Shown here piece by piece: positions 1 through 64,000 of a stretch of DNA of 64,000 nucleotides; the first letter of the stretch is position 1, and every line of letters begins with the position of its first letter. The translations under genes were made by a program, and so were the position numbers. This stretch comes from Dermatophagoides farinae (lineage: Eukaryota; Arthropoda; Arachnida; Sarcoptiformes; Pyroglyphidae), in assembly GCF_024713945.1 (NCBI RefSeq), contig NC_134683.1, positions 1,788,501 through 1,852,500 of the forward strand. The letters run 5' to 3'. The notes beneath the pieces were generated by a model. It worked only from the letters and a program-made list of their open reading frames with translations, was not told where the DNA came from and did no database searches.

Positions 1-2274
1 CAACAACAACAACATCAACAACGTCCAACAGGTTTCTTTCTACATCATGAACATCAAACACCTAGATTTTCATATTCCTATACAATCAATCACTTAAAGA
101 AATTGAAAAATAATGATAGGTCATCATTGAATAATGATTTGATAAGCCAGCCATCATCACAGTCATTATCGACACGAATAAATCACCGCACATCATCCAT
201 CATCAATAATCATCATCGACAACATTTTGGATCTCAAATTAACCAACGTCTTTATCCATATCTGGAGAAACCATTTCAACGTTTGTGTTTACAACAATCA
301 AAATTTCATCGTGGATTCTATGTTGGACGATCTAATGATGGTAAACATTGTTACTATGTTTGTCCGGATAATCCACAAAAAATACCGATCGGTCAGGTTA
401 ATTATTTTTGTTGCCGTTCAGGATTTGGTTTTGATTTTCAAACCAAAGTCTGTATTAAAACACAATCATTAAATCCTTTACGTCCATCATGGCCTACACA
501 ATCAAATGTACAAAAAAATAATAATCATCGCTGGCCTTCTCAACCAAAAAAATGGTCAAATCCTTGGAATAAGAATAGAACTCCTTCAACAAAACCGAAA
601 TGTATCGATGGTGAAACCAAACCTCATCCATTTGATTGCCAACGATATTATCGTTGTTTGTTCAATCATAAATTTGTCGAAATGAAATGTCCATTTGAAT
701 TCGGTTGGAATCCAATGCACAAAATATGCGATCCAACCTATAGACAACAATGTCGACGACCAATATTGAAAGCGAAACCACCGATGACAAAAAATGATAA
801 TTATCCAGTGATAAAATCAAAATGGCCATCAAAATCCATTGTAAATCGATTTTGGACAAAATTCAATGAAAGGGTATGTATGAATTTTTTTTCAAATTCT
901 TGTTGTTACTAAAAAAACGATCGATTATCGATTCAAACAATGTAGCCACAATTACCACCGCTTAAGCCATCGATAAAAAATGTTGGAAAAAAACGACAAA
1001 ATCATCGACCGTCTACATCGGATGACATCGATCAAAATTCAATTGAACCACAACAACAACAACAACAACTCGACGATGAAGATGATGACGAAGAACGTCA
1101 ACGCAATAATGTTCCATGTCCTATGAATCGATGGCAACGTAAATTTTTCCTTCAACATTATGGTCGTGATTGTATTTCTAATGATAATGATAATAGCATC
1201 AATGATGGTGGCAATACTTTGTCGGTGGCAACTAAAACTATTTCATCGATAAATAATTCAACAATCAATAATTCACAACCACCTTTTAGACGGCGTCGGC
1301 CATTGTTTGGTACAAAAACACGTCCAGACGACGATAATAATGGAAGAAAAACAACAAAACGAAAATTCTGGCAACGAAGACGCCCAAAATCTACTACAAC
1401 AACAACAACTACTACCACCACTACAACCACAACAACGACGACGACGACAACCACACCTCCCTCTATCAAAGAGACAAAACCAATCAATTTTCCTGACACT
1501 TATTCACCGGGATTGATTCCGGAATTAACTATTAATCCATCCATCACTAGTTCGACAACTGAATCTATTGAAATAATGACGCAACCATCGACTATGTCTA
1601 CGGAAATTGAACGAGAAACATCGATCACAACCACTACTGAAACTCCCATGACAACCGTATCGGAAACAGAAGAACTTAGTACATTACCAACAACAACTGA
1701 AACAAACGAACAATCGAGCATGGATTTAACGACGACCTTGCCTTTGGAAACATTTGAAACAACAACGAAATCTAATGATATTGGAGAAGAATCATTATCA
1801 CCCACAACACTTACAACAATGACTCCAGAAAATCTTATGACACATACCGATAGTATTGAAAGAGAAGACGATACAACATCGACGACTACAGGATCAACAA
1901 CGACTGAAATGACAACAATAGAAACAACCACTATCGAAATTCGTGAACCATTAATATTCGAAGAGAATGCCCATTGCTATGAACCGACAGCTCGTTATAA
2001 AGATAATGAGGATTGTCAATGTTTTTATGAATGTCAATTCAACAAACGATTAACAAGAAATTGTTGTCCAGATGGTCTGTTTTTCAATCAAATTGATTAT
2101 GAGCCCAGTATCAACGGAACAGATATGTCAGATGAATCAGAATCTGAAACAGCATATTGTGATCTAATTGAAAATGTAGATTGTAAAACCATTATTCAGG
2201 TAATCTCGTTATATTTTCCAATATATATAAAATTTTAATTCACTAATTCTTTGAAATTTATTCAAATTTAGTAA
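1..2274 (+). CDS. Chitin-binding (peritrophin-A / CBM14) mucin-like secreted protein, 5' end outside window
   Basis: Seen: an open frame enters from the left edge. Exons are about 1-873 and 946-2199. A final acceptor at 2270-2271 would bring in an immediate TAA (2272-2274); without that splice the frame stops at 2236-2238. Three cysteine-rich modules resemble peritrophin-A chitin-binding domains: nt ~285-458, ~601-750 (spacing C..CQRYYRC..C..C, the most typical) and ~1975-2190. Between modules 2 and 3 lies a Gln/Asp-rich part, then a run of about two dozen Thr codons (nt ~1393-1460) and a long Ser/Thr-rich stretch to ~1945, as in heavily O-glycosylated mucins. Known: such proteins bind chitin in peritrophic matrix or cuticle outside the cell. 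Inference: this is an extracellular matrix protein, about 709 residues being visible. Signal peptide and start codon are not in the window. The last exon is the least certain part. Confidence 0.85.
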
Positions 2275-2586
2275 GTAAACTTTATGGCTAGAAAAAGTTG
2301 GAAAAATTTCCCGGAAATTTGAATAAAATATAATCGAAACCGACAATCAAAAAAAAAAAAAAAAAAATCAACAATTCAACGGAAATTTATTGGCGGCGAG
2401 TGATGAACAAAAATGTCCTTGTGTACGTTTGATATTTTAGCATTTTGTTTTCTATTTTGCTCTCAATTTTTTTTTTTATTTTTTTGTGATGATTTTGTAT
2501 ATCATATAATTTTTTTTCTCAATTTTTAAAATACAATATATATTGATTGATTGATTGATTAGTTTTTCTTTGATTCATGAAAAAAA
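2275..2586. other. Intergenic spacer
   Basis: AT-rich spacer with a poly-A run (about 2349-2367) and a short (GATT)n tract near 2545-2560. A more complex patch at 2385-2440 could be untranslated sequence or an alternative last exon of the upstream gene. It has no clear acceptor in the right phase, so it is not added to that model. Confidence 0.4.
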
Positions 2587-3051
2587 ATGATAATAACAAT
2601 TCTATCTTTATTGTCTTCGATTTGGAATATTTTACTTCTTCGAAATTCACTTCGTATAGTGATTGATTCGAATGAAATTCTATACAAACAATTGTACAAA
2701 CAATATACTGCTTTAGAATTGCTCAATTGGATTATGATTCGTTTTGTTGGATTGTGTTTGTTGATTATCATATTGATCATGAATGCAAACAACAACAACA
2801 ACAACAACAACAATAATCATCATTTGATAATTTCCATACGTATCATATATTGTGCATTTCAAATAATTGTATTCATTGTGGAATGGTATCGATATTTTTT
2901 TGCATTACAGGCAAACAGATTGGCATTTATTGTTCAATATTTATCATTATTATTTATAATGATCGAAACATTGATTATAATCATTCAAAATCAATTGATT
3001 GATGGAAAACGATCATATCGAATTGTCCATATGTCACTGCCACCAATTTGA
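2587..3051 (+). CDS. Unrecognised small multi-pass membrane protein
   Basis: Single open frame of 154 residues; an in-frame stop lies three codons upstream, so the start at 2587 is the natural one if the gene is unspliced. I do not recognise the family. Four hydrophobic segments are visible: residues ~1-19, ~46-66, ~80-102 and ~112-137. A run of ten Asn followed by two His, from an AAC repeat, sits in the loop between segments 2 and 3. The third segment ends in an aromatic cluster (EWYRYFFAL). The spacing suits a four-helix protein. It lies about 220 bp before the DEG/ENaC channel in the same direction, so it could belong to the same locus, but no join in phase is evident. In AT-rich DNA hydrophobic frames arise by chance, so this is moderately supported. 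Confidence 0.5.
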   Translation: MIITILSLLSSIWNILLLRNSLRIVIDSNEILYKQLYKQYTALELLNWIMIRFVGLCLLIIILIMNANNNNNNNNNNHHLIISIRIIYCAFQIIVFIVEWYRYFFALQANRLAFIVQYLSLLFIMIETLIIIIQNQLIDGKRSYRIVHMSLPPI

Positions 3052-3272
3052 TTTCGAGGAAATAAATTTAATTTTTCAAGATCAAGATCGAGTGATTTTT
3101 TTTCCATGGTGATTAATGGAACTATTTTTTTTGTTGTGATTTTGTTTTTAAAAAAAATATATCTATGTCGCCAAGAATATGGGTCAAAAGAATACATTAA
3201 ATATTTTTGTGTGTAATTTTGATCACAAACACACACAATTTTCCATTCATTGTGATTCCAGCGATCAACAAA

Positions 3273-4457
3273 ATGGCCACCAATGTTTTGGTTAAAAAAC
3301 CTAAAAAAAGTGAAAATAAAACTTATAAAAATTTAGTCAAATGTATTAATTATTTACCAAGAATATTAATCTATATTACTTGTATCTATTTATTTTTATA
3401 CAATGTACAAAAATTGATTGAACAATTTCTTAATTTTGAAACTATTGTCATGGTTCGATATCAGGCACCGCAAAAGATACAATTTCCTGCATTCACCATA
3501 TGTGGATGTTGTATTGAACAAATTGTGCAGAATGATACGGCTGAAAAAATTTGGAATAATGAAATGGCATTATTACAACGATATACGGTAAAAGAAATCA
3601 TTGAAAATGTAAGCTATGTTGATAAACAATTGATCAGATCTTGTACGGTTGTAACCGATTCAAAAGAACATTTGTTAACAAAATGTTCGGATTCAAAACC
3701 AATATTATCAACCATTTATAATGGAAGAAAATGTTTCACTTATTTATCTACATTGGATCCAAATGATCATCATGGTATTGGTGATAATAATTCTGATAAT
3801 GATGAATTGATTGACAATAATGATCGCTATACTGCATACATAAATGTTGAATTAGGTTTCTCTACACATGAACCAATTTGTTCATTATTACATGATGATA
3901 ATACATTGCAGAATGCCGATTTAATTATTGCCATTCATCCACCGAATATGTTACCAACAATGTTGGATACGGAATTCTATCGTATTGATCCGAATAATTT
4001 ATATGAAATTCAATTCACTAAAGAAGTGACCAAATTGAAAGAGAAACCTTATAGAACAGCATGCAGAAATTATGATCGAAAGTTAATGCCCAATGGAAAA
4101 CTTGGTAAGTTGATAATTGATGTTTTTTTTTTTTTTGATTAGAATAATTGATTAAATTTTTCATCCATATTTTCAAGCACCAAGATCACGAAATGAATGT
4201 GTCAATCTTTGTATATTACGTAACAGTTTGAATAATGAAAATGAACAAATGAATTGTGTGTTTTATCATAATGTTATCAATAGTTATATGTTAAATTATT
4301 ATGATGATACATTAGATTCAAAAAATGCAAAATTCTGTACATCACGTAATTATATCAATTATTTGAATTTCACATTAATCCGTAGACAATGTTATCAGGA
4401 TTGTAATCCCGATTGTATTGAAGAAAATTACAAAACTACCATCGATGTATCAACTAT

Positions 4458-4494
<37 letters not shown>

Positions 4495-4881
4495 AAGAGA
4501 TCGACATTTCTGACCAATTCTTTACCATTTTCAATTGATGAACCTATTGTTAGTTTTTCTGGCATTTCAACGGAAATGGGTGGCAGCATCAAGCAAACTA
4601 AATCAATGATAATAATATGGCCAAATCGTGAAATGTATCAAGAAGTTGAACATCAAGGTGAATTAAATTTTTTCGAACTAATCGGCTGTCTTGGTGGTCA
4701 TGCCCATATATGGCTAGGTCTTTCAATCATTCAATTCTATGATGTTTTTGCTGATATTATATCACGGGCTAGATATAGATGGCAATTGATTGGACAAAAA
4801 TTTGGATCCATACGAACATTTTTTCAACATCATAAAAATCATTGGAAATCAATCACATCAAATTTCAATCGTCAACGATAG
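3273..4881 (+). CDS. DEG/ENaC-family (pickpocket-like) sodium channel subunit
   Basis: Two exons, 3273-4104 and 4178-4881, joined in frame, give 511 residues, a usual length for the family. Visible: a cytosolic N-terminus; TM1 near residues 24-48; the post-TM1 signature FPAFTIC; a cysteine-rich extracellular loop; and a C-terminal TM2 block, FFELIGCLGGHAHIWLGLS, which matches the LGG..GLWLG.S signature with a GLS selectivity-filter triplet. Known: these are trimeric amiloride-sensitive cation channels of the plasma membrane, gated by mechanical, acid, peptide or protease stimuli. The start at 3273 (MATN) is preferred over 3207 because it leads straight into the basic N-terminus. Oddity: a GAT repeat encodes about 12 Asp followed by Lys-Arg in the extracellular loop (about 4458-4500). 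The ligand or stimulus cannot be read from sequence. Confidence 0.88.
4458..4495 (+). repeat. Coding (GAT)n repeat giving poly-Asp
   Basis: About twelve consecutive GAT codons in the extracellular loop of the DEG/ENaC subunit, directly followed by AAG AGA (Lys-Arg). It belongs to the same repeat class that fills the non-coding DNA here, so length variation between individuals is likely. Confidence 0.9.
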
Positions 4882-6542
4882 ATGGCATGATGGTGATGAA
4901 AAAATGAAAAGTGAAATTCGATTCATCATCAGATAAATGGTAATCATATCATCATCATCAAAAAATTTATCATCACTCACATCAACAGAGACAAATAAAG
5001 ATTTTTTTTTCTTATGAATAAAAATTTTTTTGATAATTAATTATGGTTGTGTATGTGTACTCGACAAAAAAAAAGCATAGATCAATGTATCATTTGATTC
5101 ATATTTATTCATACAAACAGCTGCTGCTGCTTTTTTCAATAATAATAATGATGATGATTATTATTATTATTATAATCATTGATTGATGTCACATCTGACT
5201 ATTCGATTGATGCTGGTGGTGTTGATTAAATATTTCACCATAACAAAATTTTTGTAAAATAAAATTTCAATTCACTGGTGCAGTTTTTGTGTGTGTCTGT
5301 TTTTGTTTGTTTCATCATCATCATCATGATAAGTTTGAGAGTAATCAAATTAATTTTTTGAAAAAAAATATACAGGTATCATCATCATCATCATCATTAT
5401 CTGATCAATACATCTATTCAATCACGAGATATTCTTATTGCTAATTCTTTTTTTTTTCGTTAAAATTCGAATCAATCAAAACACACACCCGGCGTCATCA
5501 TCATGCACTAAAACGTTTATTTCAAAAAAAAAAAAAAAAAAAAAAAAAAACACAAGGACACTGAATACCTTTTTCATTTTCCTGTTATTTGCCTGTGTGT
5601 ATATTCCACGTTCTGACGTATTTTTTAATGATGCCAGAAAAAAAATTCAATTCGTTTGTTTTTATTCCACTGTGTGTGTGTGTGTATTCAAAGAAAAAAA
5701 CGATAAAATTTTTTGCACCAAACCATCGAATCGAATGTATTGATGATGTTGATCATTTTTTACCTAAAATAAAAGAAATGAAATGAACAGACGAATAAAT
5801 ATAAATTTTATTTTTATTGTTGTATTGATAGAATTGTCCATCAAGATTGCTGTGCACACAGTGGTTTTTGTTTTTATATCCAAAATCATTCTTCATTGTT
5901 GTCATAAAAATTCCTTTTTTTTATGACTTTTTTTTGGTATACCACCATTCATTTATTCACCAATTATTCATCATCATAATCCTACCTGGCGTGGACGAAT
6001 GATTGGACATAAATATAATATATATATGTCATTATCAGAATCCGGAATTCATAAAACAAAGATGATGATGATGATGATTGTATTTTCAATTCCCTCATGG
6101 TGTATGAAAACATTACACCATTAGACCGGAAATTTCTATGTTCATGCTTTTTTTACGTTCGAAATAAATCACTTTTTCATCGATTAATCAATCGATGATG
6201 ATGATGATGATGATGAAAATGTAACTTGATCAGAATATCAATATGTTTCGATTAAATATTTTTGTTTTTTGTTTTGAAGTTATATCCATGCTATATAAAC
6301 ATCGTATTTTGTCAACGTTTTTTTTTTGTTCTGCTTATAATCTTGTTTCTAGGTTATTGAGCCGGCTCGGACATTAAAAATTGTCATTCGTCATCACATG
6401 ATGATGATGATGATGATGATGATAACAGAATCTGGTCATTGAGCTTTTAGAAATTCTTGTGTCTATCTATGTGTGTGTGTGTGTGTTTTATATTGAAAAA
6501 ATGAGCAATTGTCCAAATAAACTGATGAAGAACTGGATTTAA

Positions 6543-6544
<2 letters not shown>

Positions 6545-6577
<33 letters not shown>
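6545..6577. repeat. (CT)n microsatellite
   Basis: Uninterrupted CT dinucleotide tract of about 33 bases. Confidence 0.95.
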
Positions 6578-6579
<2 letters not shown>

Positions 6580-7381
6580 CTCTTTCTTTCTCTCAGGAAT
6601 TCAATCATCATCATCATCATTATTTATTATTTTACAGATCATGTCTAGTGATAAAATGATAATAAAGAGTTAAATGAACTTTGAAAAAAAGGTACGAATT
6701 TCATAATCATTTCTTTTTTTTTGAGAAAAAAAGAGAAAAATTTTTTTAGATATTTTTTTTTTCTTTCGTCTTCTAATTCTCTCTTTCTATCATCATCATC
6801 ATCATCGAATCGAAATCAAAACCCATTTATATAAATGGCAGCAAAAAAAAAATGATGTGAAACAAAAAACAAAAAAAAAATTCAACAGATGATTAAACAA
6901 CGACATATCAATATGATTTATTTTTTGTCCACACATTGCTCATCATGTTAATCATCAGTTTCATCATAAAATCATAATCATTTGGATTTTTGTTTTCTCT
7001 ATAGATAATAGATCAATCAATTAGCCTTGTTTGTTTGTTTGATTGATTGATTGATTGATTGATTTTCAATCATAACATCGACAATTTGGCTACAAACACA
7101 CGTAATTATTATATATGTAAATGAATGATAATTTTTCAGTTTTAATAATTCAGTTTTAATCATAATCAGTTTTTATGTGTAGATGTGTTACGATGTAATT
7201 GTGTGATTACCATTCAATGATCATCATTCATCATTGATTTTTCTTTTTTTTTCTTGTTTTACCTACACAATTATGATAAATGTGTGTTCAATGTAAATGT
7301 ACCGATTGTTGTGTGTTTGACATAATTGTGTGTTGTTTCAATTAAAAAGAAAAAAAAATTAATCAAAATTTCGGTGTTTAT

Positions 7382-7404
7382 TGTGTGTGTGTGTGTGTGT
7401 GTGT
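7382..7404. repeat. (GT)n microsatellite
   Basis: Uninterrupted GT dinucleotide tract in non-coding DNA. Confidence 0.9.
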
Positions 7405-9858
7405 ACTGATAATGATGATAGATTCAAAGATTTACTATCTGTTTGATAGGGTCTATCGATTGATCAATCCTTTCAGTCGGTCTATTGATTGATTTGATTG
7501 CCATCAACAACAACAAAGAGAGATAGAGAGAGAGAGAGAAAACCCGCTACATTGTTACCGCCCCCGATTTCCTCATAGAATTCATCATCATCATCATCAT
7601 CATCATTAGCATGTCAAATATAATTTGGAATTATTCTTGGAATTTTCATTCATTCAATCAATTTGATCAATTAATCGTTTGGTTTCTTCTTCATATGCGA
7701 ACAACACAAAACAAACGGTAAGTTATTTTATTTTATTTTTTTTTGTCATTGAAATATGAAACAACTATGCCTGGCAGTTTATACACAAATATTTTCATCA
7801 TCCATGCTAAAATGATGAACTTTTAATGTTTAGTTTTCAATGTCTGTTTGTTGTTGATTTTTTTTCCTGTTTTTGTTTGATTTTGCTTTGTTTTTTTGAG
7901 GCTACAGTTAAATTCCATAAATGAATTGAAATTGTACCGCGTGTGTATGTATACCCAAAAGTTTTGTGTGTACCCGGCGCTTGAAAATGAACTAAATTCA
8001 TTTGAAATATGAAAATGTTTCACAATATATCGTGTATGATGATGATGATGATTATTAATAAATATCGCTACCACCAACATCACCATATATCAACATGAAA
8101 ACTGTGTATACATGTGTGACATTAAAACAAAACAAAACCAAAAAAAAAAACGTTCACTTTTTTTTATCAAATGGACACACACACACACAAAAACGCCCGT
8201 TTGAATAGCTAAAATGGAAAAAAAACAAAACGTATAGAAGAACAAATGAAACCCTAAAATTGATTCAGATTTCATATGTGAATGAATGGAAAAAAAAGTA
8301 TAAAATGAATACGGTTTTCAGAGTTTTAGTCGTATTTTTTTTTTTGTTGTTGTTGGTTGTTGTTGTTGATATTTGTTTGCTGTCATCATTGTCTCTTCAT
8401 CGTATGATAATAATAATCAGAATTTCTTTTTTTTCTCTTTGTTTCCCATCATCATCATCATCATCATCAAGTTTTTTTTTTCTTTGGCCCATTGTCATGT
8501 GTTTTTCTCATAAATAATTTAACAAGTTTTATGGATTCTGTATTCATTTGGTTTGATTTTATATCTTCTTCTCGTAAAAACAAAAAAAAAATTCTCTTTC
8601 GTTTAGTTCATTTTTTTCTGTGTGTGTGTTGTCCATGTATATGAAAAAAAACCTTTGATTCATTTATTCTCATTCATGTAATGTTTTTTTTTTCTTGCTG
8701 GAAACTCAAATTTGGAATTTTGGTTCCATTTTCATATCAGTTTGATATTTATCATTTTTTTTTTCATAGTCATTTTTCATAATTTTCATTTACCGCTCCG
8801 TGTGTTTGTGTGTGTGTGTGTGTATGTGGGCTAATAGTAGTAGTGACCTAATGTTTTTTTTCTGGTGACTGAATTTGAATCTCATCTATAAAACACGCCA
8901 GATTGTGTGTGTGAGAGAGAGAGAAAGAATTCCTAAGTCAAATTCTGATTTTTTTTTTTTTTTGGTTCTTGTTGCTGTTGTTGTTGTTATTATTGAAACA
9001 GGATCCAATCAAATGTGAATAATGAAGTGTCATGTAAAGTTATTAATATTTTTTTTCTTTTCGTGAGTGATTCATAAATGCCACACCTCTTTAGTCGTCG
9101 TAGTCATCGTCGTCGTTTTTTTTTCATTATTTGTTCGTCGTTGATCAACGACAACAACAACTGGAAATGGATCACAACATATGCTGCCATTTAAAGTTGA
9201 TTAAAATGGATGATGATTCTTTATGAAAACTAATATTTGGATACTTGGATATAATTGTCAGAAAATTTGCTTAAAAGAAAATGGTTTTTTTCAATAGAAT
9301 CATCGATGATACTTGACATTAACCATCTTGAAAACAATAGCCATCAATAATTGATACTTCTAATTCAATGATGATGATTGATATGTCATGTCGTGTTTGA
9401 TGTTTTGATGATGATGAAAATATATCGATTTTTTTTTTGGCCACTTTATCATCGTATTTTTCAACTGTCACACAAACTTGTCAATATCGTCAAATGAATT
9501 TTTGTTTTACAAAATTTATTTCCTTTTTTCCCTCTATTTTGTTCCACGCCCATATATTTAGTGACATTTTCTCTTGTGCTTTTTTTTTGATGCTCATCTT
9601 TTTCTCATTTCTAAATTGGCTGATTGGCTTCATCATCATCATCATCATCATCGATGTTTCGATCTCTTTTCGATAAAATTTGTTTTTTTCAACTATTTCT
9701 CAATAATTTGTTTCAATTCAATGATCATTCATTTCAATGTGATGCAGCATTTTTAATGATGATGATGATATCCATTGATGTATGTGTGTGTGTGTGTGTA
9801 AGTTTAGTTTGAAATGACAAAAAATTTTTTTTTTTTTATTTATCCATTGAACATTATT

Positions 9859-9885
9859 CACACACACACACACACACACACACAC
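9859..9885. repeat. (CA)n microsatellite
   Basis: CA dinucleotide tract of about 27 bases in the gene-poor stretch. Confidence 0.95.
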
Positions 9886-11064
9886 TGTTCTGTTGTCTAT
9901 AGAATTGAAAAAAAACAAGAGTCTGACAAGCTATTATATTATGAAATAGAAAGAATAAATAAGACAAGAGAGAGAGAGAGAGATAAATAGATAGAAAAAA
10001 AAGAAAATTCGAAATGTGTCAAATATAATTGAATTATTCATCATCAAAATAATATATATCCGAATATGGTTCATTGAATTGTCAAACTTTAAAGAATCGA
10101 TCGTGAAATCATTCATCAAATCGCAAACAAAATTCAGTTGTCGTACATGATACGCCCGTTTTTTTTTGTTTTTTTTTTGAATATATTGAAATCAATCAAT
10201 TTGAAACAAGTGAAAAAAATTGAATTTTTTTTCTTCCATTGTGTGTGTGTGTGTGTCTGGTTATATATGTGTTCATCATCATCAATATTTATTGTGAAAT
10301 TATCTCCTATTGTTGATCGTATTTCATTATTATTGTCGTTGTTGTTGTCCAGTTATCTAAACAAAACAAAATTTCAAGTCAAACCAATTTCAAGGATAGA
10401 TAATAAAAAAAAAAAAATTTCTGATCTCTCATCATTCTATTCGATTCATTCATCCATTTGATGATGACCAACAACATTTTTTTTTTCATCTATAAAAAAA
10501 CATTTTGTCAGTAGCAATAAACAACACACACACACACACACATACGCCACACAATGCTAATATACGACTCTGAAATGTGACAAATTATTTGATCGCGTGT
10601 CAAAAAACAAAAAAAAAAACAAAAAAATTTCTCATCCACCCATTTGGTCTCTTTGGTGTTTGCCGAAATTTTTTTTTTGTCGTTTTCGTTTTCATTTTGT
10701 TTTCTTTTCAAATTGATTTCACTTTCTCTTTATCTCATGATCTTTTTATTCAACAACAACAACAACAACAAATGATTATCGTAATCAATTTTCTTTTTCT
10801 TTTTTTTTTGCATTTTTTTTCCATGAATATTCAGATGTTCCATTGCATCTTTGATTTGATTTCGTATCCACAATGATCGATATTCCGAATTCAATTGCCA
10901 TTCATTCATGAAATAATCAATTAAATTTTTTTTTTATTGCTTGTGTTTGATCAATATATAAATTCATTTGGACAATTTTGTTAATTTATTGGTTCACCTG
11001 GTAATGATGATTTTTTCTTTTCTGATTGCTTGATTGATTATTTAAAAAAAAGAACCTGAAAAAA

Positions 11065-11099
11065 ATGGATGTCACTAAGGCTACGCAATTGACATCTAC

Positions 11100-11130
<31 letters not shown>

Positions 11131-13325
11131 CCACCACCACCACCATCAACATCATCGAAGATTCAAGAAATTCTTTTAAATGATATTCATCAATCAAATA
11201 TTGACAATAATAATGAAATTCATTTTAAAAATCTTCAACGAATTCATGATGATAATGATCCAAATTACAAAATCGAAAATAAATCATCAAACTTATGGTT
11301 ATCCAACAGATATTATTTCAACATCACTTTCTCTTCCGGTGGCTACAAATACATCAACAACAGCATCACAAACACCATCAACATCGCCAACATTATTGAA
11401 TCATAATAATCAAATTATGAATATTAAGAATTATAATCATCATCAACAAAATGGTTCATCACCAATGCGATTAGATGAACAGCAACGTTCATCACCATCG
11501 ATATCATGTATATCGAAATTAAATTTCGATGATATTTGCTATTGTTCCAGTAATTGTTGTCATGATCATACAACAACAACAACAAGTTGTGGTACAAATA
11601 TTACAAAGAAAATGTCACATCATTCTCATCATCATCATCATCAACATAATCTTTCAAATAAAAAAATTAGCAATGATTCTGGTTGGTCTAAATTGGCCCA
11701 TATGATTGCTAATCATTTGACCATTGTTGCCCTATTAATTATGTCCGGTGTAATTATAGTATTGATGATTTTATCATCAATGTGTCTAGCTAAACATTCA
11801 CAACAGGATAATGTTTGTTTATCACATACATGTGTACGTGAAGGTATGTGAATTTCAATTTTTAAGTTTTTTATTTCATTCAATTAAAAATTTGGTCATA
11901 ATCATTAAATTTTTTTATTTATTTATTTATTTAACAAAAAGCGGCCAAAATTATCCGATCATTGGATGAAACAGTTGAACCATGTGAAGATTTCTATCAA
12001 TTTGTTTGTGGCCAATGGCTCGAATCGACAATCATACCGGAACATAAACCGTTGGAAAATAAATTTGATGAACTACATGATATCCTTAATCGACAAGTTC
12101 GAGGTTAGTATTTTTTTTTCGCATCTAGCAAAAAAAAACTAATGATGTAAAAACAACAAGTGTGTGTGTGTGTATGTTTCCTGTTTGACAACTTGTAAAT
12201 TATTCGAATGTTAATAGAAAATCAAGGAAACATATTCGAGGTCAATGTTATGTAAAAATAATTTATTTTTCTCTTTCTTAATGATTTATTTTCCAATTTT
12301 CTAATCCATATTTCCGTATTTCGTGTGAAGATATACTTGAAGAACCAATAATGAAAGATGATCCAGATTTTGCCCGTAATATGAAATTATTCTATCATAG
12401 CTGTATGAATGTAACGGAATTGGAACGAAAAGGTGCCGAACCATTGATTGATATGATTGAAAAATTAGGTGGATGGCCTGTATTGGATGTTGGTTTTGAA
12501 AATTCGGATAAAAATAATTCCACAAAAATCTGGAATGAAGATAACTGGTCATTGCTGGATATTCATCGTAAACTAAATGAATTGGGTGTCGTTGATGATA
12601 TGATTATACCATTGATAATTACATCGTATGATCGTAATAATTCACATAATATTTTAGCCGTAAGTTTGTTGTATTAAAATGAAATTCAGAATCCATATTC
12701 TAATATCCATTATTATTATTATTACAGATAAAAGAACCAAGTTTTGGTCTTATGAGTAGAGAATTTATGGTTAAAGAAGAAAATAATACACATATCCGAT
12801 CATATTTTGATCTTATGTTGTATAGTATCGAATTATTATTGGATGATGAACGATTTCGTATGGATATGGACAAAATTTCATCTGATAATAACGATAATGA
12901 TTCGGATGGTGAATCGAAAAATTCAACTACAAACGAAATTATGAAACGATTTGCTGCATCACAACATCATCTAGATCAACGTCATCATCATCATCATCGA
13001 CGTAAACAGGTTGCAAGAGAATTTACATTCGAAATAGATGATCATGATAAATTACCTGAAAAGGTCATAGAAGAAATGCATCAAGTATTACGTTTCGAAC
13101 AATCGTTAGCCAATGTATGCAACACTTAATGACATAATCTTTTTGATTTTTTTCTCTAATCTCATTTTTTTTTCTCTTGATTATTGGTTATGTGTGTGAA
13201 ATCAGAGTTCAATCAAAAAAGAAGACCGAGGAAATGTTAGCCAATTATTTAACAATATGACCATTGCACAATTGCAGAAAATTTCTCCAAATGTAAGTGT
13301 GTAAAAAAAAATAACCTCGATCAAT

Positions 13326-13357
<32 letters not shown>

Positions 13358-15030
13358 CGTATGAATAGAATGATTTAAACATTGATAATAATCATCTTCA
13401 TCATCACATCATATCATTTCACAATAGATTGAATGGCTTGAATTGATCAACACTTTTGTTGTGGACAAAGAAAAACCGATGACCTTGGATAGAGAAATTG
13501 TTGTTATAGATTTGAGTTATGTAAAATTTTTAAATGATATCATACCAAAAACATCGAAACGTTTACTAGCCAATTATATTGTATGGCGTGTTGTTAAAAG
13601 TAAAATTGGCATGTTAGATTCAACATGGCGTCGATTGAAACAGACTTATAATTCAATCAATTTGGGCCATCCAAAAATCGAACCAAGATGGATGCAATGT
13701 GTTAGCCATGCACATGCTACATTTGGTACAGCATTGTCCAATGTTTATGTGAAGAATTATTTTTCTATCAAAGAGAAAACAAAAATCAATGAAATTGTTT
13801 GGCAAATTCGTTCAGAATTAAATGAAACAATTGCACATGCTGATTGGATGGATACGGAAACACGAAAACATGCAATGGATAAACTTAATTTAATGAATTT
13901 CCGTGTAGGATTTCCTGATGAATTACTTGACGATGAATTGGTTTCGGATTTTTATGAAAATGTAGGTTTGATATCACTTATATGGGTGTATGAATTGTCA
14001 ATCACAAATAATGATCGGTTGTACTTTCCTATTTTTTTTTTTTTTTTTTTTTTTTTGAATAGCTTACAATGACCGATGATTATTTTGGTAATGTAATTGC
14101 CGTGCATAAATTTGAAGCTGAAAGTGCATTCCAAAGTTTGGATGCGATTAATTCACGTGATGAGTAAGTGTTTGTTGACTATTAAATGAATATATCTATA
14201 GATAACAAAAAAAATTGATGGTAAATTTTCCTTTATTATTAGTTGGCGAAAATATTCCGAAGTTGTCGATGTAAATGCCTATTATTTTCATCAGGAAAAT
14301 TCATTTATCCTGAATGCTGGTATATTACAGGATAGATTCTTTAATCCTGATCGACCAAAGTAAGTGGAATCATCAATGTTACGAAATTTTAATATTTAAT
14401 GTTTATGCATTTAGCTATTTGAATTATGGATCAATTGGTGAAATAATTGGTCATGAAATAACACATGGATTTGATTCGATTGGAAAACAATTTGATAAAA
14501 CAGGACAACTAAGAAATTGGTGGCTATCATCGACCAATAAACATTATGAGGAACGTGCACGTTGTATGGTTAAACAATATAACCAATATTATTTTGAACA
14601 AATTGAAACAAATGTTGATGGTGAACAGACTAAAGATGAAAATATTGCCGATAATATTGGTGTTACACTTGCATATAGAGCTTATATACGTGCCTATTCG
14701 ACTGGCAATGATGTTGATGGATTTATTGGTACCGGTAATAATAAAAAAAAAAATCATCATCATATGATGAATATACGACATGATCGTGAACAATCATTAC
14801 CCGGTTTATCAAATTATAATCCACGACAATTATTCTGGATTAGTTATGGTCTAGAAAATTGTGAAAAAATGACCGATGAATTGTTAAAACTTACATTAGA
14901 AGTGGATACACATTCACCAGGCAAATATCGTCTAAATGGTGTTGTATCGAATTCAGAATATTTTGCAAATGATTTTTATTGTCCACCACAATCATCAATG
15001 AATCCAAGAAATAAGTGCCAAGTTTGGTAA
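11065..15030 (+). CDS. M13-family zinc metallopeptidase (neprilysin-like), copy A
   Basis: Nine exons: 11065-11843, 11942-12103, 12331-12659, 12728-13114, 13206-13292, 13428-13961, 14063-14163, 14243-14359 and 14415-15030. A Ser/Pro/His/Asn-rich cytosolic N-terminus leads to one signal-anchor helix (nt ~11705-11795), then DETVEPCEDFYQFVCG, the M13_N start. The catalytic part has NAYY, HEITHGFD (HEITH at 14452-14466), ENIAD (14638-14652), DTHSP with a following Arg, and a C-terminal CQVW. Known: a type II membrane ectoenzyme that cleaves short peptides; the two His and the Glu of ENIAD bind zinc, and the Glu of HEITH is catalytic. Oddity: the frame from 11065 and the frame carrying the anchor differ by one base. 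Removing one base near 11260-11290 would give 1036 residues. Either a one-base sequence error or a start further downstream is possible; the enzyme domain is unaffected. Confidence 0.9.
13326..13357. repeat. (GATT)n microsatellite in an intron
   Basis: About eight GATT units in the intron between exons 5 and 6 of the copy A M13 gene. Confidence 0.9.
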
Positions 15031-16871
15031 TCTAATTTAATCATCATTAACCAATTATTATTCATAAAATATTATTATCATTTTATTGTCCAACAAACAA
15101 ACAAACAAACAAACATACACATAAATACACACAAATGTGAAATCATGTATTTTGAAAGTTATAGAATTACAAAATTCGAATGAATCGATGATCTCTATAT
15201 ATACATACACACACACACACAGTTTGGCACACAATTTTTAAATTTGCCATCATTATTATATCGTTTGTTATTATCAATTTTTTTTTGTGATACCAAAAAA
15301 AAAACATCATATTCACGAAATGATTCATCAGTTATCCAATTATATATTCATTTTAAATTGTTTTGTTTTCATTTTCAATTTTTTTTTACACACACACACA
15401 AACGAATTATAATTGATTGATCAGTGATTGATAGAATTTTTTTTTGTTTGCATCCATATAAAAAAAAACAAAAATACCGGTATTTTATTCACACAACAAA
15501 AAACGTGTTTGTTTTTTTTTTTTTTGAAAGAAAAAAAATGATATCCGTTTGGATGAAAAAAATTTTTCATTTCATTTCATTTACATTGATAATTTGTATT
15601 GACAATTTTTTTTTATCCTTTACTTATGGATGTGACCATGAAATATGAATAGACATTTTTGTTGTCCATGATGATGATGATGATGATGGCCAAAATGAAA
15701 TTATCATCATCATTGTACCAGAATGGCCATCATAGAGAGAAAAAAAATCGTTATTATTCAATTGTCATCATAATATATATGATTATTACACATACATAAA
15801 TATAAACGATATATATGACATAATCAATATCAAAACATTGTTATTGCCATTTTTTTCTTTCTCCTTCTTGAACAAACACGTATGATCATCATCATGTTAA
15901 TGAAGAGAAGAAAATCGAATGAATGCAAAAAAAAACATGTTGTTTGTTGGTTTTTTTTTCTGCAGAATGTTGTGTGTTTGCCATAAAATTTGCTACCCTA
16001 TCAATAATAATAATAATAAAATAATAAAATTGATTAACAACAAAAATGAAATGAAATGAAAAATTTAATGATGTTCGATAATCATTTTTCACGTGTTCAA
16101 ACTTTTCATTGTTTTCAATGATGATGAAAAATTGAATTTAATGGGCTTGAATATTGTTGTTGTTGTTGTTGTTGTCACATTCATCAAGTACATCATGATT
16201 TTTCAATCATTAAAAAAAACAAAAAAAAAAGAATTTAATCACATGAAGATTTGTAATCGAATGTGATAAGTTTTTTTTCAAAAAAAAAAAAATTTGTTGT
16301 TGATTTCAAACAACAATGTAATAAAGAATTCGATTCCATTGAAACAGAATAATGTGATGATGATTATTGGCGAATAATAATAATAATGATGATTATGTTG
16401 ATGTGTATGTACAATGTGGCCGATAATATAATAATAATGATGATGATTATGATGATCTTTATGACCTTCGTGATTGGAATGAATTTTTTTTTTCTAAAAA
16501 AAAAAAACACATTATCATCATCATCGTAAACATGTCTCCATTGCCATGGCAAAATAATGTCTGTTATTATTATTATTATTAGAAATAAGCAACAGAGGAC
16601 AAAGAAAAAAGGATGATTATGGTAAAAAAAGAAAAATTGAAGAAAAAAGTGATCATTATCATCATCATAATGGCTACTTGAAGTTATTTTCGTTTTTCGT
16701 AAAGATAAAAAAAAAAAATTTTTTTCTTGTTTTGGTTTGTTATTGCAATGGCACACAAGCTAGGATCATATATAAATAAAAAAGATTCGATTCGATTCGC
16801 GAAACATTCGATTATCATTTTTATTTTTTTTTTTGAAATTTCAAATCGTTTACAGTGTGTACAGAAAAAAA
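15031..16871. other. Intergenic stretch (1.8 kb)
   Basis: No gene seen. It contains the probable 3' UTR of the M13 gene, then CA, GAT and TAA-type repeats and poly-A/T runs. The final 100 bases before 16872 contain a T-rich tract ending in a CAG (near 16850-16855) that could be a 5' UTR splice acceptor, but this is weak. Confidence 0.5.
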
Positions 16872-17761
16872 ATGTTTCAACGTAAATTATTCTTGTTGGC
16901 CATATTTTCATATATGGCTATTGGACAATGTGCATTTAAAAATAATTCACTTGACTGTCATAGAAATATCCTGACCGAAATGGATAAACATTTACGTTCA
17001 ATGGAATTGGTACATGGTGATCAACAATTTCCAGAATCATTGGAAGAATTGAAAGCACATTGTGGGTAAGTTTGTGTGTTCAAACAAAAAAACCGATATC
17101 GATTCTCAATTAAATCATTCTGAATGTGATAAATAAAAAAAATAGACGAAACAAAAAAGTAATTGATTTGATGTCCAAAATGGCTGATAAATGTATGACC
17201 GGTTTCACTAAGAACATAATGCAAGTAACCATTTATTCGCTTCGACGGTCAAGAAAATCGATTTGTAAAAATAAACCAAATAAAGAAATGCTTGCATTGA
17301 TAAATGCTGGAAAATGTGTAAACGGTGGCCGTAAACGATTCAGTAAATGTGTGAAACATGCACAGATTCATATTGAAACAGTAAAAGATATGCCGACTAA
17401 AAAACGAATTCCATTGATTTGTTGGTAAGAAAAACAATTTATCAATGATTTTTACTAATTGAAATTCCATTTTAAATTCAATTATAGTGAAATTGTACGA
17501 GCTAAAAGCTGTATGTTAGATAAAGCTAAAGATGTAAATGAATGTTCGGAACAAAATGTTGAAACATTACAACGTCGATTTACACACATCAGTGCAAATT
17601 CTATGAATATGGCATGCGGTGATTATACTGAAGATAGTAATCGATGTGATACGGTTAAACCACCAGAAGGTTTGGATTATAATAGACCACCAAAATCATT
17701 CATGACAACGGCATTAGAATTGATCAATTTATTTGAGAATGATCCAGAATTACAAGTTTGA
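16872..17761 (+). CDS. Secreted cysteine-rich protein of unknown function
   Basis: Three exons, 16872-17065, 17146-17424 and 17488-17761, join in frame to 248 residues. Residues 1-20 form a clear signal peptide (MFQRKLFLLAIFSYMAIGQC), so the product is probably secreted. The mature part is rich in charged residues, with about a dozen spaced Cys, including an adjacent pair formed across the second splice junction (ICC). It has no transmembrane helix or low-complexity run. I do not recognise a family with confidence. The layout (short helical segments, even Cys, about 27 kDa) recalls insect 27-kDa haemolymph glycoproteins and other arthropod secreted proteins, but that is only an impression. 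It stands alone between an M13 peptidase and a Helitron. Confidence 0.82.
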
Positions 17762-18044
17762 TTCTTAACATCATCATCATCATCATCACGAATTAACATT
17801 ATTTTCATCATATGGTTTGGGATCTCATTGGTCGATGGCTTTTATAATGAATTCAAATTCAAATTGAATCCAATGCATATTTATACCAAGAATGATGAAA
17901 GCGGATTCTAATTGAATGCCAATGACCAAAATTACCTGCATATTATCATTATATTTTTATTTCTATTATTATTTTTATGGCGACATGGGATAATATACTT
18001 ACATTATTTAATAATTTAATAATAATAAATATAACCAGCCCGGT

Positions 18045-18061
18045 ACAGGCGCTTCGCGCCT
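18045..18061 (-). repeat. Helitron 3'-terminal hairpin
   Basis: Seven-base-pair perfect stem with a three-base loop, GC-rich, ending about 6 bases before the CTGG terminus. An outer six-base stem (CCAGCC with GGCTGG) encloses it. Helitrons characteristically have such a hairpin just inside the 3' end, where it is thought to signal the end of strand transfer. Confidence 0.8.
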
Positions 18062-18093
18062 GCCCCAGGCTGGCCCTGCGGGGCTGACTCCTG

Positions 18094-18340
18094 ACGGTCA
18101 ATATAGCTGGATACCCGCAGGGGTGGCGGCTGCGCCGCCCCCCCTGCTTGGTATCCAGCCAAAGGTTTCGATCCTTGACGGCCAATATAACTGGATACCC
18201 GCAGGGGTGGCGGCTGCGCCGCCCCCCCCTGCTTGGTATCCAGCCAAAGGTTTCGATCCTTGACGGTCAATATAACTGGATACCCGCAGGGGTGGCGGCT
18301 GCGCCGCCCCCCCTGCTTGGCATCCAGCCAAAGGTGTCAA
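18094..18340. repeat. Three-copy 84-85 bp GC-rich palindromic minisatellite
   Basis: Three tandem units of 84-85 bp (marked by GGCGGCTGCGCCGCC at 18125, 18209 and 18294), nearly identical apart from C-run length and single substitutions. Each unit holds an almost perfect 52-53 bp palindrome (18107-18158, 18191-18243, 18276-18327): outer arms CTGGATACC/GGTATCCAG, then CAGGGG/CCCCTG, then GGCGGC/GCCGCC around a TGC loop. Composition is far more GC-rich than anything else in the window. Open frames with repeated QPPPLRV text across it are translations of the repeat, not genes. It lies between the helicase remnant and the Helitron's 3' hairpin. Confidence 0.92.
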
Positions 18341-18479
18341 TTTTAACGCTTCGTGCTTGACGGTGGATTTTTATGCATGGCGTTTTGCTTTCGGTTTGGT
18401 ACCGCAGGGTCAGCCATCACTTGTGCATTGCATCGGATACCGTTGAAAAAATTGCGTACACCGAACAGCATAATTATTA

Positions 18480-18910
18480 TTGCTAATCGATAAGTTGAAG
18501 AAATACGATATTTTTGGTATAGATACTGTGGTCGTTGTTGATATTTTCCTCAATTTCCTGAACAAAAATCTTCAGATTATTAGGATTTTTGCAGCGGCAA
18601 AAAGCCACATAAATCATTCCATGTTGCAATACTGGTGTAGGAAGGTACACACTTATTTTTTCGAAAGATTGCCCTTAAAACATTAATTAATTGTAAGAGC
18701 AAAAGCCAATACGACAGGCAATCGTCCACGCACCAAATTGAATGGTAGCTTAGGATCTCGATCGTTTTGCTGCAAAATGAATCATAGCCTCCGTGTCAAT
18801 ATTCGAGCTTCAATGCTGCGTCTATTTACAAATAAACGCGTGCCATTGAGCAAACCACTCTGTGGTTCAATATTGCGGATGAACATTATAATCGATCCAA
18901 TGTTTAATCC
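18480..18910 (-). pseudogene. Helitron helicase C-terminal remnant
   Basis: Translating the minus strand in more than one frame gives the order of conserved SF1/Pif1-type helicase pieces known from Helitrons: GSIIMFIRNIEPQSGLLNG, then VNRRSIEARILT, then LPFNLVRGRLPVVLAFAL, then GQSFEKISVYLPTPVLQHG and a YVAF segment standing for the usual YVALSR. They are in the right order and spacing but are split by stops and at least two frame changes (one after the LAFALTIN block), so no helicase can be made. The N-terminal helicase motifs and the Rep domain are absent. Confidence 0.8.
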
Positions 18911-19817
18911 AAGTTAGTGTCTATAGATCCTATAGGATAACCATGTGGGTTCATCGCATGAAGACACTCAACATTGAATCTTAAATGCTCTTTTCTTTAT
19001 TTTAAATGAAAAAAGTTATCAGGTATTTTAGGTATAATCAGGTTAAATAACCGAAATAACTTACCAAACGATGAGTAGATCATAGATCACGGGAACAAAA
19101 ACAGAAAAAATCATTCCAATGAATGCAGTCTTCAGGCAAGATTTCATCATCAAATACACACTCACACAGACACACAAAATGAAAATCACGTGTGACACAT
19201 GTATTATCACAATAATCAATTCGAAAAATTCGAATTCGAACTCTTTCTATGTTCTATTGAATGACTGCACCATCTATTGGATGCAAAAGCTGCAGCAACG
19301 TGTGCTGAGCTAGAACAATGAAAAAAAGCTTTGTCAAAGCAACATACCACAGAATGCGTTTCTTTGGAAGCGACTTCTACTTCTGAGCTGGACGAACTGT
19401 TCAGCGGCATTCAAAAGTTTTCCCGCATGCTCAGACACACACACACAACATACACTGAGTAGCTCATACTGAATAGTTATGTTTGTACTGAAAATAAGCA
19501 AGAATGGCTGGCTCAGCTTCGCCGCATCAAATGCCAAGTTAATACACAGTGCCAGTACACAGTGCAAGCACTTGGCGAGTGTAAAAGTTGCAGTTACTCA
19601 CAAACGTTAGCCTCTTAAAGAGTAGATATAATCTAATTAATTTGACATTATTCGTAAAATTTACATTTCAAAAAAAAAAATCTGCAACTATTTTGTTTGG
19701 GATTGATGCTATTTGGTGTTGAAATAGTCGAACGGAAAACATGCTCATTTGTGCATTGTTGTTGTTGTTGTTGTTGTTGTGATTGAGTCATTTTTTTTCT
19801 AAATTCAATAGCTTAAA

Positions 19818-21438
19818 ATGTATAATAATAATAATCTTACTCTTCACACGAATAAATTGTATGTTGAAATATTGGGTACCAATATAGAACAAAATCTATT
19901 GAATCGAATGTCAATAAATTTGCTCGAATCACGATTAAAAGTACTTTGTTTTCATGAAGAAAATTTGTACAAATTACAATCAACTTTTGAACAAACAAAA
20001 CATCCAGTTTCATATAAATTGCAATTATTACTAGATGAAATATCAAATTGTCTTGCAAATATGAAATCAACCACCGAACAAGTTTTGAAAAACAAACGAA
20101 ATCAAGAAAATGAAAATAAATGGAAAAATTCGAAACAAATTGACAGTAGTTACGATGGATATCGTTCAAGCTCTTATGAAGATCCGGTCAAATTGGTAAA
20201 TGATCCTATTGAGTCTAAATCCGAAAATGTAAATGATTATAAGTATGTGGTAAGTATATTTTTTTGTTATAAAATGAAAATTTTTAACATTTTTTATTTT
20301 ATTTTAAATCGGCATCTATTAGTATCAATTATCGGCATCCTCATCCAATGAATCGCTTATCGGATATGAAAAATTGGTGTCAAAGATAAACATGCAGGAT
20401 GAGAATGACGACAATAGTGACAACGAATCCGCCAATTCATCGCATATTCCATATGATTATTTACACGATGACGGTGATGAAAATAATGAATCATCAAATG
20501 TTTTGGTCGATAATCCCACATCGTCACATACATCAGAAGTATCACAGGTTAATTGCGTGAATTTCGACGATCTTTTCAATGAAGGGAATTTATTTTACAT
20601 TTATGACGAATGGCGTAATTGGTTTGATTTCAATCCTGATCTCGATGAACGTTTTGGGCTTGATTTTTACAATGATAAAGCTTTTAAAAATTTGGAAAAA
20701 CCACAGAAAGATGATGATTTTCATCTCTCATTGTATAAGATTTTCAGCGATAAAAATCCCTGGAATAAGGATGAAAAATTGACACAGATAGAAAATTTAC
20801 AAATCAATACTAAACAAGATTTACTAATGTTGGTCGAATGTGTTTATTACAAATGGATCTTTACTCGAAATGTTCATGACCATTTGTTTGATGTTTGTAA
20901 TGAATTATTCGATGAATTGGCTGTTATAGAAGAAAACAGTTCACTTGTTCATATCACTTTTGGACAATTGTTAAGCTCAAAATGTCGTTCATTATTTTTC
21001 ATTTCTGACAATCTTGATGCTCAATCGCTTACTTTTTTCCGTAATGCTAAATTTATTTCAAACTTGTGTAAAACTAAAATATTGGATCCAAGAATTATCA
21101 TCGTTTGCTTGTATTTTTTATGTAAATCAAAAAAACAAATTTGTCTTGAAGCTTTTCTTCAAATGGTAACCACTTGGTACGGAATTTATGAACTAAAAAC
21201 ATTGTCAGAATCCAGTTCGAACGCTCGGAATGCTATTGATTTTATTTTCGATCAATTGGAACAATTTATTTTGGATATCGAAAAACAACAAAAAAAAGAG
21301 TTCGATCAGGAAAAGAATCTATCAAAGAATCCATCAAAGAAAGAATCATCACCATTTAAACCAGATGTATCGAAAATTACTTTTGGAAGATTGAAAGAAA
21401 CATTGAATGCTTATGATTTAGTTTTTCGTACTACTTAA
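19818..21438 (+). CDS. Divergent MIF4G-domain protein (eIF4G-like)
   Basis: Two exons, 19818-20249 and 20323-21438, give 515 residues. The N-terminal half is polar, with an acidic Asp/Asn/Ser-rich linker. The C-terminal half (about residues 245-460) follows the eIF4G middle domain block by block: PWNKDEKLTQIENLQINT, then an 'LLMLVECVYYKWIFTRNVHD' helix pair, then ITFGQLLSSKCRSLFF, NAKFISNLCKTKIL and a helix matching the ECLCRLLTT region. Known: MIF4G is a HEAT-type helical domain that binds eIF4A/eIF3 or RNA in translation and mRNA turnover. I see no eIF4E-binding motif (YxxxxL plus hydrophobic) and no C-terminal MA3 or W2 domain, so it is much shorter than eIF4G. Inference: a lineage-specific relative with a translation-related or regulatory role. 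The start is the first ATG of the frame. A T-rich tract plus AG just before it may be an acceptor of an upstream untranslated exon. Confidence 0.72.
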
Positions 21439-21628
21439 TGATATATATGATGATCATCATGCTTAATTTAATAATACATAACGATATTTGATTTAAAAAT
21501 TCATTGAATAATAATAAATCTGAATAATTTTGTTATAAATTTTGCTTATAAATTGATTTCATTATATCTCGAATACTTTGTTGTTTTGATTGGAAATTAT
21601 TTTTCTGACTTTATTTTTCATTTTCATA

Positions 21629-24104
21629 ATGATTCTTTCATTGATTGGATCGATAGGTTTAGTTAGCCTGTTGTTTATATTCAATGTATTTCTTCATTAT
21701 TATGAATTAGGTATGAATTTATCGATGCCGATGATGATGTTTGTTTGATTGAATACTTAATTCATTTCCATAGAACAACGAAATTGTCACAATGATGCTT
21801 GTAAAAGTTTTACAAATAAAATTATCGATTCAATCGATTATACTGTAAATCCATGTGATGATTTCTATCAATTTGTTTGTGGAAATTGGATTCGAAATAT
21901 CGAGCTACCACCAGAAGTTGATTCTATTGAACCTATGATTATGGTAAAAATAAATCTTAAACGACAACTTCGCAATGTATTAGTTAATGCTTGGGATATT
22001 GACAATAATCATATTAATCGAAAAATTATCAAATCTAATTCATGGGCCGTAAAATGGGCAATAAAACTTTATCATCTGTGCATGACTACTACAGTACCAA
22101 AAAATGCCAAGTTTTTACAAAAAAAGTTTTATCAAAAATGGTCAAAACTTGGATTACCACGCGTTTTAAATTGGCCAATTGTATTGGAAAAAAGATAAAA
22201 CAATTATTAATGAAAATTTTGCTATTGATTGGATTGAGATTTATGCAAATTTTTATCATGAATTTGGATTTGGTCCAATAATCGAATTTGACGTTGGTCC
22301 AATAGGATGGGATAAAGATTCAATCATTGTAAGTAATGAATGAATGAAAAAAATACATATAAATCTCATTGACATTAATTAATTTTAATCTGATTTTAGT
22401 TTGATTTTAGTAGATTTTTATCGGAAAGTTTACGTTATGAAGATGAAAATATTGATTATTTCTATAATCGACCTTATGAACTAATGAAAATGATTAAACA
22501 ATTTGATCCTTCAATTAACATATCGGATAAAGTTCTCCACGTAGCCATGATGGAAGTTGTATGGATGGAAAAATCAATCGCTCGACAGATTAATAATGAA
22601 TTTGGTGAAAATGTGAAAATACAATTGGATAGATTGTATCTAAGAACAAAGCCGGCGAATATGACAAATTTTTTAAATAAAATGTATAAATTTAGTCAAC
22701 AACTAGAACACGTTAATGTCAACAACATGAGTAATTATCAATGGAACGATAAAGATTATGTTGGAATTCAACAAAAATTACCTGCATATCATTCGATATT
22801 TGATAACATCGCTAAGAATCCTAAACATATTCTTTATAATTTTCTATGGATAAAAGCATTAGAATATACAATGGAAGAATTGTTGCCAAAATCAGCTGAC
22901 CAATGTTTTTATTTGATGTATGATGATAAATTCGAATTACAATTTGCATTAGCACGTATATGGATTGATTATTGGCTAAAATCTGGTTCAAAATTGAAAA
23001 CAGTTGAAATGGTCAATTATTTGAAACAGGCTACGATTGAAATAATAAAATCAAACGAATGGTTAGATGAACAAACCAAAAATCTTGTTATAGATAAAAT
23101 TCGTGCCATTGTTGATGAAGTTGCTTTTCCTGAATGGATTCTAGTTGATGAAGAACTAGATGCATTTTATGGAATGTTTGATTTGTTACATCACCAAATT
23201 CCGGATAATTATTTTGATGCATATGTTTTATTGAAACAAATTATTATTGCAAATATATTTCATCGTACTAAAGGCAGAACAAATTGGAAATTTAAGTAAG
23301 TAAATAAATTGATGATCTGAAATAATTTTAATGATTTGTTGTTGTTGTTGTTGTTGCTTTATAGTTTAATATCACCTATTAGCGTGAATGCAGCATATCA
23401 AAGCCTTAAGAATACAATCCGTAAGTAATGAAATTTTTTTTTTTTTTACAAATGATTGTTTGACATCCAATATTGTGTATGTGTTTTGATCATATATAGA
23501 TATTGCTGCGGCCATTCTGAATGCACCGGTATTTGATCCAGAATTACCATTTTATATCAATTATGGAATGTTAGGATTTATTATTGGACATGAAATTACA
23601 CATAGTTTAGATGAAACAGGTTTCAGTTACAATAAAGTTGGATTGAAAACAAATTGGTGGACAAATGAATCAATGGAAAAGTTTGAAAATCTAACCAAAT
23701 GTTTTGTACGTTTATATGATGATCATAATGAAGAATGGAAAGAATTATTCGATGGTTACAGAACATTAGGAGAGAATATTGCCGATAACGGTGGAATACG
23801 AATCGCATATCATGCATATCGATTACGATTGAAACAATTAAAACATATTGGTCGAACAGTGAATTTATTGCCCTGGTTATCCACGAATTTTACTATCGAT
23901 CAGATATTCTTCATTTCATTTGCTCGACTATTTTGTAAACAAGAAACCAATGAACATGCATATGAATTGGCAGAATATGATAGCCATTCACCACATAAAT
24001 ATCGTGTAAATGTTGTACTTGGAAATTTTGAACAATTTTCACAAAGTTTTCATTGTTCCAAAAATTCTACAATGAATTTTAATCAACGATGTATTATATG
24101 GTAA
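21629..24104 (+). CDS. M13-family zinc metallopeptidase, copy B (two apparent frame disruptions)
   Basis: Exons 21629-21710, 21774-22329, 22400-23295, 23365-23420 and 23500-24104. The short N-terminus is one hydrophobic anchor (MILSLIGSIGLVSLLFIF). It is followed by VNPCDDFYQFVCGNW of M13_N and, in the last exon, HEITHSLDE (HEITH at 23589-23603), GENIADNGG (Glu at 23772), DSHSPHKYR and a C-terminal CIIW. The zinc and catalytic residues are kept, though GF after HEITH is SL and NAFY reads NAAY. In exon 2 homology continues beyond a stop at 22196 only if one A of the run 22188-22193 is ignored. Reaching exon 3 in frame needs one more base ignored near 22319-22321. So this is either a decaying duplicate or a place with sequence errors. 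Clearly paralogous to copy C, 165 bp downstream. Confidence 0.75.
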
Positions 24105-24268
24105 TCTATGATTATAACAATAACAATGGTTAATAATAAATATAACAATTATTATTATTGAATAAATGATTCGAATTTGAACTTTTTTTGGATTCTTTAT
24201 CATCCGCCATTCAACATAAAAAAACCATTCGTTGGCAAATGGATTTTCTTTGATTTGGCAACAAAATC

Positions 24269-26859
24269 ATGAAAATTGAAAAATTGAAAATTATATGGAA
24301 TCGTTTTGTCAGATTTTTAAACAATATTCATGAATCAAAATTGGAAAAAACATTATCCATTTCATCGATTGTATTGTTTATGGCTTTATTGATCAACAAT
24401 ATCTGTATATATTTCTATTATGATGATGGTAAGGATTTTTTTTATTACTCAGTTGAAATCTTAATTCTTTTTTTTTTTAATTCCAAAAGCTACCGACATG
24501 TTTTGTATGAGTGAAACATGTGATAATTATAGTAAAAGTTTACTACAATCATTAGATTATTCTGTAGATCCGTGTGATAATTTTTACCGATTTGCATGTG
24601 GAACAATGATTGAAAATATGAATGCAACAAAAGATGATTATTATGGAACTACTTTTTTAACTAAAATGGATGATATAGTTCGTGATCGTGTACAATATCT
24701 TCTAATGAATAGTTGGGATGTGAGTAAAAACAAAATTAATAGAAAAATTATCAAATCTAAATCATTGGCCATTGAATGGATCATTCGTGTATTTCAACAA
24801 TGTTTACATATGCCAAAACCGAAAAATTTCTATAAATCATTTCATGAACTGTGGAATAAACTGCCAATATCATCGAAATTATTATGGCCATTAGAATCCA
24901 ATAGTAGTGATCATATGATTGACATGAATTGGTTAGATTTTTATGCCTATTATTCAGATCATTTTGGTTATGAACCATTATTTAAAATTCGTTTTTTTCT
25001 ACAAACAAAACTTCAAATCAAGGTATATTACTCTTTCACATTATTAACGAATTCATTCAGTAACATAAAAATTATATTTTTACTATGACGCAGATTGATT
25101 TTCATTCTTCATTACATCAAACAGTTCAACAACATTATACGAAACAAATGACAAATTATTTATATGAATTGTCCAGAAATTACAATATTTCAAGGATGAG
25201 TAAAGAAAATTATAAAAAAATTGTCGATAATGTTATTGATTTTGAGAAAAAAATTACAAATATTGTATCGAATACACCGCCAATCATAGTGAATTATAGT
25301 TTACCTTCATTTGAAAGATTTACGGAAATAAAATTGAGTAATTATTTTCATATACTTTTCACAATCATCAACAAACCTAAAATCAATCAATCATCATGGA
25401 AATCGGAAAATTCAACTAATTTTATCACTAATAATGATTTTTTGGTTATTCACAAATTGGAAGCTTTTGTTTATGTTATGGATGTCATAAGAAAAACACC
25501 AAAACATGTTGTTTTCAATTATTTTTGGCTAAAAGCATTATCATATTGGTGGACTGAAAATCAACCAAATAAACCGGAAAATTGTTTCCAAATATTCTAT
25601 TCAAATGAATTTCCATTAACATTTGCAATAACACGTTTATATATTGATCGTTGGTTTAAACCTGGCTCAAAACTTAAAGCTATTCATATGGTAAATCAAT
25701 TGAAACAATCGGCCATTCAATCAATGGAAATGAATACATTTCTGGATGATGAGACACGTGAACAAGCTGTTCAAAAACTTCGAAACATTATTGATAATAT
25801 TGCCTTTCCCGAATGGCTTATTATTGATGACCATTTAGATGAATTCTACGGTGTTCAGGGTAGCTCAATCGATTCATTGATTGCCAATCATTATTGTCAA
25901 TCATATGTTCAAATGTTAAGATTGGATAAATATCGTATGTTGAAATTTTTAAATAATGATGAATTTGATTTTCCAGAGTAAGATGTTATGAATTCAATAT
26001 ATAGTTGAATGTATAATGAAATTTTTTTTTTGTTTTGTTTTGTTTTCAGAATTCATACTTTATCCTTACAGGTTAATGCTTTTTATAGTCCTGTGAAAAA
26101 CAAAATTGGTATGTTGAAGCTTGCCTAACTGGTTTTGATCAAAATTTAACAAATTTTTAAATCACCAAATCTCTAGAAATCAAAGCAACATTATTGATGT
26201 TACCATTGTTTGATGTTGAATTACCATTCTATATAAATTACGGTAAACTTGGTTCCATAATTGGACATGAAATTACACATGGATTTGATGAAAAAAATAT
26301 GAAATATGATAAAAATGGCAATTTAAAACATTGGTGGGCGGAAAAATCATTTCAAAATTTTAAAGAACGATCACAATGTTTTGTTGAACAATATCAAAAT
26401 TATAGTCGACAATCATATGGTATTCAAATAAATACTTCATCATTGAATGAAGATATTGCTGATAATGGTGGTGTACGTTTTGCATATAAGGCCTATCGAA
26501 CCGAATTGAAGCGGATTGAAAATCTAGAAAGACGGCCACAATTATTGCCACGATTAGTAGCGAAAAAGATTACAATCGAACAATTATTTTTTCTATCATT
26601 AGCACAGGTAAATCCAAAAAATCATATTTCAAAGCTCTTCATATAAATCATTAATAGGTGTTACTCGTCTAAAATATAGATCGAATGTGCTGTATTAACA
26701 CCAGCTCAATTACTTAATAGAATAAAATTCGATCCACATTCACCACCTGAATCTAGAATCAATTTGTCATTTCGAAATTTTGATAAATTTGCCAAAAGTT
26801 TCAATTGTCCAATTGGATCACCAATGAATCCAGAAGAACGTTGCATTCTATGGGAATGA
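24269..26859 (+). CDS. M13-family zinc metallopeptidase, copy C
   Basis: Six exons (24269-24428, 24490-25022, 25094-25977, 26050-26108, 26177-26607, 26680-26859) join without any disruption to 748 residues, the usual neprilysin length. Visible in order: short basic cytosolic tail; anchor helix (residues ~30-50); VDPCDNFYRFACG; VNAFY; HEITHGFDE (HEITH at 26266-26280); NEDIADNGG (zinc Glu at 26449); DPHSPPESR; and a C-terminal CILWE. Known: type II membrane ectopeptidase that inactivates or processes small peptides. The last Trp is followed by an extra Glu, unlike the usual CxxW end. Splice positions match copy B closely, so the two arose by tandem duplication. They share blocks such as NRKIIKS and LWPL/NWPI but have diverged widely. 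Its 3' end faces the tankyrase 3' end 185 bp away. Confidence 0.92.
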
Positions 26860-27044
26860 TGTATTGATATAAGATTTTTGTTTTTTGTTTTTTTTTATTC
26901 TAATAAATAATAATCAATTATTTAAAACAATAAAAACATTCGTTCATATGTGTATGTGTATGTAATCACAATAATAAAAATTTATATATAGAAAAAGAGA
27001 TCGATAGTCAATTTGATAAAAAAATTCATTAGTGATGAATCGAT

Positions 27045-30000
27045 TCAGTCATTTGTTGTGGTATTAGTCGATGATGATGATCCTGGTTTTATTATCTGAT
27101 AAGTAATGATATATTCTGTGGAAAGATTTTTTTTTTTTGGATTATTTGAAAGAATTTTAAAATAAACAACTATACCTGGATATGCTTGTTCACCACGATA
27201 GATGACATATTCTGGAAAAGATAGACCACCACCGCTTGGACGTCCTATAATTTTTTTTAAATTAAAAAATTAAAATTGTAAACAAAAATTAGTAAACACA
27301 TACCAATAATTGAATGATGTCCAGGAGGGGCGTGGGCTATTTTTAATGCACTAAACTGAAAAAATGATTTTCCCAAAATCGTACGACATAATAGCATCTG
27401 TCTTTTACATTGATAACATGAACGATCTTTATGCATTGGGCAACCACTACCACCACAAATACCGTAAACATATTGATTTGATTTAGAGCTATTTTCAGCG
27501 AAATAAATTCCTGCACCAAACATTCCACCAATATATGCATGACGTTCATCGAATCCTTTTTGTACGATGGAATTAATGAATGGCGATCCATGGAACAACA
27601 TTCTTTCATTAGCGAATCCATGATTTTCTTCACAAATCTCTTGACGACGATGTAGATATCGTTGCCATAATTTTAGATTAATCATTTTCTGTATACGAAA
27701 TATTCGATATCTAGTAAACACACCACCAGCTTGACCACCATCTTTATGTTCTCTAATAGTTGATTGCATTTCATCTTCAACAGCACGATATTCACGATCA
27801 TCGGATGATAATTGAATCAAAAACGTAGTCGTATGAATCATTGATATTCCAGGTGTGGGCGATGATGATGATAATGATGGTGAACCAGAACTACTATTAC
27901 TACTATTCAATAAAGATTGATAGTTATTGTTATTAGTTGAAGTTGAAGAAACAAATGAAGGAGATGCTGCTGGTAATGGTACAACCGTTCCACTTGGTGT
28001 CATCACAGTGATAGCATTAGCATTTGTAATGGCAGTTCCTAAAAATTGGTTACCATTCAATGCTTGTGTTAACGGTTCCAATTGATGATTGGCACGTACA
28101 ACCAAACCAGAACCATCAATTGTATCATATAATGTTGATGATGAGATCAATAATTTTTCTATACCTTTCAATATTCGATGTCGATGACCATAGGCAGTTA
28201 CACCGATTGCTTTCAATTCTTCATGACCCATTTCGGCTAAAATATCCATCGTAATATGTTCACACATTAATATGGGTGTTAAAAAATCTAGACCCAATGT
28301 TGATAAAAACATTGGTATAGTTATACTAGGTGGTATATTTGAGACTGGCAAATAATTGGTTAGCTTGTTGTTATTATTTGAAGCGGCGGAAGAATTGTTA
28401 TTGTTGTTGTTATTATTTGAAGCTGTTTGATGAGTTGAATTTTGATCTTTATTTGATTGTAAAGAATTTGATTGAATCGATTGCTGGACATCAGATGAAC
28501 CATCACCAGGTTGTGGATTTATTTTCGATATATTATCGGATGAATTATTATCAACAATCGATTGATGATGATGATCAACAGAAGTATCATCATTTTCATT
28601 ATTATTGTTTATTGTAAGAATATTTTCTGGACATCGATCACCATTTACATTATCAGCATTACGTTGTGATAGAAGCAATGCTAATGATGATGGTACAGAT
28701 TCATTATTCAATTGATTTACTTGTCTTGATGATGATGTTGTTGATACAGTGGATGATGATGATGATGGTAATAATGGCAATGATCCATCTATAAATGATT
28801 CATTCGATTGAATGGATAATGAAGAGAAAGTATCACCTATAGCAGCAGAAGCAGTGGTCATCGTATCACCAGAAGAATTGATCAAATTCTGATTATTACC
28901 AACTATCATCATCATTTGTCGAATCAATTGTTGCATTAAATCTGATTGTTGTATCATTGATGATGATGATGATTCCGTTTGTGATTGATTCGTAATGGAT
29001 TGTTTCTGATCACTACTATTGGCATTTGTCGTTGTTGTTGTCGTCGTCGTTATCATATGTTCAGATGATGGTTGAGAAGGATTCGTTATTGCTGAAGATA
29101 TGGTACTACCAGTAGCTGAAGTAGCCGTTGTAATTCCTAATGATGTTGAATACAATGGTGGTTCAAGTTGTGCATCCATCAATAAACATTTGACATCTTC
29201 GGCCGATGCTAGATCTAGTGCTGTTTGACCTTCATAATTTTTCATGGTAGGATCAGCACCATGTGCCAATAAAAGTGCACAAAGTTGTGTACGACCTTTT
29301 TGTGCAGCTTCATGTAATGGTGTAAATCCCCAACGATCAGTGGCATTGACATTGGTATCATGTTTGATCAATAATGCAGCAATATCTAAATGACCATAAC
29401 TTGCTGCATTATGTAATGGAATTAATCCACCTTTATCTGGTGCATTGACATCGGCACCTTTATCCAGCAAAAATTCGGCAACTTCAAAATTATTATAACC
29501 AGCAGCTAAATGTAATGGTGTTGAATTTCTACCTTGACTATCACGACAATTTACATTCTCGGCTGTAACTAATCGAATTAAACGTCCTAATTCACCTTTT
29601 TTAGCTGCATCTAAAATGGCAACATTGCCCAATAAGAGATCGGAAATTTCTACATCTTCCTGTTTAACTAGATCTAATGGTGTATCGCCATCACGATTTT
29701 TCTTTGTAACATCGGCACCATGTCTTAGTAATAATTTGACAATGTCAATTTTTCCTTTAGATGAAGCTTCATGTAAGGCAGTGTATTTCCATAAATCTGT
29801 AGCATTAACATTGGCACCTTTTTTCAATAATAATTCGGCAACTTCGAAATGTCCATAGCTACATGCATTATGTAATGGTACAAGACCACCTTTATCTTTA
29901 GCTCGAACATCGGCACCATGTTCAAGAAGATATTCAACAACATCAATTCGATTATAACCGGCAGCAAAATGTAACGGTGTTGATTGTCTACCATCAACAT

Positions 30001-32477
30001 CACGACAATTGACAAGATGTGGATATTTTGAAAGGATTGTTCGTACTAAATCTAATTCACCTTGTCGTGATGCTTCAAGAAGCTGATGTTCAGGATTGCC
30101 ACGTGATGTTAATCTATGTGAAGCGATCAATTTTTGTACCTGTTCAGTAGCAGCCATTTGTTCTGCAGTTAAACCATGTATATTGACTAACATTAAATCC
30201 GCTCCATACGATAGTAATGTTTGTACAGAACAAAGTTGTCCATTTCTTGAAGCACGATGTAAAGCTGTCTGTCCTAATGAATCGACAGCATTGATTTTGG
30301 CACCATGTTTCAATAATACTTCCATTAGATCAGTATAGCCACGATCAGAAGCCAAATGTAATGGTGTTAGAAATTTTCCATTTTTTTCATTAACTATTCC
30401 AGGTGATTTACGTATTAGTAGATCAATAATTTGTTTATGAAGTTTTGGTGTCATTTGTGGATTAGATATCGATTGACAATTGAGCGATACGGCTACATGT
30501 AGGGCTGTATTGCCAGTCAAAGGATGTTTAAATTGAATAGTTTCAGTATTGATGAATTTTTTTAATTTTGAAATATCCGTAGCGCTGATAATTGCATCGA
30601 AAAATTGATGACCACGATATTCTTTCATAATACGGTCCTGTAGATCTGGTGTTGGACAAATGTCTAGCACGGATTTATTATGACAATTAACTAATGTTGG
30701 ATCGGCACCATGTGCCAATAATAATGCACAAACTTCAACACGCATTTTGGCTGCAGCTTCATGTAACGGCGTGAATTGCCAATGATCTGATGCATTCACT
30801 TCGGCACCATGTTTGATGAGTAGTTCACAGACTTCAAAATGTCCATAACTACAAGCATTGTGCAATGGCACTAGACCACCTTTATCTTTTGCATGAACAT
30901 CACCACCATTTTTAAGTAAAATTTGAACAATTTTCAAACGATTATATCCGGCAGCCAAATGAAGCGGTGTCGAACGTCGTCCATCGGATGCATGACAATT
31001 AACATTTAATGGTGTCAACAATGATAAAACTTTTTCTTCATAACCATTACGAGCAGCTTCAAGAAGTTCGTGTTTACGATAATCACCAGTTAACACTGGT
31101 TTGACTAATGGTGAGGCCAATTCTAATGCAGTTTTGCTCTCCGAATTCGTTAACCGGGCATCGGCTCCTTTTTGCAATAGATAAAGACAAACTTCGAGTT
31201 TACCTTTAATGGCTGCTTCCATTAATGGTGTAAAATGCCAATTATCTTTGACATTTGGAACGGCACCATTTTTCAATAATAATTTTACAACTTCAATGTG
31301 ACCAAAACTACAGGCATTGTGCAAAGGTACTATAAATAGGAAAAGGTAATTAGAATTCAATGAATGAAAATCAAAAATAAAGAATCGATAATTATACCTA
31401 GACCACCATCATCTTTGGCATGAATATTAGCACCTTGTTGTATGAGAAAATCAACAACATCTAAACGACCAAAACCGGATGCAAAATGTAGTGGCTAATA
31501 ATTTGCGAAAAGAAAAATTAATAAAATTATATAAATGTGTGTAACAATAACAAAATTACCGTTGATCGTCCACCACCAGATGGATCACGAACATTAACAT
31601 TATTTGAATTGATTAATTTTTTTAATCGATTTAAATCACCAATTTTACAAGCTTGAAATATATCTTTTATTATCATAATTGATGCTGCTGTTGTTGCAGC
31701 CGTAGCTGTCGTTCCAAGATGGTGTACATCCAATGATGGACAAGATGATTGTGCAGGGGAATGTATTAATAATGTTGACGATGATGATGATGTTGATGGC
31801 TGTGATGATGGTGATGCTAATTTTGTTTTAGACGTACTATTTTGTTGCTGTGCATGATTATGATTAGGATGATAAATATTCAAAGGATTTGAAGATGATG
31901 ATAATGATGATGAAGAATAATCCATTATTAACGATGATGGTGTAGGATTGATCATATTGATCATTGAACTGATTGAAAATGGTGTAGAAGAAGAATGAGG
32001 ATGAGCAGATGAAATCAACACCTGTTGCCCATTATGATGATGATTTTCCGGAATAGATGATAATAATGGAGCCTGTTGTTGAGTTATGGTTGTTGATGTA
32101 GTAGTTGATGATGATGGTGATAACGAGGTTTGTGTTGTTATTGGCATCAAAGAATGTTGATGATGATTTGAATCAGTCGATATTGACAGTGGTGTTTGTG
32201 AATGCTGTTGTAGTTGTTGTTGTTTATTATTTCGTTGATATAACGATGATGATGGACTGTAAAGCAATGATTGGTGGCCATTATTATTAATGGAAGAAAT
32301 GGTCGATATTGTTGATGTAGACAATGTGGAACATGTTGTTGATGATGAAGATTGTAATGGATGATTAATGCCAGTGGCCGTTGTAGTTGTTGTTATTGTT
32401 GTTGTTGTAGTTGCAGCCGATGAAACAATAGACGATGATGATAAATTCGGTTGTATAGGATAAGATGAATGAAACAT
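27045..32477 (-). CDS. TNKS: Tankyrase (poly-ADP-ribose polymerase with ankyrin clusters and SAM domain)
   Basis: Five exons on the minus strand (32477-31560, 31494-31398, 31329-27304, 27244-27176, 27115-27045) join in frame to 1726 residues. Order: Ser/Thr/Gln/His-rich N-terminus (about 270 residues); ankyrin-repeat clusters with the repeated [10 protein letters not shown]...[11 protein letters not shown] signature; a 300-residue Ser/Asn/Thr-rich linker; a SAM domain (about nt 28310-28140); and the PARP catalytic domain with FHGSP, a GIYFAE block, the zinc-binding [12 protein letters not shown] motif unique to tankyrases, and the C-terminal [16 protein letters not shown]. The His-Tyr-Glu triad is complete. 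Known: it PARylates axin, telomere and spindle proteins; SAM mediates polymerisation. The long linker exceeds that of vertebrate tankyrases. It runs divergently from the zinc-finger gene (965 bp apart). Confidence 0.97.
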
Positions 32478-33441
32478 TTTTGCTATTGTTTTTCAACAAA
32501 AAAAATGCGTCTGAATTTTTCTTTGATATGATTCGAATTTGATTACCTTGATTATTATGATAGACATGAAATCGTCATTTTCATTGATCCAATTGAAATT
32601 TAAATTAGCTATAGTTCTTTATGCTTCTGTTTTGTTTCATTCTTCTAACGATCACATATGAGTTGAGTGACAGATAAATTCATGGAATGAAAATTAATAC
32701 GAATGTGGATAATAATGTGGACTTGTTGAATAATAAATTCAATGTGTTAGATTTGACTTTGATGGAGTTGAATTGAAAATGAAAAATTCATAGAACGTTC
32801 CTAAAAAAAATCAATCAATCAATAAATTGAAATAGGAAACAAAAATTGACAACGTTATGACGTGACAAGAAATTTTTTTTTGTTTTTGTTTTGGATTCAA
32901 TACGACGAAAATATAATGATGATGATGTGTGGTTGAAATGTCGTTGGATTTATTTATGGATCCAATGAAAGTTGAAATTTTTTTTTCGGTCAAATCTTGA
33001 AGAAAATGACGGCTTGAAAGAGACAAAAATTTTTTTTTTAATTTAAAATGTATTTGTTCCAATTGTAATCTGCCACGATCGAGTTTCTCTCTCTCTCACT
33101 ATTTATTTATTCATTCATTTCACTCATTCTCTTTCATTTACAACGACTTGATCGACGAGCCAAAACGATTGCCAATTCATCCACACACATCAATTTATGG
33201 TTGTCTGCTCGTATGGAAATTTTCCTGTAAATTTTTTTCATTCATTTGTAACCGGCGATTGTGGAGAATGTTTTCTAGAATTTTATGTTATTCTGTTTGT
33301 TTTGTTTTATCAAAACATTGATAAATGGGAATATTTTTTTTTTTTTTTGGACAGAATTCAAAATGTGATTCAATTTTGTTTTTTTTATGAATGATCTGAA
33401 CCAAAAAAAAAAACTTACTGAAATGAATCCAAATTGAAAAA
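32478..33441. promoter_or_regulatory. Divergent intergenic region between tankyrase and zinc-finger gene
   Basis: Just under 1 kb between two outward-directed starts. It holds both 5' untranslated regions and presumably both promoters. A short CT tract lies near 33085-33098 and several poly-A/T runs are present. I see no clear TATA box or other single element that fixes either start site. Confidence 0.4.
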
Positions 33442-34651
33442 ATGGATTTAATCGACATGAATTATCATTTGTTATTGGATCAGAATAAACAATTTCAACA
33501 ACAGATTGAAGAGAAAACAAAAATCAATCAAAATCTTCAATTACAAATAATCAATCAAGATGAAGAGATTAAAAAAACTTCGTTCACAAATACAAATGTT
33601 GGAACAATTGAATTGCGAGAAATCATTACGTTTGGATGAATTGACCATGAAAATGAATAATAATAATAATACGGTCAACAGAAATCCAAAATCATTAAAA
33701 ACAAATAAAAACAAAAAATCTATCACAGGTAAAAAGGCCAAAGTTTGGATCAAACGTGGTTCTAGACAACGTAAACAACGGCTGAACAAATCATATGATA
33801 ATGATTCAAAATCAACACCGTCTAACACTAATGATGATGGTTTTAAATGTTCCATTTGTGGCCAGTTATTCATGCAGAAACATTCTTTTCAAAATCATGA
33901 AAAATTTCATAATGATAATAATAAAAAATTGAATCCATATCCATGTGATCTTTGTACGAAAAGTTTTCCTACTAAATATCAACTTGATCGTCATCGGAAA
34001 ATACATTCGAAAAATTGTAACAAAACAACTTGTAAATATCAATGTGAAATCTGTAGTAATAGATTTGATCATGAAAATGACCTAGTCGATCATCAACGTG
34101 AAATTCATAACGACAATATGACATCTAACTTTGATGACCAATCAACATCATCGTCATCATTGTCGTTGGTCACAGAGAAAATTAACAACTCGGAAATATC
34201 CACTGCAATTGTTACGACAACCACAACAAAAGTAAATGAAATTGTTCAACAACAATCCATTCATGAATCAACAATATCGAATTCATCGGTTGATTCTGAT
34301 TCAAATGAAAATAATTTCATATCTTCATCACAACCATTGATACAATTACAATTGCTGCCAACATCATCATCATCATCAACCACCACCACCATACAACATT
34401 CGCATCAAGTCGTATCGATGCCTCCGGAATCACAACAATTGACCATTCTTGAACCTGTAGTATCGGATTTTCAAAATTCAAATCAAAACAATTACTCACA
34501 ATCAGAAATTTTGTGCCAAAATCAATCATCTTATTATTTAATCGATAATAATCTGAATAATGATTCATTGCCGTCTGAACCATCACCACAATGCAATTAT
34601 CCACCATCGACATCCACTACAGATACAATTGTTTCATGGTCAAATTTTTAG
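33442..34651 (+). CDS. C2H2 zinc-finger protein with coiled-coil N-terminus (apparent one-base frameshift)
   Basis: Three classic C2H2 fingers: FKCSICGQLF...H..H (about 33841-33906), YPCDLCTKSF...H..H (about 33937-34008) and YQCEICSNRF...H...H (about 34036-34110). Upstream is a basic RKQR stretch and a Gln/Leu-rich coiled coil; downstream is a long Ser/Thr/Gln/Asn-rich tail to the stop at 34649-34651. Known: such proteins usually bind DNA in the nucleus; the target is unknown. The coiled coil starts in one frame at 33442 and continues in another after a run of seven A (33571-33577). Ignoring one A makes one smooth heptad pattern and 402 residues. Otherwise the finger part would have to start at the ATG at 33560. 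It is convergent with PRIM1, 153 bp away. Confidence 0.8.
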
Positions 34652-34804
34652 AGGAAAAAAAAATTTCAAAAATGCAATTTTTTTTTACTGTTTTTTTATT
34701 GTTTAATTAACTCAATGAATCATTGTTTTTATTTCCATTTTATTTATTTGTTTTTTTTTAAAAAAAGTAATTGAATTCAATCATCATCATTAAAATTAAA
34801 TTTA

Positions 34805-36175
34805 TTATGAAAAATCAATCTTTGATCGATCATCTTGTTCAGATAATTTTGTTGGACGCAAACCATGTTCGATATTTTGTATGAATTTTCGAAACAAATT
34901 TAATGATGGCGCCAATGATGTTCGATATGCTATGCTAGTTGTAATGGTACAATCATCTGTTGTTTTTTCTGTATCTTGTGTTATTGAAATTTTATCCATT
35001 TCTTCGATCAATGTTGAAAGTGTTGGCACTGCAAATGGATCAAATTGATCCAATTTTTCAAAATCTATTGGCACACATATACGACCGGTTTTCGGATGTA
35101 TTGAAAATGGTACCTTAAGTAAATGATTAAGACCACGTGTAACATTTATATCTAAACGTGGATAACAAAACTGAAATTTGATTTCTTCAAGAAAATATCT
35201 ATGTCGAATTCGATTATTACTAAGCAAATGATTTGCACCTTTAGATGAATAGAATTTTGATGCTAGAGAACAAATCATTTTCCATCGATGTAAAGATGTT
35301 TTACATTTTGTTTCATTTGGATTCAATAATGTTTGTAGAATTTCTTCACGCAATGGCTTATCAAGACAAAGATCTGCAACCATCTTTATCTGTTCTTTAG
35401 TGGCAAGAAAATCTTGTCTATTTATCATTAGTTCTTCAAAATATTTATCAATAATATGAATCGAACGTGCCAATGATGGATGGCAGCCTTTTAATCCATC
35501 GATTTCTACTTTTTTTGCTTTGAATTGACCACCATCAAAAATATTAATAAAACATGCAATTGCATCACGACCATCCGATCCTAAACGTCGAGCACGTTCA
35601 TCTGCCACCCAACAATGAATACCACGACGACCGGAATAAACCCATAGAATATTTTTGAAACCCAAATCTTCACGTAGATATGCTTCAAGTATGCGAGCAG
35701 CTATCACCATAAACATCCAACATTTTTGACAAATTTCAGCACCTTTACAACATGTACGAATATCATCATAATCGGTCATATCGATATCGAATACTAATTC
35801 TTTAGATTGTGGTTGAAATGACATCAATTTAATTTTACGAGATTCACAAGGTCGTGAACTATAAACGGCACCAATATCGATTTTAGTAGGCATTCGAGCC
35901 AGTATACATTTACGCATTTCAGCTAATGATTCGAATGAATTAAATCGAAGATAAATGTCGCCATTCAGGGTGAATGAGAATTCTCTTCGTGAAAAATAAT
36001 CTTTTTCGACTTTGGAAAGAAAAAAAAATTGTTACAATATGAAAAAAAATATCTTAAAATCATATATATACTAACCATTGGCATATGATAACCATTGATA
36101 AAATAGACTATATGGAAATAGATGTGCATAATAAGCACCAATATGATAGGATAGATCTTTATTTTGATCGGACAT
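34805..36175 (-). CDS. PRIM1: DNA primase catalytic (small) subunit
   Basis: Two exons on the minus strand, 36175-36076 and 36009-34805, give 434 residues, the usual length. The first exon encodes YYAHLFPYSLFYQWLSY and joins VEKDYFSRREFSFTL, then KIDIGAVYSSRP; ELVFDIDMTDYDD holds the metal-binding aspartates, SGRRGIHCW the nucleotide-binding signature, and CCKGAEICQKC a structural zinc site. Known: with PRIM2 and DNA polymerase alpha it makes the RNA primers for Okazaki fragments in the nucleus. Nothing is missing from the catalytic core; the C-terminal tail after residue ~390 is variable. It is head-to-head with the Pol I subunit gene, 353 bp between start codons, suggesting shared control. 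Confidence 0.96.
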
Positions 36176-36528
36176 TTTTTTCAAATTGAAGTGATAATTT
36201 CACTGTAGCGACGAATGAAGAATGATTATATTTATTCCACGTGCTTTCTCTTTTATCGCACACGACTGGGGCTATTCATCGAGGCTGTGACACCAGAGGC
36301 GCCACATCACTATAAATACAAAATATGCTCGTATTTTGCGCCAATTTTTCGACTAACCAATGGAAACAGTATACTCACTTTTTCACTTTTTTCTGTGCAT
36401 TTTTTTCGAATCCGTTCTCTATGAACGTCACTGGCCGCGTGTTTTCTCACATTCTGTTCTCAAACCTAAAATTCTTTCGTGGCAAAACAAGTTTCTGGAT
36501 CGATATTGTATACAAATAAAAAAAAAAC
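36176..36528. promoter_or_regulatory. Probable bidirectional promoter of PRIM1 and POLR1E
   Basis: The 353 bp between two divergent housekeeping genes. Visible: an E-box CACGTG at 36238-36243 (the Myc/Max or USF type), a TATA-like CTATAAATA near 36310, an E2F-like TTTTGCGCCAAT at about 36334-36345 that contains a CCAAT, a second CCAAT at 36357-36361, and ATCGATA at 36499-36505, one base short of the insect DRE. It is less repeat-laden than most spacers here. Assignment of single factors is inference; short motifs occur by chance. Confidence 0.5.
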
Positions 36529-37789
36529 ATGGATAAATTGAATAAAGTTAAATTAAATTTCATAACCAACATCGATACATCCAAACCGGAAAATTGTGAA
36601 AATTTAGTCTATTGGCCTGGATCACAACCGCCACCAAATCCTGAATTTACATTTGAAAAATTTCAAGATCAAACCAAATTATTGGCAAAAGATACAATTT
36701 CATTCGAATCATTCAATGATCCTAGTAATGATGATTTTAATTATTTTGTTGCCACGATTGATCCGAATAATCCCGGACGTTTAACTTGTAAACCAGCTAA
36801 ACTATATCGAATGTTACCAAATTATGGTTTTAAAGATTTACACGATGCTCAAAATGATGATGAAAGTGTTCGTCTCACTAAACGTGAACAAATGGATGAA
36901 TTGAAAGGAAAATTTGGTTCGAAAAAATCTCTAAGAGATTTAAGTAAGTTTGTTTTTTCGCTCTATATAAATGTTGAATTTTAATTCCGAATCAAATGTT
37001 TCTCTCTGACCACCAACAGCAAGCAAACGAAAATATGAAATTCATTTTGGTGATGGTGATGCAGAAAATTTGCCCACTTTGAACAACAATATTTTGTCCA
37101 ATAATGATGATGATGATGGTGAAAAAATTGACAAAAATGAAACCAATGAAGTGGCAACACCACAATCGTCAACATCGACAATAATTCCGGAACGAAATGC
37201 AAATGCCAAAAATGTATCTGAAGTCTATAAATTAAATGATATTATAACCGAAACAGAAGAACAATCAATAATGGAATTTGAACGTGAATTATTCGAAACA
37301 ATCAAAAATGATTACATTAAAGAATTAAGTACAAAATTTAATGATAAAAAACATCGTATGATGGCCATCTATGCTGATGTATTATTACAATTACTATCGT
37401 TATCAGCATTTCAAATGCGTAAAGCTGATCCATTACCATTGATGGTTGGTGATATTAAGAAACATATATTTGATCGTTATACATCAACAAAAAATGTATC
37501 AACTAGACAGCAACAATATGTATTGACCGATCAGAATAAAGATCGTATATTGATCCATGTATTCATATTGATCATCATGTTGAATAATTATCGTCCAATT
37601 AATTTGGATAAAATACAAAAACATTGTTCAGTTAAAATGACACATTTGCGTAGGATTTTCGAATTGATTGGTTGTTATATTGAAAATTCACGTCTATTAA
37701 CCGGATTGTTCCAAAAAGTTGCCTGTTTTCGTTTGCCATTAAATGTTTATAAAGAACCACGAAAATTGAAACGAATTAAGATGAATTAA
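36529..37789 (+). CDS. POLR1E: RNA polymerase I subunit RPA49 (A49/PAF53)
   Basis: Two exons, 36529-36943 and 37020-37789, give 394 residues. The N-terminal part follows the dimerisation domain of A49, which pairs with RPA34. An acidic linker leads to EVYKLNDIITETEEQSI, then a tandem winged-helix C-terminus with helices resembling human PAF53 (VFILIIMLNNYRPINLDKI; LRRIFELIGCYIENSRLLTG; and the final FRLPLNV). Known: A49/A34.5 forms a built-in TFIIE/TFIIF-like module of Pol I in the nucleolus, helping initiation and elongation on rDNA. Identity rests on blockwise resemblance over the whole length, not one diagnostic motif. An AATAAA lies only a few bases past the stop (about 37797), and a LINE copy sits right behind it. 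Confidence 0.85.
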
Positions 37790-37819
37790 TTTTGTGAATA
37801 AAATTCCAATGTTTTAATT

Positions 37820-37834
37820 AAAATTTCTCTATTA
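37820..37834. repeat. Left target-site duplication of LINE copy
   Basis: The 15-base sequence AAAATTTCTCTATTA occurs here and again at 38670-38684, directly flanking the LINE remnant. Confidence 0.75.
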
Positions 37835-38669
37835 ATAATAATAATAATAATAATAATTTATTTGCAACGAACAAAGTACGAAGTCCGGAGACTTTTGTAC
37901 CGGGAGACGATTAAAATACATGATTCAAGGAAAGAGAGATTAAGACAGTGACCTATAAGATAATGAATTTAAAATAAATTTACAAAGTTGTGAAAAAAGG
38001 ATATAATTCTGTTTGGTTCCAATGTAATTACAAGGAGAACGTGTGGAGAGAAAAAATTGGTCGATTATATGTTGTGTATGAATGCATTCAGTGATCAGAT
38101 GGAGGGGGGTCTCATCATCACCACAAGAACAGTATTGATGTGGTTTTTGTGTTTGTGAACGTATTCTGTTCAAAAAGGAATTGAATGTCCACCGGTGAAG
38201 AAGAGAGTGGTGTCTGATTTGGAACAATGAACGCCCGAGATGGTCGATTTATTTGATGTGAACCCGTGTTGGCTCTGGTGGAGGATGTGCGAATTGCTGT
38301 AGAACTTGGTTAATTCAGTGAGAATTAATCTTTAGCACAAAAGGCGAAGATCTTTCCCAGATTGCTTAACATGATGATTGAAATTAAGTTTATTGTGGCG
38401 TCGAGATTACTGATGTGAATTCCAAGAATTTTAATGTTGTCTGAAGGTTGTACGAGATGATTGTCAAGTAAAAGTGGTAATTTTTCGTGGTTGTGAAGAT
38501 AAAGGATATTGGTCTTTGAAGTGCTGATGTTTAGTTTACTTTGATGAATATATTTTGGAGTAGAATAGTCGTCTTTAAATGGTTTTTTCAAGATTTTGAC
38601 TGCACTACACTTCCAAGAGTTGGGAAAATATCCTAACTCCAAACATTTGTTAAAAACAGGTTTCAACGC
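37835..38669 (-). mobile_element. 5'-truncated non-LTR retrotransposon (LINE, I/Jockey/R1-like group)
   Basis: Minus strand. The 3' end carries a (TTA)n/(TAA)n tail (37835-37858), typical of I/Jockey-group LINEs. Coding remains: a piece at 38666-38325 with FNKCLELGYFPNSWK and VKILKKPFKDDYSTPK, the reverse-transcriptase entry block. It jumps straight to SKLNISTSKTNILYLHNH, which normally follows the FADD region, so the catalytic core has been deleted. A piece at 38227-37940 has the post-RT C-terminus LLHRWTFNSFLNR...CSCGDDETPLHLITEC. The copy is about 835 bp, 5'-truncated, internally deleted, and carries frame changes. A 15-bp duplication flanks it exactly. It lies directly behind POLR1E, possibly inside its 3' UTR. 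Confidence 0.85.
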
Positions 38670-38684
38670 AAAATTTCTCTATTA
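38670..38684. repeat. Right target-site duplication of LINE copy
   Basis: Second copy of AAAATTTCTCTATTA, marking the 5'-truncated end of the LINE. Confidence 0.75.
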
Positions 38685-39218
38685 TTATTTACGTGTGGAG
38701 CGCTTAATCTTCTATATTCGAAGCAGCTGGTACTCCACTTGTTGCAAAAATTATGAGTTTAGAATCTCTTGATGGCGATTCTAAATGCACCTGGATTGCA
38801 AACCAACAAAATTGATTGCCAAGGTACACCGACCATCGTTTTATTATTCGAACCAGGTTTCCCAAAATTCGAATGATAAAGGTCAACCCCCTTTTCAAAG
38901 AACCCATGCGCGTGCAAACCATACCATAAAAATAAACATTCGAATAAAATGATTACAGTTTAATTAATTAATTTCAGAACTTTTAATTTATTTCTGGTTA
39001 CAAAAAGCATTATTCTTAATTAATTCAATAATTTTTCATTGAATAAATTTTTCATTTCTATATAAATTATGTTGAAAAAAAATTCATGATTAGAGCTAAT
39101 TTGTGAAAAAAATTGAAATTTTTTTATCGGTTAAAAATCATTGATTATTTTCGTGACAAAGAATCCGAGGTTCCAGAATCGAATTGAATTGCACAACAAC
39201 AACTACAACAGCTTCAGC
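38685..39218. other. Intergenic stretch with an unexplained complex island
   Basis: Bases 38690-38935 are less AT-rich and free of simple repeats. Short open frames run on both strands, each interrupted, and I recognise none of them. It may be a decayed gene or transposon piece. From 38936 to 39218 the sequence is ordinary AT-rich spacer, probably including the promoter of the next small gene. Confidence 0.4.
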
Positions 39219-39523
39219 ATGGGTCAAATGATGACAAGTAAGTAATTAACATTAAAATAAAAAAAAAAATTTTAACCCTACCACCTACACCACACTGTGT
39301 AGAAGGTTTAGCCATGATAAGCGAAAAAACAACAATGGCTACAAAAGCATTAAAACAGCCATTTCGTTCAAGTCCATTTCGTCGTGAATTACGTGAAAAA
39401 TGTGATGAAATGACAAAACATCGAAAACAAACACAAATTGATGGTGGTGAACGAATGCCATCGGCAGGATCGACTGCCACCGCCAAACAACCACCACAGA
39501 CACAAAAATCCAAAAATGAATGA
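39219..39523 (+). CDS. Small basic protein of unknown function, possibly N-myristoylated
   Basis: Two exons, 39219-39237 and 39303-39523, join in phase to 79 residues. The first exon encodes only MGQMMT. The donor GTAAGTA and the acceptor after a pyrimidine/CA-rich tract are good. Gly at position 2 after the initiator would allow N-myristoylation, though the rest of the context is not a strong match. The body is hydrophilic and basic (PFRSSPFRRELREKCDEMTK) with one Cys and no hydrophobic segment; the tail is Gln/Pro/Lys-rich. Codon use is complex and not a repeat translation, which favours a real gene. I do not recognise it. It converges on the lipase gene, 235 bp apart. Confidence 0.55.
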
Positions 39524-39758
39524 TTCGAATCATTCAAACAAGCAATGACAATGATGAATGAATGAAGAAGAGAGAAAAAAAAATTTTAATTTTACATTAA
39601 TTTTTATTTGAATGAATTTTTCCTAAAAAAAAAGAATTTCAATTTCCGTCACACAAACACACAGTGTTATTTACAGTGGAGAAAAAAAAATTAAATTAAA
39701 TTAAATAGCAAATACACACACACACACACACACTAATACCACACTCTAAATCGATATG

Positions 39759-41818
39759 TCAATGAGTTGAACATGGTTTCATCATATTACTTTTACCTGG
39801 CCATATATAATGATCTAGATGGCAAAAAAATAATGGTTCATTTTGTACAACATGAATTGGTGCTAATTTTATCCACGATATTGTAATGAATAAATTTGAT
39901 TGCAATCTAATTTCATTTGATGATGATTGTAATGAAACCAGTATGTATTCAATTCGTTTCAATGGTAATGAATGTGGTCGAATAATCAATTTACTTAGAC
40001 GATGATTTGGTCGTAATTGTGGATAATGTCGTGGATATAGTTTTTCATTCAATATAATCTGATTATTAGACATTTTATTGTCATCATTTGATTTAGTAAC
40101 AATAGTTACAACCACCGTTGTTGTTGTTGTTGTTGTTGTTGAATCATTATCATTACCGATATTATTATGCGGTATAAATTGTCCCAATTTTACAATCAAT
40201 TGATATTGATATTGACAATGATGTTTTGTTTGATCAATAAAATCCGATGTTTTCAGATACCATTTACCTTGTGGTGAAAATTTTGTTAAACCTTGTTTCA
40301 GTATAGCATATTCAGCATCATAACCCATTAATGCACATGTTGTTTCACCATGACCATCTATCCATAAATCTTCACAACCACATTCCCCATTGATGAACAT
40401 TTGATAATTTGGACATAATACACCAATAAATTGACATTGTTGATTCCATATTGATTCAAAAAACCATTCATGTGAACGATAATGTGAACAGAATAGTAGA
40501 TAACGTGGAAATTGAAATAAACTAGTCAATGGCCCATCACCATTACTATCGGTTAATTCTTTCATTGGTTTATATAATTTATCTTGCCAACAACCTGGTT
40601 GTGGTGTACCAGAATTCGGAAAAAAATCAATATCACCATAAGGTATTGTTAAACCTAATGAAAATATTGGATGAAAATCTGAATGTATAACATCCATAAA
40701 ACCAGCTTGAAAACGATTTAAACGTTGATGTGATGGTTTTCGTTGAAAATATGGCCGTGGACCAGCATCCATTACAGTAATACGACCTGTAGGATGAACA
40801 TAAAGATGACTTGTCAGTTAGAATGTAAAATATAGCAATTAATCTTTATTTCATAAATTGAAATATTTAAATAAAGAAAAAGATTCTGGTAAATCACAAA
40901 ATACAGACCAATAAAAGTAATATTGCCCGCAAATCCACACATAAAACCACCTAAACTATGACCAATACAATGAATTTGTTCACCATTTAAATGATATTTT
41001 GACTATAGTGTGGCAGAAACAAGAAACAAAAAATTGTCAATAATATCAATAATTATGTTGAAACAGAGTAAATACCTTCAGAAAATTGATAAATCGTGCT
41101 AAATATAATGAATAACTTTGTATAATCATAGCAGCAACAAATAATTCATTCAAACTACGCCAACCAACAAATATTACATTTTGATCATCACGTAAAAGTA
41201 ATAAACGTATAGCATCTCGTACCCATCTAGCAAATAGACGATTATCTTGCCATCCATTAATAAGAAATATTGTACGTTTATTTGGATTATAATTTGATTG
41301 CTTAATGGATTCATGATCATCAATACAAAGTTCATGGCCATTATCGGGATTCAAACGGCTATATAAATAAAAACGAACAGATGATATGCTTTTTGGTCGT
41401 GGAAATAATTCATTCCATATTGGTTCCCATTTTCCTGGTGTTGGTAATGATGATGATGATGATGAAATCATTGATTTGGATTCTATTTTAGAAAAAAAAA
41501 CGGAAAAAGATCAATATTGCAGAAAAATAATTTGAAAAACTTACGTTTAATACGATGCGATAATTTCATTGCCACTGTATTGGTTGAATTTCGTTTTTGT
41601 TGTTGTTGTTGTTTTGATGATAATTTATATCGACGATCAGAATAATGTTGACGATGTATTCGTAAATCATTCGTAATACTGTCCACAGTGGACAATCGAT
41701 TATTATTGGCCATAAAAATTGATGATGAATTTTTCAATGATAATAATAATTGTGCACGATCTAATGGACAAAACGTAATGGTCATTGTAAATATTAGAAT
41801 AAATGATGATAAATTCAT
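39759..41818 (-). CDS. Pancreatic-type (AB-hydrolase) secreted lipase
   Basis: Four exons on the minus strand (41818-41545, 41482-41076, 41002-40909, 40786-39759) give 600 residues. Visible: N-terminal signal peptide (residues 1-22, MNLSSFILIFTMTITF...), a dispensable Gln/Ser-rich stretch, IFLINGW and NVIFVGWR strands, GHSLGG with the nucleophile Ser (exon 3), VMDAGPRP with the probable acid, and CSHYRSHEWF with the catalytic His. Known: such lipases hydrolyse triacylglycerols or phospholipids outside the cell. The C-terminal 250 residues are longer than usual, with a Thr-repeat (about 40105-40140) and a possible PLAT-like beta domain. The donor of exon 3 (GTCTGT) is weaker than the others. 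Substrate preference cannot be read. Confidence 0.92.
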
Positions 41819-44695
41819 TTTGATGATGATGATGTGTTATTTAATAGTAAAAATAAAAAAAAGAGATCAAAGAAATTTTGGCAATTCAAAACGATGAAAC
41901 CAGATCCAATCAAAAAAAAAATTGTCAATAACTCTTTTATGGCTTCATTTAATGAGTTTTTTTTTCATTTGAATGTGGACACACACACACACACACACAG
42001 AGACAAACAAGTTGATCAAAATGTTGATACACACATCATTGGCTGATGATGATGATGATGATTTTATAAATCAATTTTTTTCATCTACAATATTGAAATC
42101 GAAATCATTGCAAATGAAAAATTTGTCGCCGATTTCAATATTTGTTGTGTTGTTGTTTATGCGTAACGAACAAACAGATTAACAAAAAAAAACCCTTGAA
42201 AAGAAGAAGAAAGTAAATGATAACGAATGGTCAAATATAAGATCATCAATTGTTGTTGTTGTTGATGATGATGATGATGTTAATTGATGAGAATAGTGAA
42301 ATAGAAAAGAGAAAAGTAAATAAAACAGTGAGATTAGCGCGCAAAAAAAAATTGAAATGAATCATGAAGAGAAACCAAAAAAAAAAAAAAAAAAAAAAGA
42401 AAGAGAACAAAAAAAAGAACCAAAATGATGCTCTCTTTATGGGCAAAAAAAGCAAAAAAAATTATTGAATTTTCAAGTTGAACAAAAACAAAACAAATGA
42501 ATGAATTATGATCAAGTTTAACTGATTGATTTGATTGATAATCTAATGTTCAAGTCGTTGATGACGATGATGATGATGATGATCAAATCAAATGTTGTTG
42601 TTCTTGTTCAAACAAATGAATCTTAAGTGTAATAATAATACTTGAAGTGAAATTATAAGGATTCAGTTTTTTTTTCATTTCATTTTTATTCAATTTCAAT
42701 TTTTTTACATTAATTGATGTACACGGATGAAAAAAAAACATTGATCTTGAATGTTGTTGTTGTTGTTGTTTTTTTTATTATTATTGAGATTGTACCCAAA
42801 AAAAACAAGTAAAAATATTCTTTCAAGATATTCTCTTGTGTCTTGACTAAATGGCCAAAGAATATTTTATCTTTCAGATGGTCACAGAAAATGGTTACTG
42901 CCCAATATGGCATCAACAACAGTTTTTGACTTGATTGACAATCTACAAAAAAAAAATGTGTCTGTGTGTGAACAATTTGGACATTAATTTTCTGATAAAA
43001 ATATCGATTCTTTAAATTTTGTTTTGTTTGTCCATCAATGTAATGTTTTTAAGATGTTAAAAGATTTTTCTCATTTGATAAAAAAAACAAAACAAAACAA
43101 AACCAGGTTATTATTATTATCATCATCATCATCGAACGATTCGAAAAGAATAGACATTTGAAACGAACAGAAAAAAATAACACATATCTGTCCAAACCAC
43201 TTTTCATTTCGCCTTTGTAAAAAAAAAAAAATTACTGACAAATAAAACTCAAATGATAATTGAAATCTCGATTGATGATGAGAAACACAAATTTTTTTTG
43301 CTGGTTGTTTCAAAGTTTTTTTTTTGTTCCACCTTTTTATGGGCTAAAATTCGTTCATGTTTCCATTTTGTGTCCATAGTGGTAATGATGATGATGATGA
43401 TGACATCAAAAAAAAAAAAACATCAAGTTTGACCTACTGGAATACCGTTGTGGTAAAAAATTATTCTCATTATCATTTTAAACGACGGTTGTTTCTTTTT
43501 TTTCGTGGTTATTGTATTTTTCGCTTTCTGTGTTTGAAATCGTAATCATCATCATCATATTTGATTGATTATTGAAACACAATTTTTTTTTTTGAATCCT
43601 GGTTCGATCCACCTGAACACAATAGCAATTTAACTATTGTAACTGTCTTTACATGTCAAAATACACACAAACACACACACACATGAACAATTGATAATGA
43701 AGTTATCATCATCATCATCATCATCGGTAATAGTATAACAATAAGCGAAAACAAAATGAATTGAATACAATGAAACTAGAATGACATTGAGCAATGGATG
43801 GTATTTATTTTTTTTTTTTTTTTGTTCAGATTTAATAATCATAGGATTGACAACACACATATGTTCATTAAGAATATGAAGGTTAAACAAAGGGATGAAT
43901 GAAATTTTTACAAAAAAAAACAAATTCGATTTCTAAACCATTCAATAGATAATGAGTATGGTTTAGATTTTCATTGACAAGGTTAGATGCAAACATTCAT
44001 TCATTTTGTCTAATAATAGTTTGATTTACAATTCAAAATGGAATTCAGCAATGAATGAAAATGGTAGCAAAAAATCCGATGATAATGATGATGATCATCA
44101 TCATTTATTTTATGAGACTATAGATAGATGAATGGATGTGAAATTATGAAATTTTTTTTTTCTCTCTTCTCCGTATTGAAAAAAGCGAAAACAACATGTT
44201 AAAATCAGGTATGCTGAAACATTTTTGTCCATCGTTGTCCATTGTTATATATGTATGGAACTTTATTTTTTTATAATCAATAATCAATAATTAATGAAAT
44301 GAAAAAGAAAATTAATTCAAGAAGAAACAAAAAAAAAGAACGGAAGTAATAATCTTCTTTTTTTGAAAAATTGGAAAAGTAACAAAATAACAAAATTGTT
44401 TGTTTGTAATCACATTTGAAGACAATTACACGTGTGTCCAGCAAAAACAACAAAAAAAATTGGACATAGAAATTATAAAAGTTTTAAGAATATTTAACAC
44501 TTTGATAGTTATTCTATATAGAATTCACAGAATGATCACATTAATTGTTTGTTCAAAACAAAAACAAAACAAAAAAATTCTTATCACAAAACAAATATGA
44601 ACACAACATAACATTCAAAGTGTTTATAATTCATGAATTATCAATTATTCATGTGGACAAAATAACACTGAAATAACGATGAATCAACTTTTCTG

Positions 44696-44700
<5 letters not shown>

Positions 44701-44734
<34 letters not shown>
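44701..44734. repeat. (CT)n microsatellite
   Basis: Uninterrupted CT tract of about 34 bases. Confidence 0.95.
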
Positions 44735-44738
<4 letters not shown>

Positions 44739-45652
44739 GATGGCAGAATCAGAATCAGAATCATGATCATCATGATTTGAAATGTTGCACTGTTGTTTTG
44801 ATGTTTTCGGTGTCTATGTGTTGAAGATTGATTTTAAAACATGATGATTCTTTCATGGTACTTTATTCATTAACATTTTCATGGATTTCTTACATTTTTT
44901 TTTTCTTAACAACACATATCATTAGAACAATTCTATGTCTTTCAATGAATTTCCATTTGCCATTAATTATGATATGATAAAGAGAATCATTTATAAGATG
45001 GCATTTTTTTTTATATACCCAGTATTAATGAAGAATGAATGGACTTATGAATATTTAACGAATGAAAAACCACAATACATTCTGAAATTCTCGGGAAAAA
45101 AAATTCCAGAATCCAATTTCTAATGTAAATCCTATGTGTGTGTGTAAAAAAAACTTCCACTAATCTGTGATGTCTCATAACGATAATCATCATGAGAAGT
45201 ATTCATCTATTTGTATTTTGGTTGTTCATGGAAATTCACAAACAAACAAACGCATCAGATAAAGAGAAGATGGACAAAAAAATTATCTTTTCTACAAACA
45301 AACAAATGAAAGTGGTGGAGAAAGAAAAAAACTTATCTAATGTTTATATTCGTTTATTGTTGTTGTTGCTGTTGTCACTTGTTATTTATATTACTGTTTG
45401 TTGAGAGAGGAAGTAAAGGGTTAATTTTTGTTTTAAACATTCTGGTAATGCTGAAATAACAGTATTCAGTAAAATCCTTACTTTCTTCTTCTTCTTCTTG
45501 TTCTAATGGCTCTTGAAGAATCTAATTTTGTGGAATTTCATTTGTGAAATTAGGTTTCTGTTTTTTTTTGGAAGAAAAAAAAACCTGAAGTTTCAAATCC
45601 AGACAGAAAAAAAATACTCAACTTGACATCATTTTTTTTCGTACTGGATTCC

Positions 45653-45655
<3 letters not shown>

Positions 45656-45688
<33 letters not shown>
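45656..45688. repeat. (CA)n microsatellite
   Basis: Uninterrupted CA tract of about 33 bases. Confidence 0.95.
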
Positions 45689-45691
<3 letters not shown>

Positions 45692-48600
45692 TATATTCAA
45701 ATTCTTTGTTTTTGGTTTCCATTTCAAATTGAATGAATTATTCACTCTATTATAACATTGATATGAGAAAAAAAAATTATCTCTACTTTCTAATTCATTT
45801 CATTAATGTATTGTAATGATGTTATACATACCACTAAACCAATGGCAATGTTAGTGTCAATTATAACGGAATTACAGAATTCATTACCAATGGTAAAATG
45901 TTTTTGTGTGCTTGTGTATGTGTTTAGTGCCAAAAATTCTGGCCAAAAAAATCATCATCATCATCATTAACAGGAAATGAAGAGAAATTGAAACAAAATT
46001 TTAAATTGAAAAAATCGAAATTGTTTCCTTTTTTTCCGGATGCTAATTTTCTTTACTTTTTTTTTACTTTTTGTTGTTGGCCAAAATTTTCGCTTCACAT
46101 AGTCAATGGGTTTGATACTTTTGTGTGTGTATTCAGATTTTTCTTTTTCGAAATCAATTTCTTTGAAAAATCATCAATCATCTTGTATTCAGCATATGCA
46201 GTAGTAACAGTAGTAGTAGATGATGGTGAAAAATTCAAATCGAACCATCGATCGATTTCATTCAACCGAAAAGATGTATATATAAAAACGATCAATCGAT
46301 CGATCCAATTATTTGAAGGACAAGCGCATTGATTCGCCCCTTTTCCACACCATACGATTGAATAATACTGCATATTGAACTTTTGTATAATGACAAATTG
46401 AATTTTTTTTTTTCGTGGGCTGTCTGAAAAGTATAATGCACGTAATCATCACAACCAAAACCAAAAAAAAAAAAAAAAAAATTAGTTCAATAAAAAAATT
46501 ATTGAACATAATAAATATATATATGGGTCAAATTGGTTGATTTACATACTATTTTGGATGAAAAAAAACGACGACAAAATCATTAACTAATCCAAAAAAA
46601 AAAATGCAATCGAATTATCATCATCATTGATTGATTGATTGATTGATCAATGTCATTCGTATTCATATATGAAATAAACTAAAGAGAAAAAAAAATAAAA
46701 ATTAGATGATTTGGACAAGATAATTGGAAGAGATATTTTGGTGATACTAAAAATACAAAAATGTTTTTTTTTTTTTTGTTAACCAAATGAATGAATGAAT
46801 GAATGAATGGGAAAAAATGATTGATATGGCCAATGGTGTTTAACTGTTGTTCGATCCATTTGAATATAAAAATAGAAATGATGATGAAGGGAAAAATTAT
46901 TGCTAAAACAACCGGAATTTAATCTATAGAAAAAAAAATAAATATAGAAAAAGATTACTAAATGATTTCAAAAAAAAAAAAATCTTTTTCATCTTCAAAT
47001 TACACTAGTTCAAGAGAACAAATTCTAAAAAATTTATTAACGGATTAAGAAACCAAACCTTTCATTTGATTCTATAGAATTTGTTGAATGAGCATTTGAA
47101 TAGATCCATAAATAATCAACGGGATTATTGTCTATATATCTGATCATGAAAATGATTTGTGAAGGTCAAAAGATTTTGTTTGTCACTTACCATAGTTACT
47201 GACATTAATCATTATCATCATATATTCGGGTTTTTTTTTTCTCGACCACATAAACAAACTGTGTATACCATTGTGTGAATATCATCACCATCATCATAAT
47301 TTATAAATTCAATAATCGTGGCCATCATCTGTGTGATCATGATAATCGATAATGATGAAATGAAATGAGAGAAAAACAAAAACAAAGTTATCCAAATGCA
47401 ATTAATTATGGAAATTTTTTTCTCTTCTCTGACTTTTCTTTTTCATCCAGATCATGGTTGATAATAATAGAGATTCATTGAATATATGTGAATGCTATGA
47501 TGAAATATTTTCCATTATTATTATTATTATTATGATTATCGGGAAAATTTTAACCAAAGGTTATGTAATCCGGCCATTGAAACATGACTGCCGGGCTAAT
47601 AATCATGGAATCCAAATGGAATGTTTATTCTATAGATTTCACCATTGTTAGCCATTTTTTTCCCGATTTACAATTCATTTATTAGTTGATGATGTTCTGT
47701 ATATTCACATTGTACCCATTATCGTTGATGTTAATGAATTTTTTTTTCACTTTTTCATTATCATTATCCATATCAATTTTGGACGGAGATGAAGTTTTTT
47801 TTTCCATAGAAACAAAAAAAAAATAAATGCAATAATCATCATCATTCTATATAGAATATTACCATTTGATTTTCGATGGAATTTTCATTCGTTCATTTTC
47901 GATTTTTTTAAAGTTCAAATGTGATTGCATAAAAAAAGTAACTCTAGGCATCCAGCAAATACCGATGGATTCTGATTGAATTAGAAATGGAATGGTTTTT
48001 TTTTCGTTGTTGTTGTTGTTTTGGTTCCAGATGAAATTTTTTTTCTTTTTGATTTTTAAGTTTTCTTTTCAAAGGTGGGTAGTAGTCATCATCATCAAAT
48101 TGTAAGTTATTATTATAATGAATCTTTCAGATTTAATTTAGACAAAAAAAAACACACACACACACACAGACACAAAATGTGGCCAAATAAATATAAATGA
48201 ATGATGATGATAATTGAATTAGATTTTTTGTTTTCTTCTTGGATCAATTTGAAGGATTACGGGCCAATGTCAAATTGAATTAAATTCAAAAAAATATCAA
48301 TCAAATTCTGATGATTCCGTATATACAGATGATGTTATATTATATGATGAATTCGAATGAACGAAAAAAAAGGTAAACTCAAAATTCGATCAACGCCATC
48401 TATCGTTTGTATTATTATTAGTATCATCGATGTGTTTGTGTTTGGTGTATTATATTACCATCTGTTGATTGTGTTATACGCCTCATCATCATCATCATCA
48501 AATTGTGTGTGTGTGTGTTGGCTCAATGCCGTTTTTTTTTTTGTTTTGTTTTTCTGTTTCTATTATTATTATTTGGTCATTAAATGATCTGAAACTTTTG

Positions 48601-48826
48601 GGAACAAATTTTTGATTTTCAAACAATTTTTTCATTCAATTGAATTAAAGGTGAATATGAATTTTTTTTTGTATATTGATGTTTAATGTTAATTCGAATA
48701 TTTTGTTACATAGGAAATTCGCGAAATATTCTCTAACCAGTTTGTTCATTTGTTGTCATATTCGAATAAAATCAGCGTTTTTTTTTTTTTTTTTTTTTTT
48801 GATTTTTTATCATCACCATCATCATC

Positions 48827-49126
48827 ATGGTATCATTACGTGTTTGTGGTCCAAAATTATCCATTTGTTGTACATTGATATCTGTTTGGGGTTTTATCAT
48901 GTTACCAATAATGGGCGTTTTATTATCCAAACATTCATTAACATTTGCCGAAGATCTTGTTGAAGATATAGAATTCAATACGACTACAGAATTTCTGGAA
49001 AAAGCTGGTGAACGTTATGATGAAGCGGCTAAAACATGTTATATAGCTGGTGCAATCTATCTTGGATCATTTGCTTTTTCAATATGGCAATTTTTTCTCA
49101 ATCGAAATGTTTCGAATAAACATTAA
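48827..49126 (+). CDS. RNASEK: Ribonuclease kappa (small two-helix membrane protein)
   Basis: Single open frame of 99 residues from 48827, close to the ~100 residues of the family. The N-terminal block RVCGPKLSICCTLISVWGFI matches the CGPKL...S.WGVIML signature of RNASEK. Two transmembrane helices (residues ~11-33 and ~69-91) flank a short loop with an NTT glycosylation sequon and a YDEAAKTCYIAGAIYL block, where the family has YEQVSYNCFIAAGLYL. Known: RNASEK is conserved in metazoans, was first described as a ribonuclease, and associates with the V-ATPase and endocytosis. No intron is visible inside the coding region. It is the only gene I can support in the right-hand 22 kb. Confidence 0.92.
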   Translation: MVSLRVCGPKLSICCTLISVWGFIMLPIMGVLLSKHSLTFAEDLVEDIEFNTTTEFLEKAGERYDEAAKTCYIAGAIYLGSFAFSIWQFFLNRNVSNKH

Positions 49127-49909
49127 GATGAAAAAAAATTGAAATGATAACAAGTTAAACTGATGGAATAAGATTGTCAAAATGAACAAAATGAACCACC
49201 AACCTTGAGAAAATTTTTTTTCCATTCAAAACAATTCATCAAAAACCAAATAAAACCAGAATATATTCTAAATTGAAATGTTACCATTTACATAAATATT
49301 CTAGAATTCTACAGATGTTTCAAAGAAACAGCAACAACAACAACAAAAAACGTTTTACGATTTCAATTTCAATTTTGTTTTGTTCATTTTGGAATTCTTT
49401 CTACATCATTATCATTATAACTGTCACATTTTTCTCGTGATAATCAAGAAATCTTTTATTATTTTATATGTGATTCATTTATTCATTCATTTTAATCCAC
49501 ATGCACCCACACGCACACACACACACACACACACCCACACAACATATTGTCATATTCATAAATTGAATTGATCCAAAAAAGAAAAAAAAATTGAATTTTC
49601 ACATTTTTGTTCAAATAGCCAAGAGAAAAAGTTGTTGTTATTAATTTATACATACACGTTTTTGTTCATTTTTTGAATATATTCAAAAAAATTGAAATAA
49701 ATAAAATTTACATTTACATATTTCATTTCATCATTTTACAATTGACAGAATTTTTCTATCAAAATATCCGGAATTGATTTGTATCGATGATGATGTTGAT
49801 GATGATGATGACGAGACGTAATAAGGATAAGAAGATAAGAATCTGTCTGGATCTATTTTTTGTTTTCTTTCAAAAAAAAAAAAAAAAAAAGAAAAAATGA
49901 ATCTGGACC

Positions 49910-50100
49910 ATGTGGTCCATGTGTATGTTATATACAGCTATAGCTGCTGTGCATGTTGTATGTGTATATTACTACTATACATGATGATTGGTTATATAGA
50001 CCGTTACCATATAATGGCCAAATAGACATGCCGTTATTACATAGAATTCACCAATCATCAACATGGTGAATATATAAAAGTTTCCAACATGAATCATTAT
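49910..50100 (+). promoter_or_regulatory. Candidate core promoter with CCAAT and TATA elements
   Basis: A repeat-poor patch with a perfect palindrome CAGCTATAGCTG (about 49935-49946), an inverted CCAAT (GATTGG, about 49986), CCAATCAT near 50053 and a textbook ATATATAAAAG at 50071-50081. No coding exon follows that I can support, so the transcript, if any, is non-coding or its first coding exon lies far downstream. Confidence 0.3.
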
Positions 50101-53100
50101 TATAGAATTGAAGTTTCATTCATTTTGTTTCAGCCATTCATTCAATATACACACACACACACACAGGGTTTATTTTTTCAATTTTTCTACCAATCATCAT
50201 GTTCAACAATCGAAGTGTAATGTAAAACAGAAAAATTTTTTGGACATCAACCGAGTTTTTTTTTTGCTCTTTTTTTCCAGAATATTTATTTAAATTTAGA
50301 TGGCCACTTTGTTTGTGGTGCGTGGGTGTGTTTGTTTTGTTTTTTTTTTTTTTTGATTGAAATTTAAAATTTAAAATTTGAACCATCATCTCATTCAACT
50401 CCATTACGATTTTTTTTTTTAAATTTTACTTCACTGAAAAAAATGAGCTTTCATGATTTCATAATCGAAGATAAAATTTCACCAAAAAAAAACAAACAAT
50501 TCCACTTCCGCCGCTTAATTACAGTTGCAAAAATAAAACTTTTTTTTTCATGTGATGTGTCTGTTCCATTTGGTTTCATTTTTGATTGACAGTAAATCAT
50601 TCTTGCTAAATCCTCATATAACCGGATTATAAACATTCAGCTTTTTTTTGCTGTTTGATCACCTGAATTCATTCAAAAATATCGTAACCATGTAATAAAC
50701 ATTTTTGCATTCGATTTTGTTTCAAGCAAGAAATTTTTATTTTGAAGAACAAAGAAAAAAAAACAACAACAACAACAACAACGAATAAATCCGAATATAT
50801 AAATTTGAAATTGGTTTTTTCAATTATCATTACATCATTCACCAACTACAAAACAAAAAACAACAAAAAAAATCTGAAATTTGTTCTCTCTTTCTCTGTC
50901 CATGTTGTTAATGTTTCATGTTTCCATTTAAAATAACGAAAAAAACCAGCAACAAAAACAACAACAGAATTGAAAACAAAAAAACAAAACCGAATAGAGA
51001 GATTTTTTTTTCATCCTGTTATTCAATACTTTATGTTTTGTATTTGTTTGTTTTTATTTATTCCATTTCATTTGTTCCATGTCCAAAATCAAAACAATCA
51101 TCATCATCATCTACATTGTTCAGTTGATCAATTACTTCCCCCTTTCTTTCTCAGATACTCATCTTTTACTTTTTTTTTATTCAATCTTGTCATTTTTTTC
51201 GATTGTCAATCCATAATTTCCGTCCGTTTGTCCGTTGTAAACACCACCCGATTCGGCTATTCGGTTCGTCGGTTATTACACATATAATATATCATCCAGT
51301 GTGTGTGTGTGTGTGTGTATATGGATTCAGAAATCTTGTATGAAACACAAGTAAAGAATCTGAAATTGTCCTTTATGAATGAAAACAAAAAAAAATTCTT
51401 TTATTCCAACAATTCTACGACTATCCTCATCATCAGTGAAAAAAAAACAAATAATAACAAACAGTAAACAGTAAACATTTTTTGTCTGTTGTCTCGACAT
51501 TTTAGTGTCAATCTTTTCGTCGTCGTCGTCGTTGTCGTTGTTTTTCTGTTTATTTTCCATTGGCTGATGGAACGAATTTCATTCATTTCTTTCTTTCTTT
51601 CTTTACGTCACATTATTTATAGTGAAAAACAATCATCATCAAGCGGCTACTGTGAATCCGTTCAAGACAGCAACAACAACAACAACAACAAAAAAGTGAA
51701 ATTCCATCAAACAAAAACGCGAAAAAATAAAGGGAAATTAATTGTCAACATATAAAGCCGAAAAAGGACGAAAAAAAAAACAAAAGCTAAATGCGAATTC
51801 TCACCATCATCATCATTTTCATGTTTGCTAAAAAAAATGAGCTGAATGTTTTTTTTCTCTTCTTACGGTAAAACGATTTTTTTTGAACATTTTTTTTCTT
51901 CTTTTTTTTGATTTACATCACTCAAGGCTCATATTCTTTTTTTTTTTGCTCTGTACATGAACATAACGCATTAATCCTAATTGAAGTAATTAACATTTTT
52001 GGATAAAAAGTAAAGAAAATATCAAGTTTTTCATTTCATTTCATTTTTTTTCCGGTTTACAAGTGGAAAAAAAGAATATTCTGTTGCCCGAATTCATATT
52101 TTGTGTGTGTGTATGGTGTGCAAGTGTACACACTGTTTTTTTTCAAATCTTCATCTAAAACTGTGTGCACTTTAATAATATATAATAATAATATTCACAT
52201 CTCATCATGTAAAGGTAAGTCAAAGTTTTTTTTTGATCTTTGATTTATTCTTTGGATTTCATGTCATTTGGGTTTTTGATTTCCAAGAATTTTCTTCTTG
52301 AATCACTTTTTTTTTTTGTATGAAATTGTTTTTCGTTATGTTGCTATTTTTAGCTTTAATTTGAAATTTTTCTTTTCCGTTTCGTTTTCATTCCATTTCC
52401 TTTGCTCGCTCATTCTCCGTTTGACTATGCGTGTAATTTTGATCCGATTTCAAGAATCTAAGAAAATGAAAATTTTTTCAATCTTTTCAATTACTTATGA
52501 GTGTTCTATAGTGAATAGTTCAGAATTACAGATGAAATCATGGAAAAAAAACCAAGTGTGTGAAAAATTAAGATCAACCATCGTCTTCTGTGGTGAGTGT
52601 CTATATTGAAACTTGCTATATGCACTTATCTAGAAGAATCCGACTCGAAAATGGCAAAGATAAATGATTTGATTGATGGCTGTGATTTTTTTATTTCAAA
52701 ATCTCCGAATAAAAAAAATGACGAAAAAAATCCATTCATCTTTTTTTTTCTTCTCTGGTTGAAAAATGAATTTGAAAACAAATAAAAAAAAATTGAATTC
52801 GAAAGAATGAATGAATGACTATGTGACACATCAATTAGGGTGTTGTTTTCCATGAACATTGTGTGAATGAACGAAATCAATCAAATAAAAAAAACATAAA
52901 CATTCAACGGGAAAAAATTTCTATTCATTTTTTTTTTTTTTGAAATATGATCCATCATCATTCTCGTGTCGGGTTGAATATATTGTTGCTGATGATGATG
53001 ATGATGATTATCCTTTATTAGAAATAATAAGTAGTGATAATAATAATTTTCTCTTGATTCACAAACATTCAGCGATTCTGTTTCCGTTTTCTTTCTCGCG

Positions 53101-54386
53101 CGCTTCATGAACTCATCTTGTTTGTTGACTTATTACTGCTACTACTATATCCCTAACACCTCATCATTCATATCGTTTATTATCATCATCATCATCATCA
53201 TCATTATAATAATAATAATAATTTCTTCATAACTCTTAAATAGAATTTGAATCCTGTTTATGCTCGGTTTCCTTTTTCTTCTTGGTTCATGAATCCATGC
53301 ATGAATGCATGCATGATATCCATGGAGAAGGGGGAATGGAGCAAAAAAAAATGACGAATATAGAAAATTACGTAACAAATTTTGCCTATTTTTCCGGTCT
53401 TTGGCTTTTTTGAATCTTCATATTCTTTTAGATGTTGGATTGGAATTTTTCTGTTTTTGGTTGGTCACATTAAAGTTCAAAGCCATGAATAGTGCAAGTG
53501 CATGTTTGTGTGTGTGTGTGTGGCTGAAAGAAACTTGAAACTTTTGTCAGTTTTTTTTTCTACCCCTCCTAGTGGATTTACCAAATTAGGCCATACGCCA
53601 TTCAAGATAGTTTGTTGTTGTTGTTGTTGTTTTTTTTCTGGTTGTTTATGTGTAGACATTATCCATATACACACACAAACACAGGGTCGTAAAACATGAA
53701 AATTTAAAAAGTGAAAAAAAAAATCTTCTTTCCATCAAACCAGAATAATATAGTGCAATCAAAAATTCACAAAGTTGATGGAAATTTTCATTTTCTTTGG
53801 TTTTTTTTAAAGAAAACAATTTTCACAACAATAAAGACAAACATTTTGATTATCTGTACATATAAAGATTTTTTTTTTTTTAACAAATTCAATTTGTGGT
53901 AGATGTTTTTGTTCACATACAGTTGATTAAACACACACACTTAGATATTTAGGAATAACGTATCGTATTGAACAGACCCTGATTGAGACAAGATGACTTT
54001 GAATTGTTGTTCACTGTTGATATATATTAATATAATAATGAAATGATGATGATGATGATGATAAAAATTCTATCTTGTCTTTTCTTCATCAAATTGGTTT
54101 GTTCATACAATTTTTTTTTCCAATTCACTAATATCATATCTTGATATTATTTGAATGAATGAATGAATGGATGTTAATAAAGAGAAAATTATTGAAATAG
54201 ATAGATGGTGTTTTTCTTTGGAACAGCTTGTGTGTGTATGTGTGTGTGTGTTGTGTTTGATACTTTTGCCGGCATCTTTATTCTTCTTTTTTTTTCACAA
54301 CGTCATATGTGAAAAAAAAGTTTTTTTTCCACTCTCTCTTTGGTTTTGTGATTTAGATTCTACACATATCCGTGTGTGTGTGTGTG

Positions 54387-54839
54387 AAAAAAAAGCTGAA
54401 AAAAATCATCTTGTGTTTTCATCTGTTTACACGTTGATTAAGAGGTGTGTTTTTGTGGCAAAAGTATTGCTAGAATCAGATTCTGGATCAATAACAATAA
54501 CAACAAATACAAGTACAAAAGAAAATTGAATTTTCTTGATTCTTGAAACTTGTTTACCCTTCATTATTATTATTATTATTGTTTATAAATTTGATCCATA
54601 AAATAAAGAAAAAAAAAGCTGAAAAAAAATCATCTTGTGTTTTCATCTGTTTACACGTTGATTAAGAGGTGTGTTTTTGTGGCAAAAGTATTGCTAGAAT
54701 CAGATTCTGGATCAATAACAATAACAACAAATACAAGTACAAAAGAAAATTGAATTTTCTTGATTCTTGAAACTTGTTTACCCTTCATTATTATTATTAT
54801 TATTATTATTGTTTATAAATTGATCCATATAATAAGGAA
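54387..54839. repeat. Two-copy tandem duplication, unit about 222 bp
   Basis: Copy 1 (54387-54608) and copy 2 (54609-54839) are almost identical: the same order of AAAGCTGAAAAAA, GTTTACACGTTGATTAAGAG, GGATCAATAACAATAACAAC and GTTTATAAAT...GATCCATA. Differences are mainly the ATT-repeat length (5 against 7 units), one or two bases in A or T runs and a few changes at the right end. Such likeness means a recent event or an assembly artefact. Confidence 0.93.
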
Positions 54840-56297
54840 ATTCTATTTGATTTTATACAGAATAATAATAGTCTCTTTCTCAGTGTGTGTGTGTGTATGT
54901 GTGTTTGTTAAATGTCTGAAATAAAACCAAAAACAATGACTCATATACATGAATGATTCTATTTATGCCTTAAATGTTTATTTGCATATCCATGGTATAC
55001 GTGTGTGTGTGTGTGTGTGTGTGGGTGTATAACATTAAAGTTTGTTTGCAACAACAACCAAAAGAGAAAAATCCAGAATGAAATCAATCATACGGATTGA
55101 ATCGAATAATGATGATGATCATTTTTTTTTCCTAGGCCAACCCAATTCATTTCCATTTTCAGTTCTATGATATTTTTCTCAATTATCCATATAAAAATAG
55201 AATTCAAGAATAGTAGTCAATAAATAATCATTGAAAATAATGGGCAATCATTATACTAGAAAAATGAAGCCATAGTCATTAAACAGTTCCAGAAACAAAA
55301 CAAAAAAAAGAATTTTTCATTCATTCATTTATTTCTGTTTGTTTGTTTTTGGTTTTCTCTTTTCATTTTTTTTTTCATCTTCATTGATAATGTAATAAAA
55401 ATACGAAATAAAAATAAACCTAAATTATCATCATCATCATGATTATTGTTTATGATGATCATGAAAAGCAAAATGATAATAATTTTTATTTTTCTTTTCA
55501 GAAAAAAAACCAGACACAAACACACACACACACACACATACAAATATCAGAGCCAAAACAGCAACAGCAGTTACCCATTGTGAACGTAGAATATTCATTC
55601 AATAGAAGATTTTTGACGAGAAAAAAAACAAATTCATTTCTCGAAAAGGATAAACGCTTTTTGTGAATTTTTTTATTCATTATTATTTCGATTGTGTGAT
55701 GATAAATACAATTTTCAGAGTATAGATGTAATTTTAGAAGTGAGAATCTCAATTCATGGATCACAAGTATCAAAAGATGATGATTATTATGATGATGATG
55801 ATTATCATGAAAATGGAAACATTGTAGATCTACACAGAAAAAAACAACCGTGAACTATAGAACATTGTCATCATTCATATATATACAAAATATATATGTT
55901 TTGGGGTGATTGTTGTTGAAAAAAAAACTAAAACTAAAAAAAAAACAGACACACGCACAGACACACTATAACACCAATGGATATTTCCGAATCATTACAC
56001 AATTAGAAGGTTGTGTGTGCGTGTGTGTGTCATTTGTAGCCTTGTGTCTATTTCTATGTGAAAGCAAGTAAGAAGCAAAAAAAAGACGATTTCTTCCGTG
56101 TTGTTTAAGAAAAAAACTCCATATAATATCCATGATATGATGAAAAAAAAGAAAAGAAAAGAAGACCGTATGGCATTAAATAACATTATGTGATTCTATA
56201 AAAGAATAACAACAACAACAACAACAATAATAATAATAATAACAATAACGATAACAATAATATTCTTCAATAGAAACTTTTTTTTCGCTTTCGTTCA

Positions 56298-56324
56298 TCT
56301 CTCTCTCTCTCTCTCTCTCTCTCT
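56298..56324. repeat. (CT)n microsatellite
   Basis: CT tract of about 27 bases in the gene desert. Confidence 0.95.
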
Positions 56325-59027
56325 TTAGGAAATTGAATGAATGAAAAAAAAATTATTATCATTGCCATTTGCAATATAATGAAAATATATATATATAAAT
56401 TGTATTTATCATGTATGAAATTTAATCAATAATTTATCCTGTAAAGAATATTCTTGTGTGTGTATGTTTCGATGAGTGAATGAATGAATGAATAAATGAA
56501 TGGGAATAAAGATTTAGCACCAAAATATTAGAGATAAAAAAAAAACATTGAATATTGCAACTGGCAGGTTGTTTATTTTTTTCTTCTGATATATATATAT
56601 ATCTCATAATAATAATCATAATCTCTAACGCCCTAGTTATTTCATTCATTCATTTATTCATTTTTTTCTGTTATCTATCCTATTGATGTGATCAATTCAC
56701 CATTAAACAAATCATCAAATCCAACAAGGTCATCAAGTTATCAGTGATTTAAATGTAACCAAAAAGAAAAAAAAGATCAGAATTTACTCAAAACTAAACC
56801 AAGAATAAATGATTCTTTTGTAAAGCCTTGTAAAGATCTGCCATTATCGATTATTAAATCGATATAATGATGAACCAAACAAAAAAATGAAATTTATTGC
56901 CCAATAGGTAAAAGCTATTGATATTTCATTACTTTTTATTGTGAAAAATCATTTATTGATTATCTATTTTGTAATGTTTATTTTTTTTTCTCTCTCACTC
57001 TCAATTTAACAAATAATTCTCACATTTGTTGTTTTCGCTTGTTATTGATGATTGAAATTAGATCATTAATCTTTTCATAGTTGAATGATCAAAAATCAAT
57101 CATTCATTCACGTTATTTGATCGAAATGAAATTGTGAAATTTTTTTTTTTTTGTTTTGTTTTGTTTGCCACCAATAATAATCTGCACTGAAAATTTCTAT
57201 TTCATTCTCTGGTTGGGCGGCAACATTTTGATATCTTTACAAATATAAAAATAATAATGGTTCAATTCGTTCTCTCATTTTTTTTTGTTTCTTTGAAAAT
57301 AAAACAAAACAAAACAAAACTGAAATTCTAGTCTCGTCCAAATTTTAGCAGTAGGATGAAGAAAAAAATGAAAAAAAACATCAAATAGAATTTGATCTAT
57401 CAAAAAAAAACAGACAAAATTTCGAAAGTTTTTTTTTCAGTTTCTACCTACAAAAAAAGATTATGGTCATTAAAAAAAATGTCATAATGTTTTTTTTTCG
57501 CTGAATGTCGCAAATGAATTTTTTTTTGTGTGTGTCATTTCAATTGTTTTTTTTCGATGTTTGATTTGATTTTGAACATCAATTTGCAAACACCATCACC
57601 ATCACCATAATAATAATCTTTCAACTACATCATTAACTGTTCATCAAACAAAATGCACCGTTATCCAAATCGGATTGTTATTATAGAAAAACAAAAGAGA
57701 AAAAAAAATTTTTGTGTGTGTTAAGCATTTTTTTTTGTTGTTGCAGGTCCACGAAAAAAAACATGAAATGAAATTATAATTACCAATAATTGTAACATTC
57801 AAATTGAAATTCTTGTTGTTGTTGACATTTTTTTGTTTGATTGGATTTGGACATTCCGTACTAGCACACGCAAATAGGCAATTTTCATTTTTTTTCATAA
57901 AAAATGCAGTTCATCATAATCGTGATTATTATTTGCATTTTATTTCATTTCTATCGATAATCATCATGGCTGTAATTTATAAATTCCACAATGTAGTCAC
58001 ATTGTTTGAATTTTGTTTATACACCATATATATATATGGTGGATAGAGAAGAAATGAAATGAAATGAAAATCATCAAAGGTATCAATTTCTCAAAATAAA
58101 TGTGTTCATATATGAAAATAGTATTCCAGATTGAATGTGAATTCTGTATATGACGTATGAAAATGGCCATCGGCATTGTTTGTGTTTTTGTTTCATGTAG
58201 AGAAACAAAATGCTGGTATAATAGATTGAAAATGATATCATCAATGGTATTGGTAATGACAATGACATGCAACAACAACAACAACAACAACAGTGAAAAA
58301 TACAACGATCGACTTTTTTTAGAATATCGAATGGATAAAAAATTGAACAAAAAAGAATTGATTTCCTCACAATTCTTTGAGTTTTTGCTTTGTCTTTACA
58401 ATTATCAATTCACATGAATTATAAGTGGAAAAAGATCAATCCGAAAAAAAAGCCAAAGAATTAATGAAATTCCATTTGAATTCTAGTTTTTTTTATCCAT
58501 GTTCACATTGAAATGGACAACAACAAAAAAAAATTTCTGGTTAGTTTTTGTTTTCATTTTCAATATATATTTATAATTAACTTTCATTCACTTTCCTTTT
58601 TCTTGTTTTAGTGTTTGAAATCAACATTTTTTTTAGTTGTTTATATAATCGTTTCTCTAGCCCGATGATTGGCTTGTAAATTCCGACATCTATTTCTAGT
58701 AGGATGTAGTCATTATTGACGTTGTTATTTTAATTACCGATACCGGTAACAAGTTTATTGGTGGTAGTACAATCGGAAAAAAACTCGTAAAAATTCATTT
58801 CGGAAATGAACTCGATTTCTGGTGATGGTGATGGAATAAAAAAAAAAAATCATTTCCATTTGTTAGAATTTGTGTTAAAAAAAAGTACCATATGTTTTTC
58901 TCTCCATATGAATCAAACATTTCTTGTTATGGTCATCTTGCTGCTACTGCTGCTGTTGCTGCTGCTGCTGCTTGAAAATAAATGGAGAGTAAATGAAACA
59001 AAATGGAATCAAAGAAATTGATTCTAT

Positions 59028-59059
<32 letters not shown>

Positions 59060-60577
59060 ACTGTTGATGGCAATTTTAACATTGCAAAAAGAATTCGATC
59101 GAAATTTTCTTTTTCTGTTTGGCAGATGATTTTGCTTTTTTTTTATTCTTTAATTCTGAATCATATCGATTGTGTGTGTATGTGTGTGTTGAACACAAAT
59201 TATATACCCATCATTTGGTTTGTTTCTCTCTGGTTTTTCTCACATAATTCCGTTACAATTTATGTTTTTTTATTTTCTGGTTTTTTTTTATTTTGTTTTC
59301 AATGTCGACATTTATTCAATTTTCAATTCTTGATGCCAGACACATCCCATCATCATCATCATCATCAACAACAATGATCATTGATTTACAAGGGAAGAAA
59401 AAAACTCATTGTAAATGAAAAGAAATAATTTGGTGATGGATAAATGGATTTTTGTCTTTAGCTACAAATAATCACCAAAAACGAATACCACCATCCAACT
59501 TAATGGTTTCGATTTGTGGCCAAATTATTGTCTATCGCTCTCTTTCCCCAATGATTTTATTTGTATGAAAATTCCAATTCAAATGTATTATGTATGGGTT
59601 TTCTTTTTTTTTTTTTTTTTTTTTTGCTCCAAATTATAATCCATAAATAGCTCAATGAAATGATTAAGACTACAGAATATATGCAAATAATGATGAAAGA
59701 CAAAAGACAAGAAATTTTTATTTTCATTTTGTTCCCTAAACGTTTACGAATAATGATGATGCGAATTTTTTTTTATTTTTTTTTTTCGTTTGAAAAATAA
59801 TGGCTAGTCGGTCGATTATGGCAAATGGATTTATTATGGCGGCCACATTTGCATATCTAGTAACGATTTAGAATGAAAATGAACAAAAAAAAATTCTCTG
59901 AATTAAATGTGCACTAGAAAAGAAAATGCCAGAATATTTTCATTTTCATTTTCATTTTTTTTTCTTCATTACAATTCATCACTCATCGAATATCTTTTTT
60001 TTTCATCGACAACCAAATAATAATGACAGCTCATGATGATGATAATGATGATTGACGGTTTTTTTGTGTCATGATGATATTTAATTGATTGATTTTTTTT
60101 CTCTTTGCAAGTATTGATTTCTCAATGAAAAAAAAAGAATTGATTTTCGTTCTGTGTGTGTGGATCAAATGTGGTGTGGAAAAAAAATAAACAAATCAAT
60201 GAATGAATGAATGAATGTATGAATGGATATGACCGTATGTGTGTAATGATATATTACACAACAACAACAATATCCAAACAATTCAAAACAACATTTGAGA
60301 TTGAAGAAAAAAAAAGAGAAACAAGAATTTACATACAAAAACCAATTGTCGATCATTCATTTGTATTACATCATCATCATCATCATGTGATTCCGATTTT
60401 TCTTTCTTTCTTTCTATTTTCATTTTTGAAATTCCATTCAGCATGTAGTGGAAATAAGAATAGCAACCGGATTTTTGATGAATAAATTTATTTATTCAAT
60501 GTGTGTGTGTGTGTGATAGACTTGGATGTGTGTTTGACTTTTTTCTACAAAAAAAAAATTGAAGAATTTATAACTTG

Positions 60578-60579
<2 letters not shown>

Positions 60580-60612
<33 letters not shown>
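60580..60612. repeat. (CT)n microsatellite
   Basis: CT tract of about 33 bases in the gene desert. Confidence 0.95.
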
Positions 60613-60616
<4 letters not shown>

Positions 60617-63194
60617 TCATTTCATTATGAAATTCTTTTGAAAAATGTTTGTTTTGATTATGGTATTCTTTTTCTTTCTTTTTTTTTTATTTATTTCAAA
60701 TGTTTTTTTTTCGAAAAAAAAACAGAAATGTAAATGACAGTTGGTTGCTTTGTGTCTCACTATATATAGTGAAACCAGAAGATTTGATGGTGAAAAAAAA
60801 AATTATCACCTCTTGTAGACTCTCAAGTCAACTGTTTAGGACTTTATTCAATTTTGAGTTTTTTTTTGGCTTTCCGCTATACCAACAAATCAAATTCATT
60901 TGAACATTCAGAAAAATCATGTCATCATATCGTTTTTTTCTCCCATTGATGATGATGATCGGAATCCAAAATCTTGGAAAAAAAGACTTTTTATTCTTGT
61001 TTGAATTTCTGAAATTCATTGTTCATGTTTTGTGTTCATTTTATTGTTATTAATGTTGTCAAACTGAATAAAAATGATAATGTAAATGAAGACTATCAAT
61101 CATCAGGAGAAAAAAAAAATGAAACAAAAATTGATTGAAAATGAAAAATTCACACTCCCAAAAAAAATTCGATGATGAAAAAAGAATTTCTTGGAGACAG
61201 AATTGAAATGCAATAAAACAAAAACGGTGGGCACGGGGAAAAATGTTTTGTCTTTTTTTTTTGCTTCTCCCAAACCTTAAGGGATTTTGTGAGTAAAAAA
61301 AATGACACTAAGAAAAAACGTTGAAAATGATTGTGAACAAAATAACCGTTTAAAATCAACGGGTACTAGACAATATTTTATCATTTAAATACAACATGAA
61401 AATGATCATTGTCACACTTATTTGTTTTGTTTTTGTTTGTTTGTTTGTTTCAACCTTTATTTCTTATTTTCAGTATATTTTTTTTTTGTTTCCACCTATC
61501 AATAATTTACCACCTGATTCACATATATCCCACAGGAGTAGAACATACAAAGAAATGGACATCTGATTCTTTCTTTTTTTTAGTTAAAAATAAACACAAA
61601 TTTTTTTTCTTTTTACAACTTTGTGTGAAAAAAAGATTCAAAAATGATAAACATTGCCTGTAGTGACCTTTATTTGAAATCATGAGTTTGGATCATGAAT
61701 TTGTGTGTGTGTCTGTTTTTTTTAGTAATCTAAAATGAATGAAAAAGTGTGAAAAAAAATAAATGAATAAAAGTCAATATATGAATGGACAACAGAAAAA
61801 ATTCACTTGGGGATTGAAAATTTTGCACTATGTAAATAAAAAGTTTTTTCTTTCGTGCATGAGTTCATTTAAAAAAAACAGAATATTCTGGATTACACAC
61901 ACACACACACTTGATGTATGATTGATAATTCTTTTTTTTTAATTCTTTAGCCTTGTTTTTTTATTCTATCAAAACACATATATTGTTTTATTATTGACAT
62001 ACAAAAATTGTAATAGAAAAAAAATTAGAGTGAAAAAGTGAAAAATTTTCAATTTAATTGCAATTCTACTGTCAAATCAAAATCATAATAATTCAAAATT
62101 CTGGATGTTTTTTGTTTGTTAATCTTGGAATTAGTTTTTTTTTCCAAAACTAAATTTCATGCTCGTAATTATATGAAGATTAACAAATTGATGAAGATGA
62201 CCATACACATATACACAAAGATATTTCATGGCATTTGATTACATGATAATGTTTAATGATTACAATGAAAAAAAAATGCAATTTTTCTTTGTTATGTTAA
62301 AACATTTGAAACATTTTAATCATGTGTGTGTTTATTATTATTTTTTGAAAGCTTAACAATTCGTGCTAATTATCATTTGGATGGCTATTTTTATTCGAAA
62401 TTATTAACACTTGTTCAGCATCATCATCAATGATTCTTTGGAATTGTTTAGCAACAACAATTCAAACAAAAGATTGATAGAACAAAACAAAAAAAAAATA
62501 TACAGAAATCGAGCAAAATAAAATCGTGAAATCCATGTGTGTACAGTATGCATTGTTTCTGTGAAGAGGCGTCACGTAATCCGGAAACATTTATTTACCG
62601 CTGTCATTACCATCATTGCCTACACCAAGAAAAAAAACCAACGTATAAACACAACAACAATAATACAGAATACAGAATACAGATATATATTCAAATGGTG
62701 GAAAAATCCTTTGTTTCCAATAAATATGGTATATTTTTTTTCTGTGATGGAAAAAAAACCGCCCACACTCTTGTGAACGAAGTACTGTTACCACTGAGGA
62801 TTTTTGTGTGTGTGTATTTTATATCTAAAAAAAAAGTGGTTATAATTGTGGATAGTAAGCGATTCTTGTGTGATGAACTTTTTTTTTTGTTATTTTAACA
62901 TCTTGATATTTCATTTTTTTTTTTTTTTTTGTTGTTCATTTACATCATCAATTTGTTCGTATCTCAGCAGAAAAAAACATGAAAAATTATTAACATCAAA
63001 ACCAGAGCATATCGTATCCATTATTCATCGAAGAAAATGTTGAAGAAAAACCCAAAGAGAGAGAGAGAGAGAGAGAGAGAATAATGTTCATTCCGATGTG
63101 AAAGAATAAAAACAAAAACAAAAATGTCACACACGGCACATTACACTTGAATTAAAGTTGTGTATACAGAACAGTGTGCACGTGTCGTTTTGAG

Positions 63195-63195
<1 letters not shown>

Positions 63196-63225
<30 letters not shown>

Positions 63226-63236
63226 GGTGGTGGTTG
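63196..63236. repeat. (GAT)n-(GGT)n compound repeat
   Basis: Five or so GAT units pass into about eight GGT units, then a degenerate GGT/TGT region to about 63260. A poly-Gly frame across it is a translation of the repeat. Confidence 0.9.
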
Positions 63237-64000
63237 TGGTTGTGATGGTGGTGGCGGTGAGATAAGAAAATTCCAAAAAGAAAAAATTAAACCACTTTTG
63301 TGGAAGAGACAAAAAAAAACAACAACAACTAATAATTTAATTTTTCTATGGAAATTTATCCATTTTGATTGTTTTATTCGAAAATTGATTGATCATGAAT
63401 CATTGTTTTTCAAAGGAATTTTTTTTCTTTTTCTTTGTTTTCTACCAAATTCTTGCTGACTTGACTATATATGTTTGCTTTGATAATTGATCAAAATTGT
63501 CACTGGAAAATGAAATTAACGAAAGAAAATTTTCAATAGAATTTCCATTGGAATTTTTTTTTTTTTGGCTTTGTTGTTACAAACAAAACAAAAAGTTTCG
63601 TATGTATATAAACGACCAAAAAAAAAAGATCATCCTATTAGATTGAATTTAAAAAATATATATTAATATTAATATATCAAATTCAAATAAAATTTTGAAA
63701 TATTTGTTTCATTCATCCCATTTCCAATGGATAAAATGGTAAAAAAAAACTTTTTCGATACAAAACTGACGACATATGATCACCATCATCATCATCATCA
63801 TGGATTATATATAATGATGATGATGATTTCTAGTGAAGGATTTTCAAACTTTCAAACATCGATATTTTTTTTTTCCTTTCAATAGTTCCATGTAACAAAA
63901 CCATACGAAATTCTTCTATGTGTATGTGAAAAAGCCATTTTTTTGTGGATGGTAACCAAAAAAAAAAAAAAAAAAAAAAATTTAAATTTTGAAATTGTGA

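Follow-up and report, generated by a model that had tools for sequence, protein, structure and literature searches.

Three GC-rich, nearly palindromic units stand in tandem at one locus of the allergen mite Dermatophagoides farinae, just inside the 3' end of a Helitron. We asked what these units are, how they are distributed and whether they may serve the element that carries them. The locus lies in a window of 64,000 nucleotides, the whole stretch of DNA analysed, and we searched the 62.4-Mb D. farinae assembly (22 contigs) for its relatives. Four DNA searches gave at least 63 merged loci; the window and 62 others were read, and 8 short loci were then added. Unit numbers were taken from a profile search, so that degenerate units are included, and partial units of at least 40 bp were counted in the numbers per locus.

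Palindromic units in the window

TRF reported a tandem array at 18092-18335 with a period of 85, 2.9 copies and 96% matches. The profile search delimited three units, with start-to-start distances of 84 and 85:

18258..18341, minus strand: unit 1, 5'-most in the element; palindrome at 18276-18327 (52 bp)
18173..18257, minus strand: unit 2; palindrome at 18191-18243 (53 bp)
18089..18172, minus strand: unit 3 in element order, adjoining the tip; palindrome at 18106-18159 (54 bp)

The GC content of 18001-19000 is 45%; the other 63 kilobases of the window range from 25 to 38%, so no other exceeds 40%. The sequence-only reading had described near-identical, palindromic, GC-rich tandem units, and the TRF matches, the palindromes of 52-54 bp and the GC content bear this description out. 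Each palindrome consists of an outer stem CTGGATACC/GGTATCCAG, a middle stem GCAGG/CCTGC and an inner stem CGGC/GCCG, with a G-run opposite a C-rich stretch and a loop that reads GCA on the element-sense strand. The one plus-strand mismatch in the palindrome of unit 1 is a G-T pair on the minus (element-sense) strand.

We compared the folds of the three units with those of dinucleotide shuffles. The z values were -6.7, -5.5 and -5.3 on the minus (element-sense) strand and -6.4, -5.2 and -3.5 on the plus strand. None of 200 shuffles matched the real fold in any of the six cases. For the third unit, the best plus-strand fold lacked the outer stem, and the excess over shuffles was larger on the element-sense strand. 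The 396-nt 3' region folded as a whole gave a z of -13.5. Rfam returned no family at the units; its single match in the window was a U11 spliceosomal RNA gene elsewhere (38691-38896, minus strand, 51.8 bits). The window also contains a tankyrase-like frame with ankyrin repeats, SAM and PARP (27257-31360, minus strand), a DNA primase small subunit (34805-35917, minus strand), an M13 peptidase domain in a plus-strand frame at 22484-23299, and a recent tandem duplication at 54387-54804 (224-bp unit, 1.9 copies, 99% alike).

The Helitron that carries the units

The array belongs to a Helitron copy whose parts are listed below.

18035..19626, minus strand: non-autonomous Helitron copy, 1,592 bp, with 5' TC at 19626 and 3' CTGG at 18035
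18480..18979, minus strand: stretch resembling the 3' end of the RepHel frame on contig C8; the frame end maps to 18480
18342..18365, minus strand: spacer before the array; its counterpart in the relative L023 holds CAGGCACGAAGCG
18035..18088, minus strand: 3' terminal module; the same tip pattern occurs in 63 places
18068-18073 / 18035-18040, minus strand: terminal outer stem CCAGCC/GGCTGG, reaching the last base
18046..18062, minus strand: terminal inner hairpin CAGGCGC-GAA-GCGCCTG (element sense), 11 nt from the end

We call the window copy non-autonomous because it has no open frame of 120 codons or more. A host A precedes its 5' TC and a host T follows its 3' CTGG, and it is 80.7% alike to the C8 copy over a 1,038-column alignment spanning 18032-18979. 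Across the family, all 3' tips read end in CTGG, in agreement with the CTRR end of canonical Helitrons, and T follows 59 of 60 tips. The start motif TCTA, which was picked from the first copies compared, opens 19 of the 22 long loci with a tip (the C8 copy, whose 5' end was not located, is excluded from this count); A precedes TC in 17 of these 19, the exceptions being L021 and L035. Judged from these insertion flanks, the target would lie between A and T, and not in the T-rich or TT sites of Helentron/HINE elements. The terminal hairpin CAGGCGCGAAGCGCCTG stands 11 nt from the element end, or 12 in the TTCTC type, and its outer stem extends to the last base or the last but one. In the L023 spacer, 12 of the 13 letters of CAGGCACGAAGCG match the 5' arm and loop of the terminal hairpin, a score reached by 5 of 2000 shuffles; this likeness is only suggestive, because it was first spotted by eye and then scored.

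A genome search for coding copies with PF14214 gave 5 matches, of which two lie in long open frames. In the C8 copy, an open frame spans 1,479 codons, and 3 units and then the tip lie downstream. Its first 1,057 codons match PF14214 (Helitron_like_N) at 188.5 bits and PF05970 at 32.9 bits; that is, the Helitron-like N domain and PIF1 helicase of a RepHel protein are found in the coding copies. The protein contains PHAHIIVW, which we take to be HUH-like, and YLFKY. Its closest protein record is from D. farinae and is 100% identical over 35% of the query. The second long-frame copy, on C7, carries 2 units and a tip about 3.1 kb downstream of the Rep domain (512 bases between its parts L072 and L083 fall outside the reading), and L072 is 96.4% alike to the C8 copy. 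Because both long-frame copies carry units, the units are part of the RepHel-encoding element and not a passenger of one dead lineage. The three remaining matches (L085-L087) are short or broken, with no unit in the 3.2-3.4 kb read for each, and a link of the units to these loci was rejected. Its ends, target and protein place the family among the canonical Helitrons.

Distribution of units and tips

A pattern scan of the contigs found the exact tip 63 times and the exact unit core 122 times, and the backward controls 0 times. Units lay directly upstream of 56 of the 63 exact-pattern tips. These comprise 53 of the 60 tips that were read and three others (C3:759628, C4:786430 and C6:2640081), each with exact unit cores at most 500 bp on its 5' side. 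Among the 53 tips, ten had one unit, 27 had two, 13 had three and 3 had four. The distance from the last unit core to the tip was 104-108 bp in 51 of the 53 loci; the two exceptions measured 94 and 98 bp. Conversely, 86 of 100 listed unit cores (122 in all) lay at most 500 bp 5' of an exact tip on the same strand. The position just inside the Helitron 3' end, claimed beforehand from the window, therefore holds across the genome, and the adverse outcome, units mostly away from Helitron ends, was not seen. Chance or an assembly artefact was rejected as a source of the units, which occur at dozens of loci on contigs C1-C10, and so was a viral carrier, since one pattern scan of viral contigs gave 0 matches. 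The loci outside the common arrangement were as follows.

L040, L044, L054, L093: 6 cores with a Helitron body or a damaged tip
L092: 1 ambiguous core, with part of a tip present
L046, L070, L094, L095: 7 cores alone, as far as the flanks were read (about 900 bp upstream at L046 and L070; 361 bp in all at L092-L095)
L024, L081, L042, L088, L089, L090, L091: the seven tips without units

L024 and L081 are 100% alike over 411 bp; since the identity runs beyond the tip, they are probably one event copied together with its surroundings. L042 is 223 bp long and has TC and CTGG ends, A/T flanks and zero units. L089 appears to be a 200-bp mini-element, also without units, in which both ends are apparently present. 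It consists of host-like DNA with a 5' TCTACTCTTTAAG start and, at the 3' end, little beyond the last 26-29 nt; the terminal hairpin lacks most of its 5' arm. Because L042 and probably L089 have both ends and no units, units are not essential for insertion. Read by eye, two copies of a 21-bp host sequence enclose about 23 nt of tip in L091, and L088 has filler and tip between two copies of a sequence of about 24 bp. Canonical Helitrons produce no target duplication; therefore, these orphan tips look like abortive or repaired insertions.

Counting inserts within palindromes only, we found foreign DNA at three loci. At L045, 468 bp separate the two arms of one unit, and this insert includes 92 antisense codons with a match to aldehyde dehydrogenase (PF00171, 43.7 bits). 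At L055, the 3' arm contains 66 bp of AT-rich DNA. L093 has three GTTAG repeats beside the loop, which we take to be telomere-like. Such (GTTAG)n or (GGTTA)n repeats occur both inside the L093 palindrome and in the upstream flank of another Helitron copy, L042, and possibly reflect break repair with telomere repeats.

Variation in unit number and conservation of pairing

L023 (on C1) and L043 (on C10) do not differ in the 379 bp on the 5' side of the array and are 99.4% alike over 1,763 bp, yet they have 3 and 4 units, respectively. Among pairs of copies with at least 99% identity, the unit number was the same in 23 of 33 and different in 10 of 33, and at 97-99% identity it was the same in 18 of 75; the pairs are not independent. 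The number stayed at two in L033, L034, L056, L064 and L074. Copies separated by only a handful of substitutions in 379 bp can clearly differ in unit number.

We then scored pairing within the stems. The 119 full-length units gave 68 distinct ones, from which 5 unparsed and 4 damaged units were removed; 18 pairs, all outside the G-run and its opposite stretch, were scored in each of the remaining 59. The 1,062 cells comprised 1,025 Watson-Crick, 35 G-T, 1 A-C and 1 other. That is, 1,060 cells were Watson-Crick or G-T, a result reached by 4 of 2000 partner shuffles, in which A-C averaged 4.1 against the 1 observed. With the four damaged units included, the counts were 1,082 Watson-Crick, 40 G-T, 1 A-C and 11 other. 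Sliding the outer stem by one or two bases lowered the paired fraction from 99.6% to 19-43%. Three compensatory changes were found, passing through A-T/G-T/G-C at two pairs and C-G/T-G/T-A at one. In all three, the 3' arm matches the changed 5' arm, as fold-back template switching predicts. Arm matching may thus be kept by selection or by template-switch self-correction, and either would require that the hairpin forms. Outside the scored pairs, 33 of 63 parsed units have CCACA opposite the G-run, which sets A against G, so the palindrome is often imperfect in mid-stem.

A G-T pair in the sense strand corresponds to A-C in its complement; therefore, the excess of G-T points to folding of the element's plus strand, as DNA or RNA. 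This hint of strand is weak, because the changes in scored pairs number five G-T kinds to one A-C kind (with a sixth G-T kind in the stretch left unscored) and the matching transition classes in spacers of the same units stand at 7:7.

Function of the units

The units stand between the element body and the terminal hairpin in coding and non-coding copies. We tentatively favor the reading that they are a hairpin-forming subterminal minisatellite of this Helitron family that assists recognition of the 3' end. The earlier suggestion of an expanded termination signal is plausible as a putative role. In the related Helraiser system, a 3' hairpin 11 nt from the end is a non-essential terminator, and without it the flanking cassette was transferred in at least 36% of events compared with approximately 11.7% (PMC4778049); Helraiser junctions form on the plus strand (PMC5876387). 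It is because of this analogy that we place weight on plus-strand hairpins. Starting at the 5' TC end, RepHel would peel off or copy the plus strand, and each unit would fold in the single strand. Hairpins stacked before the terminal hairpin might slow or hold the complex, favoring cleavage at the terminal CTGG over read-through. The same folding would make replication slip, so that units are gained and lost, and breaks near the hairpin centres might sometimes trap filler DNA. Insertion without units at L042 and probably L089 counts against a role in end recognition, and hairpin template switching can keep the arms matched without selection.

There is a close rival, which we also regard as possible: the units may be a functionless minisatellite, driven by hairpin slippage and hitch-hiking on the element, with fold-back template switching keeping the arms matched. 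The rapid change of unit number, the confinement of compensations to the 3' arm, the frequent mid-stem mismatch and the insertions with both ends and zero units all agree with it, and tandem repeats are known passengers of HINE elements, as described in the accessible parts of two articles (PMC7492417, PMC4067079). The retention of units at 56 of 63 tips and in both long RepHel-frame copies, their fixed position and the scarcity of A-C pairs speak for a function, although each is compatible with this rival.

An action at the RNA level, in which sense transcripts fold at the units and are thereby stabilised, ended or hidden from silencing, is improbable. It would suit the tolerance of G-U, like that of G-T, and the position of the units about 170 bp past the RepHel stop codon (in the C8 copy the frame ends near 4797 and the first unit starts at 4964). 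However, the window copy, which has no frame of 120 codons or more, also keeps its units, as do elements that at 372-1,905 bp cannot accommodate RepHel, and the units match no Rfam family.

Origin of the units

It is very improbable that a palindromic element or host sequence was captured by one Helitron lineage and then amplified. The GC content of the units is unlike that of the host, and 7 of 100 listed cores, at 4 loci, are solitary within the flanks that were read. However, these solo pieces look like fragments: L046, L070 and L095 stop partway through a unit; the first two open with GCGTTAAAATTGACACC, a sequence derived from the element, and their starts fall within one base of the same element position, directly after the GAA of the hairpin-like spacer. 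A free-standing element was rejected, as no abundant solo form was found among the 100 listed cores. Since both long-frame copies carry units, the suggestion of a separate element captured by the Helitron now appears unlikely; an old capture could still be their ultimate source.

The least probable origin of all is from degenerate terminal-hairpin copies multiplied by repeated read-through: a GGCTGG or GACTGG lies near the start of the units, the array is preceded by a spacer that resembles the hairpin's 5' arm and L090 looks like a deletion between spacer and terminal hairpin, yet the alignment of the unit with the terminal module does not exceed chance (1404 of 2000 unit shuffles score at least as well, and 340 of 2000 against the reverse complement). 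The words GGCTGG and CAGGGG/CCCCTG, pointed out in the sequence-only reading as shared, do occur in both, but no homology was detectable that would make the units amplified hairpin copies.

Comparison with known systems and implications

As far as the accessible parts of the cited articles go, the family most resembles the Helibat1/Helraiser type, with RepHel, TC and CTRR ends, a target between A and T, and a hairpin 11 nt from the 3' end (PMC4778049, PMC5876387). Helraiser has a single 19-bp palindrome, whereas the D. farinae family has a two-tier terminal hairpin preceded by 1-4 palindromes of 52-54 bp. Tandem repeats inside Helitron-like elements are already known, as are stem-loop models for tandem repeat formation (PMC8268682). 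The non-autonomous Helentrons HINE/DINE-1, including those of Metaseiulus occidentalis, share short tandem arrays and a palindrome near the 3' end. They differ in their subterminal inverted repeats and T-rich or TT targets; moreover, their arrays lie between two modules and not against the 3' hairpin, and in the accessible text their repeat units are not described as palindromic. HelitronY4_CE of Caenorhabditis elegans also has tandem repeats, and in its 40-base unit we read a short palindrome, TTCTGGAATGTTCCAGAA (PMC4039745); in the accessible text, however, its short AT-rich units are discussed as intronic motifs, with no long GC-rich hairpins described (PMC4039745). We found no description of palindromic units stacked against a terminal hairpin in the open-licence PubMed Central literature, and the earlier statement that there is no described counterpart stands within that literature. 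In the accessible parts of the D. farinae assembly paper, the word helitron appears 0 times in the main text, and a table gives DNA transposons as 0.09% of the genome (PMC11074847); the published repeat annotation of this mite seems to lack the family.

More speculatively, and in our view unlikely, the array could be an adjustable multi-hairpin brake in which unit number tunes read-through and gene capture, with breakage at hairpin centres as a second route of capture. If so, with each plus-strand hairpin a rolling-circle transposon would become more likely to stop at its own end, and the aldehyde dehydrogenase fragment at L045 and the telomere-like repeats at L093 would be examples of the second route. 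The near-identical copies that differ in hairpin number form a natural series for measuring the effect of a hairpin. The family bears on 3'-end recognition by Helitrons and on the reasons why this often fails and host genes are carried along.
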